From contig NZ_JAFBCZ010000002.1 of the NCBI RefSeq assembly GCF_016907925.1, positions 62,001 through 126,000 of the forward strand: a stretch of DNA of 64,000 nucleotides, given 5' to 3'. The stretch is from Herpetosiphon giganteus (GTDB taxonomy: Bacteria > Chloroflexota > Chloroflexia > Chloroflexales > Herpetosiphonaceae). The notes beneath the pieces are model-generated. The model ran no database searches and had not been told where the DNA came from. It saw nothing but the letters and a program-made list of their open reading frames with translations. This document shows, in pieces, positions 1 through 64,000 of the stretch; position 1 is the stretch's first letter, and each line of letters opens with the position of its first letter. Both the position numbers and the translations under genes were made by a program.

Positions 1-646
1 GCGCGCAATCCTGATTTTCGTCGGGGCCGCCTTGATCGAACGCTTTGAGTGGATCATCTATATCTTCGGGGCATTCTTGATTTACACTGGGATTAATATG
101 GCTCGCCAAGGCGAAACCCATATGGACCCCGATACCAACCCCGTGGTTAAATTTGTGCGTAAAATCTTACCTGTTTCTTCTCAATACCATGAAGATCATT
201 TCTTCACCCGCAATGCTGGCAAATTGATGGCCACGCCATTGTTCTTGGTCTTGGTTTTGGTCGAAGCTAGCGACTTGATTTTTGCCGTTGACTCGATTCC
301 TGCAATCTTTGCAGTAACAACTGATACCTTCTTGGTCTATACCTCGAACGTATTTGCAATTCTCGGCTTGCGCTCGCTGTACTTTGTTTTGGCTGGGGTG
401 GTCGATAAATTCTACTACCTCAAATATGGTTTGGCTGTGATCTTGACCTTCGTTGGGGTAAAGATGTTGGTGATTGCCTTGGGCATTCACGTTCCAACCT
501 ATATTTCGTTGGCGGTGATTATCGGCGTGTTGGTTATTTCGGTTATCGCTTCGTTGCGCCGCGCCAAACGGCTCGAAGGTGTCGATACTCCATTGGATAA
601 CCCAGTGACCAACAAACCAGTGATCAAGCCCGATAACCAAGTCTAA
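1..646 (+). CDS. TerC-family integral membrane protein (5' end outside window)
   Basis: The reading frame is open from base 2, so the true start lies left of the window and only the C-terminal part is seen. Several hydrophobic segments are visible, and the acidic membrane motif EASDLIFAVDSIPA is characteristic of the TerC/Alx family, in which these acids are thought to bind or transport metal ions such as Mn2+. The run FFTRNAGK followed by a Pro-containing membrane helix is also typical. The C-terminal tail after the last helix is short and polar. The protein should sit in the cytoplasmic membrane. Family membership is secure. The transported ion cannot be told from sequence. An intrinsic terminator follows directly. 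Confidence 0.85.
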   Translation, partial: RAILIFVGAALIERFEWIIYIFGAFLIYTGINMARQGETHMDPDTNPVVKFVRKILPVSSQYHEDHFFTRNAGKLMATPLFLVLVLVEASDLIFAVDSIPAIFAVTTDTFLVYTSNVFAILGLRSLYFVLAGVVDKFYYLKYGLAVILTFVGVKMLVIALGIHVPTYISLAVIIGVLVISVIASLRRAKRLEGVDTPLDNPVTNKPVIKPDNQV

Positions 647-659
647 ATTGTTTGAATTC

Positions 660-697
660 AAGCCCCCGATCGTACAAGCGATTGGGGGCTTTGTTGA
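660..697 (+). terminator. Intrinsic terminator after the TerC gene
   Basis: The arms at 660-672 and 679-691 form a 13-bp GC-rich stem with one G-U pair and a 6-nt loop, followed by TTTGTT. It lies between convergent genes and may serve both directions. Confidence 0.75.
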
Positions 698-698
698 T

Positions 699-1817
699 TT
701 AGCTGGTTGCCCAACGCAGCAGTGCTTCTAATGGGCCATGATTAAAATGTTTTTTCCACCAAACCGAACAGCCAACTGCTACGCCGAAAAAGCCAAGCGC
801 CAACCCCAATGCTGTTGCCAAACTGCTATTTTGGTAGAAGCCAAGGCTGGTCAGGCTACCCAAACCAAGCACAATATGCCCAATATACCAGGTCAATGCC
901 AATTGGCCGGTTGCTGCGAGGCTGTTGATGATGCGGCTGGTGCTTAATCCAAGGCTCAGTTGAATACAGCCCATAATAATTGCTAAGCTCAGGCCAGCTG
1001 CCGAGAGCATGAACAACGGCATTGGCGGAATCGACGCGGTGCTGAACAACATTGCTGCATCGGGCTTACCCAAAATCGGCCATGTTTGGCTGAAAACATG
1101 GGTTAAGCCAATTGATCCAAGTTGGGCTGCAAGCGCCATACCTACCCCAACCCAAAACAAGCGCCAACGAACGTGGGCAACCTGCACATGTTGCCGCCCC
1201 AGCCACATGCCAAAGAAAATCAAGCCCGCCCAAGGAAAAACGCTGCGAAAGCCATCAAACAATAGGTTGCGCACCAAGCCTGCAAGCGTCCACAAATTAT
1301 GATATTCAAGCGTGGCCCAATTCCAGTTTTGGTTAAAATCGAAACGCAGAATCAAGCCTACAAATGCCAGCACAAAGCCAAGTGCTAAGCTAAGCAAAAC
1401 GCGATTTGAGGCTTGAAACAGCCATGCAATCAGCAAAAACGTAACGCCATAGACCCGCAAAATATCGCCTGGCCAGATTGAAAGGTTGATCAAGCCCAAA
1501 ACCAGCAAAAATAAGCCCCGTTTGATCAATGTCCAGCGCTTAGCATGAACTGCCACAGCCTCAGCGTCTGGGTTGATGCGGCCAATGAGGCTCAAGCCCA
1601 CGCCAGCCAACACCACAAATAAGGCTGCCGCCCGCCCTTCGCAAAATGCCACAATTAAGCCCAACCAACCGCTCTGCTGATCGCCTTCCACTAATGTCAG
1701 ACTAAAATGCACGATCACCATGCCTAAAATTGCCAAAGCGCGGGCAACATCATAGCCAATAATTCGCTGCGCTTGATTGACCACATTTGTGGTCTTATAG
1801 GTTGTTGTAACTGCCAT
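699..1817 (-). CDS. Multi-pass membrane protein, DUF418 / acyltransferase-like
   Basis: This is a 372-residue protein with about ten hydrophobic segments. The N-terminal RIIGYDVARALAILGMVIVH, a charged pair inside the first helix followed by a His, is the signature of the DUF418 and heparan-alpha-glucosaminide acetyltransferase-like membrane families. It is preceded by GAGAGG four bases before the ATG. It follows the TetR gene on the same strand after about 30 bp, so the two probably form one transcript, with the regulator controlling its own operon. A role in acyl transfer across the membrane or in export is possible from the family, but no substrate is visible. Confidence 0.65.
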   Translation of the reverse strand: MAVTTTYKTTNVVNQAQRIIGYDVARALAILGMVIVHFSLTLVEGDQQSGWLGLIVAFCEGRAAALFVVLAGVGLSLIGRINPDAEAVAVHAKRWTLIKRGLFLLVLGLINLSIWPGDILRVYGVTFLLIAWLFQASNRVLLSLALGFVLAFVGLILRFDFNQNWNWATLEYHNLWTLAGLVRNLLFDGFRSVFPWAGLIFFGMWLGRQHVQVAHVRWRLFWVGVGMALAAQLGSIGLTHVFSQTWPILGKPDAAMLFSTASIPPMPLFMLSAAGLSLAIIMGCIQLSLGLSTSRIINSLAATGQLALTWYIGHIVLGLGSLTSLGFYQNSSLATALGLALGFFGVAVGCSVWWKKHFNHGPLEALLRWATS

Positions 1818-1848
1818 AGTACCTCTCCAGCCAGCGCAAATTCCCCGA

Positions 1849-2430
1849 TTAAGCGCTCAGGAGTTGCTTAATCATGGATTTAATGCTCGTGGCATAGCTG
1901 CTTAAATCATCATCAGGGTAAAGCCCTTTGCGCCAAGTTAGGCCATCGATCAGCGCAATGATTAAATTGGCTGTGCTTGCCAAATCAAGCGTTGCGCTAA
2001 GTTGGCCGCGTTGTTGGGCCAAGCGAAAGACTTCAATCAGTGCTTGCAGGTTTGCTTGATCGCTTTGGCGCACCAAGGCCGCAATCGCTGGATTATGCAT
2101 GGTTTCCGCGCCAATTTCGGCGCTGAGCTCTGCATACAACGGCGAACTAATCGCGGCTAACAATTGGTCGATCAGCCAATCAAGCCCTTGCCAAAGATCT
2201 GGCTGCTGGCTAACGTGCTGCAAGAGTTCGCTTAAATCGCGGCTATCGTCCTCGACAAAGGCCGCGATAATCGCCTCTTTGCTGCGATAGTAGCGATAGA
2301 CCGAGCCAGGACTCAGCTGAACTTCGCGACAAATATCGTCCATGGTGGTCTGGTGAAAGCCCTTGCGGGCAAAACAGCTCGCTGCTGCTGCTAAGATTTG
2401 GCGCTGCCGTGCCTCGGCTTTTGTGCTCAT
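1849..2430 (-). CDS. TetR-family transcriptional regulator
   Basis: A 193-residue protein. The N-terminal 50 residues carry the TetR helix-turn-helix, with TTMDDICREVQLSPGSVYRYY as its core: the recognition helix followed by the usual YRYYRSKEAI. The rest is an all-alpha ligand/dimerisation domain with no recognisable ligand signature. A 26-bp near-perfect palindrome lies 27-52 bp upstream of the ATG and is the obvious operator, so autoregulation together with the downstream DUF418-type gene is expected. The inducer is unknown. Confidence 0.9.
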   Translation of the reverse strand: MSTKAEARQRQILAAAASCFARKGFHQTTMDDICREVQLSPGSVYRYYRSKEAIIAAFVEDDSRDLSELLQHVSQQPDLWQGLDWLIDQLLAAISSPLYAELSAEIGAETMHNPAIAALVRQSDQANLQALIEVFRLAQQRGQLSATLDLASTANLIIALIDGLTWRKGLYPDDDLSSYATSIKSMIKQLLSA

Positions 2431-2456
2431 ACCCTCGTAAACTCCTAGCTAGAAAA

Positions 2457-2482
2457 AATGCGAATGAACGTTCACTCGCATT
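2457..2482. promoter_or_regulatory. TetR operator candidate (26-bp palindrome)
   Basis: The core TGAACGTTCA is a perfect palindrome. Symmetry extends outward to 13 bp per arm with a single mismatched pair. It lies just upstream of the TetR gene, where operators of self-repressing TetR proteins usually lie. Confidence 0.75.
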
Positions 2483-2499
2483 CTAAAAGAAAAAATCAT

Positions 2500-2830
2500 G
2501 TTTGTCTAGGGTGAGTCACGAAGCTATTTTTAACCACGAAGGATGGGGCGATAGGCTCCAGGCTCTTGGCTATCGGGAATTCTTGACTTACCACCAACTG
2601 TTCCGAGAGCCTATAGCCCATAGCCACCCATCCTCTGCACCGCTGCGTTAAACGATTGATCCACGAAGAACACGAAGGTACACGAAGAGCCGAAACCGCG
2701 AAGATCGCGAAGATCACGAAGAGTTCTTTTTTTTTGCCACAGATTGGCACAGATTATTTGGATTATGTTCCTGCTAGCTCAAAGCTCATCCTCTAGCCTT
2801 ATGTTCTATGTTCTATGTTCTATGTTCTTT
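2500..2830. repeat. Intergenic repeat mosaic between TetR and fucosidase genes
   Basis: The gap holds no convincing gene. In order it carries text related to the CTATAGCC family, a CTCTGC..CTGCGTTAAA module, TTGATCCACGAAGAACACG with further CACGAAG units (about 2657-2690), an AACCGCGAAG block (about 2694-2720), a CACAGATTGGCACAGATT block (about 2738-2757), and four near copies of TTCTATG (about 2800-2827). Short open frames crossing it on either strand are products of the repeats. The TTCTATG run also supplies an in-frame ATG far upstream of the fucosidase, which should not be taken as its start. Confidence 0.7.
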
Positions 2831-2936
2831 TCTAACTTTATCAACTATTTCTGCGTGTTTGAGGCTATACCCAAAACCCAACATTGGCTATGATAACGCT
2901 ATTACACGAATGTGGGTAGCAAAGGAAACACGTTTA

Positions 2937-4241
2937 ATGAACAATGAACATCCGCTGATTACGGCGCGCAATCAACGCACCGAATGGTTTTTAGATGCAC
3001 GCTTTGGCATGTTTATCCATTGGGGCTTGTATGCGATTCCTGCTCGTGGTGAGTGGGTACGCAGCCTTGAGAAAATTAGCAACGAAGATTATCAACCCTA
3101 TTTTGAGCAATTTAACCCAACCGAGTATCAGCCGCGCGAATGGGCCAAACTGGCCAAGGCTGCTGGCATGCGCTACGCCGTGCTGACTGCCAAACATCAC
3201 GATGGCTTTTGCCTCTTCGATAGCCAACTGACCGAGTATAAATCGACCAATACGCCAGCCAAGCGCGATTTGGTGCGCGAGTATGTCGAGGCGTTTCGGG
3301 CTGAGGGCTTGCAGGTTGGTTTGTATTATTCGCTGCTCGATTGGCATCACCCCGATTATCCCGCCTTCGACGATGAGTATCACCCAATGCGGGGCAACGA
3401 AGCCTATCGCGACCAGCCCCGCGATTTTCAGCGCTACCTCGATTATATGCATGGCCAAATCAAGGAATTGCTGACCAACTACGGCAAAATCGATATTATG
3501 TGGTTTGATTTTTCGTATGGCGAGCTGAGTGGCGAGGCGTGGCGGGCCAGCGAATTAATCAATCAAGCGCGGGCAATCCAGCCGCATTTGATTATTGATA
3601 ATCGTTTGGCTGCTAGTGGCGAGGGCAACACGAGCTTTGGCACGTCAACACCCGAAATTTATGCTGGCGATTTTGCCTGTCCTGAGCAATTGATTCCGCC
3701 TGCTGGTTTGGTTGATACAATGGGTCGCTCAGTGCCATGGGAAGCCTGCATCACGCTTAATCATCATTGGGGCTATTCGGCCAGCGACCGCGATTTCAAA
3801 TCGGCGCGCCAAGTTGTGCATGGCCTCATCGAGTGTGTGAGCAAAAATGGCAATTTGCTGTTGAATGTTGGCCCAGATGCCAAAGGCCGCATTCCGCAAG
3901 CCTGCCAACAGATTTTGCACGAAGTTGGGGCGTGGATGGCTGAGCATAGTGCAAGCATTTATGGCTGTGGCCGCAGCCAGCTGGAGAAGCCAGAGTGGGG
4001 CCGCTACACTCAGCGCGGCTCGACGATCTATGCTCATATCTACGAGCGTGGAATTGGCCCGATTAACTTTCGCGGGCTGAATGGCAAAGTTAAACGGGCA
4101 TGCTTGCTCGCCGATCATTCCGAGGTAAAACTTGAGCTGCCGTGGATTGCCAAAGATTATGCTGACGACCTGTTTTTGAATTGGCCCTCAGCCAAATTGC
4201 CCAATGAAACCGCGACCGTCGTCGCTTTAGAATTGGAATAA
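2937..4241 (+). CDS. Alpha-L-fucosidase, GH29 family
   Basis: A 434-residue glycoside hydrolase. The N-terminal RFGMFIHWGLYAIPARGEW, AVLTAKHHDGFCLFDS and LYYSLLDWHHP are classic GH29 motifs. The nucleophile Asp is in the segment DIMWFDFSYGE. ECVSKNGNLLLNVGPDAKG near residue 300 is also diagnostic. It would hydrolyse terminal alpha-L-fucose from glycans. I placed the start at the ATG at 2937 (MNNEHPL) behind AAAGGA. The frame is open upstream, but that extension runs into a low-complexity repeat and would add a non-family N-terminus. No signal peptide is seen from this start, so the enzyme is probably cytoplasmic. It appears monocistronic. Confidence 0.9.
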   Translation: MNNEHPLITARNQRTEWFLDARFGMFIHWGLYAIPARGEWVRSLEKISNEDYQPYFEQFNPTEYQPREWAKLAKAAGMRYAVLTAKHHDGFCLFDSQLTEYKSTNTPAKRDLVREYVEAFRAEGLQVGLYYSLLDWHHPDYPAFDDEYHPMRGNEAYRDQPRDFQRYLDYMHGQIKELLTNYGKIDIMWFDFSYGELSGEAWRASELINQARAIQPHLIIDNRLAASGEGNTSFGTSTPEIYAGDFACPEQLIPPAGLVDTMGRSVPWEACITLNHHWGYSASDRDFKSARQVVHGLIECVSKNGNLLLNVGPDAKGRIPQACQQILHEVGAWMAEHSASIYGCGRSQLEKPEWGRYTQRGSTIYAHIYERGIGPINFRGLNGKVKRACLLADHSEVKLELPWIAKDYADDLFLNWPSAKLPNETATVVALELE

Positions 4242-4242
4242 A

Positions 4243-4381
4243 GAACATAGAGCATAGAACATAGAGCATAACGGTCAAGGTTCGGGGATCAGGTTCTAGG
4301 TACTGAAGAAAAATCATCCAAATCTGTGGCCAAAACAGCTACTTCAGCTTAGAACCTGACCCCTGACCCCTCGACCCTCGC
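4243..4381. repeat. Repeat mosaic between fucosidase and xseB
   Basis: Right after the stop come four copies of the AGAACATAGAGCATAG type (about 4243-4270). Then comes an inverted CAAATCTGTGGCCAAAA unit and a run of CTGACCCCTGACCCCTCGACC (about 4352-4378). These are the same modules as in other gaps. No gene is seen. Confidence 0.65.
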
Positions 4382-4383
4382 CG

Positions 4384-4590
4384 CTATTCGACTGAAACCA
4401 ACTGGCCATTGATAATTTGTTGAACCCGCAACTCGGCACTTTGCAGCAATTGATTGCACTGGGTTGCGAGCGCCATGCCGCGTTCGTAATGGCTCAAAGC
4501 TTGTTCTAAGGGCAAATCGCCTGCTTCCAAGGCATTGACGGTTTGCTCTAGCTCATGAAACACCGTTTCGTATGCTTGATTGGTTGACAT
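4384..4590 (-). CDS. xseB: Exodeoxyribonuclease VII small subunit
   Basis: A 68-residue protein with the complete XseB pattern: YETVFHELEQTVNALEAGDL, LPLEQALSHYERGMALATQC, then a helical C-terminus. XseB binds the large subunit XseA to form the nuclease that degrades single-stranded DNA to oligonucleotides. The start is set by AAAGGAGAACGTTT. It follows the type III PKS gene with a 14-bp gap and is probably cotranscribed with it, an unusual pairing. xseA is not in the window. Confidence 0.9.
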   Translation of the reverse strand: MSTNQAYETVFHELEQTVNALEAGDLPLEQALSHYERGMALATQCNQLLQSAELRVQQIINGQLVSVE

Positions 4591-4604
4591 AAACGTTCTC
4601 CTTT

Positions 4605-5672
4605 TTACACGCCGCGAATTAACCCTAATTCGGCACTAAAGCCTGGCCCAAACACCGCCAGCAAGCCAAATTCGTCTTTTGCGAGCGGTTTGGCGGCTAA
4701 AGCTTGTTGCATTACAAAGAAAATCGTCGCTGAAGACATATTGCCATAGGTGCGCAACACAGAGCGCGAAACTGCCAAATCAGCATCGCTGAGTTGCAAT
4801 GATTCTTGATAGGCTTGCACAACTTTGGCCCCGCCTGGGTGGAGCAAATAGCGCCCAAGATCTGCTTGATTGAGCCCGTGTTGAGCCAGAAACTGCTCCA
4901 GTAAAGGCCGAAATTGCTCGCGTACAATCGAGGGAATCCGCGATGAAAACACAACTTCAAAACCAGAATTGACGATATTCCAGCCCATAATTTCGGCACT
5001 ATCGGGATAGAGATGACTGCGAGTCGCGACAATCTCGCCCAAGGCTTGATTGCGCGGGTTTACCTGATCGCCTTCTAATAATACCGCCGTTACGCCATCG
5101 CCAAACAGCGAGGTGGCAATCAAATTGCGTTTGGAGAAATCATCGGCGAGATAGGTCAGCGAGCAAAATTCAACATTGAGCAACAAAACGCGTTGGGTTG
5201 GCTCGGCGCGCAAATAATCGAAGGCCGTGTTGAGACCGCCCAAACCACCAGCACAGCCCAAGCCCCAAATCGGCGTGCGACGGGTTTGGGGCGGCATGCC
5301 AAGCCGCTGCATCACCAAGGCATCAAGGCTGGGAGCCGCTAGCCCAGTGGTTGTAACAACCACAATATGGTCAATATCGTTGGGCGTAAGATCAAGTGGT
5401 TGTAAACATGCTTCGATCGCTTGGCAACTCAAATCGAGGGCTGCCTCAATAAACACCGCGTTGCATTCGGCAAAACTGCGTGGTTCGTGCCACCATTCCA
5501 ATGGGCGTACCAAGTAGCGTGTATCAATTTGGGCATGGCGAAAGATCGTCAGGTAGCGCTGAATTTCGGGAAAAGCTGCGGCAAAGCGTTGGGCAACCAT
5601 ATCTTGCACTGCTCGTTGGGGCACGCAATATTGTGGCACGCCTAGCCCAATTGCTTGGATTCGTGGCATCAT
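4605..5672 (-). CDS. Type III polyketide synthase (chalcone synthase family)
   Basis: A 355-residue thiolase-fold enzyme with the full Cys-His-Asn triad: Cys140 in WGLGCAGG, His278 in LHPGGAK and Asn311 in YGNMSSAT. GFGP-like FGPGF near residue 341 matches the family's conserved C-terminal loop. Such enzymes extend an acyl-CoA with malonyl-CoA and cyclise the chain to resorcinols or pyrones. The length is normal for the bacterial group. Two adjacent ATGs (5672 and 5669) are possible, and AGGAAC favours the second. No methyltransferase or oxidase that would suggest a product lies nearby. Confidence 0.9.
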   Translation of the reverse strand: MMPRIQAIGLGVPQYCVPQRAVQDMVAQRFAAAFPEIQRYLTIFRHAQIDTRYLVRPLEWWHEPRSFAECNAVFIEAALDLSCQAIEACLQPLDLTPNDIDHIVVVTTTGLAAPSLDALVMQRLGMPPQTRRTPIWGLGCAGGLGGLNTAFDYLRAEPTQRVLLLNVEFCSLTYLADDFSKRNLIATSLFGDGVTAVLLEGDQVNPRNQALGEIVATRSHLYPDSAEIMGWNIVNSGFEVVFSSRIPSIVREQFRPLLEQFLAQHGLNQADLGRYLLHPGGAKVVQAYQESLQLSDADLAVSRSVLRTYGNMSSATIFFVMQQALAAKPLAKDEFGLLAVFGPGFSAELGLIRGV

Positions 5673-6098
5673 TGTTCCTATCTACTAGTGGCTGCTTATT
5701 TGCTGAAGCAGTTGGCTGCTTAACTATAGCATGGGCTAGACCAAGGTATAAGGATGAAGGATGAGGGATGAAGGATGAAGGCAAAATAAGAGCATAAGCG
5801 AAATATAAATTATGAATTATGAAGGATGAGGGATGAAAAGCAGAAGTCAAAAGGCAGAAGGCAAAAATGAGGCGATAGGCTATGGGCTTTTGGCTATAGG
5901 ATTTGGGCTATAGAAGCATCATCACAACAATCTGTGGTATCTGTGGCTAAAAGATTTATGGATTATGGCTATGGGAATTTAATCTGAGCAATCTGTGCCA
6001 ATCTGTGGCTAAAATAACCTTCGCGGTTAAATTCCTATGTTCTATGCTCTTTGCTCTATGTTCTGGCTTTCATCCTTCATCCCTCATCCTTCATCCTT
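5673..6098. repeat. Repeat cassette 1 with opposed GATGAAG ends
   Basis: No gene is seen. GGATGAAGGATGAGGGATG-type units at 5751-5781 and 5819-5837 face their complement at 6069-6098. Between them lie AAGTCAAAAGGCAGAAGG text, GCTATGGGC/GGCTATAG text, ATCTGTGCCAATCTGTGGC (inverse of the CACAGATT module), CCTTCGCGGTTAAA (inverse of the CGCGAAG module) and CTATGTTC units. The inner modules are inverted relative to most other gaps. The right end abuts the T-run of the korB terminator. Confidence 0.7.
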
Positions 6099-6143
6099 AA
6101 AAAAAAACCACCCCAGCCCTGAGCGAATGCCAGAACTGGGGTG
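6099..6143 (-). terminator. Intrinsic terminator of korAB
   Basis: On the minus strand CACCCCAG (6143-6136) pairs with CTGGGGTG (6116-6109), followed after one G by nine T. It lies 16 bp past the korB stop. Confidence 0.85.
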
Positions 6144-6159
6144 ATGCGCCAAAACCAAA

Positions 6160-7206
6160 TTAGTACAAGTCAGCCAAGACTGAATCGAGGGCTTCTTTGG
6201 TTGGGCGGAGTTGTTCTGCTGAGAGATGGCTCAATGGCTGTTCGTCCATGTGCAACAAATCGTGAATCGTGCGATTGTTGTCTTGCTTCACATAAATCAA
6301 GCCAGTGATAAACTCTTGGTTTTCGCGAGCGGCATCCAAGCGTGACAAGGCAGCAACCCGATTGGTTGGGTCGTAATCGGTCTCAAGTTTTTTGAGCACA
6401 ATTGTCGAGCCGTCGTGCATCTTGACTGGAATTGCTTCGCCTTCTTCGTAATCAACCGTGATTTCTTCTTGGGCGCGGATGAAGGTCATGTCGTGCAGAC
6501 GTTCTTCGTGTTCCTTGCCATACGCATAGCTCTTGGTTGAATCTTCGTGGTTGTTGAAGGTTACACATGGGCTGATGATGTCGAGAATCGCCAAACCACG
6601 GTGGCTCAAGGCTGCCTTGAGCAAGGCTTCAACTTGGCGTGGGTCGCCTGCGAACGAGCGCGCAACAAAGGTTGCGCCACCAATGATCGCTTCTGCACAG
6701 AGATCAATTGGCGGGAGTTCGTTCAAGCCAGCATATTTCAGCTTTTGGCCGATGTCGGCGGTTGCTGAGAACTGACCCTTGGTCAAGCCATACACGCCGT
6801 TGTTTTCGACGATGTAGACCATTGGTACGTTACGGCGCACCAAGTGCTTGAATTGGCCCATCCCGATCGAGCCAGTATCGCCGTCGCCGCTCACAGCCAA
6901 GCCAACCAAATTGCGGTTGGTGACGATTGCACCAGTTGCAACTGAGGGCATGCGTCCGTGAACGCTATTGAAACCATGTGAGCGACCTAAGAAATAGGCC
7001 GGAGTTTTCGATGAACAGCCAATGCCGCTGAATTTAGCAACTTGGTAGGGCTGAACACCTAATTCGAAACAGACCGACACAATCCGTGATGAGATTGAGT
7101 CGTGGCCACACCCGGGACACAGCGTCGAAGGTGCGCCTTTGTATTCACCTTGTTCAAACCCAAGCAGGTTAATTTTTGGCTTGGGAGTCGCTTTGGTCGT
7201 TGCCAT
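6160..7206 (-). CDS. korB: 2-oxoacid:ferredoxin oxidoreductase, beta subunit
   Basis: A 348-residue thiamine-diphosphate subunit. Residues 30-35 (CPGCGH) and Cys64 in GIGCSS supply iron-sulfur ligands, with a further Cys in ISPCVTFNNHE. GDGD at 107-110 and NN at 135-136 form the ThDP/Mg2+ binding motif. Paired with the alpha subunit it oxidatively decarboxylates a 2-oxoacid, most likely 2-oxoglutarate, to the acyl-CoA while reducing ferredoxin. Only 3 bp separate it from korA, whose last codons contain the ribosome-binding site AAGGGGAAG, so the two are coupled. The substrate is inferred from family resemblance and not proven. Confidence 0.9.
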   Translation of the reverse strand: MATTKATPKPKINLLGFEQGEYKGAPSTLCPGCGHDSISSRIVSVCFELGVQPYQVAKFSGIGCSSKTPAYFLGRSHGFNSVHGRMPSVATGAIVTNRNLVGLAVSGDGDTGSIGMGQFKHLVRRNVPMVYIVENNGVYGLTKGQFSATADIGQKLKYAGLNELPPIDLCAEAIIGGATFVARSFAGDPRQVEALLKAALSHRGLAILDIISPCVTFNNHEDSTKSYAYGKEHEERLHDMTFIRAQEEITVDYEEGEAIPVKMHDGSTIVLKKLETDYDPTNRVAALSRLDAARENQEFITGLIYVKQDNNRTIHDLLHMDEQPLSHLSAEQLRPTKEALDSVLADLY

Positions 7207-7209
7207 GGC

Positions 7210-9045
7210 CTATGCTTCCCCTTTTTGTACTGATTCGGTAACCCAGCGGGCGGTTAATGGCAAGCCATCGCAGCTTGCAACAGCAATAATCCGGCCAGCT
7301 AATTCTGGGTATTCCATCCGCAACAATTGTGCCATTTGACCGTTGTAGTTGTTATCAACCACGTAGATGCGTTCGTATTTGGCCACAAATTCGCCAACTT
7401 CTTTGGTGAAAGGCAATGCCCGCACCCGTTGGTAGGCGGCGTTGATGTTGGCTTCGCGCAAGCGATCCAAGGCTTCGATAATTGCTGGATCGTTCGAGCC
7501 ATACGAGAGAATCCCAATCGTGGCGTTTTCTTCGTTGACCGTGATTGGGGTTGGCACGATGGTGCGCGCAGTTTCAAACTTACGAGCCAAGCGATCCAAG
7601 TTGGCGACCCACTCGTCTGAGCGTTCGGTATACTTGGCATCTTGGTTGTGGCCTGAACCACGCGTGAAGTAGGCTGCTTTAGGATGATTGGTGCCTGGCA
7701 GCGTGCGATATGGAATGCCATCGCCATCAACATCGCGATAGCGGCCCCAATCACCGACGGCGGTCAAGGCATCGGCATCGAGCACCTTACCCCGATCCAT
7801 TGGCTCGGTTGGGTATTCGAATGGCTCAGAGATCCATTGGTTCATGCCCAAGTCGAGGTCGCTGAGCACAAACACAATCGTTTGCAAGCGTTCAGCCAAA
7901 TCGAATGAGCGCCAGCCAAACTCAAAGCATTCTTTGATGCTTGAAGGCAACAAACAAACGTGTTGGGTATCGCCGTGGCTCAAGAAATAGGCTGAGATCA
8001 AGTCGGTTTGGCCGGTGCGGGTTGGCATCCCAGTGCTTGGCCCCATCCGCATCACATCCCAAACCACACATGGAACTTCGGTAAAATAGGCCAAGCCGGT
8101 AAACTCAGCCATCAACGAAAGCCCAGGGCCTGAGGTTGCGGTCATCGAGCGCGCGCCAGCCCAACCAGCACCAATAATCATCCCGATTGCAGCCAATTCG
8201 TCTTCTGCTTGCACTACTGCATAGGTTGGCTTATTGGTTTCTTTGTTGATGCGTAGTTCTGGCAGGTAGTCGTTGAGGGCATCGACCAAGCTGGTTGAAG
8301 GCGTAATTGGGTACCAAGCAACGAATGAAACGCCACCGAAGACCGAGCCAAGCGCGCCAGCTGCATTCCCATCGAGCATAATCATGCCCTTGGTTTTGTC
8401 CATGCGCTCAACGCGGAATGGTGATTGGGTGGTGATGTTGGCAGCAGCCCAGGCCACAGCAGCATTAACCACATTCATATTCGAGGCAATAGCTTTTTGC
8501 TTGCCCTTGAAGTGCTTGTTCAAGGCACTTTCGATTTCGGCAACTTCAATGCCAAGTAAATGGGCTAAGACTCCAACATAGACCATGTTGGCAATATAAT
8601 CGCGCAAGCTGGCATCGACCCCTGAGTTCTTCACCAATTCCTTAACTGGCATTGGGAAGTAGGTCACGTCGCTGCGCGAAAGCTCTTGGCGCGAATCATC
8701 AGGATACAGACAAATCCCACCTGGCTCAAGCGATTGAAGGTCATCGCCAAAGCTGGCTGGATTCATGGCCACCAAAACATCGCGTTTGTGACGGCGAGCT
8801 TGATAGCCATCCTTGCTCAAGCGAATTGAATACCACGTGGGTAAACCTTTGATGTTTGATGGAAACAGGTTTTTGCCTGTTACCGGAATACCCATGTTGA
8901 AACAAGCACGGAGGATGGTATTATTGGCGGTTTGGCTCCCGGAACCATTGGGAGTAGCCACAATAATCGCGAAGTCGTTAATATTCACGTCCTCACGGGC
9001 GATTTCAGCGGGCTGTTGCTCCGTCTGATAATCTACGACTGCCAT
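7210..9045 (-). CDS. korA: 2-oxoacid:ferredoxin oxidoreductase, gamma-alpha fusion subunit
   Basis: A protein of about 611 residues from the ATG at 9045, which is preceded by AAGGAGAA. Upstream in-frame codons give an untypical extension. The N-terminal 200 residues are the gamma-type domain (ATPNGSGSQTANNTIL, then GLPTWYSIRLS). The remainder is the alpha domain, with GNAAGALGSVFGGVSFVAWYPITPST and AGARSMTATSGPGLSLMAEF, and a C-terminal domain from TIGILSYGSNDPA. It supplies the pyrimidine-binding and CoA parts of the active site formed with KorB. The gamma-alpha fusion is the usual two-subunit architecture. It is transcribed from a consensus promoter about 420 bp upstream through a long, apparently structured leader. 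Confidence 0.9.
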   Translation of the reverse strand: MAVVDYQTEQQPAEIAREDVNINDFAIIVATPNGSGSQTANNTILRACFNMGIPVTGKNLFPSNIKGLPTWYSIRLSKDGYQARRHKRDVLVAMNPASFGDDLQSLEPGGICLYPDDSRQELSRSDVTYFPMPVKELVKNSGVDASLRDYIANMVYVGVLAHLLGIEVAEIESALNKHFKGKQKAIASNMNVVNAAVAWAAANITTQSPFRVERMDKTKGMIMLDGNAAGALGSVFGGVSFVAWYPITPSTSLVDALNDYLPELRINKETNKPTYAVVQAEDELAAIGMIIGAGWAGARSMTATSGPGLSLMAEFTGLAYFTEVPCVVWDVMRMGPSTGMPTRTGQTDLISAYFLSHGDTQHVCLLPSSIKECFEFGWRSFDLAERLQTIVFVLSDLDLGMNQWISEPFEYPTEPMDRGKVLDADALTAVGDWGRYRDVDGDGIPYRTLPGTNHPKAAYFTRGSGHNQDAKYTERSDEWVANLDRLARKFETARTIVPTPITVNEENATIGILSYGSNDPAIIEALDRLREANINAAYQRVRALPFTKEVGEFVAKYERIYVVDNNYNGQMAQLLRMEYPELAGRIIAVASCDGLPLTARWVTESVQKGEA

Positions 9046-9261
9046 GAACGTATTCTCCTTAATTGGCTTCTTTGCCAGGTTATAGCCTCTAAAGATACTG
9101 CGAACCCAATGGTTCGTCAACCAACCAAAGCCGGTCTCTAAACCATAATTGTACGCCGTGATTGCTTTAGCTGCGATGTGTTCTGTCTATTATATCCATA
9201 GAGCGCGTCTATGAGAACAGGGGTTTTAGCCAGTTTTTAGCACACTTTTGTATTTTAGCAC

Positions 9262-9300
9262 TAAAAGAAGAACCAGCCGCTCTGTGCCATGGGCGGCTGG
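9262..9300 (-). terminator. Terminator-like hairpin in the korAB leader
   Basis: On the minus strand CCAGCCGC (9300-9293) pairs with GCGGCTGG (9280-9273), followed by TTCTTCTTTT. It lies about 215 bp upstream of korA, so it could act as an attenuator or end a separate small RNA. Confidence 0.6.
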
Positions 9301-9456
9301 CGTGCCAACTGGAGAGGGGAGAGAGGAGCACCGAGATGCGCAGTTGCCGCTACGCCCTCGTATCAATGCTGACGCTTTGCCAATGATGCATGTCCAGTGC
9401 TTCAGAACTGCGTCATAATAAAAACTGTTTTATCGGATAAATCAGTTTTTATTGAT
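9262..9456 (-). ncRNA. Candidate structured leader RNA or small RNA upstream of korA
   Basis: Starting just downstream of a consensus promoter, the minus-strand transcript would hold an 11-bp hairpin (9453-9443 with 9427-9417). Next come a GACGC/GCGTC stem and an ACTGGA/TCCAGT long-range stem. A nested helix follows, made of AGCA..CGAG with CTCG.TGCT plus an inner 5-bp hairpin. The terminator-like hairpin closes the region. The inner hairpin needs a G-U pair on the minus strand and would be a mismatch on the plus strand, which points to the minus strand. I do not recognise a known riboswitch class. GGCAAC and GGTGCT recall SAM-I elements, but the rest does not fit. Confidence 0.45.
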
Positions 9457-9462
9457 GGGCGT

Positions 9463-9491
9463 AGTTTACCCAAGGTTCGATTGTTTGTCAA
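9463..9491 (-). promoter_or_regulatory. Sigma70-type promoter for the korAB leader
   Basis: On the minus strand TTGACA (9491-9486), a 17-bp spacer, then TAAACT (9468-9463). The predicted transcript starts near 9456, immediately before the structured leader. Confidence 0.7.
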
Positions 9492-9509
9492 GTAGCAGTT
9501 TGCGAAATT

Positions 9510-9912
9510 ATGAAGGATGAAGGATGAGGGATGAAGTTGCTTGATCCACGAAGAACACGAAGTTTCACGAAGGATTATTTTTTAGCCACGAATTGCACGA
9601 ATTCCACGAATGAGCCATTCATCCTTCATCCCTCATCCTTCATCCTTTCTCTGTGCCTCTGCGTTAAAAAGTTGATCCACGAAGGGTTGAAACCGCGAAG
9701 GCCACGAAAAACGCGAAGGTATGTTTAGCCACAGATTGACTTCCCAATAGCCAAAAGCCTCATAGCCAATAGCCCTCATTCCTCTGCGCCTCTGCGTTAA
9801 AAATCTGATCCACGAAGTGCACGAAGGACACGAAGATGTGACTATTGGCTTTTGATTTCTGACTTTTGACTTCTGACTTCTTCCTCCCTCATCCTTCATA
9901 TTTCATCCTTCA
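9510..9912. repeat. Repeat cassette 2 between korA leader and the CBS gene
   Basis: GATGAAG units at 9510-9536 face TTCATCC units at 9618-9646, with a second inverted set at 9884-9912 that ends one base before the CBS gene stop. Inside are two or three copies of the ordered series CTCTGCGCCTCTGCGTTAAA, TTGATCCACGAAG(N)ACACGAAG, AACCGCGAAGG and AGCCACGAATTGCACGAATT, plus TTTTGATTTCTGACTTTTG text. No gene is seen here or in the remaining leader (9046-9261). Confidence 0.7.
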
Positions 9913-9913
9913 A

Positions 9914-10330
9914 TTACTGCCCTTCTTGACCCAATTTGCGCACAATATCGGTTTGCGAAAGTACGCCAATTGGCCAAACGCGGCCATCGTTGCGCTCCTC
10001 GACCACCACCAAACGATGAATTCGGTTGTTGGTCAGCAGATTGGCGGCGCGACTTAGATCAACATGGGGCATACAGGTAATGACATCGCGGGTCATAAAC
10101 TCGCCAACTGGGCTATCCATCGAGCGCTCATAATCGAGGCCGCGACTCCACGCGCCCAGCGCATCGGTTTGCGAAAAGACACCCGCTAGAGAACCTGGGC
10201 CATCAACCACAACGAGGGCTTGAATGCGATTGCTTTGCAGCAGCGTGATCGCCTCACGCAGGCTGGTTTCGGTACGACAGGAGATTACGGCTGCGTTCAT
10301 GGTGTCGCCAACGGTTAATTGAGCAGTCAT
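9914..10330 (-). CDS. Two-CBS-domain protein
   Basis: About 138 residues made almost entirely of a Bateman module. CBS1 begins at VGDTMNAAVISCRTETSLRE, and CBS2 at VGEFMTRDVITCMPHVDLSR. Each ends in a GVFSQTD/GVLSQTD strand. Such stand-alone modules bind adenosine nucleotides and act as energy-sensing partners. I chose the ATG at 10330, seven bases after AAGGAG. Upstream in-frame ATGs at 10348 and 10336 overlap or crowd that site. A near-consensus promoter precedes it. The partner is unknown. Confidence 0.85.
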   Translation of the reverse strand: MTAQLTVGDTMNAAVISCRTETSLREAITLLQSNRIQALVVVDGPGSLAGVFSQTDALGAWSRGLDYERSMDSPVGEFMTRDVITCMPHVDLSRAANLLTNNRIHRLVVVEERNDGRVWPIGVLSQTDIVRKLGQEGQ

Positions 10331-10381
10331 TGCCATGCTCCTTTGCATTTCTGAGGTTTGGCCGAGGTTCGATTGCTGGCT

Positions 10382-10409
10382 ATTATAGCATGACGCACTG
10401 CATTATCAA
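10382..10409 (-). promoter_or_regulatory. Promoter of the CBS gene
   Basis: On the minus strand TTGATA (10409-10404), a 16-bp spacer, then a perfect TATAAT (10387-10382), about 50 bp before the start codon. Confidence 0.75.
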
Positions 10410-10415
10410 GTACTT

Positions 10416-10435
10416 TTTAGCGAATATTCGCTAAA
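10416..10435. promoter_or_regulatory. Perfect 20-bp palindrome, operator candidate
   Basis: TTTAGCGAAT followed by its exact complement ATTCGCTAAA. It overlaps the stop codon of the SIMPL gene and sits 6 bp upstream of the CBS promoter -35 box. No T-run follows on either strand, so a DNA operator is likelier than a terminator. Confidence 0.5.
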
Positions 10436-11093
10436 TCGAAAAATTCTCATTTTGGTTGATGATAAAAGCAACTTGTACCTGAACCTCAATCCGTTTGCGA
10501 TGCACCATTGCTAAGCCCAAATCGTCTTTTGTGAAACTGCCACCAGCCCGCGATTGGCTAACCGATTTGCGATTCAAAGCTTGCGAGGTGTAGGCTTGGT
10601 GCTCGCTATGATAGTGATCATCGACCCGATGCACGCCAATAATTTGCACGCCAAGGGTTTGGGCCATCGCTTTGGCCTTGGCTTTGGCTAATTCCAAGGC
10701 AGCTTGTAACCACGTATTGATCATTGCTGGATCATCGGGAAAATCCCAACTGACGTTTTCGAGGCTGACTTGTTTTTGGTTGGTGATAATGCCAAGCAGA
10801 TCGGGTAGTTGCTCCAAATCGTTGCAGCGAATTAACAGGCTATAGGTGGCGCTGGAACTGCGCAACAACACGCCATTATTGACCTCAGCCACCACGCTTT
10901 GTAGTTGGATGGCGGTTTTGGCTAAGCCATAGTTGGTTAATGCTTCGACCAATTGGCGCACTTCTTTGGCTTTTTCCAAGGCGGTGGCGTTGCTAATCAC
11001 CGATGAGCCTTTGATTCTGATGCTGATTTCGGCACGATTGGCATCGATCATTTGGTGGTAGTTGCTGCTGACGTTGAGCAGATTAAGTTCCAT
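10431..11093 (-). CDS. SIMPL (DUF541) domain protein
   Basis: A 220-residue protein with the SIMPL pattern: N-terminal AEISIRIKGSS, a helix with EKAKEVRQLVEAL, then SSSATYSLLIRCNDLEQLPDLL, and the Ala-rich helix LELAKAKAKAMAQTLGVQIIGV. The family is periplasmic or cytoplasmic with poorly known function (oxidative-stress and kinase-associated members exist). No signal peptide is seen. The start is the ATG at 11093 behind AAAGGA. The frame stays open upstream only because it runs into the CACGAAG repeat. The C-terminus is highly basic in its Arg/Lys-rich part. Confidence 0.75.
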   Translation of the reverse strand: MELNLLNVSSNYHQMIDANRAEISIRIKGSSVISNATALEKAKEVRQLVEALTNYGLAKTAIQLQSVVAEVNNGVLLRSSSATYSLLIRCNDLEQLPDLLGIITNQKQVSLENVSWDFPDDPAMINTWLQAALELAKAKAKAMAQTLGVQIIGVHRVDDHYHSEHQAYTSQALNRKSVSQSRAGGSFTKDDLGLAMVHRKRIEVQVQVAFIINQNENFSI

Positions 11094-11099
11094 AATTTT

Positions 11100-11345
11100 T
11101 CCTTTGTTGATCCACGAAGAGCACGAAGGGACACGAAGGGTGAAACCGCGAAGAGCGCGAAGAGCCACGAAGGGGAATAGGCTCTAGGCTTTTGGCTATC
11201 GGGGATTCGTTGCTCCATTCATCGATAAGCATGTTAACGCAGCGGCGTAGAGCTTTTTAGCCACGAATTACCTGAATTACCCGAAGAATATTCCGATAGC
11301 CAAAAGCCCATAGCCCTCATTCCTCTGCGCCGCTGCGTTAACTAT
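11100..11345. repeat. CACGAAG/CGCGAAG repeat block
   Basis: TTGATCCACGAAGAGCACG with further CACGAAG units, then GAAACCGCGAAGAGCGCGAAG, a GGCTTTTGGCTATCGG unit, TAGCCACGAATTACCTGAATT, CATAGCCCTCATTCC and CTCTGCGCCGCTGCGTTAA. The right end runs into the last codons of the LysR gene, whose C-terminal KSQNS is encoded by the repeat's TTTTGACTTTTGATTTC text. Confidence 0.65.
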
Positions 11346-12246
11346 TTTGACTTTTGATTTCTTCCTTTTGAATTTGTAAAAGGTTTGTTTTCAGCAACGT
11401 GAGCACACTACTGCTTGGTGAGCGTTGATGATGCCAGGCGGCGACGATTCTGCGGTGGGGTTGGGCCTCGACCAAGCGCCGATAAACCACATTTGGCTGG
11501 GGTTCTGTTTGGGCCAATGATTGCGGCACAAACGCCATACCCAACCCAGCAGCAACACAGCGTTGGATAGTGGCTAAATTGGTGACCCTGCCAACAATCT
11601 GTGGCTCCAAATGTTGCTCGTAGCAAAAGGCATCGACTTGCTGGCTCAAACAATGGTCATCGTGTAACGCTAGTAGCGGCATGTGATATAAATCATTTAA
11701 TTGCAAAGCTGAACGCTGCGCGTAAGCGTGGCTAGCGGGCAACGCAACCAACAATGGTTCATCAAATAATGGCTCAATCTGCAACAACGGATGCTCAATT
11801 GGCGCACTGGCAATAATCAAATCTAAGCTGTAGTCGATCAGCTGGATTAATAATAGGCTCGTCGTATGTTCAACTATTGTTAATGTTGTGCGCGGATAAT
11901 GCTGTTGAAAAGCAGCGCTTGCATGAGGAAAAAAGTGCTGTGCAATGGTTGGGATAATGCCCAGCGCCAAACGACAGACATGTTGCTCAACGCTATCGCT
12001 GACATGCTGCTTGATTGAACGCCATTGAGCGAGCAATTGTTGGGCTTGAGGCAGCAAGGCTTGGCCAGCAGTGGTGAGCCGAATTGTGCGCCCCAAGCGT
12101 TCAAACAGACTTTGGCCAAGCTCATGCTCCAATTTGATAATTTGTTGGCTGAGTGAAGGTTGGCTAACCGCACAGCGTTGGGCGGCTTTGCTAAAGCCAC
12201 CGGTTTCAGCCACGGCCACAAAATAGAGCAATTGATGAATTTCCAT
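11338..12246 (-). CDS. LysR-family regulator, probably of the divergent catalase
   Basis: A 302-residue LTTR. Residues 1-60 hold the winged helix-turn-helix (LLYFVAVAETGGFSKAAQRC, then SQPSLSQQIIKLEHELG). The remainder is a periplasmic-binding-protein-like effector domain with PHASAAFQQHYPRTTLTI and LPASHAYAQ. It is transcribed divergently from a catalase, with inverted CTATA/TATAG motifs in the shared region. That arrangement and the ATAG-containing sites recall OxyR. OxyR's two redox cysteines are not evident as a clear pair at the expected place, so I do not call it oxyR. The last few codons are repeat-derived. Confidence 0.85.
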   Translation of the reverse strand: MEIHQLLYFVAVAETGGFSKAAQRCAVSQPSLSQQIIKLEHELGQSLFERLGRTIRLTTAGQALLPQAQQLLAQWRSIKQHVSDSVEQHVCRLALGIIPTIAQHFFPHASAAFQQHYPRTTLTIVEHTTSLLLIQLIDYSLDLIIASAPIEHPLLQIEPLFDEPLLVALPASHAYAQRSALQLNDLYHMPLLALHDDHCLSQQVDAFCYEQHLEPQIVGRVTNLATIQRCVAAGLGMAFVPQSLAQTEPQPNVVYRRLVEAQPHRRIVAAWHHQRSPSSSVLTLLKTNLLQIQKEEIKSQNS

Positions 12247-12255
12247 AGTTGTTGC

Positions 12256-12300
12256 CTATAGAATGTATAGTTAATAAGATCTTGCAACTATAGCTATAAT
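12256..12300. promoter_or_regulatory. LysR/catalase control region
   Basis: CTATA-N5-TATAG at 12256-12270 and CTATAG at 12288-12293 are LTTR-like sites. The catalase -10 box TATAAT is at 12295-12300. No -35 box is found 15-19 bp upstream of it, as expected for a promoter needing the activator. Confidence 0.55.
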
Positions 12301-12420
12301 AGCATACAGTATGGGGGCATGCTTGGTTTCGACCAACTACTGCACCTGTTCGTTCGCTCGCTTTGTGCCAAAAGAGGCGAGCACCCCGTTTTCTCAGATT
12401 ACCTTAGGAGATTTGTTCGA

Positions 12421-13878
12421 ATGGATGAGCAAGAACAACTGACGACCGCCCATGGTGCGCCGATTGCCGACAATCAAAATTCATTGACGGCTGGTCCCCG
12501 TGGCCCACTGTTGATGCAAGATTTTCAACTGTTGGAAAAAATGGCTACCTTCAACCGCGAACGGGTGCCAGAACGGGTCGTCCACGCTAAAGGTTCGGGC
12601 GCATTTGGGACGTTTACTGTTACCAACGATGTAACGGCATATTCCAAGGCTGCGATCTTTGGTGAAGTTGGCAAGCAAACTCCAGTCTTGCTGCGCTTCT
12701 CGACCGTTGCTGGCGAACACGGCGCTGCCGATGCCGAACGCGATGTGCGCGGTTTTGCGGTCAAGTTCTACACCGATGAAGGCAACTGGGACGTGGTTGG
12801 CAACAACACGCCGGTGTTCTTTGTGCGCGACCCAATGAAATTTAGCGATTTTATTCATACCCAAAAGCGCAATCCCAAAACCCATATGCGCTCGCCCCAA
12901 TCAATGTGGGATTTCTGGTCGCTCTCACCCGAAAGCTTGCACCAAGTAACCATCTTGTTTAGCGATCGCGGCTTGCCAATTAGCTATCGCTTTGTCCATG
13001 GCTTTGGCAGCCACACCTATAGCTTTATCAACGCCCAAAACGAACGCTTCTGGGTCAAATTCCACTTCCGCTGCCAACAAGGCATCAAGAATTGGACGAA
13101 CGCCGAAGCAGCCGAGGTCGTTGGCGTTGATCGCGAAAGCTCACAACGCGATTTGTTTGAAGCAATCGAACGCGGCGAATTCCCCAGCTGGAAGCTGTGC
13201 GTGCAAATTATGCCCGAAGCTGAAGCTGAAACCTACCACATTAACCCATTTGATTTGACCAAAGTTTGGCCACACGCCGATTATCCATTGATCGAAGTTG
13301 GCACCTTGGAGTTGAACCGCAACCCAGAAAACTACTTTGCCGAAATCGAACAGGCCGCTTTCGAGCCATCAAACATCGTGCCCGGCATTGGCTTCTCGCC
13401 CGATAAGATGTTGCAAGCACGGATTATGTCGTATGCTGATGCTCACCGCTATCGGATTGGTGTGAATTATGCTGCGTTGCCAGTCAACAAGCCACATTCA
13501 CCAGTCAGCACCTATCATCGCGATGGCCAAATGCGCTTCGACAACAATGGCGGCGGTTCGGTCAACTACGAGCCAAACAGCTTTGGCGGCCCAGTTGAAA
13601 ACCAACGCTACGCTGAGCCACCATTGAAAATCAGCGGCGATGCCGATCGCTACAATCATCGCGATGGCAACGACGATTACACCCAACCAGGCAATTTGTT
13701 CCGCTTGATGAATGCTGATCAACAACAACAGTTGTTTAACAACATCGCAGCAGCAATGCAAGGTGTGCCAGAATTTATTCAATTGCGCCAAATTGGCCAC
13801 TTCTTGAAAGCTGATCCAGCCTACGGTCGCGGTGTTGCCGCAGCTTTGGGCCTCGACATCAGCAGTCTCGAAGCCTAG
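12421..13878 (+). CDS. katA: Monofunctional haem catalase
   Basis: A 485-residue small-subunit catalase that breaks down hydrogen peroxide. Catalytic His55 lies in [11 protein letters not shown], Asn128 in [14 protein letters not shown], and the proximal haem ligand Tyr338 in [20 protein letters not shown]-like [10 protein letters not shown] and [14 protein letters not shown] are conserved. I start at the ATG at 12421 behind TTAGGAG. The open frame upstream (from 12319) lacks a ribosome-binding site and family similarity. It is controlled by the divergent LysR gene in all likelihood. The symbol katA is used in the generic sense. Confidence 0.93.
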
Positions 13879-13885
13879 TAGTTTT

Positions 13886-14202
13886 GGAAGGATGAAGGCT
13901 GAATTATGAGGGATGAACAGCTCGCACCTTTGTAATACAGCAGATTAAAAGTTAAGGCTCTTGGCAGAAGTAGAAGCAAAGCTACCAAGCCAAGAGCCTT
14001 TTGATCCACGAAGGGCTGAAACCGCGAAGAACACGAAGGGCGCGAAGGTTAAGTTTTTAGCCACGAATTACACGAATGATTTAATTTCATCCTTCATCCT
14101 TATTCTATGTTCTTTGCTCTCATTTTTCATCCCTCATCCTTCATATTTTATTTTCACCACAGATTGGCTTGATTCTGTTCTTGCTAGCCCAAAGCCTATA
14201 GC
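13886..14202. repeat. Repeat cassette 3 between catalase and membrane-protein genes
   Basis: GGATGAAGG..GAGGGATGAA at 13886-13917 faces TTCATCC runs at 14085-14100 and 14127-14144. Between them are TTGATCCACGAAGGGCTG, AAACCGCGAAGAACACG, GCGCGAAGG and AGCCACGAATTACACGAATG, then TTCTATGTTC. After 14150 come CACAGATTGG and GCCTATAGCC text. No gene is seen. Confidence 0.7.
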
Positions 14203-15210
14203 CTATAGCCCGATCTCCGATCCCTGAACCCCAGCCCCTGATCCCTGCTTCATAACAACACTAGCAAACAAGATACTTACCACAGCCAGCCCGAGCCATG
14301 AGCCGAGGGTGATTGCATCTGGCTGAAAGAGCGCTTGACCACGCAATGCTTGCACCGTCACACTGGCAACGAGGCCGAGGTAGGCAACCGCAGCGCCCCA
14401 AATCAAGGTTAAACGCTGTTTATCGCTAAAGCGTTGCTTAGCGGTATAGAGCAACCAGCCGACTAATGCCAGCACTTGTGCGCCGTGAATCCCGATAAAG
14501 TGCGCGATCCGCAAATCGCCATGCTCGCTGCTCCAGCCCATCAGCGCAATTCCAGGCCCGCCATCGACTGCACCAACCGTATGCGCGCCCATTGCAGCCA
14601 GCGTTCCACCTGCTTCTAAGGTTTTCAGCTGATCTGCACTTGGATTGGTCATTAGGAAGCCAAGCCCAAAGCCGATCAGCATCAGGCCCATGCCCAACTT
14701 GAGGCTCAGCATAAAAGCGCGATCGGCAACTGGTTTTTGGCGGAGAAATACCACAAATCCAATAATATTAATAATGTAGAACAGCATAATCGAGATGCTC
14801 ATAATGTTCCATAGCGCCGTATCAAACGGAGTTGAAATATTAAAGTGCATTGCTTGGCCGCGAACCGCTTGAATGATAAAGAGCACAATTTCGATCGAAA
14901 GTGCTGCTGCACATGCATCCAGCACAAAGCGCATCAAGCGGGGGCGAATTTTGACATAACTGAACATCCACAGCACTGTGGGGGCATAGAACACAAACGA
15001 AATTGCAAATTTCAGGCTTTTCATCCAAACTGGTTGGCCAAGCACCTCACGAGGGTCGACAATTACCCCTGCCAAGGCCAGCACCAAGAAAAAGCAACTT
15101 ACAATTAAAAAGATGGTCATGCCTTTGCTGGTGGCCCAAAATTGGCGCAAAATGGCTCCAGCTCCTGGCATAGTCTGCCGAGCCTCTGGGAATTGAGCAG
15201 TCGTTGTCAT
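14203..15210 (-). CDS. Multi-pass membrane protein of unknown function
   Basis: 335 residues with about eight hydrophobic helices. Notable motifs are DPREVLGQPVWMKSLKFAIS after the first helix and a His-containing helix DLRIAHFIGIHGAQVLALVG near residue 245. Neither maps to a family I can name. The final residues (QGSGAGVQGSEIGL) are encoded by the dispersed CCCTGA/CCCCTGATCC repeat, so the original stop has probably been replaced. It lies 10 bp after the ABA4-like gene with AAAGGA before its ATG, so the two form an operon and may act together in the membrane. Confidence 0.6.
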   Translation of the reverse strand: MTTTAQFPEARQTMPGAGAILRQFWATSKGMTIFLIVSCFFLVLALAGVIVDPREVLGQPVWMKSLKFAISFVFYAPTVLWMFSYVKIRPRLMRFVLDACAAALSIEIVLFIIQAVRGQAMHFNISTPFDTALWNIMSISIMLFYIINIIGFVVFLRQKPVADRAFMLSLKLGMGLMLIGFGLGFLMTNPSADQLKTLEAGGTLAAMGAHTVGAVDGGPGIALMGWSSEHGDLRIAHFIGIHGAQVLALVGWLLYTAKQRFSDKQRLTLIWGAAVAYLGLVASVTVQALRGQALFQPDAITLGSWLGLAVVSILFASVVMKQGSGAGVQGSEIGL

Positions 15211-15220
15211 GGCTGTTCCT

Positions 15221-15682
15221 TTATTTAGCTACAGGTTGCATAGCGGATGTAGGTTTGGTTGAACGAACAAGACCGTGGATCGTGCGCACGACCATATAGA
15301 TCAAAAATCCGACTGGGCCAATCATTAGGACGCTGATGAGGATAGGACTGGTGATGAGAGCAAAAATGTTGCGTTCCCGGCTATCTAAATAGATCCAACG
15401 CCCAACGAACAGATCAAAGGCCAGAAAATGCACCCAACTGAGGGTGGCACCGGTCTCATTCCCAATTAATTCGATGATGCCTGGCAGCGTGGGGTTGCTT
15501 ACGCCTGCCCAAACCGTGCCAAAGATGGGAGCTAAGACAATTGCATAAATCAAAGCTGGGCCAAGAATAATCCATGGCGATTGAATGATGCGCTGCGTCC
15601 ACTTCCAAAAGGGCAGCACGACCATCAAAAACCAAAATGGCATAACAAATAGACTGCTTAGCGAAAACAATTGAGCGACCAT
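15221..15682 (-). CDS. ABA4-like (DUF4281) membrane protein
   Basis: A 153-residue protein with four hydrophobic segments and the DUF4281 signature LSWVHFLAFDLFVGRWIYLD, preceded by a helix and loop typical of the family. Plant ABA4 is needed for neoxanthin synthesis; bacterial members are uncharacterised and often found in carotenoid producers. A role in carotenoid or membrane chemistry here is inference. The start has GGAGG four bases upstream. It is the first gene of a two-gene unit with the membrane protein downstream. Confidence 0.75.
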   Translation of the reverse strand: MVAQLFSLSSLFVMPFWFLMVVLPFWKWTQRIIQSPWIILGPALIYAIVLAPIFGTVWAGVSNPTLPGIIELIGNETGATLSWVHFLAFDLFVGRWIYLDSRERNIFALITSPILISVLMIGPVGFLIYMVVRTIHGLVRSTKPTSAMQPVAK

Positions 15683-16137
15683 AGCGCCTCCCGCGTATGT
15701 AGATAGGGTAACTGTTGGATAGTTTAGCGGTCACAATATTGCTTGTGATGGCTATTTGGGCCTAGGCCGCTTATGCCGAAAGAACTAGCCTGATCCTCGA
15801 TTGATAACGCTAGACGATTCATAGCATGGCTTGGTACTATTGGATGGACATGAAGCGTGGTTTTTCAACATGGAAGTGGGTTTCGATCGATCAAGGTTCG
15901 CCACCCTTCCGTCCCTCCGCCGGAGGGAAACGCAGGGGGCTTTAACCCCCTGCACCCCCTAAAGGACGATTGTTGAATGCTAGGCATAGTGCGATAAGCT
16001 TAAAATGTGTGGGTTAGCATTCATTGAAAATCCATTCGTCTGCGCGATGAGCGTGGGGTTAGGCTGAAGGAAGCCGGTTTTAATCGGCCTAACTGCTAAC
16101 AGGATATTAGAAAATGTGCCGTTAACGTTGTGTTATC
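15683..16137. other. Gap with one double-hairpin element, otherwise nothing recognised
   Basis: Apart from the element at 15901-15968 and the dnaJ promoter just beyond, I see no gene, RNA or other repeat in this spacer. It lacks the GATGAAG and CACGAAG modules common elsewhere. Confidence 0.5.
15901..15968 (+). repeat. Double-hairpin element, copy 1
   Basis: CCACCCTTCCGTC, then hairpin CCCTCC-GCC-GGAGGG, AAAC, then hairpin GCAGGGGG-CTTTAA-CCCCCTGC, then ACCCCCTAAAGGA. It shares its layout with copies at 22064 and 30306 (the latter inverted). Confidence 0.8.
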
Positions 16138-16166
16138 TTGACATGCCATGGTGGGCGGCGTATGAT
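16138..16166 (+). promoter_or_regulatory. Promoter of the dnaJ-clpC operon
   Basis: TTGACA at 16138-16143, a 17-bp spacer and TATGAT at 16161-16166, about 40 bp before the dnaJ start. I see no CIRCE-type TTAGCACTC inverted repeat. Confidence 0.75.
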
Positions 16167-16204
16167 CAATTCACGTTCAGAAGCTCGCACTAGAAGGGGT
16201 TGTA

Positions 16205-17209
16205 ATGGATTACAAGGATTACTACACAATTCTTGGAGTAACAAAAACTGCAACCGAAGCTGAAATCAAAAAAGCCTATCGGAAATTGGCGCGTCAATAT
16301 CACCCAGACCTCAATCCCGGCGATTCTGAAGCTGAACGTAAATTCAAAGAAATCAACGAAGCCTATGAGGTAGTGTCGGACAAAGACAAGCGAGAGAAGT
16401 ACGATCGCTTCGGTGCCGATTGGGGACGCGCCCAAAGTACAGGTTCGGGGTTTAATTGGAATCAATACGCCTCGCAACCAGGTGGTTTTGGTAGCAACTT
16501 TGGCGGCGATTTCGCCAACGGTGAGTTCTCCGATTTTTTCGAGATGTTGTTCGGCAATGCCAGCCGCCGCCAAACCAGCGGGGTCTATGGCAATCGCCGA
16601 CCACAACGCGGCCAAAATGTTGAGCAAGCCATTGATGTTACTTTAGCTGAAGTGCTCAGTGGAACTCAACGCACGATTCAATTACAAGCGCCCGAGATGT
16701 GTAGCAGTTGCGGTGGCAGTGGGGCCAGTCGTGGCAGTATTTGCCCAACTTGTGGCGGTACTGGCGTAAGCGGCACAAGCACCCGCACCATCAACGTGCG
16801 CATTCCCGCCGGTGTCGATCAAGGGTCGCGCATTCGCGTTGCTGGCGAAGGCAGCCCTGGCATCGACCAAGGCAAACGTGGCGATTTGATGTTGGTGGTC
16901 AATCTCGTGCCCGATAGCCGCTTCGAGCGCAAAGGCAACGATTTACATACCGATCTCGCAGTCGATTGGCATACCCTCATCCTTGGTGGCAAAATAAAAG
17001 TCCCATTGCCTGATGGGAAGCAATTAACATTGACGGTGCCCGAACAGACCCAAAATGCCAAAGTTTTTCGCTTGCGCGGCCAGGGCTTGCCCAACCTGCG
17101 CGACCAAAACACTCGCGGCGATTTGCTGGTCAAAGTTCAGGCAGTGCTACCAACTAGCCTGACTCCCAAACAGCGCGAATTGGTGATGGCTCTACGGGAT
17201 AGCGATTAA
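16205..17209 (+). CDS. DnaJ-type chaperone with a half zinc-finger
   Basis: 334 residues. The J domain occupies 1-70 with HPD at 33-35. A Gly/Phe-rich linker with [10 protein letters not shown] follows. The C-terminal peptide-binding domains carry [19 protein letters not shown] and [19 protein letters not shown]. Canonical DnaJ has four CxxCxGxG motifs, and CbpA has none. Here there are exactly two, CSSCGGSG and CPTCGGTG around residues 162-182, enough for one zinc site. It stimulates DnaK-type ATPases. It is followed by clpC in the same direction, so the pair is a protein quality-control operon. Confidence 0.88.
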
Positions 17210-17216
17210 CCGAAAG

Positions 17217-17280
17217 GCTGAAGGACGAAGGATAAAGGATGAAGCTGTTTCATCCCTCATCCCTCATCCTTCATCCCTTC
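17217..17280. repeat. Repeat cassette 4 inside the dnaJ-clpC operon
   Basis: GCTGAAGGACGAAGGATAAA through GATGAAG (17217-17244) is followed three bases later by its near complement TTTCATCCCTCATCCCTC and onward (17248-17280). The RNA could fold into a long imperfect hairpin ending just before the clpC ribosome-binding site. Confidence 0.7.
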
Positions 17281-17293
17281 AAAGGGTTTTTAT

Positions 17294-19762
17294 ATGAAGT
17301 TAGAACGATTTACCGAAAAAGCGCAAGAAGCGTTTCAACATGCCCAAGAGTTGATGCACGAACAGCATCACTCGCAGCTCGATGTTGAGCATATTTTCTT
17401 GGCTTTGTTGCGCCAATCAGATGGGATTGCCGGGCGGGTTTTGGGTCGCCTTAGTGTCAATGTTGAATCGGTGATTGCCCGCGTCGAACGCGAGCTTGAT
17501 AAATCGCCCAAAGTTTATAATTATGGTTATCCACAGCAAAGCGTCTACGTTACGCCGCGCACCCAACGCTTGGTCAAACGCGCCGAGCAAGAAGCCGAGC
17601 GCATGGGCGATCAATATGTCTCAACTGAGCATTTGTTGATTGCCATCGCTGGCGAACGCGAAGGTGCTTCGGCCCGTATCCTTGCCAGCTTTGGCATCGA
17701 TACCGAGCGCTTGTTGGCAATTTTGATGGAGATTCGTGGCTCGCAACGCGCCGATGATCCAACTGCTGAAAGCCGTTACGAAGTGCTGGAAAAATACAGC
17801 ACCGACCTGACCGCGCTGGCAGCCCAAGGCTTGCTTGATCCGGTGGTTGGCCGCGATGGCGAAATTACCCGCGTGATTCGGATTTTGAGCCGCCGCAGCA
17901 AGAATAACCCTGTGCTGGTAGGCGAAACTGGTGTTGGTAAAACTGCAATCGCTGAAGGCCTCGCTCAACGTATTGCCAATGGCGATGTGCCAGAACTCTT
18001 GCGCAATCGCCGCGTCTTGGCGCTCGATTTGGCTGGCATGGTCGCTGGCTCAAAATTCCGTGGCGAGTTTGAGGAACGGCTCAAAGCTGTGATGGACGAA
18101 GTGCGCTCGGCTAAAGGCAAAGTGATTGTCTTTATCGATGAATTGCACACTGTGGTTGGCGCTGGCTCAGCTGCTGGCTCAATCGATGCCTCGAATATGC
18201 TCAAGCCAGCCTTGGCACGGGGCGAGATGCAGGCTGTCGGCGCGACGACTACCGACGAATATCGCAAACACATCGAAAAAGATGCAGCCTTAGAACGGCG
18301 TTTTTCGCCAGTATATGTTGAAGAGCCAGATGTTGAAACCACGATCGAGATGTTGCGTGGTTTGCGTCGCCGCTACGAAGAACATCACAATTTGACGATT
18401 AGCGATGCTGCCTTGAAGGCCGCCGCCAATCTCTCGCACCGCTACATCAACGACCGCTTCTTGCCCGACAAGGCGATCGACTTGATCGACGAAGCCTCGG
18501 CTAAGCTGCGGATTGATATTTATTCGATGCCCAAAGAGCTGCGCGAAAAGCAACAAGCCATTCGCGATTTGCACCGTGGCGAGGAAGATGCTGGCAATCA
18601 GCGCGATTACGAACGCGCCGCGATTCTCAAAGCTGAAGCCTTGGCCTTGGAAAGCGAGTTCCAGCTTGAGCGCCAGCAATGGCTCGAAACCAACCAACTC
18701 GACGATGTGGTCGATGAAGAAGACGTTGCCACGATTGTTGCGACTTGGACTGGGATTCCAGTGCAGCGTATGCTCGAAACCGAAAAACTTAAATTGGTCG
18801 AGATGGAAGAGCGTTTGCATGCGCGGGTTGTTGGTCAACACGATGCTGTGACTGCGGTTTCCGATGCGATTCGCCGTGCCCGCTCGGGCCTCAAAGACCC
18901 ACGTCGGCCAATCGGCTCGTTCATCTTTGTGGGGCCAACTGGGGTTGGTAAAACCGAATTGGCCAAAGCCTTGGCAGCCTTCCTCTTTGATGATGAAGAT
19001 GCCATGACCCGCGTCGATATGTCTGAATACCAAGAACGACATACCGTTTCGCGCTTGGTTGGTGCACCTCCAGGCTATGTTGGCTACGATGAAGGCGGTC
19101 AATTAACCGAATCAATTCGCCGTCGCCCATATCAAGTCATTTTGTTTGATGAGATTGAAAAAGCGCATGGTGATGTGTTCAACGCCTTGTTGCAAGTGCT
19201 TGACGATGGCCGCCTGACCGATGCGCAAGGCCGCACCGTCGATTTCCGCAACACCGTAATCATTATGACCTCGAACGTGGGGACTGATGAGATTCGGGCT
19301 GGCTCGATTGGCTTCCGCCGCGAGAACAAAATTGACCTTGGCGAAGTGCGCAAACGGGTTGACGATGCCTTGAAACGCACCTTCCGCCCTGAATTCTTAA
19401 ACCGGATCGATGAGATCATTCTGTTCAAGCCATTGGAAATGGCCGAATTGACTGGAATTATCGATGTCTTGGCTAATGAGGTTGTTGCTCGCTTGAGCGA
19501 ATTGCAAATTAGCTTGCATTTGACCAGCGCCGCCAAGGAATTGTTGGTGCAAGAAGGCTATAACCCAGTGTATGGGGCACGCCCATTGCGCCGCACCTTG
19601 CAACGCTTGGTTGAAACGCCGCTCTCACGGGCTTTGCTCAAAGGCGAATTCAGCGCTGGCGACGTGGTTGAGGTCGATGTTGAAAATGGCGTGATTATTT
19701 TCAACAAAGGCGAACAATTGCAAATGACCAGCAGCAAACCGGTTGAGCCACTTTCGGCCTAA
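17294..19762 (+). CDS. clpC: ClpC-type AAA+ unfoldase
   Basis: 822 residues. Two Clp N-domain repeats (1-145) precede AAA1 with Walker A GETGVGKT at 210-217 and VIFVFIDE-type Walker B ([15 protein letters not shown]). A short middle domain of about 50 residues ([18 protein letters not shown]) follows. AAA2 has Walker A GPTGVGKT at 547-554, then [17 protein letters not shown]. The short middle domain and N-domain size indicate ClpC rather than ClpB. It unfolds substrates for ClpP or works as a chaperone. The start follows AAAGGG. A very strong terminator ends the operon. Confidence 0.88.
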
Positions 19763-19777
19763 ACCAAACGAATTGCA

Positions 19778-19821
19778 CGCCAGCGGTCGAGAAATAGCTT
19801 CTCGACCGCTGGCGTTTTTTT
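19778..19821 (+). terminator. Intrinsic terminator of dnaJ-clpC
   Basis: CGCCAGCGGTCGAGAA (19778-19793) is perfectly complementary to 19799-19814, with a 5-nt loop and seven T after the stem. Confidence 0.95.
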
Positions 19822-19848
19822 AGACTTTTGCAGTGTATGCGCTTGACA

Positions 19849-19894
19849 TTCCCTCACCCCAACCCCTCGCCCACGCGGCGGGCGAGGGGCTTTA
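19849..19894. repeat. Fragment of the CCCTCACCCC element
   Basis: TTCCCTCACCCCAACCCC, then TCGCCC-ACGCG-GCGGGCGAGGGGC. It resembles one arm of the larger element at 28431, 42398, 55050 and 61798. The rest of the gap to 19971 shows nothing. Confidence 0.65.
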
Positions 19895-19971
19895 TACTGT
19901 GGTGTTGTCCTGAGTTGTTTGTAGCGAAGGATCATGGTGCTTGTCGAGTTCAGGTATTATTGGGCGTTTTT

Positions 19972-20823
19972 TTAGGCCAATAAACTGGCGATGATCGCCG
20001 CGTTGGAATCGCCTTCGGCGGCCAAGGCTTGGGCAGCTTCTGCGGTTTGCCACCAACCCCAAGCGCCATGCTGAAACGCGCCCAAGACATCAAACGGCAC
20101 ATCAAGCGGCAAGCAAGCAGCAATCGATTCGGAATTTTGCATTTGCCAGCGTTGGATGTTCGCCTGTTCAGCACTTGGCTGATAGGCAATGCAGGCCAGA
20201 CACAGCGCAACATCATCATCCGTGTAATCGCGATTAAACTGCATAGTTAAGATCGAACCAGAATAGGCTGTGAGATATTGCGAATAGCCACAGCCGCTGG
20301 CTGAATCTATGGCCAAGGGATGCAAGTCTAGCCATGGATTAAACACCAGCGAATTTTCCAAGCCAACAATTCCATCCTCGTCGATCAAGCCCAAGAAAAG
20401 CTGAAATTGTTGATACCCAACACCTAAAATGCTGTCAAGCCCAACCGTGTTGAGTTGCGCGCGCAATTGCACCACTTGCGCCAACATCCGCATGCCATTG
20501 CTGTTTGGTTGGCCATTGAAGCGCTGAAAATAGCGCTGATAAACCTGGCTCAAGGCGGCAAACGTCGGTTCGCAGCGCAAATGTGGTTGCTCGGGATCGT
20601 TACAAAAATCAAGCCATAAATCGTGGGGTTGGCTTGGATCAAAGATGATGCTGGCACGGCCATGGCGGGTTGTGAGCGACGGACATGAACCCACGCTGAT
20701 CAAGCCATCGCTGCGGGCTGGCGTGCGGCTCAAGCGGCGTTGCGAATGCCAGCGAAAGCCCCATTGATGCAGGGTTTGGTTGCGGCGCAATTCGGTGTGC
20801 CATGCTGGCAACTTGTGGCTCAT
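19972..20823 (-). CDS. Uncharacterised protein
   Basis: 283 residues from the ATG at 20823, six bases after AAGGAG; a GTG lies one codon further up. There is no signal peptide or membrane segment. The sequence is rich in Gln, Trp and Cys, with FSGSILTMQFNRDY-like SGSILTMQFNRDYTDDDVAL near residue 205 and a paired GCGYSQYLTAY. I do not recognise the family. An intrinsic terminator lies between it and the upstream MbtH gene and almost touches its ribosome-binding site, so it may be expressed by read-through. Confidence 0.6.
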   Translation of the reverse strand: MSHKLPAWHTELRRNQTLHQWGFRWHSQRRLSRTPARSDGLISVGSCPSLTTRHGRASIIFDPSQPHDLWLDFCNDPEQPHLRCEPTFAALSQVYQRYFQRFNGQPNSNGMRMLAQVVQLRAQLNTVGLDSILGVGYQQFQLFLGLIDEDGIVGLENSLVFNPWLDLHPLAIDSASGCGYSQYLTAYSGSILTMQFNRDYTDDDVALCLACIAYQPSAEQANIQRWQMQNSESIAACLPLDVPFDVLGAFQHGAWGWWQTAEAAQALAAEGDSNAAIIASLLA

Positions 20824-20840
20824 CACAGGCTCCTTGCAGC

Positions 20841-20869
20841 AAAAAACGACTACCCTTGTAGGATAGTCG
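20841..20869 (-). terminator. Intrinsic terminator after the MbtH gene
   Basis: On the minus strand CGACTATCC (20869-20861) pairs with GGGTAGTCG (20855-20847) including one U-G pair, with a 5-nt loop and six T. The T-run ends within about five bases of the next gene's AAGGAG. Confidence 0.85.
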
Positions 20870-20903
20870 CTTGATGTGTCAGGCAGTGACTTTTTGTAGC
20901 TGT

Positions 20904-21128
20904 TTAGCCTTGATTTGCTTGCTCATCCATCATTTTGCGCAAACTCAAGGGCCGCATATCAGTCCAAACTTCTCTGATATAGTCCAGACATTCGGCTTTG
21001 GTGCCACTTTTGCCAGCATCATTCCAGCCCAATGGGTTTTCGCGATCGGCTGGCCAAATCGAATATTGTTCTTCATGATTGATCACGACTTTGTAAATCG
21101 TTCTGTCTTCTTCGTCATTCCAACCCAT
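20904..21128 (-). CDS. MbtH-like protein
   Basis: A 74-residue protein carrying the whole MbtH signature: [19 protein letters not shown], then [20 protein letters not shown] and RPLSLR. MbtH proteins bind and activate adenylation domains of nonribosomal peptide synthetases. No NRPS gene is in the window, so this is an orphan copy that presumably serves synthetases elsewhere. GGAGG precedes the ATG by nine bases. Confidence 0.93.
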
Positions 21129-21213
21129 GGTCGATAATCCTCCACTTAAGCTGGCTTTGCATAGAATTCAATCCATTCTACTAGATAGATTGAGCGGCTA
21201 GCAAGAGCCAAAA

Positions 21214-21927
21214 TTAGGCATGGCGCGCCAAAACTTGGCGTAAGGCATTCAATGGCTGTGCGCCAGTAACTTGTTCGACAACCGTGCCAGCTTTGAACAC
21301 AAGCAAGGCTGGGATGCCTTGGATGTTGAAGCGTTGAGCGGTGCGTGGGTTTTCATCAACATTCAATTTGGCAACCACTGCGCGGCCTGCAAACTCTTTG
21401 GCCAGGGCTTCGATTGAGGGTGCAATGGCGCGACATGGCCCACACCAAGCGGCCCAAAAATCGACTAGCACGGTTTGACCGCTGCGAATCGTCTGCTCAA
21501 AATTGGCATCGGTCAATGTCACGGGTGTGGAGCCACCAGCCGCAGCGCTAGATGCTATGGGTGTGCTGGCAGCATTTGGCAAATTGCTCAAGGTTTGGCC
21601 ATTGACCAAGGCATCAAGCACTGGTTGCAATTGCTCTTTGCTCAGTGCGCCGACGCAGCGCCCTTGCTCATCGGTTTGGCGCATAAAAACTATGCTCGGC
21701 AGCGCCGTAATCTTGTAGTCTTTGGTTAAGTTGGGATTTTCCTCAGGATTGACTTTGACGATCAGGGCGCGGCCTTCGTATTGGATTGCCAAAAGATTGA
21801 GTACTTTATCCAAGGCTTGGCTGTGCTGGTCGGTTTTGCTGCTCCAGACGACCATCAAGGGATAGCCAGTTTTGAGCACGCGCTCGAAACTTTGATCGTT
21901 GGTATGAATTGGGGTTGAAAATGTCAT
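21214..21927 (-). CDS. Tandem thioredoxin-domain protein
   Basis: 237 residues with two thioredoxin folds. The first (about 1-110) has lost the active cysteines: the WCxxC site reads WSSKTDQ. It keeps the cis-Pro ITALPSIVF. A Ser/Ala linker leads to the second (about 132-237), which is intact with WCGPC and IQGIPALLVF. The second domain should act as a general disulfide reductase, while the first is probably a binding or structural domain. No signal peptide is visible, so it is cytoplasmic. AAGGAG precedes the start. It appears monocistronic. Confidence 0.9.
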   Translation of the reverse strand: MTFSTPIHTNDQSFERVLKTGYPLMVVWSSKTDQHSQALDKVLNLLAIQYEGRALIVKVNPEENPNLTKDYKITALPSIVFMRQTDEQGRCVGALSKEQLQPVLDALVNGQTLSNLPNAASTPIASSAAAGGSTPVTLTDANFEQTIRSGQTVLVDFWAAWCGPCRAIAPSIEALAKEFAGRAVVAKLNVDENPRTAQRFNIQGIPALLVFKAGTVVEQVTGAQPLNALRQVLARHA

Positions 21928-22063
21928 TGCTCAGCTCCTTGCTGTTTCTGCTCTGAGTTTAGCATGCTGCCCTGGCGTGGTGCATTAGCAATCTATCAAT
22001 GTTCACGCCCTCAGCTATAAGGTTTATCTATTAAGATTTGGATCGGTTGTGAACAAGCATTGG

Positions 22064-22139
22064 TGATCACCACCCTTCCGTCCCGCCTCAAGGCGGGAAA
22101 CACAGGGGGCTTTAATCCCCCTGTACCCCCTAAAGGACA
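22064..22139 (+). repeat. Double-hairpin element, copy 2
   Basis: TGATCACCACCCTTCCGT, hairpin CCCGCC-TCAA-GGCGGG, AAAC, hairpin ACAGGGGG-CTTTAAT-CCCCCTGT, then ACCCCCTAAAGGA. Both stems differ from copy 1 by compensatory pairs. Confidence 0.8.
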
Positions 22140-22186
22140 ATTTGTGAAGTACCGTAGAGCTTCTATGATTAGTCAAGTAGCCAATC

Positions 22187-23086
22187 TTAGTTCAAGATAG
22201 CGGCTTGCATTGCTAATTGCTCGATCTGGACAGGCTCAACTTTGTAGGCGTGTAATTGCTGGGCAAAGCTAATTTCATCGCGCATATCCAGCGATTGAGC
22301 CGAGGTGAGGCTATCGGTGCCTAAGCCAACCCGAATTCCATGGGCTAGCATCTGTTCAAGCGGCATGCGCCCACACAAGAGGTTGTGATTGGAACGTGGG
22401 CAATGCACCACGGCGCAATCATATTTGGCAATTAACGCCAGATCATCAGCATCGACTTGGACTGCATGCACCAACACAGGTTGGGCTTCCAAAACGCCAA
22501 GCTGTTCGAGATAGGCAATTGGTGAGCATTGGGGAGCTTGCCACTCAATATGCGGCGTAATGCGGCGATTCAGCTCGCGCAATGCGCCAATTCCCTGCTG
22601 CAAAAATGCCACTTCTGCTGGTGATTCAGCAATGTGGATCGCCAAAGGCAAGGCTTCATCCTGACACCAACGAGCCGCTGCCTCAAACAGCGATGGCGCG
22701 CAACTATAGGGCGCGTGAATGCTGAGGCCAATTTTCATGGCGGTTTCGCGCTGTCGCAAGGTGTCGATTTCGCGTTGGGCGGCACTAAACCGCTGGCTTG
22801 CCACATCAGGATCAAAGCCAAGCACTTCGAGGTAGACCACGCCAGCCAAGCCGCTGTTGAGCAAGGGTTCGATGCTTAATCTGGTGGCCGAAATATCGCC
22901 AACCGTAGTGGTTTGATTGTGGTGAAGCTGTTCGATGGCGCTGTGGATGCCGCGTTCGAGGGTAGCATTATCGAGCTGCATGCGCCGCGCTAACATCGTT
23001 TGCAGCCATGCGCCAAATTCTTGGCCAGTTGGGCAAAGCTCGGCCAAGGCGCTAAGTTCTAAATGGGTATGGGCATTGGTATACAT
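22187..23086 (-). CDS. Short amidohydrolase (TRZ/ATZ chlorohydrolase-like)
   Basis: 299 residues with the metal-dependent deaminase/hydrolase core: His6 and His8 in NAHTHLE, His151 in IHIAES, His207 in LVHAVQ and Asp258 in LGTDSLTS. Relatives are usually 400-450 residues, with flanking beta-sandwich segments. Here the protein begins directly at the first metal motif and stops at AMQAAILN, where the family continues into NGA-x-ALG. It is therefore truncated at both ends, though all metal ligands remain. A double-hairpin element lies about 50 bp beyond the stop. It may be a compact enzyme or a decaying gene. Substrates in the family are nucleobases and related amines. Confidence 0.75.
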   Translation of the reverse strand: MYTNAHTHLELSALAELCPTGQEFGAWLQTMLARRMQLDNATLERGIHSAIEQLHHNQTTTVGDISATRLSIEPLLNSGLAGVVYLEVLGFDPDVASQRFSAAQREIDTLRQRETAMKIGLSIHAPYSCAPSLFEAAARWCQDEALPLAIHIAESPAEVAFLQQGIGALRELNRRITPHIEWQAPQCSPIAYLEQLGVLEAQPVLVHAVQVDADDLALIAKYDCAVVHCPRSNHNLLCGRMPLEQMLAHGIRVGLGTDSLTSAQSLDMRDEISFAQQLHAYKVEPVQIEQLAMQAAILN

Positions 23087-23143
23087 TGAGCACTCCAGCT
23101 AGTTGCGGTTCTGCTCAAATAGTAGCACCAATGCCCATAGTGC

Positions 23144-25369
23144 CTAAATCATGCTGACTAATTGCCAGAGAATAACTAGAAATGTAACTAAAACAATTGC
23201 GCCAATCAGCATAAACAACCAGCGGCTGCGTTGCTGGCGGTTGGTGTATAAGCGCGGCGCTGGTGCTTCGCGAATGGTATTATCTGCTGGCGGCATGGGC
23301 ATGGTTGGTGCGCTGGTTGGCTCAGGCGCTTTGGCCACTGCCGCAGGCGTTGGCGGTAAGGGTTGCACTCGGCGCTTAGTCGGCTCCGATGGCGCTTTTT
23401 CATACTTGTTGCTAGGCGTTGGTGGCGTTGGCAACGATTCTGCTGGCACCACATTGGCAACTGGCTGGCTAGCCGTTTTGGGCGCAGTTGGCTCGCTTGC
23501 CACAACCACTGGGGTTGGAGTTGAAATCGCTGGTTGGCTTGGGCTATTGACTGCTTGGTCAAGCACCGGCGTGATTTTGCTGCGTACATATTCGCCTGTG
23601 CCCGTTGATGAAATGCCCAAAGCAGCTTCCAACGCTTCTGCCAAATCCAAACCAGTTGGGAAGCGCTCGCTGGGATCTTTGGCCAACATTTTGAGAATTA
23701 CGGCCTCTAGTTGAGCCGAAATTGCCGGATTGATTGAGCGCGGCGCTTTGGGCGGCTCGGCCATATGCAGCATGGCAATCGCCAGCGGATCGGCATCGTC
23801 AAACGGCACTTGGCCCGTCCAAAGCTCATACAAAATCACGCCCAAGCTGTAGAGGTCGGTTTGGGGCACAACTTTGGCCGATGAAATTGCTTGCTCTGGC
23901 GCGACATAATGTGGCGAGCCGAAAATCTCGCCGCGCGTGCCAACTTCGGTCAACAAGGCCAAGCCAAAGTCGGCCAAAATAGCCCGTCCATCTTTGTTGA
24001 TCATAATGTTCGATGGCTTGACATCACGATGGATTACGCCTTTGCTATGCGCATAATCCAACGCCGCGCAGATTTCGCGAATCATGCGGCACAGCGTGCG
24101 GGGTGTCCATTCTTGGGCGCTGGTTCGCACCTGCTCAATCACTTTGTGCAGATTTTGGCCTTCGATATACTCCATCACCATATACAACAGGCCATACGAA
24201 TCGCCATAGTGATAGAGCCGCACAATGTTGGGATGTTCGAGCTGGGCGATGGCTTGGGCTTCGCGATTGAAACGCTCGGCGTAGCTTTGGTCGTTGCGGA
24301 AGGGCGTGTCGATAACTTTGATCGCAACCGTGCGATTGAGCCGTATATCGACTCCACGGAAGATGTTGGCCATGCCGCCGCGCCCAAGCAAGGCCTCAAC
24401 CCGATAGCCATCGAGATATTGGCCTTCCAACGGTTTTTCTGGGTCGAAGGTAGCAAAGCCCAAGGCTCCTGGCTGCGATGGTGGGCGCACGCCAGGCGCA
24501 ACATTATTTGCTGCCGCCGTAATTTGATGACTGCCTGTGATGCCCAAGGCTTGTTCTAACGCCGCAATCAGATCTGCGCCCGTTTGATAGCGTTCAGCTG
24601 GTGCTTTGGCCAAGGCTTTGAGTAAGACCGCTGATGTCGCATCGTTGAGCTTGGGGTTTTTCTCTTGCGGTGCTGGCGGCGCTTGGGTGAGGTGTTGCAA
24701 GGCCACGCTCGTCGCCGATGGATCATCAAATGGCACCGAGCCAGTCAACAATTCATACAAAATCACGCCCAAGGCATACAAATCCGATTGCGGAATTGCA
24801 TCTGATGAGCGGCGAGCCTGTTCGGGCGCGATATAGTGGGCCGTGCCAAAGACTTCGCCCTGCGAGCCAAGCTGAGTATCGAGCGCCAAGCCAAAATCCA
24901 TCAACACCACCCGTTGGTCGTGAGCAACCATCACGTTTGAGGGCTTGATGTCGCGGTGAATAACGCCCTTTTTGTGGGCATAATCGAGTGCGCTGGCCAA
25001 ACTACGGGCAATGTGCATCACGGCGCTATGCGGCAACAGGCTACTGGTGCTGGTGTATTGGGCAAGCACTTTGGAAAGATCAACGCCATCGATATACTCC
25101 ATCACAAAATAATAGAGATTATCGGTATCGTCGGCGTAGTAGATTTGCACGATATTTTCGTGCCGCCAGGTGGCGATGGCACGAGCTTCGCGCACAAAAC
25201 GCTCGGCGTAGCTTGGCACTTGACGATAGCGCCCATCGATCACCTTGATCGCCACAGGCCGATCAAGCTTGACATCGTGGCCGACGTAGATCAAGCCCAT
25301 GCCACCACGGCCTAGAACTCGGTCGATGCGAAAGTTGGCGAGTTGTTTTCCAAGCAGATCATCAGTCAT
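23144..25369 (-). CDS. Membrane-anchored protein with two Ser/Thr kinase domains
   Basis: 741 residues. Kinase 1 spans about 8-275, with Lys42, HRDIKPSN (Asp140) and DFG (158-160). Kinase 2 spans about 320-585, with Lys351, HRDVKPSN (Asp449) and DFG (467-469). Both keep the Gly-rich loop GRGGM and the APE motif, so both look active. A Pro/Ala/Thr-rich linker (about 600-710) leads to a single C-terminal membrane helix, leaving the kinases in the cytoplasm. Each kinase ends in an EAL.AALGI segment, suggesting internal duplication of a complete unit. There is no PASTA or sensor domain. The ribosome-binding site is weak. Confidence 0.92.
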   Translation of the reverse strand: MTDDLLGKQLANFRIDRVLGRGGMGLIYVGHDVKLDRPVAIKVIDGRYRQVPSYAERFVREARAIATWRHENIVQIYYADDTDNLYYFVMEYIDGVDLSKVLAQYTSTSSLLPHSAVMHIARSLASALDYAHKKGVIHRDIKPSNVMVAHDQRVVLMDFGLALDTQLGSQGEVFGTAHYIAPEQARRSSDAIPQSDLYALGVILYELLTGSVPFDDPSATSVALQHLTQAPPAPQEKNPKLNDATSAVLLKALAKAPAERYQTGADLIAALEQALGITGSHQITAAANNVAPGVRPPSQPGALGFATFDPEKPLEGQYLDGYRVEALLGRGGMANIFRGVDIRLNRTVAIKVIDTPFRNDQSYAERFNREAQAIAQLEHPNIVRLYHYGDSYGLLYMVMEYIEGQNLHKVIEQVRTSAQEWTPRTLCRMIREICAALDYAHSKGVIHRDVKPSNIMINKDGRAILADFGLALLTEVGTRGEIFGSPHYVAPEQAISSAKVVPQTDLYSLGVILYELWTGQVPFDDADPLAIAMLHMAEPPKAPRSINPAISAQLEAVILKMLAKDPSERFPTGLDLAEALEAALGISSTGTGEYVRSKITPVLDQAVNSPSQPAISTPTPVVVASEPTAPKTASQPVANVVPAESLPTPPTPSNKYEKAPSEPTKRRVQPLPPTPAAVAKAPEPTSAPTMPMPPADNTIREAPAPRLYTNRQQRSRWLFMLIGAIVLVTFLVILWQLVSMI

Positions 25370-25383
25370 AGTGTGCCAAGCTT

Positions 25384-25779
25384 AAAATCAAAAATCAAAA
25401 GGCAGAACGGCTTGATCGAGCGTGTAATAGAGATATTGCTAATGTTGTAGTGCCATAACGTATTGTAACCGCGAAGACCACGAAGAGCACGAAGGATAGG
25501 TTGTTGGCTATGGGCTTTGGGTTTTAACTTGATCCTTCGCTTCTCTGCGCCTCTGCGTTAAAAATATTGATCCACGAAGGAGATATGGCTCTTGGCTACC
25601 GGAGCAATGGTTTGCATTTCAAATCAGTTTCATTAGCCTAATCCCTGATCCCTAGCCCCCGACCCCTGATCCCCAAATCCTATCTTTTATGCTTTGTGTT
25701 CTTCATCTTTCATCCTTCATCCCTCATAATTTTCTCTCTGCCCCAATCCCTATTTTCTCTGCTCTATGTTCTATGTTCT
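25384..25779. repeat. Repeat mosaic between kinase and acyltransferase-like genes
   Basis: AAATCAAAAATCAAAAGG text, AACCGCGAAGACCACGAAG (25468), GGCTATGGGC, CTCTGCGCCTCTGCGTTAAA (25541), TTGATCCACGAAGG, a CCCTGATCCCTAGCCCC block (25637-25672), a TTCATC run (25702-25728) and CTATGTTC units up to the stop of the next gene. No gene is seen. Confidence 0.65.
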
Positions 25780-28179
25780 TTACTGTCTACTATGGCGGCC
25801 TTGGGTAATTTTGGTCAATTCGCTAATAAAGCGATTGAGGCCATTGACATAGCTTTCAAGATAATCGTTGGCGATCCGGCGGGCCAAATCGCGTCGCCCA
25901 GCATTGATAAACAGGCCAACATGCGGGCGGAAGTCGCGCAGCGAAACGTGCATCACGCCATTGGCATCGGTAATTACGCCCCAAGCCAAGGTTTTCTTTT
26001 CGTTATCGTCTTTGGCCGTGATAAAGCGCGAGAGCGAGCTGGTGTCGGCGACCGCGCCAACATTGGAAAGCACTTCGCGGCCTTTGATCAAATCGTTGAG
26101 CACATCGAATTTGCCAGGAATCGCATCAAGCAGGCGTTGCAAGGCCATTGGCACGTGCGCCAACAAGCGCAAAGCTCCCGACGAGGTGCTTTCGCCCGAT
26201 TGAGCAATATCTTTGGCGCGGGCTGAAACCTCGCCAAACCCAGCGATTGTGGCCAAATAATGCTTTTGGGTAGCTTCAAATGTATCCCACACTTCGGCCC
26301 GCCACTCTTGGCGAGCCTGATCGAGCAAGCTCAACGCGCGTTCGTGCAACTTGGTGATCTCAAGCTCTTCGAGTGGAACTTCAAAGGTCATCGGATGCAG
26401 GCGATCACTGGGGTTGGGAATGCTGCCATCAACCGGAATTAAAATCGCTGGATTGCTGAGCGATTCCTCGAATGCCGTGATTGTTGCTTCCACTGCTGGC
26501 TTGAGCTGAGGATCGTTGGCAGCTTCTTGCAACGAGGCCTGCAACTCAGGATTTGGCTTGTAGGAAACAGCATGGATGGCGCGATAGAGCACCAAAATAT
26601 CATTAACTGTGATTCGAATTTGGTCGTTGCGCTGCTTGAAGAGCTTGCGCAAATCCAATATTTTCTTCAGATCAAGCCCGATTGATTCGGCACTAGCTTC
26701 GGCCACGATTTTGGGGCTATCGGCTAAAATCTGCTTTTCTTCGTCGTTCAGCTCGATATTTGGTGCATATGGCCGAACCGTGCCCGCCACTGGAGCTGGC
26801 TGGCCGCGCAAATAGACCGCCCAAGCCAAGGCTTCGAGGGTCATAATTTCGGCAACTGCTGAACCCCAAGCGCCATCGAAGAAAATATGCGATTGGTCGA
26901 AGACCATACTTGAGCCTGTGTCGATCAAGGTGAGGCCGTGGTCGCCAAGCGCGCGTTCGGTTAGGCGCACTTCGGCCAACGGCAAATGGCGCGGGCGGCC
27001 ATCTGCGTTAAACCAAATTGGCGCACAACGCAGCGCTTCGAGCTGTTGGCTGGTTTCTGGCCGCAGCTTGCCCAAAATGCTTGGCAAACTTGCGCGCTTG
27101 GTGGTTGCCAAGGGAATCAACGAGGTTGGCGCATGATTGGCGGGGCTGGCCAGCAGCGCGGCAATCTGGCTGCGCACATTGCCCACATCGTTGGGGCGGG
27201 TGCTATTGGGAGCACAAGCAGGAATCAAATAATAGTGACCACGCAAGATTAAGCCAATATGCCAGCTTTGGCGCGGCAAGGCCACCATATTTTCGTTATA
27301 TGGGGTGGGATCAAGGTAGGCTGCCAACGACATTTGGCGTTGATAGGCAGGCAGGGCGATTTCGCGGGCGCGTTGAAATTGCTTGCCCCAGCGTTCGCGC
27401 AGCTCTTTAGGCAAATCGCGGGTCGATTCGGCCATAAATTCATCGAATTTTCGTTTGCGATAGCTGGCGTAAGTTTCTTGCGATTGCACATCGGGGCCGC
27501 GGCCATAGGGGCGTTGGCGTTCCCATTGGCTATAAAGGTCGGCAAATTGGCGGGTTTCAGGGTTGACCTTGGTTAAGTCGCGCAGCAAGGCCAACGAAAC
27601 TCGTTCGCGCCATTCATTTTCAAGCAATTCCGGGTAGCTGTGGAGAATGTGAATTGCCGCCATAACCCAGGCTGTCATGCGGTCGATCGGCGGCAAATTG
27701 ATTTTATGATCGCTGAGTGTTTCGTCGAAGCCGATGGTTTCGTTGGCGTGGCGGGCGGTATCTTCGCGCAAGGCATAGCCAACATAAAATTGCCATGTGC
27801 CTTCGGGAAAAGCATCTTGGGGATCTTTGCCTGCCAGTTCGAGCAGCTTTTGATAACCCCAAATAACCGCAGCCGGCCCAGCAAAGAAGGTGCTAAACAC
27901 TGCTCGATCGAGCGCTTGCTCAACGCCGCGAAACAGCAAATTGACATCGCGTTTAATCACGTTGCCAGCAGGGCGACGGCCTGTGAGCTTGGCCATGCCG
28001 CTGAGAATAACCCCCGGCACGTTGCCAGCTGGCACGACCCGCGAGATTTGGTCAACAACGGCATCGATCTCCGGCAACGACAACCGCGACACCTGACTGA
28101 TTGAGATTGAACGTGCAATACTCCGCAAGTTATCAGCAGTCAAATGCGAGGCAGCGGTGAACTGTTGCTGCGAATCCAT
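25780..28179 (-). CDS. Large protein with a carnitine-acyltransferase-like C-terminal part
   Basis: About 799 residues from the ATG at 28179 (the in-frame ATG at 28206 is less likely). The central part follows the order of motifs in choline/carnitine acyltransferases. PTSLIPLATTKRASLPSIL resembles the substrate-binding segment. LEALRCAPIWFNADG is followed by SSMVFDQSHIFFDGAWG, in which His431 and Asp435 match the catalytic H-x3-D/E-G. AWGVITDANGVMHVSLRD matches the late GYG segment. The N-terminal 300 residues (ALREDTARHANETIGF) are unlike that family and unknown to me. I infer a CoA-dependent acyltransferase. A consensus promoter drives it as a single gene. Confidence 0.55.
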   Translation of the reverse strand: MDSQQQFTAASHLTADNLRSIARSISISQVSRLSLPEIDAVVDQISRVVPAGNVPGVILSGMAKLTGRRPAGNVIKRDVNLLFRGVEQALDRAVFSTFFAGPAAVIWGYQKLLELAGKDPQDAFPEGTWQFYVGYALREDTARHANETIGFDETLSDHKINLPPIDRMTAWVMAAIHILHSYPELLENEWRERVSLALLRDLTKVNPETRQFADLYSQWERQRPYGRGPDVQSQETYASYRKRKFDEFMAESTRDLPKELRERWGKQFQRAREIALPAYQRQMSLAAYLDPTPYNENMVALPRQSWHIGLILRGHYYLIPACAPNSTRPNDVGNVRSQIAALLASPANHAPTSLIPLATTKRASLPSILGKLRPETSQQLEALRCAPIWFNADGRPRHLPLAEVRLTERALGDHGLTLIDTGSSMVFDQSHIFFDGAWGSAVAEIMTLEALAWAVYLRGQPAPVAGTVRPYAPNIELNDEEKQILADSPKIVAEASAESIGLDLKKILDLRKLFKQRNDQIRITVNDILVLYRAIHAVSYKPNPELQASLQEAANDPQLKPAVEATITAFEESLSNPAILIPVDGSIPNPSDRLHPMTFEVPLEELEITKLHERALSLLDQARQEWRAEVWDTFEATQKHYLATIAGFGEVSARAKDIAQSGESTSSGALRLLAHVPMALQRLLDAIPGKFDVLNDLIKGREVLSNVGAVADTSSLSRFITAKDDNEKKTLAWGVITDANGVMHVSLRDFRPHVGLFINAGRRDLARRIANDYLESYVNGLNRFISELTKITQGRHSRQ

Positions 28180-28229
28180 GATACCCCATCCACACCACAT
28201 GCCCAATGGCTAAAAAAATTAATATGCTT

Positions 28230-28258
28230 ATGATAGAGGAGCCTAGGCAGGCTGTCAA
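28230..28258 (-). promoter_or_regulatory. Promoter of the acyltransferase-like gene
   Basis: On the minus strand TTGACA (28258-28253), a 17-bp spacer containing the palindrome GCCTAGGC, then TATCAT (28235-28230). It is about 50 bp before the start codon. Confidence 0.75.
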
Positions 28259-28341
28259 AAGCTTAAAAAGTTGCCTGTTTTGACGCGTTGCGCTGTTGTG
28301 CTAATCCTACTATATTTTATCGTTTTTTGAAAGCCCAGGCG

Positions 28342-28374
28342 GAAAGGATGAAGGATGAGGGATGAAGGATGAAA
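28342..28374. repeat. Lone GATGAAG-type repeat
   Basis: GGAAAGGATGAAGGATGAGG continuing to GGATGAAA, without an opposed partner nearby. The rest of the 28259-28430 gap shows nothing recognisable. Confidence 0.65.
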
Positions 28375-28430
28375 TTAACGTGGAGCATGCTATCCCTTAG
28401 CTGTAATGGTTCATTGGACTATCAATCGCG

Positions 28431-28561
28431 TTCCCTCACCCCCCAGCCCCCTCTCCCACGAAAACGCGAGCGAGGGGGAGCCGACCGTTTTCATCACGAT
28501 TGAGGCAAGAACCACAGAATGAAGGCCCCTCGCCCGCGCACGGGAGGTTGGGGTGAGGGAA
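28431..28561. repeat. CCCTCACCCC element, full copy
   Basis: Termini TTCCCTCACCCC and GGGGTGAGGGAA are perfect inverted repeats. The left arm holds CCCTCTCCCAC...GCGAGGGGGAG, the right arm CCCCTCGCCCGC..., and the middle contains GAGGCAAGAACCACAGAATG, shared with other copies. Confidence 0.75.
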
Positions 28562-28610
28562 TGATCCTGTTGTTACTTCAACTAGCCAATAGCCATCCGT
28601 GACAGCGTAG

Positions 28611-30014
28611 TTAGTGCCCAACGAATGGTAGATAGATGCGCTGTTCGCCATTGGCGATGCTGCTCACGCTCAAGGGCCATTGTTGATCGTTAGTTTGAAT
28701 GATTACACTAGTGGTTAGCACGCTACCAGATGCCATACTGAGATCAGCAACATTAAGCCTCAAATTGATGCTAATTGGCTCACCAACTGCCAGCAGATGC
28801 TTCCATATGTATTGGTTGGGGGAATGATAGATGAGAGTTCCATGGCTGGCACTTTGGCCTGCAAGATCAGGGCAGCAAACCGTTGGCAGGGTGATTGTCA
28901 GTTGACCAGTGTTTGGCGCAAGGCCGGTGTTGGTAAATTGTAGCGTGTAGTTGAGGCTTGTGCCGGGGTCGAAATTGGTTTGATCAACGCTGAGTTGGGC
29001 ATTGCTGAGATCCGCGGGAATAACCAAATCGCGTTCGAGCCAAATATTATAATCGCTGCCGCTGACTGGGCGGCCCCATGCCAACAGCAATCGACCTGCC
29101 TGCTCAGTTAGCAAGCCATGTGGCTCGACATCGCCAGCATGTTCATTCGTAACCGCAACTTCAGGCGACCACGTTTGACCATCGCTGCTGGTGCGATACA
29201 TCACATCAAAGCCTGTTGCAGCGCTCGCTTTGACATAACTCACGAAAAATGTGCCATCTTCAAGCACAAGCGGCATTGCATCGTGGCTATTAGCCTCGAT
29301 TGATAGCGGATGCGCTTGGTTGCTCCAGTTGTAAACATCGCTTGAGGTTTTGCTATACATTTTGAGCATGGTACTGCCAATTTGATACGCCACAAGATAC
29401 TGATTATCTTCGGCCCGCCATGCCAAGCGCGGCAATTGGCCTTGGGCAATTTGGGTGCGTTGGGTATCCCAGGTTGCTCCGTTATCGCTTGATTGGGCAA
29501 TGTGGATTGTCGAAGGGCTTCCCAGCCGCTGGTAGGTCATGGTCAGTTTGCCGTCGGCCACAATCACGGTTGGATTGATCTCGCCAGCGCTGGCCCAGCC
29601 AAGCTCAAGCGGCCCTTGGGCTGCCCAGGTTAAGCCATCGCTTGAGGTTGCTCGATGAATGCGAAAGCCGCCAGTTGCATTCGAAAGATAAAAAAGACTG
29701 TAGGCTTGTGCGCCATGCTGCACCAAGGCTGGGTGGCGCTCGTTGCTATTCGTGGCGATGATTGGCTGCGGAATGCTCCAGGTTGCGCCATTATCATTTG
29801 AGCTGCTCAGCAATAAATCGCCGCTGAGATTGGTCGGATTCAAACGCTCAAACACAATTACAAGCTGATTCGAGTTGCCAAGCCGCATAATCGACGGCTG
29901 ATAATCCAATTCTTCGCCAGCATAAATTGGCCCGTGAGCCAGTGGTTGGGCATCTAAACTACTGATTAAAAGCCCTGCCAACACGATGCCAAACCAACGC
30001 ATTAAACGAACCAT
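28611..30014 (-). CDS. Secreted protein with sialidase-like repeats
   Basis: About 467 residues from the ATG at 30014, five bases after GGAGG. A signal peptide (MVRLMRWFGIVLAGLLIS, cleaved near DAQPLA) comes first. Asp-box motifs (SNDNGATW, SSDGLTW, SSDNGATW, SSDGQTW) follow and define a six-bladed sialidase/BNR propeller over about residues 25-325. A beta-sandwich resembling DUF11 (FDPGTSLNYTLQFTNTGLAPN) then leads to the terminal IYLPFVGH. The catalytic Arg triad and Tyr of true sialidases are not evident, so glycan binding or another hydrolase activity is as likely. The last residues match the tail of the secreted protease at 39.3 kb. Confidence 0.75.
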   Translation of the reverse strand: MVRLMRWFGIVLAGLLISSLDAQPLAHGPIYAGEELDYQPSIMRLGNSNQLVIVFERLNPTNLSGDLLLSSSNDNGATWSIPQPIIATNSNERHPALVQHGAQAYSLFYLSNATGGFRIHRATSSDGLTWAAQGPLELGWASAGEINPTVIVADGKLTMTYQRLGSPSTIHIAQSSDNGATWDTQRTQIAQGQLPRLAWRAEDNQYLVAYQIGSTMLKMYSKTSSDVYNWSNQAHPLSIEANSHDAMPLVLEDGTFFVSYVKASAATGFDVMYRTSSDGQTWSPEVAVTNEHAGDVEPHGLLTEQAGRLLLAWGRPVSGSDYNIWLERDLVIPADLSNAQLSVDQTNFDPGTSLNYTLQFTNTGLAPNTGQLTITLPTVCCPDLAGQSASHGTLIYHSPNQYIWKHLLAVGEPISINLRLNVADLSMASGSVLTTSVIIQTNDQQWPLSVSSIANGEQRIYLPFVGH

Positions 30015-30532
30015 CCAAACCTCCAAATACAGCATTTGCCAAACCTGCCTTGCTCCATGCCAGCAATTCACTCGTATAATCAAGCCGTTATCGGGCTTAG
30101 TTAATAAATTTAATAGTCTAAATTACCTGTCATCGTCCTAAAGGTCTACATCCTGCAAGCAAACAATTAATCTTAACAGGAATCGTTGCTCCTGCTCATT
30201 CCAACCAATTTGCCACGGCGCGGGTGCAGCGTTTCATCCATAGTTTTGGTGCTGCGAACCACAGGATGTTTGGTTCATCGATCAATGCATACCATCCACT
30301 TCATGTTCTTTAGGGGGTGCAGGGGATGAAAACCCCCTGCGTTTCCCGCCTTGAGGCGGGACGGAAGGGTGGTGATCATGCAAACTTGGTTAAACCCCAA
30401 TACTTGGCAGAAGCGTCGGGGATGAGAGCAGCTAAACCAAATCGCCCAATACACCTAAGAACTAGCAGTTGATCAATGGATAGTACTATGCTTAATCGTC
30501 ACAATGAATGCTAGAATTGAAAGAGCCAGCCA
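30015..30532. other. Gap with one inverted double-hairpin element
   Basis: Apart from the element at 30306-30376 I see no gene, RNA or GATGAAG/CACGAAG repeat in this divergent spacer. An AGCC..GATAAC..GGCT near-palindrome lies around 30083-30098. Confidence 0.5.
30306..30376 (-). repeat. Double-hairpin element, copy 3 (inverted)
   Basis: Read on the minus strand it is CCACCCTTCCGT, hairpin CCCGCC-TCAA-GGCGGG, AAAC, hairpin GCAGGGG with CCCCTGC, then ACCCCCTAAAG. The TGATCACC flank is shared with copy 2. Confidence 0.8.
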
Positions 30533-31060
30533 ATGACAACGCCAACATCGCCCCGACCAAGCCGTTTGCGCGCCAGCTTAACAATTGGATTGATGATCGC
30601 CATCAGCATTGGCTTATTGCTGGTCGATTTTCGCCATTTTGGCCAATATGGCTATCTGGGAGTGTTTGTGCTGGTCTTGTTGGGCAATGCGACCGTGGTT
30701 GTGCCCGCGCCAGCCTTTATGACCGCCTTGGCCGCTGGGCGCACCCTCAACCCCTGGTTAGTAGGAGTTATCAGCGGGTTGGGGGCTGGCATTGGCGAAG
30801 TGACCGGCTATATTGCTGGGCGCGCAGGTCGCAGCGTTTTTGATCAACAACAACGCTTTACCCGTATTCAAGGCTACGTTGAACGATGGGGAGCATTCGC
30901 CATTTTTGCGCTAGCAGCCCTCCCCAATCCACTGATGGATTTTGCAGGCATAGCCGCAGGGATCGCCCGCATGCCAGTGTATAAATTTTTGCTGGCCTGC
31001 TGCGCTGGTAAAATTGTGCGCTTTACCATCCTTGCGCTCATCGGTCAATCTACAATGTGA
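30533..31060 (+). CDS. VTT (DedA/SNARE-associated) membrane protein
   Basis: 175 residues. One N-terminal helix is followed by the VTT core: GNATVVVPAPAFMTALAAGR, SGLGAGIGEVTGYIAGRAGR, GAFAIFALAALPNPLMDFAGIAAG and KFLLACCAGKIVRFTILALIG. Members of this family (DedA, TVP38, VTT) are linked to lipid scrambling and membrane homeostasis. It is shorter than E. coli DedA. The start is an ATG with a weak ribosome-binding site. The next gene begins 34 bp downstream and may be cotranscribed. Confidence 0.8.
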   Translation: MTTPTSPRPSRLRASLTIGLMIAISIGLLLVDFRHFGQYGYLGVFVLVLLGNATVVVPAPAFMTALAAGRTLNPWLVGVISGLGAGIGEVTGYIAGRAGRSVFDQQQRFTRIQGYVERWGAFAIFALAALPNPLMDFAGIAAGIARMPVYKFLLACCAGKIVRFTILALIGQSTM

Positions 31061-31094
31061 TGCCAGTGTTAGCTTTTTTGGAAGGGAGGAACAT

Positions 31095-32513
31095 GTGCAT
31101 CATTTGCTACAGGTTCGTACACTAGGACTTTTTGGTTTGTTGGCCTTGTTGTTGGCTACGGCAGTGCAGCCGAGCCAAGCGCAACAACCGCTATCGCCAA
31201 AAATTAGGCCCGAACCAAGCCTCAGCAATCGCGAACCCTTACGCAGCCAAGCCCCGCAAGGTGGCAGCGAATGGCTCGTTCCCTGTGCTGCAAGCGCCGA
31301 AAATTGGCAAAGCAGCGTCCGCGATGATACTCCAGCGCTCAATTGTGAAATTTATGTGCCCGAATCGGCCATGATTTTTGTGATGGCTACTGGCAGTTTC
31401 AGCATGCAAACCAACGCCGTAACCAACACCTACGAAGGCCGGATTGGCCTAACCCTCGATGGTGTGTTGCGTGAAAGTAGCAATCGTTGGGGCAATGTCT
31501 ATGCGCTGGGCCAACTCAACACTGGCGAAACCAGCATTTTTGCCAGCACCACCGTGTTTACTGCCAGCGCTGGCGTGCATACGCTGAGTTTGGTTGGCGG
31601 CTTTGTTGGCTATGGCCCTCTGACCTTGAATAACGCGCAATTAACCGTTTTGGCCTTCCCCACCAACTCGGCCAATATTCAAGTTTGCGCCACCGACACT
31701 GGGCTGGGGGTTTGGCGCGCAACACCTGCATTCAGTGTGGTTCGAGCTTGTAGTTTCAATTTGCCAAGCAATAGCACCGTCTTTGTCAGCGCCGATGGCT
31801 CGGCCTTGCCAATTCCTGGCAACGAAGTGGCTTTGCAATTTCGCTTGGGCGTTGACGAAGCAACAACCGGTGATGTGCGCACCGATCGCTATGTTGATGT
31901 TGATAGTTTAGAGCCAAACAATGAGCAAATTGATGGCAATGATATTTCAACCTCAATTGCTGCAACCTTTAATTTGACCGCTGGCAACCATACGATCAAT
32001 TTCTTGGGCAATGGTAGCGGCAGCAATCAAGCCTATCTTTCGCGCTCAAGTTTGGTGGTTTTGGCCTTCCCGAGTGGCAGCAACTTCCGCACCTGTACCA
32101 GCATGAACGATTCAAGCAGCTTCTTCAGCAATGGCGAATTTAGCTCGTGGGCCAATTGTCTCTTAACTACGTCTGGGTTTACTCGTGGAATTGTGGTGGG
32201 CAATGTGACGGTTGGCCAACAAAATGGCGAGCCACAAGTGCGCACTCGTTTGCGGGCCAACACCAATGTGCTTTTGGGCAGCACTCGCACCAGCGATTTG
32301 ACCTTGTTTCGCATGGTTGGCGGCCAAGGCGACGACAAAACCATGACCTCGGTTGGCATGAGCGAGTTTGCCAGCGGCTTGAATGTCTTTAATTTTGATG
32401 GCTATCCAACCAATAGCAGCACTGTGCGCATGATCGATCCCAATATTCATGTACTAGCATTTCCCGACCCATTCATGTATAAACAATACACGCCATTAAC
32501 GACTGGCGAATAG
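31095..32513 (+). CDS. Secreted protein made of three Cys-paired repeats
   Basis: 472 residues starting at the GTG at 31095, behind GGGAGGA. The overlapping ATG at 31093 is out of frame. A signal peptide spans about 1-30 (LGLFGLLALLLATAVQPSQA). Three repeats of about 130 residues follow (60-190, 194-328, 330-458). Each begins with a Cys pair (C64/C84, C198/C219, C334/C355) and ends in a strand with VLAFP (185, 322, 453). The beta-rich sequence suggests extracellular jelly-roll or Ig-like domains with one disulfide each. I know no named family. It sits between a VTT protein and a histidine phosphatase with short gaps. Confidence 0.7.
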   Translation: MHHLLQVRTLGLFGLLALLLATAVQPSQAQQPLSPKIRPEPSLSNREPLRSQAPQGGSEWLVPCAASAENWQSSVRDDTPALNCEIYVPESAMIFVMATGSFSMQTNAVTNTYEGRIGLTLDGVLRESSNRWGNVYALGQLNTGETSIFASTTVFTASAGVHTLSLVGGFVGYGPLTLNNAQLTVLAFPTNSANIQVCATDTGLGVWRATPAFSVVRACSFNLPSNSTVFVSADGSALPIPGNEVALQFRLGVDEATTGDVRTDRYVDVDSLEPNNEQIDGNDISTSIAATFNLTAGNHTINFLGNGSGSNQAYLSRSSLVVLAFPSGSNFRTCTSMNDSSSFFSNGEFSSWANCLLTTSGFTRGIVVGNVTVGQQNGEPQVRTRLRANTNVLLGSTRTSDLTLFRMVGGQGDDKTMTSVGMSEFASGLNVFNFDGYPTNSSTVRMIDPNIHVLAFPDPFMYKQYTPLTTGE

Positions 32514-32535
32514 TTGCTTAGCCTGTGGGGGAACC

Positions 32536-33129
32536 ATGCGGGTCTATCTGGTGCGCCATGGTCAATCGGCAGAAAATGCCGCTGATTTAAAACGCTTAAT
32601 TGGGCTAGAAGATTTTCGGCAGTTATTGGAGCATGCCCAGCATTCACCATTAACTGCCTTGGGTCGCGAGCAGGCGGCAAATGTCGCAGAAGAAATAGCC
32701 GCATTCAATCCCACCCGTTTGTATAGCAGCCCCTATATTCGGGCCTTCGATACGGCCCAAATTATTGCGGCACGGGTTGGGCTGCCAATTCAAACGATTA
32801 ATGAATTGCACGAGATTAGCGCGATTGTGCCATTTTTGCTGCGCCGCGAGCGCGTGCGGCTGTTGCGCACAATGTATATTCGGGGCTATCTTTCGCAGCT
32901 GATTCCACATCGCCCGCTGTGGGGCGAAACGTGGTGGGTGGCGCAGCGCCGCGTGATCAAAGCGTGGAATACGATGCTTGAGCAATGGTCGCCAAGCACG
33001 CGCGCGGTCGTGGTTGCTCATCGCGCCTTTATTTGGATGACGCTGCGTTATTTGCAACGCCATGGCGGCTGGCGAATTGTGCGCCGCAGCACCGAGAATG
33101 CGGGCATCTCCGAGTTAGAGAGTATCTAA
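32536..33129 (+). CDS. Histidine phosphatase family protein
   Basis: 197 residues. RHG at 7-9 in VYLVRHGQSAEN carries the phospho-acceptor His. SSPYIRAFDTAQIIA is the conserved second motif, and VVVAHRAFIW supplies the second catalytic His. Its size suits a small-molecule or protein phosphatase of the phosphoglycerate-mutase superfamily, but the substrate is unknown. GGGGGAACC precedes the ATG. Its last 15 bases overlap the end of the convergent glycosyltransferase gene. Confidence 0.88.
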   Translation: MRVYLVRHGQSAENAADLKRLIGLEDFRQLLEHAQHSPLTALGREQAANVAEEIAAFNPTRLYSSPYIRAFDTAQIIAARVGLPIQTINELHEISAIVPFLLRRERVRLLRTMYIRGYLSQLIPHRPLWGETWWVAQRRVIKAWNTMLEQWSPSTRAVVVAHRAFIWMTLRYLQRHGGWRIVRRSTENAGISELESI

Positions 33130-34215
33130 TAGCTTAACTAAGCGTTGGGCAACCTGCGACCAGCTAAATTTGGCGGCTTGAGCGTTGGCTTGAGCCGCTA
33201 AATCGCGTTGCCACGCCGCATCATGGCAGATGCGCTCCAAGGCTGCGACCCACGCTGCTTGCTCGTTTGGCAATAAACAGCCTGCCGCGCCAACCGCTTC
33301 TGGCAATGATGAGCTGTTTTGGGCCAACACTGGCGTGCCACAGGCAATTGCTTCGAGTGCAGGCAAGCCAAAGCCTTCATACAACGAAGGAAAAGCCAGC
33401 GCCAACGCACCGCTATACAAGGCTGCTAAATCGGCCTCTGGCACATCGGCAATCCGCCAAACTCGCCCATGCAAACTGGGATTTGCCAGCAATTGCTCGC
33501 TGGCTGGGTTGCGCCAACGCCCACCAAGAACCAAACCAACCTCGCCGGTTTGGGCCGCTTGCCATGCCTGCAACAAAAAGTCGATTTGTTTATGCGGTTT
33601 GTCGGAAGCAACATAAACGATATAGCGCTCTGGTAAGCCATATTTGGCGCGCAGCGCCGCAATGGTTGCTGCTGGCTGAGGCTGAAATTGCTCCGAAATG
33701 CCCACGCCCAAATAGGCCAAACGCTGGGGATTAACGCTATAAAATTGGGCAATATCGCTAGCAGCAGAATGCGAAATCGTGCCAATCGCTGCTGATTGCT
33801 GAATTGCCAGATGATGCAAGGCGGCGATTTGCCAACGCTTGCTGCGGCTAAAACTAGCTGGCACGCGCCACGAAATCGTATCGTAAATTAACGTGATGCT
33901 GGGGCAAGGCTGAAACAACGGGCGAATATAATAGGGGAAAATCGCTAGCTCGGCATTAATTTCACGCAGCAAGCTGCGCCACTCGCCATGTTGTCCCAAA
34001 CCAAACAAGCCATGCTGCACCCGCGAAATTGCCGAGTGCCGCAAGATTGGTTGCAGATCAAATTGGGTTTGAGGTTGGTGCGGCAAAACCAAATGCAGTT
34101 GCTTGGCGATTGGCGTTTGCAATAACGCCAAGGTCAGATCATAGGTAAAGCGCCCAATCCCTGGAAAATGATCATCCAACACCCGTAAATCAAGCGCAAT
34201 CGTTGCTTGCTTCAT
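33115..34215 (-). CDS. Glycosyltransferase family 4 protein
   Basis: 366 residues from the ATG at 34215. The N-terminal GT-B domain begins with IALDLRVLDDHFPGIGRFTY, a nucleotide-free acceptor loop typical of GT4 mannosyl/rhamnosyl transferases. The C-terminal domain has YVASDKPHKQIDFLLQAW, then FPSLYEGFGLPALEAIACGT, the E-x7-E sugar-nucleotide motif. The ATG overlaps the stop of the GT2 gene (ATGA), so the two are translationally coupled and probably build the same glycan. Upstream in-frame codons lie within the GT2 gene and are not needed. Confidence 0.88.
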   Translation of the reverse strand: MKQATIALDLRVLDDHFPGIGRFTYDLTLALLQTPIAKQLHLVLPHQPQTQFDLQPILRHSAISRVQHGLFGLGQHGEWRSLLREINAELAIFPYYIRPLFQPCPSITLIYDTISWRVPASFSRSKRWQIAALHHLAIQQSAAIGTISHSAASDIAQFYSVNPQRLAYLGVGISEQFQPQPAATIAALRAKYGLPERYIVYVASDKPHKQIDFLLQAWQAAQTGEVGLVLGGRWRNPASEQLLANPSLHGRVWRIADVPEADLAALYSGALALAFPSLYEGFGLPALEAIACGTPVLAQNSSSLPEAVGAAGCLLPNEQAAWVAALERICHDAAWQRDLAAQANAQAAKFSWSQVAQRLVKLLDTL

Positions 34216-35060
34216 GCCCGATACCATCCCCAAATATAGCCCAAGGCCCCGACATAGCTGGTTAATGCCTTCAATGGCTTGAAGCTTGGCCGCCACGATG
34301 GCGCTGCAAACGAGTAGGGCAAGAAAATATTAATTGGCAAAATCAGCGTGCGCAGCAACCAATAGGCCAGCGCATGCAACGGCGTTTTGAGCACCCGCCC
34401 CCGCCCACGCGCCGGATCACGCCGCACCTCTTGGGCATGGCCCAGCCCATACAACCAATGTTTGCGCAATAAAGCCCACAAATTAGCCGGAGCTGGATGC
34501 CACGTCCATGTATTTGGCACCAAAATAAAGCGATAGCCAGCCCGCCGCACTCGCGTAAAAAACTCGGTATCCACGCCGCGAATTAACTCGTTGTTGAAGC
34601 CGCCAACTTCGTCATACACCGCGCGGCGCATTGCACAGCAGGTTGTCGTTAATTCGCAATAAAACGAAGGTGGGTCGGGATTGCTCTCCAGCGGCGTTTG
34701 CACCACAGCATGCTCAATTCTGGGGACTTCGCGCGCGACCCAACGCTGAAACGCCGAAGCATCTGGTGGCAAGAGCTTGGCTGCGCCCGTCACCCCAAGC
34801 GTTTGGTCGCTGAGCAACGGCTTGACCAATTGCTCAAGCGCATCGTCATTGGCCAGCACTGCATCATCATCAATAAACACCACGTAGGGCGCGCTGGTGC
34901 GCACGGTTGCTGTATTGCGCGCTTTGCCGTTGGGCCGCACTCCAACCGCAACCTCGATTTGGCTTGGCTGCCACGTTTGGCGGGCCAGCGAAGCTCGCAA
35001 GGCGCTAATTTCGCCATTCAAGGCCGGAATAACCACCGCAATTTGGGGAATTTCGCTCAC
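34212..35060 (-). CDS. Glycosyltransferase family 2 protein
   Basis: 282 residues with a GTG start at 35060. The GT-A fold shows VVIPALNG, the DxD-type FIDDDAVLAND, ELTTTCCAMRRAVYDEVGGF and the acceptor motif GVDTEFFTRVRRAG. A hydrophobic segment near residues 235-255 suggests membrane association. It would transfer an activated sugar to a lipid- or polymer-linked acceptor. It is the first gene of the pair with the GT4 protein. Confidence 0.88.
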   Translation of the reverse strand: MSEIPQIAVVIPALNGEISALRASLARQTWQPSQIEVAVGVRPNGKARNTATVRTSAPYVVFIDDDAVLANDDALEQLVKPLLSDQTLGVTGAAKLLPPDASAFQRWVAREVPRIEHAVVQTPLESNPDPPSFYCELTTTCCAMRRAVYDEVGGFNNELIRGVDTEFFTRVRRAGYRFILVPNTWTWHPAPANLWALLRKHWLYGLGHAQEVRRDPARGRGRVLKTPLHALAYWLLRTLILPINIFLPYSFAAPSWRPSFKPLKALTSYVGALGYIWGWYRA

Positions 35061-35136
35061 AGATCGTCCATTCAGCTAGCCAATTCAATCTGTGATTAAT
35101 ATACCACGTCGCTCAGAAATCCCCGTCAGTAGGCCG

Positions 35137-35164
35137 TTGTTTTGTTGCCAGAACCTTCTATAAT
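35137..35164 (+). promoter_or_regulatory. Promoter of the cyclase/AAA/TPR gene
   Basis: TTGTTT at 35137-35142, a 16-bp spacer and TATAAT at 35159-35164, 46 bp before the ATG. Confidence 0.55.
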
Positions 35165-35210
35165 GCAGGGTATCGTGATTGATGCTTGCTACTTTGCGAA
35201 GGTTTAAACC

Positions 35211-38200
35211 ATGTCGATTTCGCCTTCTTCGTCAGAATTTGCCTCATTGTTGCGCCAAGTTCAACAGGCCGAGGTTTCGCTTACCCAACCACAGCTTGAT
35301 GCTTTGTACCATCAGCTTGATCAACGGATTCAGCAATTGCAGCGCTATGTGCCCGACCCAATTGTGCAGCGCTTGAAACAAGGCTCGCTGACGATTCCTT
35401 ATGGCGAACATTGGACTGGCTCGTTGCTCTTTGCCGATCTTTCGGGCTTTACGGCGCTTTCCGAAAGCCTGACCCGCTTGGGCAAAGAGGGCGCAGAACA
35501 GGTGACAAGCATTATCAATCGCTTGTTTGACCAGCTGGTGGCTGATATTGAGGCCCATGGCGGGGCGTTAATCAAATTTGGCGGCGATGCAGTTACCGCT
35601 TTTTTTGATCAAACCAAACTTGGTGTGCAGCACGCCCTGTTTGCAGCGCACGCAGCCCAAGCCATGCAAACCTCCATGGCCAGTTTGGGCAAGATTCAGA
35701 TTCGAGCTGGCCAATTTAACCTTACGTTGCGGATTGGCGTGCATAGCGGCGAGGCCTTTGCAGCCTTGTTGGGTGATCAGCAGCATGCCGAGTTGATGCT
35801 GACTGGGATTGCGGTCAACTTGGTTGCCCGTGCGCAAGAGTTGGCGCGGCCTGGCGAGGTGGTGTGCTCCAAAGATACAATGCGCTTGCTTGGCTTGCCC
35901 GCCGACCCCAATACGCCATTTACGGCCCTCACGACCACGCTTGAACATCCGCCCTATCAAGCAGAATCCAATGTTACGGCGATTGCTCAGCCAGTTACTC
36001 TGGAGCGGGTGCAAGCCCTCGCAACGATCTATCACGGCCTAAAAGGCCTCTTGCCGCAACGCATGAGCGAAGAGCAATTGCTCAGCAACGCCGCCAGCAA
36101 AAGTGGCGAAATTCGCTTGGTAACGATTGTTTTTGCCCATATTGCGCCATTTAGCACGATTGTTGAATTATGCGATGCCGCTAGCGCCACGCTGTTGCTC
36201 AACCACTACTACCAGCGCATGCAACAGATCGTCAATCACTACGGCGGCGTGGTCAACAAGCTCGATATGGCTGCCGATGGCGATAAATTGTTGGCAATTT
36301 TTGGTGCGCCAGTAGCCAACGAAAATGATACCGAGCTAGCGGTGCGGGCTGGCCTCGATATGCAATCGGCCATGAACGAAATTAATGCCTTGATTCAACA
36401 GCACGATTTGCGTTTGCCCTTGCTCGACCAACAAATTGGCATCAACCAAGGCCACGTCTTTGCTGGAATTGTAGGCAGCGAAACTCGCCGCGAATACACC
36501 GTCATGGGCGATCCGGTCAATACTGCTGTGCGTTTGATGAGCGTTTGCCGTTATGGCGAGGTGTTGGCTAGCCCTGCGGTCAAGCGACTGACCAGCCATG
36601 CCTTTGCCTACGAAAGCTTGCCAGCCTTGGCGCTCAAAGGCAAAAGCGAGCCAATCGAGCCAGCGCGGGTTGATCGGGCCTACAACGTGCGTCGCGAAAC
36701 AATGCGCGCCGATTTGGTGGGTCGGGTACAGGAGCTTGATCAATTAGCAGCGATTAGCATCCAAGCCTTGCAAGGTCAAGGCCAAATTATCAATATCTTT
36801 GGCGAGGCTGGGATTGGCAAATCACGCTTGCTCGAAGAATTGCTCAGCCGTTTATCGTTGGCTTCGTTCGACCCAAACCTGAACGTACCCGAATTTATGC
36901 CGATTACAATCGAATGCCAATTGTATGAGCAAACAACGCCATTTGCTTCGGCCAGCGAGATGCTACGCCAAGTGCTACGCTTAAATAGCAGTTTGACCAG
37001 CGAGCGTTTGATTCAGATTATCAGCCAACGGGTGAGTAAGTTGGCTCCTGAGCTTGAGCGATTTTTGCCTTTGCTGAGCGATATTTTGCATGTAAGCTTG
37101 GCTGAAAATGAATTGACCCAAGCCCTCGCACCGGAGCAACGCCACGATCAAACGATTGAGTTGGTGGTGGCATTAATTGTGGCTAGCGCTAATGCTACGC
37201 CGCTGGTAATTTTATGGGATGATGTCCACTGGATTGATGCCTCATCGCGTCAGTTGCTCGAACGCTTGACCAAACATGCCGAGCAAGCGCCGATTGCCTT
37301 GTTGGTTGGCTCGCGTACCAAAGGCCTGAGCGCCATGAATTGGCCTGAGCAGACGATTACGCTTGAGCTGAGCGAATTGAGCATGCCCGAAAGCGAAGCC
37401 TTGGCCAGTGCAATTATTGGCAATGCGCCATTGCCTGCGGCTTTGCTCGAACGCTGGCGACGCAGCGACGAACGCTTTTTCAATCCTCAGGGTAACCCAT
37501 TTTTTATCGAAGAAATGATGCGTAGTCTGATTCAGCAAGGCGTTATCGTCGAAACCAGCGACGGCTGGGATTTGCGCGGCGAGCTTGATAGCCTGCCAAC
37601 CACGATTGAAGGCGTGATTACCGCGCGCTTAGATCGGCTTGATACACGGATTCGCGAAACTGTGCAAGTTGCCTCGGTGGTTGGCCGCCGCTTTGAATTG
37701 ACAATTCTGCGCGGCATCACCAACGATGACGATTTGGTCAATCAAATGGATCGCCTGACCAACGCCGACGTGGTGTTGCCCGACCATATTGCCGCCGATT
37801 TGGCCTATTTGTTCAAACATACGCTAACCCGCGACGTAGCCTACGAAGGCATTTTGTATGCGCGGCGGCGTGAATTGCATCGGCGGGTGGCAGCGCGTAT
37901 TCAAGAAGTTTATCGCCAAAATTTGCTTGATGTGTTGCCGATTTTGGCGCGCCACTATGCCCGCGCCGAGGATTGGCACGAAGCTGTGCGCTATTATCGC
38001 GAAGCTGGCATTACCGCCCAAAAACGCTATTTTAATGCAGAAGCTTGCGCTCATTATCGCGATGCCTTGGAGTTGCTGCCCAACTTGGGCAAACCTGAGC
38101 ATTCATTGGCGCAAGAATTGACCGAGCGCTTGGGTTATGTGCTGCTGCAAGCAGGCGATTATGCTGAAGCGTTGCCAATTTTGGCTCAAGCGCAAACCCA

Positions 38201-39305
38201 ATTGCGCCAAAGTAGCGTCTATAGCCACAGCCGCGAAGCCCGCATTTTGCGCCATATCACCACAATTTACGAGCGCCAAGGCGAATACGAGCTAGCTTTT
38301 GAGCAGCTGCAACAAGCACTCGCCTTGTTGGGCGAGCAGCAATCGGTTGAGCGTGTGCGGGCGTTGTTGCTTGGTTCGGGCCTGCATCAACGCCAAGGCC
38401 GCTACCACGAAACAATTGCTTGGGCCGAGCAGGCCTTGGCGTTGGCCGAAGAGCTAGGCTTGCAAGCAGAGCAAGCGCGGGCCTATTTGCTGATGGGCAG
38501 CGCACATCGAGTTTTGGGCGATCGACCCTTAGCAATTCGGCTTTTAACCCAAAGCATTGAACTTTACGAACAAACCAGCGAAATTTCGCGCTTAGCCGAT
38601 GCCTACAATAATACTGCCACAGCCTACAGCGATATTGGCCAATGGGAGCCTTCAATTCAACTCTACCTCAAAGCCTATCAAATCAAAGATTCGATCAATG
38701 ATCGCTATGGTCAAGCGCTCGTGAGCCTTAACTTGGGTGAGTTATATCGCAAAACTGGTCAATTTGAGCAAGCGCTGAATACCTTTGAGCAAAGCCTTAA
38801 GCTGTGGAATAAACTAAAATCGTTTTTAGGCGCAGCAATCACAACCATGAATATTGGCAATACCTGCTTAGCCCAAGCGAACTTTCATGCCGCTGAAAGC
38901 TATTTAGATCAAAGCCGCGCCATTTTTGATGAGATTAATGTTAGCTCGTTTTTATCCGAGCTGTATCGTATTTACGCCGAGCTGTTTTATCGCCAAGCTG
39001 CCTATAGCCGAGCGCTCGATTATTGTGAATTTTCGCTTAGCCAAGCCCAACAACGCTCGGCCAAGGCCGACGAAGGCTTGGCCGAATTGTGGCGCAGTCG
39101 GGTACTCCAGCAATTGCAGCAACCAACTCTTGCACTTGAAGCAGGTCAGCAAGCCTTAACTATTTTGAGCCAATGTACCAATAAGGAGGATATTCGGAGC
39201 TGCCTTGAGCATCTCATTGCCATGACAAGCGACAGTAATTTAACGCTTGCGGCACATTATCAGGCACAACTCGCAACAATCATCCAACCAAAACTCGCTG
39301 ATTAA
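35211..39305 (+). CDS. Class III cyclase-homology, AAA ATPase and TPR signalling protein
   Basis: 1364 residues. Cyclase-homology domain 1 (about 60-235) has the metal aspartates Asp76 in FADLSGF and Asp126 in GGDAVTAFF. Domain 2 (about 295-460) has His310 in FAHIAPF where the first Asp should be, but keeps Asp358 in ADGDKL. An AAA/STAND ATPase follows, with Walker A GEAGIGKS at 531-538 and Walker B LWDDVHW (Asp670/671). TPR repeats fill about 930-1350. The architecture matches the adenylate-cyclase/ATPase/TPR regulators seen in several phyla. Two domains may form one catalytic site. GAAGG precedes the ATG. A secreted protease gene follows after 33 bp. Confidence 0.88.
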   Translation: MSISPSSSEFASLLRQVQQAEVSLTQPQLDALYHQLDQRIQQLQRYVPDPIVQRLKQGSLTIPYGEHWTGSLLFADLSGFTALSESLTRLGKEGAEQVTSIINRLFDQLVADIEAHGGALIKFGGDAVTAFFDQTKLGVQHALFAAHAAQAMQTSMASLGKIQIRAGQFNLTLRIGVHSGEAFAALLGDQQHAELMLTGIAVNLVARAQELARPGEVVCSKDTMRLLGLPADPNTPFTALTTTLEHPPYQAESNVTAIAQPVTLERVQALATIYHGLKGLLPQRMSEEQLLSNAASKSGEIRLVTIVFAHIAPFSTIVELCDAASATLLLNHYYQRMQQIVNHYGGVVNKLDMAADGDKLLAIFGAPVANENDTELAVRAGLDMQSAMNEINALIQQHDLRLPLLDQQIGINQGHVFAGIVGSETRREYTVMGDPVNTAVRLMSVCRYGEVLASPAVKRLTSHAFAYESLPALALKGKSEPIEPARVDRAYNVRRETMRADLVGRVQELDQLAAISIQALQGQGQIINIFGEAGIGKSRLLEELLSRLSLASFDPNLNVPEFMPITIECQLYEQTTPFASASEMLRQVLRLNSSLTSERLIQIISQRVSKLAPELERFLPLLSDILHVSLAENELTQALAPEQRHDQTIELVVALIVASANATPLVILWDDVHWIDASSRQLLERLTKHAEQAPIALLVGSRTKGLSAMNWPEQTITLELSELSMPESEALASAIIGNAPLPAALLERWRRSDERFFNPQGNPFFIEEMMRSLIQQGVIVETSDGWDLRGELDSLPTTIEGVITARLDRLDTRIRETVQVASVVGRRFELTILRGITNDDDLVNQMDRLTNADVVLPDHIAADLAYLFKHTLTRDVAYEGILYARRRELHRRVAARIQEVYRQNLLDVLPILARHYARAEDWHEAVRYYREAGITAQKRYFNAEACAHYRDALELLPNLGKPEHSLAQELTERLGYVLLQAGDYAEALPILAQAQTQLRQSSVYSHSREARILRHITTIYERQGEYELAFEQLQQALALLGEQQSVERVRALLLGSGLHQRQGRYHETIAWAEQALALAEELGLQAEQARAYLLMGSAHRVLGDRPLAIRLLTQSIELYEQTSEISRLADAYNNTATAYSDIGQWEPSIQLYLKAYQIKDSINDRYGQALVSLNLGELYRKTGQFEQALNTFEQSLKLWNKLKSFLGAAITTMNIGNTCLAQANFHAAESYLDQSRAIFDEINVSSFLSELYRIYAELFYRQAAYSRALDYCEFSLSQAQQRSAKADEGLAELWRSRVLQQLQQPTLALEAGQQALTILSQCTNKEDIRSCLEHLIAMTSDSNLTLAAHYQAQLATIIQPKLAD

Positions 39306-39338
39306 TAGCCAAGAAATCAGCTTCATTGTGGAGGCAGT

Positions 39339-42300
39339 ATGCAGATGGCGCGCTGGATTCGAATTCTGTTTGTGATTATTTTTGGGCTAGGCGTGGGGCT
39401 AACCAATGCCCAAACGCCTGCTGCTCAGGCTCGTCCATACGGTTCAATCGATTTGCCCGAAAATGAAAGCACAACCGCAGTTAACGATACATGGCAAACT
39501 GCCTATGCCCCACCATGGGATGCAAATAATTGTCATTGGCCCATGGGCGATCGCTGTGGCATTGAAGGTGCGCTCGCTGATGGCGAGGATCTGGACTGGT
39601 TTTCGTTTATGGTGCCACCTGCGACAACCTTAAGCATCTCGCTTACCGATCCAATGGGCGATTTTGGCATTGCGCTCTTCTATGATTTAGCCCAACCAAT
39701 TACCCAAACGGGCCATGTTTCTTTGGGCAACTTGGATGCCATTGGCAACTTGGATGCCATTGGCAACTTGGACGCAATTGGCAACTTGGACGCAATTGGC
39801 CAGATCGAAAGCCTTGGCAACTTGGACGCAATTGGTAACTTGGATGCCATTGGCAACTTGGATGCCATTGGCGCATATGGCTATCAAAACAGTGTTATTA
39901 ACGATTTTATTTGGACTCCTGGCCGTTATTATGTGATGATTTATCCCTTTGATGATGATCAGAGTGGTGAGTATAGCTTTCGCATTAGCGGTACGCACGA
40001 TGAGAATCTCACCAAGCCTGCGCCGATTCCGTTTAATATTGTGCAAAATGAGCCACCAGATTGTAAGCGCGCGTTGTACATCACCCATAGCGACTATCTC
40101 AATATTCACCAAACCTTTGCGCCCTACAACACCAGCATCTATACCGAACTGCTTGGTTTTTCCGATAATATCAACGATCCGAATACCAATGGCTTAGTGG
40201 TCGATTTGGCAAATATTGCCTGGATTCAGCCAAGCAACGCCTTCAGCGATGCCGCGACCCAGTGGAATGCGCATCGCACAAATCCATTTTATGCCAATCG
40301 GCTGGCCGAGGGTGTGCATCATCTGATCACTCAATATGCGCGGCGTTGCCCGATGTTGCGCTATATCACGATTGTAGGCGGCGATGCAGTTGTGCCCTTC
40401 TATCGCGTGCCCGACGAAACCGTGATCGCCAATGAAAGCGATTATTTGGCTAGCTCAAAGATCGACCCCAATAGCTTTACCGCCAGCAGCCTTAAATACA
40501 AAACAATTTTGACCGACAATATTTATGGCGCGATCAAGCCAATTCCCTATCGTGGTCGCCAGTTGTGGGTTCCTGAATTGAGCGTTGGGCGCTTGGTCGA
40601 AAGCCCAGCTTCGATTCATATTTATTTGAAAAAACTGAATATGTATTCTACCTTTGAGGAAGATAGTAAAATTTATTTAGATTCTCAAGCTAGCAGTTTG
40701 GTGACGGGCTACGATTTCTTGACCGACCAAGCTAAGATGGTTTCAAGCACCTTGAATATGTTGACTGGGCTACGGCCAATTGGCTTAATTAACGATAGCT
40801 GGAATGCCAATGATCTGCTGCAAACATGGCTGCCAAATATTGATAATAATCTTTCCAAGTCACCATATCCAGCGCAATCGATCAATGCCCACTTTACCCA
40901 CTATCAGGCAATTCCGGCCAATTTTGCCACTTCGAGCGATGTTGTGAGCGCCTCAGTTCTCTATAATCACCCATACGCAACGCTTGAAAGTGCCTATCAA
41001 ATTCGGCGTTTAGGCTATAGCGTTGGCTGTCACTCAGGCTTTAGCGTCGTCGATAGTGATGTGGTGAGCGGCAGTGGCGCAGCAATCGACTTCCCCCAAG
41101 CCTATATCAAACAGCATGGGATCTGGGTTGGTAACACTGGTTTTGGCTATGGCGATAGCGATTTGGTGGGCTATAGCGAAAAACTCATGGCCCAATTTAC
41201 CCTTGAAATGGGCCGCGAATGGATGAATCAATCGAACGATTATGAAGGAATCCCGGTTGGCTATGGTTTAGTGCGTGCTAAACGAGCCTATTTGCGCGAA
41301 GGCACGCCTGGCACATTCAGCGTCTATGATGAAAAAGTGCTACTGCAATCAACCTTATATGGCATGCCGATGGTCCTAGTTAAGGTGCAATCTCCAATTC
41401 CCTTCCCACCAAACGATCGCCAAGATCACGGCTGTTTGACCTGTCCGCCAAATGTGGCGCAAAGGGCAACTGTCACCGACGATACAATTGATCGCGATCT
41501 TAGCTTCAGCATTAGCTATACAACTGCCCAAAATACTAGCCGTGGCAAGCTTATTTCGGCCCAAGCTACGGTGGTCAATGATAGTGAAGGCTTGCTGACC
41601 GGACGAACATTCAATAGCACCATGGTCAATGCGGCAGGTTTGCCATCATTGCCCAACTTTAATATTCCACTTTCGTTGGCCGATAGCTTTGGCGAGCAAC
41701 GTTTGCAAGGTATTCAGCTGCTTGGCGGCACAACCGTAACCACCGCGACCTTTAATCCGCTTGTTACTCGTTTGATTACCGATGAAATTTATCTGACTCA
41801 CGAGCCAAGCTTCGATTTTGCTGATCGCTGGTATCCCGACCAGCCATTTAGCTATAGTGTCTTCGAGAGCGATAATCTCGAAGATAACGGCCCCTTCAAC
41901 CAAGATCGGCGTTTCTCGCAGCTTTTATTGACTCCAACTCAATTTAAAGGCACGGCCAACGGCGGCGAATTACGCCAATTCAACACAATCACCTTGCGGC
42001 TTAAATATTTGAGCGATGGCGCTGATGCCGATTTGCTCAACGATAGCTTCGAACCGATTGTGCGCGATACCCAACGCAGCAGCGATGGCAAGATTCGCGC
42101 AATGGTGATTGAGCGCGATGACGATGGCCCAGGCGATGAAATTGAAGCCGAGATGTTGGTCAAAACTAGCACTGGCGCTTGGCAAAGCATCAGCATGAAT
42201 ACCTTCCAAGTTGGCACGACCGAGCGCTGGCAAATTTCAGCCAGCCTGCCCACGACCGCTGCCCAACCACTGCAACTGATGATTCAGGTTGAAGACGAGG

Positions 42301-42386
42301 CTGGCAACGTTGGGGTCGAAACCTATGGCGGGCGGTTCGATATTGATTACGAACTGTATCTGCCAAGCGTCAATGTTAAACGCTAA
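39339..42386 (+). CDS. Secreted gingipain-like (C25-type) cysteine protease
   Basis: 1015 residues, ATG four bases after GGAGG. A signal peptide (about 1-27) precedes a PPC-like beta domain (about 45-220) into which eight hexapeptides, mostly GNLDAI, are inserted at 130-177. From about 235, KRALYITHSDYL and YITIVGGDAVVPFYR begin a caspase/gingipain-type fold. His518 or His521 in NAHFTHYQ and Cys564 in SVGCHSGF are at the positions of the catalytic dyad. The C-terminal third is beta-rich and ends YELYLPSVNVKR. It should be an extracellular protease. Its gene follows the cyclase/TPR gene closely and may be coexpressed. Confidence 0.72.
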   Translation: MQMARWIRILFVIIFGLGVGLTNAQTPAAQARPYGSIDLPENESTTAVNDTWQTAYAPPWDANNCHWPMGDRCGIEGALADGEDLDWFSFMVPPATTLSISLTDPMGDFGIALFYDLAQPITQTGHVSLGNLDAIGNLDAIGNLDAIGNLDAIGQIESLGNLDAIGNLDAIGNLDAIGAYGYQNSVINDFIWTPGRYYVMIYPFDDDQSGEYSFRISGTHDENLTKPAPIPFNIVQNEPPDCKRALYITHSDYLNIHQTFAPYNTSIYTELLGFSDNINDPNTNGLVVDLANIAWIQPSNAFSDAATQWNAHRTNPFYANRLAEGVHHLITQYARRCPMLRYITIVGGDAVVPFYRVPDETVIANESDYLASSKIDPNSFTASSLKYKTILTDNIYGAIKPIPYRGRQLWVPELSVGRLVESPASIHIYLKKLNMYSTFEEDSKIYLDSQASSLVTGYDFLTDQAKMVSSTLNMLTGLRPIGLINDSWNANDLLQTWLPNIDNNLSKSPYPAQSINAHFTHYQAIPANFATSSDVVSASVLYNHPYATLESAYQIRRLGYSVGCHSGFSVVDSDVVSGSGAAIDFPQAYIKQHGIWVGNTGFGYGDSDLVGYSEKLMAQFTLEMGREWMNQSNDYEGIPVGYGLVRAKRAYLREGTPGTFSVYDEKVLLQSTLYGMPMVLVKVQSPIPFPPNDRQDHGCLTCPPNVAQRATVTDDTIDRDLSFSISYTTAQNTSRGKLISAQATVVNDSEGLLTGRTFNSTMVNAAGLPSLPNFNIPLSLADSFGEQRLQGIQLLGGTTVTTATFNPLVTRLITDEIYLTHEPSFDFADRWYPDQPFSYSVFESDNLEDNGPFNQDRRFSQLLLTPTQFKGTANGGELRQFNTITLRLKYLSDGADADLLNDSFEPIVRDTQRSSDGKIRAMVIERDDDGPGDEIEAEMLVKTSTGAWQSISMNTFQVGTTERWQISASLPTTAAQPLQLMIQVEDEAGNVGVETYGGRFDIDYELYLPSVNVKR
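39726..39869 (+). repeat. In-frame 18-bp minisatellite (8 hexapeptide units)
   Basis: Units of the type GGCAACTTGGATGCCATT occur eight times in frame. Seven encode GNLDAI and the fifth encodes GQIESL. Gat/gac and gcc/gca synonyms alternate between units. Confidence 0.95.
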
Positions 42387-42397
42387 ATGATTGAGCG

Positions 42398-42590
42398 TTC
42401 CCTCACCCTCGGCCCGCGCTCCCAACAAGGGCAGGTTTGAGCGATTGGTTCAAACCTGCCCTCACCCCCAGCCCCCTCTCCCACGAAAACGCGGGCGAGG
42501 GGGAGTACCTATTTTCACCACCAATCATGCCAAACCCACACAACCAAAAGCCCCTCGCCCGCGCCACGGGAGAGGGGTTGGGGCGAGGGG
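42398..42590. repeat. CCCTCACCCC element, composite copy
   Basis: A truncated left end (TTCCCTCACCC) is followed by a hairpin (42428-42440 with 42450-42462, 13 bp, AGGGCAGGTTTGA). A full element follows, with CCCTCTCCCACG...GCGAGGGGGAG, a middle with CCAATCATGCC, and a right arm ending GGGGTTGGGGCGAGGGG. The hairpin may also end transcription of the protease gene. The rest of the gap to 42754 shows nothing. Confidence 0.75.
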
Positions 42591-42754
42591 ATCTTAAACC
42601 TACCTTTGTAAGAGGGGTTGCTGTAAGGGCATGCTCCACTGATCCAACCATGCATTTGATCAAAAAAGTGCTACACTTTAACTTGTGTGACCGTTACCCC
42701 TAACTCTCCCTCACTAAACCAAGTTTTCCGCCAAGCCTACAGGAGCAGCATTCT

Positions 42755-43693
42755 ATGGAAGAGCAACCAATTCAGCCTGTTAAGGATGGGCTGATTGCCC
42801 AAAATTATATTCCAACTGATCAAATTGCCACAGTTTTATACTTGGCTGATCGCTTGGAAAAACCGCTTTTGGCCGAAGGTCCCGCCGGCGTGGGCAAAAC
42901 CGAGCTTGCCAAGGCTTGGGCCGCAGCAACAGGCCGCGAATTAATTCGCTTGCAATGTTACGAAGGGCTTGATGAAACCAAGGCGCTCTACGAGTGGGAA
43001 TATGCCAAACAGATGTTGTATACCCAACTCTTGCGCGATAAGCTCAACAATTTGCTTTCCGATGCCGATTCGTTGCGCTCTGCCGCCGATCGCCTCGCCG
43101 CCGAAGAAGAAGTTTTCTTCTCGCAGCGCTTTTTGTTGCAACGCCCATTGCTCAAGGCGATTCTCAATCCCAAGCCCACATTGTTGCTGATCGATGAAAT
43201 TGATCGTGCTGATGCTGAGTTTGAGGCCTTTTTGCTCGAAGTCTTATCAGATTTTCAAATTACGGTGCCTGAGCTTGGCACGCTCAAAGCTGCCCATCGG
43301 CCAATTGTGATTTTGACCAGCAATAATACCCGCGAACTTTCTGAAGCACTCAAACGGCGTTGTATGTATCTGTTCGTCGGCTATCCATCGCTCGAAGAAG
43401 AATTGCGCATTGTTGAGTTGAAAGTGCCTTCGTTGGGAGCCAAAATGGCGCGCCAAGTGGTTGAGTTTGTGCAACGCTTGCGCAATCTTGATCTCAAAAA
43501 ATCGCCATCGATCTCCGAAACGCTCGATTGGGCACGCGCCTTGGTGTTGCTCAACGCCAAGCAACTCGACCAAGCAACCCTCGATCAAACTATGACCGTG
43601 CTCTTGAAACATGAAAGCGATTTGCAACGCACCCAACGCGCTATGCAAACAGGCCGCAACCGCAACGACGAAGGACGCAGAAATAAAGGATGA
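42755..43693 (+). CDS. MoxR-type AAA ATPase
   Basis: 312 residues. Walker A is GPAGVGKT at 42-49, and Walker B is LLLIDEIDRAD near 146-156. The sensor ILTSNNTRELSEALKRRC places it in the MoxR/CoxD branch. Such ATPases work with a VWA-domain partner to insert metals or remodel complexes, and the next gene is such a partner. The C-terminal NRNDEGRRNKG appears to be encoded by the start of a GATGAAG repeat, so the stop has drifted into the repeat. AGGAG precedes the ATG. Confidence 0.88.
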   Translation: MEEQPIQPVKDGLIAQNYIPTDQIATVLYLADRLEKPLLAEGPAGVGKTELAKAWAAATGRELIRLQCYEGLDETKALYEWEYAKQMLYTQLLRDKLNNLLSDADSLRSAADRLAAEEEVFFSQRFLLQRPLLKAILNPKPTLLLIDEIDRADAEFEAFLLEVLSDFQITVPELGTLKAAHRPIVILTSNNTRELSEALKRRCMYLFVGYPSLEEELRIVELKVPSLGAKMARQVVEFVQRLRNLDLKKSPSISETLDWARALVLLNAKQLDQATLDQTMTVLLKHESDLQRTQRAMQTGRNRNDEGRRNKG

Positions 43694-43783
43694 ATTATGA
43701 AGGATGAATTATGAAGGATGAATTATGAAGGATGAATTATGAAGGATGAATTATGAAGGATGAATTATGAAGGATGAATTATG
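43686..43783 (+). repeat. 14-bp tandem repeat, seven identical copies
   Basis: AAGGATGAATTATG repeated exactly seven times without a mismatch, beginning over the MoxR stop codon. It forms the left part of repeat cassette 5. Confidence 0.97.
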
Positions 43784-43837
43784 AAGCCTTCTTTAGTATT
43801 ACTGCATTGCTCATAATCCATCCTTATCCAAAGATAT

Positions 43838-43867
43838 TTCATCCCTCATCCCTCATCCTTCATCCTT
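43838..43867 (-). repeat. Opposed TTCATCC repeat, right end of cassette 5
   Basis: TTCATCCCTCATCCCTC and onward to CATCC, inverse of the GATGAAG type, ending 15 bp before the VWA gene start and directly before its ribosome-binding site. Confidence 0.75.
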
Positions 43868-43882
43868 TGCAGGGGGGTTCCG

Positions 43883-45265
43883 ATGCATGAACGAATTGTG
43901 GCATTTGTGAAGGCGCTGCGAGCAGCCGGAGTTCGTGTGTCGCTCGCCGAAAGCCTTGATAGTTTTAATGCCTTAGAACAGCTGGGCATCACCGATCGCC
44001 AGCTGTTTCACGATGCGCTGTTGGCAACGTTGGTCAAAGATGCAACCAATCAGGCCCAGTTCGAGGAGCTGTTTCCGCTCTTTTTTGGCCATGGCGATGC
44101 CCCGATGATTAGCGAAGCCAATGGCTTGAGCGGCCTTGATTCCGAAGAATTGCAGCAGTTGCGCCAAGAAATTGCCCAACTCCGCGAACGAATTCGCGAA
44201 TTAATGCAGCGCCTGATGGATGGTCAAAATCTCACGCCAGAGGAATTGGCGGGGCTGGCTCGTAGCTCGGGCATCAATCATATTCAATCGCTCAACCAAC
44301 GCCGCTGGGTCGAACGGCGCATGGAACAGCAAATGGGCTTGACCGAGTTCAAACAGTCGCTTGAGGATTTGCTCAAACAATTGGAAGCAGACGGCATGGA
44401 TGCGGCAGCCCTCGCTGAAATAATGCAGCAAATGCAGGGCAACGCTCAAGCCATGCGCGACCAAATTAGCCAATTTGTTGGCTCTGGCTTAGCCGAGCGC
44501 ATGAGCGACGATTATAATCCGCAATATGGCGACGATCTGCAACATCGACCATTTGGCTCGCTCTCCGATGCAGATATTCAGCGCATGCGTCAAGAAGTGC
44601 GCCGTTTGGCAGCTTTGTTGCGTTCACGGGCATCATTACGCCAAAAGCGTGATAAAGCAGGACAAATCGACATCAAACGCACGATGCGCAATAATATGCG
44701 CTATGATGGCGTGCCGATGAAATTGGAACATCGCAAGAAACAACAAAAACCTAAGCTCGTAATTATTTGCGATATTTCAACCTCAATGCGGCCTGTGGCT
44801 GAGTTTATGCTGCGCATGATTTATGAATTGCAAGATCAAGTGAGTAAAACGCATTCATTCGCGTTTATTGCTAATTTGCACGATATTACCGACCAACTCA
44901 ACGATAGTCGCGCTGATATTAGCGTCAATGATGTGCTCGAAAGTATTCCGCCTGGCTACTACAACACCGACCTTGGCCGCAGCCTCGATACCTTTTTGCA
45001 TAGCTACTTGGACACAGTTGATTGGCGCACAACGGTGATTATTGTGGGCGATGGTCGCAACAACTTTAATAATCCGCGCTTGGAATCGTTGCAAACCATC
45101 CGTCGCCATGCCAAACGCTTAATCTGGTTTACGCCCGAAGATACCTACCAATGGGGCACTGGCGATAGCGATATGCAGCTCTACGCGCCGCTCTGCGACC
45201 GGGTTCACCTCGTGACTAATCTGGCCGAACTGACCTCGGCGGTTGATCGCTTATTGGCTAACTAG
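43883..45265 (+). CDS. VWA-domain protein (CoxE-like), partner of MoxR
   Basis: 460 residues. The N-terminal half is helical and acidic (FVKALRAAGVRVSLAESLDS, then EELQQLRQEIAQLRERIREL, a likely coiled coil). The C-terminal VWA domain has the MIDAS motif DISTS at 297-301 and the later IIVGDGRNNF. There is no signal peptide, so it is cytoplasmic. CoxE-like proteins act with MoxR ATPases in cofactor maturation. The target here is unknown because no oxidoreductase is adjacent. GGGGGG stands just before the ATG. Confidence 0.85.
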   Translation: MHERIVAFVKALRAAGVRVSLAESLDSFNALEQLGITDRQLFHDALLATLVKDATNQAQFEELFPLFFGHGDAPMISEANGLSGLDSEELQQLRQEIAQLRERIRELMQRLMDGQNLTPEELAGLARSSGINHIQSLNQRRWVERRMEQQMGLTEFKQSLEDLLKQLEADGMDAAALAEIMQQMQGNAQAMRDQISQFVGSGLAERMSDDYNPQYGDDLQHRPFGSLSDADIQRMRQEVRRLAALLRSRASLRQKRDKAGQIDIKRTMRNNMRYDGVPMKLEHRKKQQKPKLVIICDISTSMRPVAEFMLRMIYELQDQVSKTHSFAFIANLHDITDQLNDSRADISVNDVLESIPPGYYNTDLGRSLDTFLHSYLDTVDWRTTVIIVGDGRNNFNNPRLESLQTIRRHAKRLIWFTPEDTYQWGTGDSDMQLYAPLCDRVHLVTNLAELTSAVDRLLAN

Positions 45266-45274
45266 CTATTTATT

Positions 45275-45301
45275 GAGCCACCTATAGGCCATAGGTGGCT
45301 C
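45275..45301. terminator. Hairpin after the VWA gene
   Basis: GAGCCACCTAT (45275-45285) pairs perfectly with ATAGGTGGCTC (45291-45301). There is no T-run on the plus strand, so termination would be weak or factor-dependent. Confidence 0.5.
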
Positions 45302-45465
45302 AGAATCCTCACCGATAATCCCCTGTATGGTTGCTTTAATCCACAATTAACCTGTGCTATAGTTCGTTGGGCAAGTGTGAGCTAGCTAACAGCCGCTTGT
45401 TTACGAATTGGGCATAATAGAACCACGATACATCAAACCCACGTCAACCCAGAAGGAGATAGCCA

Positions 45466-46467
45466 ATGACAACCATGACAGTGCGTTTTTGGGGTGTGCG
45501 TGGCAGCCACCCAGTTTCCGGCCCAGAATATTTGAAATACGGTGGCAATACCCTGTGCGTCGAGGTCGAGGCCAATGGCCACACGATTATTCTCGATGCT
45601 GGGACTGGGATTATTAACCTTGGCAAAAGCCTGAATGCGCGCGCCAAAGCCAGCGGCAAGCCAATTGATGTGACGATTTTGTTCAGCCATATGCACCACG
45701 ATCATACCCAGGGCTTTCCATTTTTCACCCCTGCCTATCGTGGCGATACCAATATGCATATCTTTGGGCCTGGCATTTTTGAGCGCGATTTAGAAGAAAC
45801 CTTGGCCAAAACCATGTTGCCACCAGTTTTTCCGGTTTCGATGGCCGAATTGCCCGCCCAAAAAATGGTGTCGAGCATTCGCGAAACTGATGTATTATTG
45901 CTCTCAGAGGAGCGCGGCGAGGCGATGTTGCGCAATCGTTTTCACGATAATCTCAGCGATATCGACGAGAATATGATCGTGATCAAATCCCTGCGCTCAT
46001 ATGCACACCCCGATGGTGTGTTGGTCTACCGCATTGAATGGCAAGGCATGAGCGTTGTCTACGCCACTGACACAGAAGGCTATATTAATGGTGATCAACG
46101 GCTAGCTCAATTTGCCCAAGGAGCTGATGTACTGATTCACGATGCGCAATACACCGAGGATCACTACTTAGGCAAAGCACCAGGTTTTGGCTCGACCCAA
46201 GGCTGGGGTCACTCAACCGCCACCATGGCCTGTGATGTGGCTCGTTCAGCCAAAGTTGGCACCTTGGTATTGTTCCATCACGAGCCAAATTATGGCGACG
46301 ATGTGATCGAAGCAATTGAACAGCATGCCCAGTCGATGTTTTCTGGCACGCTTGCCGCCCGCGAAGGCTTGGAATTGGTGCTGAATAAACCGCAACCTGA
46401 GACAATCAGTAGCGAAGATTCCAGCATGGATGTGACTGAGCCATTAAGCACCGATGTCATAAGTTGA
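45466..46467 (+). CDS. Metallo-beta-lactamase-fold hydrolase
   Basis: 333 residues. The N-terminal VRFWGVRGSHPVSGPEYLKY and GGNTLCVEVE, followed by the metal motif SHMHHDH and later YATDTEG and LIHDAQYT, belong to the MBL-fold group near RNase Z and phosphodiesterases (including cyclic-nucleotide phosphodiesterase-like members). The C-terminal 30 residues are acidic and disordered. AAGGAG precedes the ATG. It is followed 29 bp later by a Crp-type regulator, so a link to cyclic nucleotides or another small ligand is possible but unproven. Confidence 0.82.
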   Translation: MTTMTVRFWGVRGSHPVSGPEYLKYGGNTLCVEVEANGHTIILDAGTGIINLGKSLNARAKASGKPIDVTILFSHMHHDHTQGFPFFTPAYRGDTNMHIFGPGIFERDLEETLAKTMLPPVFPVSMAELPAQKMVSSIRETDVLLLSEERGEAMLRNRFHDNLSDIDENMIVIKSLRSYAHPDGVLVYRIEWQGMSVVYATDTEGYINGDQRLAQFAQGADVLIHDAQYTEDHYLGKAPGFGSTQGWGHSTATMACDVARSAKVGTLVLFHHEPNYGDDVIEAIEQHAQSMFSGTLAAREGLELVLNKPQPETISSEDSSMDVTEPLSTDVIS

Positions 46468-46496
46468 TTAACGGTAGCAGGTGGAGGAAGACGCTC

Positions 46497-47255
46497 ATGA
46501 ATCCAACCATAACAACGATAAATCAGAGTTTTGGCTGGCGCATGCTAGGAGATAACCCAATGTTGAGCGATGCAGAACTGGCGTTACTCCGCGATGTTGA
46601 GCTATTTGAGGGCCTTGCTTCAGAGCAGGCCGCCCACATTAGCCGACGCTTGGTGCGGCGTACCTTCCCTGCTGGAACCAATTTGATGTCGGTCGAGCAA
46701 CCTGGCGAGGTTGTCTATATCATTCTGAGTGGCACGGTCAAAATTCATGTCGAGCAGGCAGATGGCACCGATGTAATCATCGCGATGCTTGGCGCTGGCG
46801 ATACGGTCGGCGAAATGAGCTTAATCGATAGCGCTGGCCGCTCAGCCACCGTCGTCACTCAAGAAGAATCAACCTTGCTTTGGATGAATCGCACAGCTTT
46901 TTTGGAAGCATTGCAAAATGCTCCGGTCATTACCTTGAACCTTGTGCGCATGCTTTCGAGCCGTTTACGCCTTGCCAATGAGCAAATTCAGGCCTTGGCA
47001 ACCCTCGATGTCCATGGGCGGGTGGCGCGTCAGCTTTTAGCCTTCGCCCAAAAATATGGTCATCCCGATGAAGCTGGCACAGTGCAAATTCCGATTCGGC
47101 TTACCCAGAGCGATTTGGCAGGCTTGGTCGGTGCATCACGCGAGCGGGTTAATCAAGTGATCGGCTATTTCAAGCAACGCCGCTATCTGAGTGTTGATCA
47201 ACACTATCACATCAGTTTGCACAACCTTGAAGCCTTGGCCAAACGCATTAAGTAA
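46497..47255 (+). CDS. Crp/Fnr-family transcriptional regulator
   Basis: 252 residues from the ATG at 46497 behind GGAGGA. A TTG further upstream overlaps the previous gene. The cyclic-nucleotide-binding domain (about 35-150) has FPAGTNLMSVEQPGEVVYII and GDTVGEMSLIDSAGRSATVV, a phosphate-binding cassette with Arg and Ser. The Crp helix-turn-helix is LTQSDLAGLVGASRERVNQVI. There is no Fnr-type cysteine cluster. It may sense cAMP, which fits the cyclase-homology protein elsewhere in the window. It is cotranscribed with the MBL-fold gene. Confidence 0.88.
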   Translation: MNPTITTINQSFGWRMLGDNPMLSDAELALLRDVELFEGLASEQAAHISRRLVRRTFPAGTNLMSVEQPGEVVYIILSGTVKIHVEQADGTDVIIAMLGAGDTVGEMSLIDSAGRSATVVTQEESTLLWMNRTAFLEALQNAPVITLNLVRMLSSRLRLANEQIQALATLDVHGRVARQLLAFAQKYGHPDEAGTVQIPIRLTQSDLAGLVGASRERVNQVIGYFKQRRYLSVDQHYHISLHNLEALAKRIK

Positions 47256-47286
47256 GCTGTGGAGCAACCCTGCAAACGAGCAACAC

Positions 47287-47316
47287 GCCACAAGCAACCA
47301 CTTGTGGCTTTGGGTT
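47287..47316 (+). terminator. Weak terminator after the Crp-type gene
   Basis: GCCACAAG (47287-47294) pairs with CTTGTGGC (47301-47308), followed by TTTGGGTTT. The T-run is broken. Confidence 0.45.
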
Positions 47317-47332
47317 TAAGTGGGAGAAGTTA

Positions 47333-47791
47333 ATGCAAAAATGGCTAATTGGTTTCCTCATGGCGGGATGTTTGTTACTCGTTGGCTTGGGCTTATTGAA
47401 TTTAGATTCAGTTCCGCTGCATGCCCATCCCCAAGCAGCGATTGAAGCCTATTTGCACTATATGCAGCAACCCGATTCCCTAAGCGAGCAAGCAGTATTT
47501 GTTGATCAGATTGAGCAGCAACGCAGCCAGTTACAGCAGGCCACGGCGATCTACGCCAATCACACTGTTCATTTTCAAGCTGTGGCGTTCCACGATACTG
47601 AGAATCAATTTTACAAAACCGCAGTCATCACCAGCACACTAACCGATCAATTCGGCCATCAACACCAGCTTGTGGATAACGTTGTGGTTCAGCAAGTGCG
47701 GGTTAATCATCAATATTTGCCAAGTACAAAAGCCGAGATAAGCTGGAAAATACACTTAATCAATGGCGATTTGCCCCAGATTGTGCCCTAA
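47333..47791 (+). CDS. Small membrane-anchored protein of unknown function
   Basis: 152 residues. A single N-terminal hydrophobic helix (about 4-26, WLIGFLMAGCLLLVGLGLL) anchors a polar extracytoplasmic domain rich in Gln and His. MAGC could be read as a lipobox, but the hydrophobic stretch continues past the Cys, which argues for an uncleaved anchor. GGGAG precedes the ATG. I do not recognise the family. Short spacing to the genes on either side suggests a shared transcript. Confidence 0.6.
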   Translation: MQKWLIGFLMAGCLLLVGLGLLNLDSVPLHAHPQAAIEAYLHYMQQPDSLSEQAVFVDQIEQQRSQLQQATAIYANHTVHFQAVAFHDTENQFYKTAVITSTLTDQFGHQHQLVDNVVVQQVRVNHQYLPSTKAEISWKIHLINGDLPQIVP

Positions 47792-47826
47792 ATCCAGCAC
47801 GCATGATCTGGCGCTGAGGAATGATC

Positions 47827-48471
47827 ATGCTTTATTATCCCAAAATGGCTGATAGCCGCAACGCACCCTTGACTCGTTGCTGGGCCTTTGAAAAATACGA
47901 TGGCACAAATTTGCACTGGGATTGGGATCGGGAGCTTGGTTGGCATCGCTTTGGCACGCGTCGCGAAGCCTTTGAATTAACCAGCCATGGCAGCAAGCAA
48001 TTTAGCCAAGCGCATGCCCATCTTCAAGCAGCGCCAAATCTATTTCAGGCAAGTTTGGCCGAGCCATTAACCGAAATTTTGCTACGCAATGCCAATTATC
48101 AAGCCTACAATGAAATTCGGGTGTTTACTGAATTTTTCGGCCCCAACTCGTTTGCAGGCCTGCACAAAACCGCTGACCCCAAAGAATTGCGTTTGTTTGA
48201 TGTGTGGCTTGAGGGCTATGGTTTTATCGGGCCACAGCAATTTAGCGCCGATTTTGCTAGCCTCAATAGTGCGCGAGTGGTTTACGAAGGCAAATTAACT
48301 GGCCAATTTTTCGAGGATGTGCGCAATGGCAAATTTGGTGTGCACGAAGGCGTTGTTTGTAAGGGCGGCACTGGTGGCGGCGATCTGTGGATGGTCAAAA
48401 TCAAAACCCGCCACTACCAAGCTCTGCTCAAACAAGCTTTTGCCGAGCGCTGGGAAGCGTACTGGGAGTGA
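47827..48471 (+). CDS. RNA-ligase-like nucleotidyltransferase
   Basis: About 214 residues from the ATG at 47827 (the ATG at 47821 is too close to GAGGA). Covalent-nucleotidyltransferase motifs are present in order: motif I FEKYDGTN with the nucleophile Lys23, RFGTRRE (Ia), YNEIRVFTEFFG (III, about 95-105), EGVVCKG (IV, Glu174) and WMVKIKT (V, Lys191/193). This is the catalytic core of the RNA ligase/DNA ligase/capping superfamily, with no added OB-fold or C-terminal domain. KxDGTN resembles T4 Rnl2-type ligases. A role in RNA repair is inference. No RtcB, kinase or phosphatase partner is adjacent. Confidence 0.7.
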   Translation: MLYYPKMADSRNAPLTRCWAFEKYDGTNLHWDWDRELGWHRFGTRREAFELTSHGSKQFSQAHAHLQAAPNLFQASLAEPLTEILLRNANYQAYNEIRVFTEFFGPNSFAGLHKTADPKELRLFDVWLEGYGFIGPQQFSADFASLNSARVVYEGKLTGQFFEDVRNGKFGVHEGVVCKGGTGGGDLWMVKIKTRHYQALLKQAFAERWEAYWE

Positions 48472-48522
48472 GCGCCTATGCTACAATCCAAGATAGCGAA
48501 TTGCTTTACAAAGGATTTGACC

Positions 48523-48942
48523 ATGACGACAAATCAAGAACTTAGCAACACGCCCGACAACTCAGCCCGTGTGATTGGCCTGATTGTTGGCGATGTGGCG
48601 ATTTTTGCCTTATTTGTGATTATTGGGCGGCTTTCGCACGAGGAAGGTGTGAATGCAGATGCAGTGATTAATGTAGCTGCGCCATTCGTAATTGGCTGGG
48701 GCGTTGCCGCGCCACTGCTGAAGCTTTACACCCCAGCGGTCAGCGAACATACCAAAACTGCCTTGCAACGCACCGCGTTGGCGTGGTGTGTGGCTGCACC
48801 CATTGGACTCGTGTTGCGCTCGCTGGTTTGGAAGCACGATTTCAAGCCTGGCTTTGCCATTACCACCTTCATTTTCAACATGATTTTGCTGTTGGCATGG
48901 CGCGGCTGGTCGGCCTATCGAGCGGGCAAGCGCAGCCAATAA
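48523..48942 (+). CDS. DUF3054 membrane protein
   Basis: 139 residues from the ATG at 48523, seven bases after AAAGGA. Four hydrophobic segments and the family pattern VIGLIVGDVAIFALFVIIGR, HEEG, then FVIGWGVAAPLL and LVWKHDFKPGFAITTFIFN, support DUF3054. The function is unknown. It ends in a strong terminator shared with the convergent sigma-factor gene. Confidence 0.82.
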   Translation: MTTNQELSNTPDNSARVIGLIVGDVAIFALFVIIGRLSHEEGVNADAVINVAAPFVIGWGVAAPLLKLYTPAVSEHTKTALQRTALAWCVAAPIGLVLRSLVWKHDFKPGFAITTFIFNMILLLAWRGWSAYRAGKRSQ

Positions 48943-48948
48943 AACTAC

Positions 48949-48986
48949 TTCAGCGCATAAACCAACATTTATGCGCTGAATTTTTT
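48949..48986 (+). terminator. Bidirectional intrinsic terminator
   Basis: TTCAGCGCATAAA (48949-48961) pairs with 48968-48980 over 13 bp, followed by six T that overlap the stop of the ECF sigma gene. On the minus strand GTAGTTTTA follows the stem. Confidence 0.9.
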
Positions 48987-49509
48987 AACCAAGGCAATAC
49001 TGCTCAGTAAGGGTTTGGCGCAGCTGTTGCCGTGCGCGATGCAACCGACTTTTGACCGCCGCCTGACTTAAGCCAAGTTGGGCTGCAACTTCTGGCGTGG
49101 TCAAGGCTTGAATATCGCGTAGCACCAAAACTTGGCAATCAAGCGGTGCTAAATTGCTGATTGCCAACGCCAAATCATGGCTTAGTTCGCTTTGATCAGT
49201 TTGAGCCATGCTAAGCGCCAATTGCTCAGATAAGCTGGTGTTGCCTCGTAGTTGGCGCATTAAACGATAGCATTCGTGTTTGACAACCTGAAATAACCAA
49301 CGACTAAATGCTCCTGCCACGCGTAATGCCCCGATCTTGCGGGTGGCAATCCACAACGCCTCTTGTACCGCATCTTCGACATCTTCTGGCGTGGCACAGA
49401 CGCGGCGCGCAAAGCGGGTCACATCTGGTTGGTAGTGGTGCAAGAGCTGTTGTAGGGCCACGTGATCGCCCTGCTGAGCTTGTTCGACTAAATCTTGGAT
49501 TAGCAGCAT
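48985..49509 (-). CDS. ECF-type RNA polymerase sigma factor
   Basis: 174 residues. Region 2 includes VTRFARRVCATPEDVEDAVQ and SRWLFQVVKHECYRLMRQ. Region 4 includes LPLDCQVLVLRDIQ-like LAPLDCQVLVLRDIQALTT and VAAQLGLSQAAVKSRLHRAR. No anti-sigma gene adjoins it. The DUF2892 protein gene lies immediately upstream in the same operon and might be functionally linked. GAGGAG precedes the ATG. Confidence 0.9.
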   Translation of the reverse strand: MLLIQDLVEQAQQGDHVALQQLLHHYQPDVTRFARRVCATPEDVEDAVQEALWIATRKIGALRVAGAFSRWLFQVVKHECYRLMRQLRGNTSLSEQLALSMAQTDQSELSHDLALAISNLAPLDCQVLVLRDIQALTTPEVAAQLGLSQAAVKSRLHRARQQLRQTLTEQYCLG

Positions 49510-49525
49510 GGGTGCTCCTCGGGTT

Positions 49526-49726
49526 TTATTGTGGTTTACGGCCCATCAAATGGCATGCAGGGCAATAGCCAACCATTCCTGTGACCAACAGCACAAGCGC
49601 ACTGATAATACTCAGCCATTGAACAATTGCTGTTGGGGCTAGCCACAGCGCCACTCCAACCAAGGCCAAGGCTACAATGCTTCGCACCCAACGTTCCCAG
49701 CTTGGCAGATTTTTGCGATAGAGCAT
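49526..49726 (-). CDS. DUF2892 small membrane protein with CPAC
   Basis: 66 residues with two membrane helices and a terminal GYCPACHLMGRKPQ, as in the membrane part of YgaP-like DUF2892 proteins. The Cys pair may bind metal or be redox-active. It stands 16 bp upstream of the ECF sigma gene, where a membrane-bound sensor or anti-sigma would be expected. That role is speculative. GAGGAA precedes the ATG. Confidence 0.75.
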   Translation of the reverse strand: MLYRKNLPSWERWVRSIVALALVGVALWLAPTAIVQWLSIISALVLLVTGMVGYCPACHLMGRKPQ

Positions 49727-49738
49727 GCGTGATTCCTC

Positions 49739-49763
49739 ATAGCTACATTGTTGTTATAGCTAT
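49739..49763. promoter_or_regulatory. Inverted repeat upstream of the DUF2892-sigma operon
   Basis: ATAGCTA-N11-TAGCTAT, containing the 12-bp palindrome TTATAGCTATAA at its right end. It lies 13-37 bp before the start codon, in the likely promoter. Confidence 0.5.
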
Positions 49764-49910
49764 AAGAGTCGCCAATTGGCTCAAAGGATTCAAAATCGGC
49801 AAAACGAGTTTGTCATCAAGCTGCCAGATTGGTAACTATCATTGCTGCCAGCCCTAGAGTATAATAGCGCCAAGCATCAATCCTCATTGCTAGGGTCTTG
49901 GGAGCTTTTT

Positions 49911-50963
49911 ATGGAAGCAGATAAAACAATTGGTCAATCGTATCGCCAAATTCAGCAATTCCTGCTTAATCAAATTCTTGGCACGATGCTCGTGTCGACG
50001 AGCACACTCAGCGTTCTGATGCTGATTGCCTTGGCCTTGCCCCAAGCCCGAACACTCCCGTTTGTGATTATGACCTTGGTTGCGATCAATGGAGTCGCGA
50101 TTATTCTCATCAGCCAATACTGGATTCGGCGTGGCTACCCGCGGCGTGGAGCCTTTTTCTTCGTTATGAGTGGTATTTTATCAGGCGCAATTTTGGCAGT
50201 TGTGTTTAATCTTCCATCGTTTATGGCCTTAGTTGCCATTGTCTTGATTATTGTTAGTGCCATCTTGATAGGTTTCCGGTATACAATTTATCCTCTAGTC
50301 GTATCAATTATTGTTTCGATATTTTTGGCAATCGCCGACTATAATCAATGGTTTAAAGCCTATCAATTTGATGATAGCGTAATTATTACATTTATTATTC
50401 AAATCATTATGATATTGAGTATGTTGATTGTTACGGCAATTATTATTAATATGGCAGTTAAGCGTTTAGAAGAGAGTTCAGACGAAGCGTTTTTACGTGC
50501 GCGCGATGCAGAAGAAGCCCGCTTTGATCAAATTGTCCTCAACGAACAATTGCACCACGATAACCTTGAAAAACAAAAACTGCTTGATGTCATTGATACA
50601 CTGGAAACGCCGGCGATTCCAATTCTGGCCGATACCGTGGTTATTCCGATTTTGGGCTATGTTTCCGATGAACGTTTAAGCAAAATTCAAAAAATTGTGC
50701 TTGAACATATTCATCGTGAGCGGATTCAAACAGTCTTGGTGGATATTACTGGCGTGATCAGCGTTGATCAGCATTTTGCTCAAGGCCTACAGCGTTTGGT
50801 ACAAGCAATTTATGTATTGGGCGCAAAAGTGTTTCTGACTGGAATTCAGCCAAAAACTGCGCATATGTTTGTTGATTTTGATTTGCATACTGCCTTGCCC
50901 GAAACCTATGCCACTATCGCCGATGCAATTGAAGATTTAACTATGCTTCAGAGCAAAAAGTAG
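49911..50963 (+). CDS. Membrane sensor with C-terminal STAS domain (RsbR-like)
   Basis: 351 residues from the ATG at 49911 behind GGGAG. Six hydrophobic helices (about 20-185) form the membrane part. A short coiled segment follows, with EESSDEAFLRARDAEEARFD, then a STAS domain (about 240-345) opening with ETPAIPILADTVVIPILGYV. Thr280 in VDITGV matches the phosphorylation site of RsbR-type stressosome proteins. It is likely part of a partner-switching stress pathway, though no RsbS/RsbT gene is nearby. A TATAAT box lies at 49860-49865. The next gene starts one base after its stop. Confidence 0.82.
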   Translation: MEADKTIGQSYRQIQQFLLNQILGTMLVSTSTLSVLMLIALALPQARTLPFVIMTLVAINGVAIILISQYWIRRGYPRRGAFFFVMSGILSGAILAVVFNLPSFMALVAIVLIIVSAILIGFRYTIYPLVVSIIVSIFLAIADYNQWFKAYQFDDSVIITFIIQIIMILSMLIVTAIIINMAVKRLEESSDEAFLRARDAEEARFDQIVLNEQLHHDNLEKQKLLDVIDTLETPAIPILADTVVIPILGYVSDERLSKIQKIVLEHIHRERIQTVLVDITGVISVDQHFAQGLQRLVQAIYVLGAKVFLTGIQPKTAHMFVDFDLHTALPETYATIADAIEDLTMLQSKK

Positions 50964-50964
50964 C

Positions 50965-52071
50965 ATGCCCCAACCACGCTACCTTGAATGGGCTAAACAG
51001 CAGCCAGCAAGCGCAATATTAAGCAATAGCAGCGTCTATTTGCCAAGTGTGCGCAACGCGATTCAACAGCAATTGGCCGAGCCTGCTTGGTTCGAGGCTG
51101 CCCAACAGGCCAATCCTTGGGGCCATCCACGGCTCCAACAGGCATTGCAGGCTTGGCACACCAGCAGCTATGCTCCATTAATTGTGGCGGGAGCATCGAG
51201 TGCTTTAGCGGTCGTCTGCCAAGCCTTGTTGCAACCAGGCGACCATGCCTTAATCGAAACTCCGCACTACGAGCCATTTCAGCGTTGCGTTTTGGCTCGT
51301 GGCGCAACCTGGAGCGCCTGCCAACGCCATCCAATCAGCTTCGAATTTGAGTTAGCGCAACTCGCAACTAGCATTACTCCCCGCACCAAGCTTGTGCTGC
51401 TCAGTAATTTGCATAATCCAAGTGGCAACTTAAGTAGTAAAAGCCAGCTCTTGGCTTTACAGCAAACCCTTAATCAAACAACTGCTAGGCTTGGCCTTGC
51501 GCCGCTGCCAATTGTGGTTGATGAAATTTATTGGCATTTGGTGGCTCAGCCTGAATTTGGCAGCGTTGCTGAGCTTGGCGAACAATGGATTAGCATCAAT
51601 AGCCTCGCGAAGGTCTATGGCTTAAGTATGCTGCGCTGTGGCTGGATTATGGCAGCGCCACCAATGCTTGAGCAACTACGCCCCGCCTATCTTGATTTGA
51701 TTAATATTGGTTCACCGCTGACCGAATATCTGGCCGCGATGGTGATTGAACAGTTGCCAACCTATCAGATGGAGGCTCAACGCCATGTTGCCGCCAATCG
51801 TCAAATAGTGCATGCTGCACTTCAGCCATTAATTGAGCGCGAATTGCTGCGTGGAGCGCTTCCTGAAGCTGGGTGTAGCTATTTCCCCAGCCTCAATCTA
51901 CCTGTGGCCCAAATCTCGCAAGTAGCTGCATTAACTGGCTGTGTGCCTGGAGGATTCTTTGGCCCAGCCTACCACCAGCATGTGCGGCTTGGTTTTGGCG
52001 GCGATTCCACAGTTGTTGCGGCGGGCTTAGACCTATTTCAGCAAACCCTGCGCAGGTTGAGTCAGCATTGA
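50965..52071 (+). CDS. PLP-dependent aminotransferase (class I/II)
   Basis: 368 residues of fold-type I. NLHNPSGN is the aminotransferase Asn/Pro motif, VVDEIYWHL holds the Asp that contacts the pyridine nitrogen, and SLAKVYGLSMLRCGW carries the Schiff-base Lys216. Related proteins include MocR-free aminotransferases and capreomycidine-synthase-like enzymes. The substrate cannot be assigned. It begins one base after the STAS gene stop with no ribosome-binding site of its own, so it should be translationally coupled to it. Confidence 0.85.
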   Translation: MPQPRYLEWAKQQPASAILSNSSVYLPSVRNAIQQQLAEPAWFEAAQQANPWGHPRLQQALQAWHTSSYAPLIVAGASSALAVVCQALLQPGDHALIETPHYEPFQRCVLARGATWSACQRHPISFEFELAQLATSITPRTKLVLLSNLHNPSGNLSSKSQLLALQQTLNQTTARLGLAPLPIVVDEIYWHLVAQPEFGSVAELGEQWISINSLAKVYGLSMLRCGWIMAAPPMLEQLRPAYLDLINIGSPLTEYLAAMVIEQLPTYQMEAQRHVAANRQIVHAALQPLIERELLRGALPEAGCSYFPSLNLPVAQISQVAALTGCVPGGFFGPAYHQHVRLGFGGDSTVVAAGLDLFQQTLRRLSQH

Positions 52072-52102
52072 TGCTTGTCAAACCCAGCTTTGTGAAGTAA
52101 AT

Positions 52103-52138
52103 AATTCAGCGTGACGGCAATGCTTATCACGCTGAATT
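52103..52138. terminator. Hairpin between convergent genes
   Basis: AATTCAGCGTGA (52103-52114) pairs perfectly with TCACGCTGAATT (52127-52138). Short AT-rich tails rather than long T-runs flank it. Confidence 0.6.
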
Positions 52139-52155
52139 GGGGTTGAAGTATCTGA

Positions 52156-52434
52156 TTAGCGTGGAAAATCGCGACTTTCAGGCCAGCGGGCGGCTGCTTC
52201 AGCTTCTTGACGCAGCCGATGTTGAGTGATGGCACGAAACCGAATCATACAACTCCGGTGAGTTTGGCAAGCTACCCGCTGGCAACTTGGGCAAAGCTCG
52301 GCGAGCCGGACTGATTCTGCGGCATTGGCAGTGGCGACAACGCGGGCAATACGTTCATCAAGCATCCGCTCGTTGGTCGCAGCATTCTCAGCCAAACGCT
52401 GGCTGCGGGTATGGAGATAGGTTTTCGGGGGCAT
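52156..52434 (-). CDS. Small protein with a possible zinc site
   Basis: 92 residues. CPSCQ at 49-53 and CQTH..C around 56-62 could form one treble Cys/His metal site. The flanks are Arg/Ala-rich helices. GAGG lies seven bases before the ATG. I do not recognise the family. It follows a Cys-rich 60-residue frame on the same strand after 14 bp. Confidence 0.5.
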   Translation of the reverse strand: MPPKTYLHTRSQRLAENAATNERMLDERIARVVATANAAESVRLAELCPSCQRVACQTHRSCMIRFRAITQHRLRQEAEAAARWPESRDFPR

Positions 52435-52448
52435 TGACTGGCCTCATT

Positions 52449-52631
52449 TCATAGGATTGTGGGGTATCGCTGAAGCAAAAAATCAATTGGCTGTGGCTCA
52501 TGTGGCTCGGTTTGAGCATCCATGAGTTGTTGATTAAGCGAGGAAGCTTGCATTGCTGATCTGCTTGCGGGCAAATAGCACCATCCTAAACATAGGCAAC
52601 AGGCGCAACATTGATCGAAGAAACTTAACAT
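52449..52631 (-). CDS. Possible leaderless Cys-rich small protein
   Basis: 60 residues with six Cys in the first 18 (QCCACCLCLGWC) and a polar C-terminus. There is no ribosome-binding site. Instead TATACT ends directly before the ATG, so it would be leaderless or not translated at all. The tidy 14-bp spacing to the next gene favours a real gene. Cysteine content and lack of a known family leave it uncertain. Confidence 0.3.
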   Translation of the reverse strand: MLSFFDQCCACCLCLGWCYLPASRSAMQASSLNQQLMDAQTEPHEPQPIDFLLQRYPTIL

Positions 52632-52774
52632 AGTATAGCATACAAGCCGTCAGCGCTCGCGTATCTGCTATACAATACCTGTAATGGTTGATTGGATTGG
52701 CTCCCAGTTCTGCTCCTTAGCTATTTCATCTACCTGAACATTGATCACAGCCTACTCATAGGCAGGGAGGCGTT

Positions 52775-54004
52775 ATGCCCAAAGCTCATCTGCAGCGCAG
52801 CGATCTGCAAGGCATTAGTCGCTTGGCAATTGAGGCTACAACTCAGATTACCAATATCAGCGAAGGCTTGTTTGCCACAATTATGCGCCGCCCAAACCGC
52901 CGCATTGGCGGGATTCCTGGCTTCGTTTATCGCCAAATCCATACGATCACACGCTTGGTTGGCGAGGGCCTTGAGGCAATTTTGGCTGCATTTGGCGCTG
53001 CGGCGACGCAAACAGAATCATCTCGCCAACGCGATGACTTGCTGGCAGCCTTAAATGGTGTTTTAGGCGATTATCTCGTGGCCAGCCACAACCCGCTACA
53101 AACCAGCATGAGCCTACGCGTGGCAGGAAAACCACTCGACCTTGAACAATCTGCGCTCCAAACCGCAATCGAGCAGCCCCAACTGCGAATTTTGCTCTAC
53201 CTGCATGGCGTGTGTATGCACGAGCAGCAACTCAAACAGCATGGCCATGATCATGGCTTGGCTGCCGCCGCAGCTTTAGGCTATAGCCCAATTCATGGGC
53301 GCTATAACACTGGTTTGCCGATTGCCAGCAATGGTCAGCAATTAAGCCAATTGCTTGAACAACTGCTTGCCAATTGGCCTGTACCCGTTGCCGAAGTTGT
53401 GATCTTGGGCTATAGCATGGGCGGTTTGGTTGCGCGCAGCGCTTGTTACTATGCTCAGCAACTGGGGCATACCTGGCCTCAGAAGCTGAGCAAACTGATT
53501 TTTCTGGCCACGCCGCACCATGGTTCTGCGGTAGAACGCTATGGCGCTTGGTTGCACTACCTGCTTGAGCGCAATCGCTATAGCGCTTTATTTGGCCAGA
53601 TTGCTCGGTTGCGCAGCGCAGGCATTACCGATTTGCGCTATGGCAAGCTTGTCGATCACGAGCAGCCAGCCGTTGATCGTTTTGAAAAACCTGGCCAACG
53701 CCCTGATCGGGTGGCGTTGCCCGCGCATGTTGCCTGTTATGCCTTGGCGGCGACGCGATCGGCCAAAAAAGCCGCGCATTCGAGCTTGCGTGGCGATGGC
53801 TTGGTGGCGGTTGCTAGTGCGTTGGGTCAGGCTGCGCATCAGCCAGATCTGGATTTGCAGATTCCTGCTGATCGCCAGGCAATTGTCTATAGCACCCATC
53901 ATTTGGGCATTTTAGCCAACCAAGCTGCCTATCAGCAACTTTTGGCTTGGTTGCAGCCGCTTGAATCTGGCATGAATGCTGCTAAGATTGCAATCGAGAA
54001 CTGA
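52775..54004 (+). CDS. Alpha/beta hydrolase, lipase/PGAP1-like
   Basis: 409 residues. The N-terminal 130 residues are helical with no signal peptide. The hydrolase fold begins at LRILLYLHGVCMH (oxyanion loop), the nucleophile is Ser214 in GYSMGG, FLATPHHGS follows, and the catalytic His is His375 or His376 in THHLG. The spread and the helical lid resemble esterases and PGAP1-like lipases. GGGAGG precedes the ATG. An ADP-ribosylglycohydrolase gene follows after 56 bp. Confidence 0.82.
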   Translation: MPKAHLQRSDLQGISRLAIEATTQITNISEGLFATIMRRPNRRIGGIPGFVYRQIHTITRLVGEGLEAILAAFGAAATQTESSRQRDDLLAALNGVLGDYLVASHNPLQTSMSLRVAGKPLDLEQSALQTAIEQPQLRILLYLHGVCMHEQQLKQHGHDHGLAAAAALGYSPIHGRYNTGLPIASNGQQLSQLLEQLLANWPVPVAEVVILGYSMGGLVARSACYYAQQLGHTWPQKLSKLIFLATPHHGSAVERYGAWLHYLLERNRYSALFGQIARLRSAGITDLRYGKLVDHEQPAVDRFEKPGQRPDRVALPAHVACYALAATRSAKKAAHSSLRGDGLVAVASALGQAAHQPDLDLQIPADRQAIVYSTHHLGILANQAAYQQLLAWLQPLESGMNAAKIAIEN

Positions 54005-54060
54005 TAGACAGAAGCCGTTGTAGCACTACAATTGAATCCATCAACGTTGATGAGGTAGCT

Positions 54061-54978
54061 ATGCTTGAGCGTTATCGTGGCTGTTTGTTGGGGTTGGCGG
54101 TTGGCGACGCAGTTGGAACGACGGTAGAATTTAGCCCACCAGGCTCGTTTAAGCTCTTGACCGATATGGTTGGCGGCGGACCGTTTAATTTGCCGCTTGG
54201 GGCGTGGACAGACGATACATCGATGGCCTTATGCCTTGCTGCCAGCTTGATCGAACGCCAAGGCTTCGATGCTGTTGATCAGATGCAGCGCTATTGCCGT
54301 TGGCGTGATTATGGCTATATGAGCAGCACTGGCTCGTGTTTTGATTGTGGGATTACGGTTGGCAATGCCCTCAGTAGCTTTCAACGCACTGGCGAACCCT
54401 ATAGCGGCTCGACCGACCCTGCGACTGCTGGCAATGGCTCGTTGATGCGTTTGGCTCCGGTGGTTTTGGCCTACGCAAGCCAGCCAGAGCAGGCCATGCA
54501 GATGGCGGTCGATAGCTCGCGAACAACTCATGGCGCGTTGGCGGCGCTTGATGCATGTCGCTATTTCGCAGGCTTATTAATTGGCGCGCTGAATGGCGTT
54601 GATAAGGCGACGTTGCTGGCCCCGCACTATAGCCCAATTGCCAATTATTGGCAGCAACAACCATTGCAAGCAGATATTGCCGAGATTGCCGCTGGCTCGT
54701 TTTGGCAACGCCAACCACCAGAAATTCAGGGCACTGGCTATGTCGTGCGGTCGCTTGAGGCTGCTTTGTGGGCCTTTGCCCATAGCGATTCGTTTCGCGA
54801 GGGCTGTTTGATGGCGGCCAATCTTGGCCACGATGCAGATACCACTGCCGCAATTTATGGCCAAATTGCCGGAGCCTACTATGGCGAGGCTGGCATTCCC
54901 GCCGAATGGCGCAAACCGATTGTGAGCCACGACCTAATTGTCGAATTTGCTGAGCGCCTCTACCGTTTGAGCCACTAA
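54061..54978 (+). CDS. ADP-ribosylglycohydrolase family protein
   Basis: 305 residues with the family's Mg2+ sites: GLAVGDAVGTTVEF at the N-terminus, GAWTDDTSM near 47-55, GNGSLMRLAPV near 124, and GHDADTTAAIYGQIAGAYYG near 263. Such enzymes remove ADP-ribose from modified proteins or free conjugates (DraG, ARH). There is no ADP-ribosyltransferase nearby. TGAGG precedes the ATG. A TTGTAGCACTACAA palindrome lies about 40 bp upstream. Confidence 0.9.
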   Translation: MLERYRGCLLGLAVGDAVGTTVEFSPPGSFKLLTDMVGGGPFNLPLGAWTDDTSMALCLAASLIERQGFDAVDQMQRYCRWRDYGYMSSTGSCFDCGITVGNALSSFQRTGEPYSGSTDPATAGNGSLMRLAPVVLAYASQPEQAMQMAVDSSRTTHGALAALDACRYFAGLLIGALNGVDKATLLAPHYSPIANYWQQQPLQADIAEIAAGSFWQRQPPEIQGTGYVVRSLEAALWAFAHSDSFREGCLMAANLGHDADTTAAIYGQIAGAYYGEAGIPAEWRKPIVSHDLIVEFAERLYRLSH

Positions 54979-55049
54979 AGCCACCAACCAAAAGCCCCTC
55001 GTCCGTTCAACGCTTTAAGTGTAGGTTTTGAGCGATTGGTCGGCGGTGG

Positions 55050-55313
55050 AGCGTTCCCTCACCCCCCAGCCCCCTCCCCCACTAGACGCGGGCGAGGGGG
55101 AGTATCCGTTTTTACCGACGAATTGTGCAAGAACCACGGCATGAAAGCCCCTCTCCTGCTGGGCGGGAGAGAGGTTGGGGTGAGGGGATTGTCTTGCGCA
55201 TTGGCCGCGGGTGAGGGAAAATCGCCACTTGGTTGTTGCCGAAACTACGGCAAAACCAAGCAACAAAAAGCCCCTCTCCTGCTGGGCGGGAGAGGGGTTG
55301 GGGTGAGGGCATC
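55050..55313. repeat. CCCTCACCCC element, composite copy with doubled right arm
   Basis: TTCCCTCACCCCCCAGC opens the left arm. The middle contains GTGCAAGAACCACGGCATGA, and a right arm ends GGTTGGGGTGAGGGG. A second GCCCCTCTCCTGCTGGGCG arm ending GGGGTTGGGGTGAGGG follows after about 90 bp, which include a GCCGAAACTACGGC hairpin. It ends one base before the TPR gene stop. TTTTGAGCGATTGGT at 55027 also occurs at the 42.4-kb copy. Confidence 0.75.
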
Positions 55314-58300
55314 TTACCCCTTGGCAACTTGTTGCTGATCGAGCATCCGTTGGGCGGCGCTTTGCAACGCTTCAACCCGTTCGTCATCGGGCAACAATTT
55401 GGCCAATTGTTTGTAGGTTCGCACTGCTTGACCATACTCTTGGACGCGCATCAGCACATCGGCCAACTGCTCGTAGGCATCTGCATCTTTTTGGTCGAGC
55501 GCAATCACTTGGTGAAATGAAGCGATTGCTTCTTCGTAATTACGTTGCTGAATCGAGAGCCGTGCAATTTCGCGCAATTGCACTACCGCATCTTTGGTGC
55601 GCAACGAGAGAATGTTAAAGCTAACCAAGTGTTGGCGGGCTTCGGTGTCGTTAGGCGCAATCTGCACAATTCTGTTGTACATTTCGGCTGCCTTATCAAC
55701 CTTGCCCAAAGTCCAATAGACATCGGCTACTTGCTGAATGCTGGCGACTGCATCCTTGACCAAGCCTTGCTTGCGTTGCAGTTCGGCCAGTTCATCCAAG
55801 CCTGCCAAGCCCTCGTCAAGATAGCCCCGCCGCATCAACATTTGAGCATGACGCGATTTGATTGGGATATTCTTGGGTGCGAGCTGCAAGCCTGTTGCCA
55901 AAATCTCCAAAGCACGATCAAGCTGGCTTTGGCTTTCGTAGTAGCTTGCCAACTCGTCAAGTTGGGTCAAAGCCTCAGGCAAGCGCCCTTGGCGGAAGTA
56001 GATGTCGGCCAATTTGGTGTAGGCTTGGCGATCGTAGGGCAACAATTGCTTGACCCGTTGCAAGGCCTGAATTGCGCCTTCGAAGTTCTCGTTGGCGGCG
56101 TAGGCTTCGGCCAAGCGGCGTTGCAACTCGCCCTCGTTGAAGGGCTGGGCAAAGGCATGCTTGGTGCTCAGCGCTGGCACCGTGCCAGTAATTAGAATCG
56201 CCTCGATTTTGCGCAACTGCTCAATCGAGCCAGCAGCGTTGCCTTCGGCGATATAGCTATCGGCAATTGCTTGATAGACCAAGACTGGCGGAACCAAGGG
56301 ATCGGCATCAATTTCTAGCAATTCGAGCGCCTGATTGAACGAGTGCATTGCCGATTGATGTTGCTTGGTTGATTGTTGAATTAAGCCCAAGAGAAACTGA
56401 ATAATTGCCCGATCGGTAATCAAGGTGACCGAGCGATATTCTGCTTGCACATCGTTCAATTGCTGCGGATGGTTGGCCAACTTTTGCATCAAGCTCGCCA
56501 CCGAATCCCAAATTGCATCGGGAAACTCGCCCATCATCGCCAAGGCAATATTGGCTTGGGCCATGACCACCAAATCATCGGGCTTTTGCACAATGACACG
56601 TCGGAACTCTTCCAAGGCTGCTTCCCAGCGTTCGAGCTTGAGCAGCACTTGGCCATATTGAGCGCGCAAATTGACGTTATCAGGTGCCCATTCAAGCAAC
56701 TTGCGAAACTGCTCAAGCGCCTTGACCGTTTGGCCTTGGCGGAATTGTTGGTTGGCAACGTAGGCCAATTGTTCGGCAGCTTCGTCGTTGCGGCCTTGTT
56801 TGCGCAGCACTTCAGCCAATTCAGCCCGAATAATCGTGCTATCAGCAGAAAGATCAATTAATTTGTGATAAACCCCAATTGCCTTGTGAGTTTCGCCGCG
56901 GGCTTTGTAGGTTTCGATCAACAAATTGAGCTTTGATAAAGCTTGATCCATGCGCCCCAAACGTTCGAGAATTTCGGCCATGCGCAAGTGAATCGCATAA
57001 AATTCAAGATCGTAGCGAATAATTTCGTGGCAGGCATCGAGCGCAGCATACAAGAAATTTTGCTCGGTAAACGATTCGCTGGCCTCGACCAAGCGCTGAA
57101 TGCGCTCGCTGCGGCCTTCGGTATCGATTGGGGTGAGCGGCGCAAAATGCACTTCGCTGGCTGGTGGCAAATTGGCAGCCAGCACATCAAGCGGGTCGAT
57201 GTCGGTCAGCAAGCTTTGCGGCGAGTGAGCTAGATGGTTGGTATTGTTATTAATCAAGGCCTCAAGGCTGGCCATATCATCGATTGGGCTGGCTTCGACG
57301 CGGTTTTTGGGGCTGAGGAAATCGGTGATCGACGGCATCTTGCCCCAGGTTTCGGTCTGTGGTTCGGGCACAGCCTCTTCTGGCGGTGGCGCGTTCAAAA
57401 TGCCCGTGCCAAGCATGCGCAATTTCGACATCATGCTGCGGTCGGTCAATTCTTTGGCTTTGGCATTGTATTGGGCTGCTTGTTCTGTGCCCCAACGCTT
57501 GCCCTGCAAAAAGCCCGCCAAGGTTGAATACAACGAGGCGGCCCGCGCTACGTCGCCAAGCTCAAGATAAATTGCCGAGGTCGCTTCGTACATATCGATC
57601 AAATCGCTGGCTTCTTCTTTGCCAATCGATTGCAAATCGACGTAGCGAATCGCTTGCTCAAACTCTTGGGCAGCGCGTTCCATTTGGCCAATTTTTTGGT
57701 AGATTGTACCAATCGCGAAGTGGGCCGAGAGCGCATATTCATCGTTGTTGCTGGCAATGTCGAGCACGCGCAAGGCATCTTGGTGGCGCTCAAGCTCATC
57801 GTAGATTAAGCCCAAGCTATATTGCATGTCGGCGCGTTCGGGCAGCACGTCGACCACCCGTTCATACATTTGGGCTGCTTGCTCCAACAAGCCATTATTT
57901 TGATATTCAATGGCCTCGTTGACCGCGCGTTCGATTTGCTCTTTGGTTTGTAAGCGGCCTTGGTCGGGCAATTGATCGCCGGTTGCCGCCGTAATTAAGG
58001 CTTGGCGAGCCAGATCGACTTTCTTCTTGAATTCTTGGGCCGAGAGGCTGGCAGGGTCGACGTTGAGTGCTTCGACCGCAGCTTCATCGGCGGCATCGTA
58101 TTGCTCAACATCGTAAAATTGCTGGCCCAAATGCAAATATTCGCGAATTGCGCCAGGCTTATCGCCTGATTCAGCCAGCACCATGGCCAAGCGCACCCGT
58201 GCCTCTTCGTGGCTGGGGTGAATCTCCAAAATATCGCGGTAGGCGCGGACGGCCTTGAGCGGCAATTTTTGAGCGATCAAGCGCTCGGCCAACTGCATAA

Positions 58301-58595
58301 ACAGATCAATCGCTTGATCGGTGTCGCCTTGAGCACGATAAATCTTGGCGATATATTCGCTGAAAATTGGATTATCAGGATTGCGTTTGAGCAATTCCTG
58401 CCATAATTGCAACGATTGCGGCAACTTATTGGTATGAAACAAGGCTGTGGCGACAGCCATCCGTGCCTGCTCGTGAGTTGGAAATTCGGTCATGGCGCGA
58501 GCGGCTTCAGTTAAGGCCTTGTTCCAATCGCCAGCACGTGATGCAAGCTGATATTGTTCTAACGCACGGTCAAAAATTGCTTGGTTCCCTGCCAT
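55314..58595 (-). CDS. Large TPR-repeat protein
   Basis: About 1093 residues from the ATG at 58595 behind GGGGG; a GTG lies six codons upstream. Nearly the whole protein is tetratricopeptide repeats, for example ALFHTNKLPQSLQLWQELLK, YDELERHQDALRVLDIA and YNRIVQIAPNDTEARQHL. A less regular centre around 395-480 contains NAPPPEEAVPEPQTE. There is no signal peptide, membrane helix or catalytic domain. It would act as a scaffold. It lies downstream of the DnaD/DnaC-like pair on the same strand, about 100 bp away. Confidence 0.85.
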   Translation of the reverse strand: MAGNQAIFDRALEQYQLASRAGDWNKALTEAARAMTEFPTHEQARMAVATALFHTNKLPQSLQLWQELLKRNPDNPIFSEYIAKIYRAQGDTDQAIDLFMQLAERLIAQKLPLKAVRAYRDILEIHPSHEEARVRLAMVLAESGDKPGAIREYLHLGQQFYDVEQYDAADEAAVEALNVDPASLSAQEFKKKVDLARQALITAATGDQLPDQGRLQTKEQIERAVNEAIEYQNNGLLEQAAQMYERVVDVLPERADMQYSLGLIYDELERHQDALRVLDIASNNDEYALSAHFAIGTIYQKIGQMERAAQEFEQAIRYVDLQSIGKEEASDLIDMYEATSAIYLELGDVARAASLYSTLAGFLQGKRWGTEQAAQYNAKAKELTDRSMMSKLRMLGTGILNAPPPEEAVPEPQTETWGKMPSITDFLSPKNRVEASPIDDMASLEALINNNTNHLAHSPQSLLTDIDPLDVLAANLPPASEVHFAPLTPIDTEGRSERIQRLVEASESFTEQNFLYAALDACHEIIRYDLEFYAIHLRMAEILERLGRMDQALSKLNLLIETYKARGETHKAIGVYHKLIDLSADSTIIRAELAEVLRKQGRNDEAAEQLAYVANQQFRQGQTVKALEQFRKLLEWAPDNVNLRAQYGQVLLKLERWEAALEEFRRVIVQKPDDLVVMAQANIALAMMGEFPDAIWDSVASLMQKLANHPQQLNDVQAEYRSVTLITDRAIIQFLLGLIQQSTKQHQSAMHSFNQALELLEIDADPLVPPVLVYQAIADSYIAEGNAAGSIEQLRKIEAILITGTVPALSTKHAFAQPFNEGELQRRLAEAYAANENFEGAIQALQRVKQLLPYDRQAYTKLADIYFRQGRLPEALTQLDELASYYESQSQLDRALEILATGLQLAPKNIPIKSRHAQMLMRRGYLDEGLAGLDELAELQRKQGLVKDAVASIQQVADVYWTLGKVDKAAEMYNRIVQIAPNDTEARQHLVSFNILSLRTKDAVVQLREIARLSIQQRNYEEAIASFHQVIALDQKDADAYEQLADVLMRVQEYGQAVRTYKQLAKLLPDDERVEALQSAAQRMLDQQQVAKG

Positions 58596-58697
58596 CCGAA
58601 CCCCCACAGACACAAGGATGAAGAACTTCGTTGGATAAGTGGCAATATTGCAACCAGTTGCCTGGATTAATGCTGCGCACTCGGCCCGTTGGCGATC

Positions 58698-59498
58698 TTA
58701 CTTGTATCGAATGTTATTGTTACGTGTTGTTTGTCGATAGTCTTTCGCTTGGATTACGGTTTGTCTACAGAGTTCGATATCTAATAAACGCGAGGCAATC
58801 CGTGGATCAAGCTTATCTAAATCGACATTTGTTGTAAAAACCGTTGGTAAGTGATTATTATAACGGTGATTGATAATTTGGAACAATTTTTCGCGCGCCC
58901 AAGCAGTTGAACTTTCTGCGCCTAAATCATCAAGTACCAAGAGCTGAATATTGCGAATTTTCTCAAAACGCTCATCGTAGGCTACTTCGGAGCTTGGGCC
59001 AAAGGTCGAGCGCAGATAATCGAGCAAATCGGGCACGACCATAAAGATCGTCTGATACTCGCGGCGTACTGCTTCGTTGGCGATGGCGGCTGCAAGATGG
59101 GTTTTGCCACAGCCATACCCACCAACTAAAAGCAACCACCCTTTTGGTGCTTGAGCAAACGCCTTGGCGCGTCCAAAGGCTTCGTTAACCCCAACGATAT
59201 GCGCGTTGAAGGTTGTAAAGGTTTTCGATTCAAAGGCCTGCAAATTACTTTGTTGCCATAGTTTATCACGTTGGCGGCCTTCTTTTTCGGCAAGTTTGCA
59301 TTGGCAGGTAATCAAATGGCCAAAGTTCGGGTCGTTAATCGGCACATCCATGCAGAAATAGCCAGCGCCCTTACAAATCGGACAAATCTCCTCCATCGGA
59401 GTCGCCGCTTCTTCCGAAGAGGGCGGCATATTTGCCCGTGGTATATTTGCTGAGATCGAAAAGCTGCTCGGATCGATGCGACGTAGATTCTTTTCCAT
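58698..59498 (-). CDS. DnaC/DnaI-like helicase-loader ATPase
   Basis: 266 residues. A Cys cluster (C39, C42, C49, C65, C67; CPICKGAGYFC and CQC) forms a zinc ribbon. The AAA+ domain has Walker A GGYGCGKT at 126-133, FMVVPDLLDYLRSTF, and Walker B LLVLDDLGAE. FTTNVDLDKLDPRIASRL is the sensor/Arg-finger part. Zinc ribbon plus this ATPase is the arrangement of DnaI-type loaders of the replicative helicase. The ATG at 59498 has GGTGGG upstream and overlaps the DnaD-like gene by 128 bp. A later ATG at 59396 would reduce this to 26 bp. Confidence 0.85.
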   Translation of the reverse strand: MEKNLRRIDPSSFSISANIPRANMPPSSEEAATPMEEICPICKGAGYFCMDVPINDPNFGHLITCQCKLAEKEGRQRDKLWQQSNLQAFESKTFTTFNAHIVGVNEAFGRAKAFAQAPKGWLLLVGGYGCGKTHLAAAIANEAVRREYQTIFMVVPDLLDYLRSTFGPSSEVAYDERFEKIRNIQLLVLDDLGAESSTAWAREKLFQIINHRYNNHLPTVFTTNVDLDKLDPRIASRLLDIELCRQTVIQAKDYRQTTRNNNIRYK

Positions 59499-60096
59499 CG
59501 GTTTCCCACCGTTCTAGTATGCGCCGAATGTAGCGCCAATTGCGCACATTGGCTTCAACCGCTTTGGTGATGGCTTCTGCGAGCCATTCAGCGGGATATT
59601 TGGCGCTGGCCTCGTGCAATTGCTCAATCAGCAATGGCGTGAGCAGGCCAATATTTTTTTCGTATAGGCCAAAAATGGTTGGTTGGGCGGCGGGGCTAGC
59701 TTCGGGGGCAAGCACCCGTTGGCCTGCTTGGCGCTCGACCCAATGGCGGTTGGCTTGGGTATTGATCAAATACCAACTGACCACGCGGCCAGGCTCTGGG
59801 CTAATTAAGTGCAGCAATGTGCTGCGTTCAACGGCCAAACCCAAGGCCTCTTCTAAAACATCGCTGGTTGGGCGCAATTGCGAAACGCTACGTAAGGCCT
59901 GGGCTAACACAGGATCGTTGCATAACGCATCCCATGAAACCCGTTTGGCCCGCCCGCGCTGCTGGCTTACCAACCAAAAGATATGCAGGGTTACTTTAAG
60001 CTCAGCCAAATTGCTGATCGAGGGTAGAACATCGCTAAAGAATTCTGCCGGTAGCGGCACGAGATTCTCAGTTGAGAAGCCATGAAACGCCGCCAC
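59371..60096 (-). CDS. DnaD-domain replication-initiation protein
   Basis: About 241 residues from the GTG at 60096, which has a strong GGAGG six bases upstream. The longer frame from 60192 lacks one. The C-terminal DnaD/DnaB_2 domain is clear: IFGLYEKNIGLLTPLLIEQL, WLAEAITKAVEANVRNWRYI, RRILERWETDGK. The N-terminal half resembles the winged-helix part of such proteins (AELKVTLHIFWLVSQQRG). It probably works with the overlapping DnaC/DnaI-like ATPase to load the replicative helicase at origins or restart sites, as in Firmicutes. Confidence 0.82.
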   Translation of the reverse strand: MAAFHGFSTENLVPLPAEFFSDVLPSISNLAELKVTLHIFWLVSQQRGRAKRVSWDALCNDPVLAQALRSVSQLRPTSDVLEEALGLAVERSTLLHLISPEPGRVVSWYLINTQANRHWVERQAGQRVLAPEASPAAQPTIFGLYEKNIGLLTPLLIEQLHEASAKYPAEWLAEAITKAVEANVRNWRYIRRILERWETDGKESTSHRSEQLFDLSKYTTGKYAALFGRSGDSDGGDLSDL

Positions 60097-60299
60097 GGGT
60101 TGCCTCCAAAAGTAGCACTGCGCTGATTCGTCTGCACTCAATGATACCACATGCCGCAACGCTTGCGACCAACTATCCACGGTGGAATTCACTCACATCC
60201 AGCCTAGCGCCAAGCGAACGCTGGGAACTTCTCAGGGCCAATAAGCGTTATGCCTTTAATCTAATCCTTACTTCTCTATTAGCAAGATGGAGTTTCCTA

Positions 60300-61031
60300 A
60301 TGCGCCGAATTTTAGGCCTTGTGGCAGTTTGTGTAGCGCTTTGGCACGTTTCGCCAGTTGCCGCCTGTAAAATGATGGAACCAACGATTGATAGTGTGAC
60401 CCAACAAGCTGAACTGGTCGTTGTCGCAACTGTTACCAAGGTTGAAGGCAGCCAAGCAACCTTTAGCGTTGAAACGCCAATCAAAGGCAGCTTGCCTCAA
60501 AATGATCTCGATGTGCTCAACCATCAAATTCACAACGGCCCTGATTGTCAGCCAAATTTGGGCGATGGCAATCGCTTTGTCGAAGGCAGCCGTTGGGTTT
60601 TGTTCCTTGTGCCAACCACGCTCGACCCTGATATTACCTGGCAAACCGCCAGTTTTGGCGATTATGGCGCATTGAAAGTTGAACAAGATCAAGTAATTTA
60701 TACCGAGCAAGGCGCACCCCAGCAACTGCCATTGCCCGATATGGTCGAAACATTGACCAATTTTAGTGGGCTTACGCCAAATCAAATTGTCGATCCTGTG
60801 CCTGGCAAGCCTGCGGTCGAGCCAGCAATTATGCCAACCCCAGACCCAGCTTTGGTCGAACCATTGCCCAATAGCAATGCTAACCCTGCGGCTCCAGTTG
60901 ATGCTGCTCCAGCTGCAACCAATTCCAGCAGCAGCGCCCCAAGTTGGTTGCCATGGCTGCTGGTTGGCGTAGCCGTCGTTGCTGCAATCGGAGCCTTGAT
61001 TGGCTGGCGACGTAGCCGTAGCGCACAATAA
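60300..61031 (+). CDS. NTR-like secreted/membrane protein, paralogue 1
   Basis: 243 residues from the ATG at 60300 behind GGAG. The long open frame upstream is not supported. A signal peptide (1-22) ends before Cys23. The domain has VVATVTKVEGSQATFSVETP, NRFVEGSRWVLFL and GALKVEQDQVIY. A Pro/Ala/Ser linker leads to a membrane helix (WLPWLLVGVAVVAAIGALIG) and a short basic tail, so it is a type I membrane protein. A mature N-terminal Cys with a small beta-barrel recalls netrin/TIMP-like NTR domains; that is a structural inference. The paralogue follows 43 bp downstream. Confidence 0.7.
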   Translation: MRRILGLVAVCVALWHVSPVAACKMMEPTIDSVTQQAELVVVATVTKVEGSQATFSVETPIKGSLPQNDLDVLNHQIHNGPDCQPNLGDGNRFVEGSRWVLFLVPTTLDPDITWQTASFGDYGALKVEQDQVIYTEQGAPQQLPLPDMVETLTNFSGLTPNQIVDPVPGKPAVEPAIMPTPDPALVEPLPNSNANPAAPVDAAPAATNSSSSAPSWLPWLLVGVAVVAAIGALIGWRRSRSAQ

Positions 61032-61074
61032 TAATTCAATCCGTTGAGAGCTACTTGATTGAAAGGAGGCGACG

Positions 61075-61761
61075 ATGCGTTGGATATGGGGCTGTATGCT
61101 TGGGTTGATCGTCGTTTTGTGGCCTGCAACGCCAGTTGCCGCATGCTCGATGATTGAACCAACTCTTGATAGCTTAACCCAACAAGCTGATCTGATTGTA
61201 GTGGCGACAGTTAGCAACATCGACGGTGATCAGGCCTTTTTCACCGTCGATACGCCGATCAAAGGTTCGGTTACGGGCGAACCATTAAGCGTGCTCAACC
61301 ATATAATCGGCTATGATGCTGGATGTAAGCCAGAGCTTGCTGAGGGCAATCGCTTTGCTGAAGGTAGCACATGGATCTTATTTCTCAACCCAAATCAACT
61401 GAGCGCCTCAGCGACATGGCAAACGAGTAACTTTTACGATAATGGTGCGCTGAAAGTAGAGCAAGATCAGGTACGTTATCGTGAGCAAAGCCGCGAGCAA
61501 ACGCAGCCATTAACTGATTTGGTCAGCACCCTGACGAATTATAGTTTGGCAGGCGGTCCCACCGCCACCGTGCTGCCAGTCGATCAAACTGCCGAGCCAA
61601 AAGTACAGCCGAGTATCAATATGCCAACCGCAACTCCAGAGGCCGTGCTTCCAGTTACCGAAACCACAGCCGAACAAGCAAGCGTTTTGCCGTGGGTTCT
61701 GGTTGGCATCGGTGTCTTGGCTGGTATCGGGGCCTTGATTGGCTGGCGGCGCAGTCGATAA
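61075..61761 (+). CDS. NTR-like secreted/membrane protein, paralogue 2
   Basis: 228 residues with the same layout as the preceding gene: signal peptide ending before Cys24, ATVSNIDGDQAFFTVDTPIK, CKPELAEGNRFAEGSTWILF, GALKVEQDQVRY, a Thr/Pro linker, a membrane helix and RRSR. The pair arose by tandem duplication and diverged throughout; the linkers differ most. AAAGGAGG precedes the ATG. They probably form a two-gene operon. Confidence 0.7.
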   Translation: MRWIWGCMLGLIVVLWPATPVAACSMIEPTLDSLTQQADLIVVATVSNIDGDQAFFTVDTPIKGSVTGEPLSVLNHIIGYDAGCKPELAEGNRFAEGSTWILFLNPNQLSASATWQTSNFYDNGALKVEQDQVRYREQSREQTQPLTDLVSTLTNYSLAGGPTATVLPVDQTAEPKVQPSINMPTATPEAVLPVTETTAEQASVLPWVLVGIGVLAGIGALIGWRRSR

Positions 61762-61797
61762 AAATCAAAAGGCTATAGGCTATTGGATTGGCAAGCA

Positions 61798-62019
61798 TTT
61801 CCGTTCCCTCAGCCCCCAACCCGCTCTCCCACTGAACGCGGGCGAGGGGGAGCACGCATGGATTGACCATGAATCATGCGAAAACCACCACATGAATCCC
61901 CTCGCTCACTTCACTGGACGCGGGCGAGCTGCTGTTTTACCGACGTATTGCGCAAGAACCATGGCGTTAAAGCCCCTCGCCCGCTGGGCGGGAGAGGGAG
62001 AGGGGTGAGGGAACGGAAA
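61798..62019. repeat. CCCTCACCCC element with 13-bp perfect terminal inverted repeats
   Basis: TTTCCGTTCCCTC (61798-61810) is exactly complementary to 62007-62019. The middle contains two arm-like blocks (GCGGGCGAGGGGGAG and CCCCTCGCCCGCTGGGC) and GCGCAAGAACCATGGCGTTA, shared with other copies. After it, to 62100, come AAAAGCCCATAGCC and CTCTGCGCCTCTGCGTTAAA modules. Confidence 0.8.
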
Positions 62020-62162
62020 CTATACCTATATACAATCTCCGCTAGCCAAAAGCCCATAGCCTCATTTCCTCTGCGCCTCTGCGTTAAAACCTATTTCTAT
62101 GCGATGACACGGCGTGCTACAATGGTTGCTATGACAGAATTCAAGCAACGGTGCTTCGCCTT

Positions 62163-62771
62163 ATGCCATCAGCCAAGTATTACAACTATCTCCAAATATT
62201 TCAGGCCAAACGCTTAGAACGCGATTACAAACATCTCCTCGCAGAGCCACAATACCATGGGCTAGCCCAGTTTTTTCTTGAAGATATGTATGGGCCATAT
62301 GATTTTCATGCCCGCGATACCCAAGCCCGCCGTTTACACCAATTTATTCATTTGGCTCCGGGCTTGAGCATCGAAGATATTGAGGTAACGCTTGATTTGC
62401 TCAATCTCACGGTTCGGCTCGATCAGCAGGTTGCCGATTGGCTTGAGCACAATGGCGTAGCCCTGCCATTTAGCGAAGCTCAATACGAAGATGCCTATTA
62501 TCGGGTCAATAGTTTTGAGCCACGGGTTCGCCAAATCGAGCTGATCAACGAATCGCTGCGGCGTGTGCATCGCTTATCGCGGATTAGCCTGCTTGGCACG
62601 GCGCTCAACAATACCAAAACCTTTGCCAAACTGATGGGCATGGGCGAATTGCATCGCTTCTTGCGCCGTGGTTATCAGGCCCTGCTACCAGTTCACGATC
62701 TCAAGCCCTTTCTGACCCAAGTGACCCATACTGAGCTTGATCGGCTCAAACGGATTTATCGTTTGGTATAG
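62163..62771 (+). CDS. FFLEELY-motif family protein
   Basis: About 202 residues from the ATG at 62163; a GTG at 62151 is in frame upstream. The diagnostic segment reads FFLEDMYGPYDFHARDTQA, close to the FFLEELY motif of this uncharacterised all-helical family. DLLNLTVRLDQQVADWL and NNTKTFAKLMGMGELHRFL follow. No catalytic residues are known. The ribosome-binding site is weak. Its end overlaps murE by 16 bp, tail to tail. Confidence 0.72.
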   Translation: MPSAKYYNYLQIFQAKRLERDYKHLLAEPQYHGLAQFFLEDMYGPYDFHARDTQARRLHQFIHLAPGLSIEDIEVTLDLLNLTVRLDQQVADWLEHNGVALPFSEAQYEDAYYRVNSFEPRVRQIELINESLRRVHRLSRISLLGTALNNTKTFAKLMGMGELHRFLRRGYQALLPVHDLKPFLTQVTHTELDRLKRIYRLV

Positions 62772-64000
62772 CCCAAGCCTTGTAAGGCCCGTTCTGCCTC
62801 GTGATGTTCGTTCCAATCGATGTCGCCGCTGGCGTAAATGATATTGCCTTCGTGACCTTTACCGAGCAAAAGCACCACATCGCCAGCTTTGGCTGTAGCC
62901 AGCGCTTGCTCAATCGCTGTGCGCCGATCAGGAATTAGCCAGCAGTTTTGGTCGATAATTTTGCCCTCAGCTTGTGCTCCTGCCGCAATTTCCTGCAAAA
63001 TCTGCATTGAATATTCGGCGCGGGGATCTTCATCGGTCAGATACAGCAGATCGCACCATTTGGCGGCAATTTGGCCTTGAATCGGGCGTTTGGCCCGATC
63101 ACGCTCGCCTGCCGAACCAAAGACCGCAATCAAATTGCCTTGGGTCAACGGGCGGAGCATGCTCATCACTTGCTCAAACGAATCGGGATTATGAGCATAA
63201 TCGACCAGCACGCTAAATGGCTGGCCAAGCTCAACTTGCTCCATCCGACCGTTGATGCCAGCAATCGCTTCGAGCCGCTGAATTGCTGCCGCCAAATCCA
63301 CCCCGCGAGCCACACACACGCTCAGCGCCGCCAGCACATTGTAGACATAAAATGTGCCGACTAATTGCAAATTCAGCTTGAACGTGCCTTGGGGGGTTTG
63401 GGCCGTGAAGCGCAGGCCTTTGCTGGTCGAAACAATCTCGGTTGCGCGTAAATCGGCTTCAGTATGAATTGCATAGCTCAGTTGGCGCACTTGGTTGCCA
63501 GCTGCCAGCCGATACTGCTCAGCGTGGGGATCATCTGCATTGACGATTGCCACTTTTTCAACGGTTGTGGTTTGGCCAAGAATTGCTTTTTGGCTGGGGC
63601 TGGTGCTCAGCAAATGGAACAATTGGGCTTTATCGGCGCGATATTGCTCGACCGTGCCATGGTAATCGAGGTGTTCGTGGGTCACGTTGGTAATTAATGC
63701 CACATCATAGGCACAATCGCCAAGCCGATTCCAACGCTGCGATAAGCCATGCGAAGTGCTTTCCACCACTGCATAACGACAGCCAGCAGTGACCATTTCG
63801 CGCAGCATGGCCTGAATTTCCAAGGCCTCAGGGGTTGATTGGCGGGTTTTGTTGGCCCATTGGCGTGGGCCAATTTTAAAATCGACGGTGCTCATAAAGC
63901 CAACCAACTCGCCGCTGGCTTCCAAGGCTGCCGCCGTTAAAAAGGTAGTCGTAGTTTTGCCCTTCGAGCCAGTAATGCCAATCACTTCTAATTGGTTGGC
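62756..64000 (-). CDS. murE: MurE-type UDP-MurNAc-tripeptide ligase (5' end outside window)
   Basis: The frame is open through the right edge, so the N-terminus is missing; about 415 residues are seen. The ATP site GITGSKGKTTT, ESTSHGLSQ, ITNVTHEHLDYHGT and the C-terminal VLVDYAHNPDSFEQV and LLLGKGHEG are those of MurE. It adds the third amino acid of the peptidoglycan stem. The specificity loop reads LTDEDPRAE instead of the DNPR of diaminopimelate-adding MurE. The amino acid may therefore be other than meso-diaminopimelate; ornithine is known for some Chloroflexota. That is inference. Confidence 0.85.
   Translation of the reverse strand, partial: ANQLEVIGITGSKGKTTTTFLTAAALEASGELVGFMSTVDFKIGPRQWANKTRQSTPEALEIQAMLREMVTAGCRYAVVESTSHGLSQRWNRLGDCAYDVALITNVTHEHLDYHGTVEQYRADKAQLFHLLSTSPSQKAILGQTTTVEKVAIVNADDPHAEQYRLAAGNQVRQLSYAIHTEADLRATEIVSTSKGLRFTAQTPQGTFKLNLQLVGTFYVYNVLAALSVCVARGVDLAAAIQRLEAIAGINGRMEQVELGQPFSVLVDYAHNPDSFEQVMSMLRPLTQGNLIAVFGSAGERDRAKRPIQGQIAAKWCDLLYLTDEDPRAEYSMQILQEIAAGAQAEGKIIDQNCWLIPDRRTAIEQALATAKAGDVVLLLGKGHEGNIIYASGDIDWNEHHEAERALQGLGYTKR

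Follow-up and report, generated by a model that had tools for sequence, protein, structure and literature searches.

Judging from its sequence, the DNA upstream of korAB in Herpetosiphon giganteus is most likely a separate small RNA gene that belongs to the genus Herpetosiphon. Comparison of six genomes gives good support to a predicted operator shared by this small RNA and iron acquisition genes. We propose, with a probability of about 63%, that the gene encodes a stand-alone iron-starvation small RNA that is controlled by the operator and whose C/U-rich loop would lower the translation of iron proteins without Hfq. Iron scarcity would probably switch its synthesis on, and the RNA may help in sparing iron. 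We also put forward, at somewhat less than even odds, a more ambitious version: an Hfq-free iron-sparing system assembled from scratch, in which the small RNA forms a family of its own, a novel roadblock operator doubles as its 5' hairpin and the C/U loop silences Fe-S enzymes. Coordinates without a prefix refer to the window, that is the whole stretch of 64,000 nucleotides that was analysed.

A probable small RNA gene upstream of korAB

The gene has the following parts, with the start of the RNA placed by promoter spacing and its 3' end by the terminator.

9463..9491, minus strand: small RNA promoter, sigma-70-type, TTGACA-17-TAAACT (TACACT as -10 in the five other species)
9263..9456, minus strand: predicted small RNA gene, ~194 nt, in 6/6 genus genomes
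9453-9417, minus strand: AT-rich 5' hairpin of the RNA, its stem spanning the 33-bp operator
9419..9451, minus strand: 33-bp palindromic operator TAAAAACTGATTTATCCGATAAAACAGTTTTTA, common to iron-uptake operons
9370..9415, minus strand: second hairpin, closed by UGACGC/GCGUCA (predicted fold)
9332..9360, minus strand: third hairpin, CGAG..CUCG (predicted fold)
9302..9331, minus strand: loop element with the C/U-rich single strand UCCUCUCUCCCCUCUCC at 9327-9311 (predicted fold), the proposed mRNA-pairing region
9263..9301, minus strand: intrinsic terminator, a GC-rich stem with the tail TTCTTCTTTT at 9272-9263

A sequence-only reading of this DNA had described a TTGACA-17-TAAACT promoter, an 11-bp hairpin, further stems and a terminator hairpin 215 bp ahead of korA. 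The promoter is indeed present at 9491-9463 on the minus strand, and two further stems, the C/U-rich loop, the GC-rich stem and TTCTTCTTTT were all found; from the terminator end to the korA ATG (9045) the distance is ~217 bp. The 11-bp hairpin is real too, although it is better described as a 33-bp palindrome, the shared operator. The last alternative of that reading, a ~195-nt small RNA, is well supported from sequence by its own promoter, its terminator and its conservation. In our alignment of six Herpetosiphon genomes, the window's species included, both the promoter and the intrinsic terminator are found in 6/6, which at the sequence level is the layout of a discrete non-coding transcript. 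A pattern scan detected the terminator of the H. aurantiacus copy (genome G001; 11 pairs, 8 of them G-C) and missed that of the window because its loop-closing pair is a C-A mismatch.

By blastn, the RNA is 97-98% identical between the window and each of the other five genomes of the genus. Across the six, mean pairwise identity is 98.0% for the RNA body (lowest pair 96.1%; 8/155 variable columns plus one indel column) and 99.2% for the 5' hairpin (1/40 columns variable); the corresponding values are 53.5% for the DNA upstream of the -35 (65/75 columns variable upstream of the promoter) and 76.7% for the spacer from the terminator to the korA promoter (18/45). Conservation, rather than fold energy, is the real evidence for this predicted feature. 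The minus strand folds modestly better than expected by chance (z -2.39, equalled by 3/200 shuffles) and the plus strand about equally well (z -2.20, 5/200 shuffles), so that fold energy alone is little proof. The six genus copies are so alike that compensatory base changes were seen in 0/58 pairs, which leaves the structure a prediction and not a proven fold. In the second hairpin the pairs are invariant in the six sequences, covariation neither supporting nor contradicting it; in the third, one species has U-A in place of a U-G pair, and of the other pairs one is lost in 1/6 and another in 2/6. The C/U-rich loop, invariant in 6/6 genus sequences, has an unpaired probability of 0.38-1.0 over its 17 bases (in the H. 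aurantiacus sequence) and is complementary to Shine-Dalgarno-type purine runs, i.e. to ribosome-binding sites.

As far as found, the predicted RNA is confined to one genus. No convincing copy outside Herpetosiphon was obtained by blastn against 158 genomes of the class and 400 of the phylum or with a covariance model in the 158 class genomes, and the small RNA had no match in the plasmid collection. We treated as chance two short weak blastn matches outside the genus in the class genomes (E 0.005 and 0.009), three covariance-model matches under stricter filters in the same genomes (E 0.006-0.07) and one 24-base blastn match in the phylum genomes, where two candidates were scored per genome (E 0.0006). 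With the longer query 9240-9720, among the matches listed, all those outside the genus sit in repeats beyond the RNA. When 62 korA loci were checked for exact motifs, an approach that would miss diverged RNA copies, both RNA ends turned up only in the three Herpetosiphon loci.

Two further points concern the surroundings and coding capacity of the stretch. Window positions 9500-9900 hold dispersed CCACGAAG- and TTCATCCTTCATCC-type repeats; their copies are numerous in each of the six Herpetosiphon genomes, and some other genomes of the order have shorter ones. A small ORF was considered and rejected by eye, unscored: the longer minus-strand frame is broken by a between-species indel in the RNA, and a plus-strand frame is without ATG in genome G003.

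A shared operator

A second, weaker copy of the 5' hairpin was detected by blastn in four genomes (G000, G001, G004 and G005). In G000 this copy directly follows a TTGACA-17-TATACT promoter, and the gene that this promoter serves encodes a protein similar to structurally characterised ferric-iron-binding proteins (best E 7e-86). With <=3 mismatches allowed, the 33-bp pattern occurs at exactly two places per genome in 6/6 genus genomes, namely at the small RNA and at the ferric-iron-binding-protein gene (homology was tested in G000, and the other five genes were recognised by the same N-terminus). The pattern matches both strands because it is a palindrome. Reversed, it gave 0 matches in the six genus genomes at the same <=3 mismatches, and a 29-bp version of the operator is absent from the other 152/158 class genomes. 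When as many as 8 mismatches were tolerated, a scan of 2.0 Mb of H. aurantiacus and of the window brought out three additional places (6-7 mismatches), all of them directly behind a TTGACA-17-TATACT promoter, as well as one operator-like place in the window at 8 mismatches; the controls gave 6 matches for the reversed pattern and 1, 0 and 2 for three shuffled ones, all at 8 mismatches.

A matrix was then built from five loci with the fec sites left out, and of its three best new matches two were fec sites (scores 23.6 and 22.9, beside 23.8 for G001:C1:234704). One of these two fec sites follows a promoter scoring 11/12, and a promoter score of at least 10 is met ahead of random positions with a frequency of 0.0016. 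This is a fairer test than the full matrix, in which the small RNA's operator scores second in the set and whose score gap (35.4 vs 24.6) is partly circular, since that matrix was trained on the very sites that it ranks highest. The exact promoter-plus-operator pattern was found at 31 places in the six genomes and 0 in the reversed control; the small RNA escapes it because its -10 is TACACT or TAAACT. In the small RNA gene, the operator is placed just after the predicted transcription start. The site G001:C1:234704 (L154:14704-14736) is intergenic and operator-like, with no good promoter adjoining it and no iron gene recognised beside it, and is possibly a relic.

A probable iron regulon outlined by the operator

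In all six genomes, five operons have the operator again directly behind their TTGACA-16/17-TATACT promoters, and the 30 loci examined head one of these operons or, in G005 only, the gene of an FhuF_C protein. Homology of the operons was tested in one genome each, those of the other genomes being recognised by the same N-terminal letters.

Fe(III) ABC transport operon: 6/6 genomes
Imelysin (EfeO-like) and FTR1 iron-uptake operon: 6/6 genomes; the EfeU model matched below its cut-off
2,3-Dihydroxybenzoate (catecholate) siderophore synthesis operon: 6/6 genomes
FecCD siderophore uptake operon: 5 loci, with a sixth place (G005) recognised by promoter letters only
Class-III aminotransferase operon: 6/6 genomes
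FhuF_C-domain protein gene: L291:498-1439, G005 alone, at a sixth iron-type promoter

The small RNA has, in other words, a control site shared with iron-uptake genes, a hallmark of iron-starvation small RNAs. Two operator copies lie between the fec operon and divergent genes that we take, from their translation, to be sdhCAB (L197:577-1200; G001:C1:2020577-2021200). Of the two, the one closer to sdhC lacks a good promoter in front and might act on sdhCAB.

The siderophore cluster agrees with the myxochelin-like locus that the genome paper of H. aurantiacus describes (PMC3368417); according to the same paper, an mxcL aminotransferase is missing from the myxochelin cluster. MxcL makes a myxochelin by reductive transamination, according to another report (PMC9611931). 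A GSA-aminomutase-like class-III aminotransferase (L225:4425-5717; G001:C1:3984425-3985717) has the iron operator in 6/6 genomes, and this unlinked gene may encode the missing enzyme.

Proposed function and targets

In our proposal, an iron-responsive repressor would sit just after the start site when iron is plentiful and block the promoter, so that in iron shortage the RNA would appear together with the siderophore and iron-uptake systems. Its exposed C/U-rich loop would pair with the ribosome-binding sites of dispensable iron-protein mRNAs without the help of Hfq and would lower their translation, as do RyhB, FsrA and IsrR, of which the RNA would be a functional analogue. A search for Hfq gave no match in 6/6 Herpetosiphon genomes; the same search matched 5/14 controls, including E. 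coli and B. subtilis.

Target prediction over 1519 genes was too noisy to name any target and did not single out iron proteins; gene starts came from a simple script applied to 2.0 of 6.35 Mb, and the ranking is therefore rough and partial. Neither korA (691/1519 in one scoring, 443/1519 in another) nor korB (351/1519) is outstanding in this part of the genome, nor are the genes that we take to be sdhC, sdhB and sdhA (523, 901 and 1423 of 1519). One mRNA, whose product is presumably NuoB, ranks 45/1519 in this noisy and partial list. Pairing of the loop with the korA 5'UTR was equalled by 15% of 300 shuffled UTRs, and pairing of the whole RNA by 76% of 300. An iron-regulated small RNA serving something other than iron sparing, e.g. 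siderophore production, predation or another iron-linked trait, would suit both the well supported shared operator and a target prediction that named no target. We nevertheless hold such a role to be rather unlikely by analogy, as the iron-limitation RNAs of other bacteria, however dissimilar, share the sparing function (PMC11257911).

Relation to korAB

The genes downstream of the small RNA are laid out as follows.

9189..9217, minus strand: predicted korA promoter, TTCTCA-17-TATAAT, conserved and downstream of the terminator
7210..9045, minus strand: korA, 2-oxoacid:acceptor oxidoreductase alpha subunit, ATG start with AAGGAGA upstream
6160..7206, minus strand: korB, 2-oxoacid:acceptor oxidoreductase beta subunit

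From this arrangement korAB appears to be independently transcribed, and the korA promoter-like sequence has 91.7% mean identity in the six genomes. The closest korA relatives, 97-100% identical, are those of H. geysericola, H. llansteffanensis and H. aurantiacus. The korA 5'UTR (9045-9182) is itself highly conserved (96.4%); it contains a small hairpin, CGAACCATTGGGTTCG, and has 11 extra bases in three of the six species.

The sequence-only reading had favoured a structured leader of korAB with an attenuator, in which the korA transcript would begin with this RNA and read-through would depend on a conditional terminator. The RNA is co-directional with korA and a terminator hairpin precedes the gene; moreover, the conservation upstream of korA that this reading called for in relatives does exist, the RNA being kept next to korA in 6/6 genus genomes. 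Against a cis leader, the conserved korA promoter-like sequence sits after the terminator, and the alternative pairing of GGCGT with ACGCC, proposed as the switch, can form in the window but not in G004 and G005, so that the proposed mutually exclusive fold is lost in 2/6 species. Nor did Rfam provide a riboswitch: it gave 0 matches over the whole window at gathering cut-off and 0 over 9000-9600 at E up to 5, RyhB and riboswitches included. An iron-uptake operator in front of korAB would also mean more of its product, presumably an Fe-S enzyme, when iron is scarce. With no Rfam match, an unconserved pairing and a separate korA promoter-like sequence we rejected a riboswitch or attenuator and consider a leader of korAB improbable; a metabolite-sensing leader is likewise unsupported, there being no Rfam match and the first hairpin being best explained as the shared iron operator. 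The stretch was also rejected as 6S RNA, since it has no RF00013 match and the 6S RNA of the genome was located at G000:C8:196969 (65.7 bits vs a cut-off of 46.4).

A transcript that is iron-regulated and acts mainly in cis, with read-through polymerase disturbing the korA promoter ~45 bp past the terminator, would account for synteny fixed in 6/6 genomes and for an operator at the upstream promoter, but the conserved terminator should limit read-through and the RNA body itself is conserved, not only the promoter, which makes it very unlikely.

Operator and candidate regulator

The repeated palindrome could also be an RNA element, i.e. a 5' stabilising hairpin or protein-binding site, instead of a DNA operator. 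Its promoter-adjacent copy lies within the predicted transcript in the small RNA and in all five operon families, and the arms pair well in the small RNA and in the leader of the Fe(III) transporter (14-15/16 Watson-Crick). Symmetry is, however, merely 9-10/16 in the imelysin/FTR1 and dhb copies, and the second fec copy (G001:C1:2020894) is upstream of the fec promoter and outside the transcript, which leaves an RNA element little probability.

The regulator that acts at the operator is probably one of the two Fur-family proteins of each species. The operator core TTWWNTC-N-GANWWAA has a 7-1-7 inverted symmetry, and 7-1-7 is the geometry of Fur boxes. Fur-family genes number two in each of the six genomes with a third in H. 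aurantiacus, and the locus of this extra gene has a matrix score of 16.7 near its far end. Autoregulation of the Fur genes was discarded, with weak matrix scores (<=13.4) in the two groups conserved in 6/6. The operator may already be catalogued in the Chloroflexi collection of RegPrecise 3.0, which, according to its description (PMC3840689), covers 5 genomes and apparently 30 transcription-factor regulogs. The DtxR family, which has one strong match per genome, was considered and rejected: the G000 match is best modelled as MntR, at 208 bits and below the cut-off of 350, and 4/6 loci show a TTTAGG[TC]ATGCCTAAA-like box, a different motif (judged by eye from the two best rows). A weak operator-like stretch is found downstream of the PerR-like Fur gene (L132:1934-1966 and the corresponding stretches of L130, L131 and L133-L135; scores ~9-13). 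The stretch in L132 precedes a gene that we take, from its translation, to encode a P-type-ATPase-like protein.

Comparison with known systems

The operator resembles Fur, PerR and Zur boxes in its 7-1-7 symmetric core and its position at iron-uptake promoters. Unlike them, it comes after the start site and extends to a palindrome of 33 bp whose arms read TAAAnAC; its sequence also differs from the Fur box TGATAATnATTATCA. It is no textbook Fur box. The RNA is similar in length to 6S RNA, whereas the 6S RNA of the genome lies elsewhere.

Like RyhB of E. coli, the Herpetosiphon transcript is a predicted small RNA sharing its control with iron uptake, for which we propose an iron-sparing role. 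RyhB requires Hfq for its function, as stated in a published report (PMC11257911); in contrast, 6/6 Herpetosiphon genomes gave no Hfq match, and Rfam detected no similarity between the two RNAs. A putative iron-regulator site at the promoter is common to our RNA, to IsrR of S. aureus, where the site is a predicted Fur box, and to FsrA of B. subtilis. IsrR has C-rich regions able to pair with ribosome-binding sites, and these may be compared with the C/U loop of the Herpetosiphon RNA (PMC11257911 for IsrR). Unlike IsrR and FsrA, the Herpetosiphon RNA is without an Rfam match and belongs to another phylum, its targets are proposed only, and its operator lies downstream of the start site, inside the RNA.

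Searching titles and the starts of abstracts in the open-licence literature, we found no earlier report of a Herpetosiphon small RNA, and the open-licence literature gave no precedent for an iron-sparing RNA or a small RNA linked to iron in Chloroflexota, under Chloroflexi Fur regulons or under Herpetosiphon siderophores. If our reading is correct, this would be the first iron-sparing RNA of such a kind in Chloroflexota, within the literature searched. The operator delineates the iron regulon of this predatory genus and ties a so far unplaced aminotransferase to the synthesis of siderophores. Iron-starvation RNAs have dissimilar sequences and the same function across bacteria, and an example from Chloroflexota would add an independent case; coming from bacteria without detectable Hfq, it would show how such RNAs work without the chaperone.
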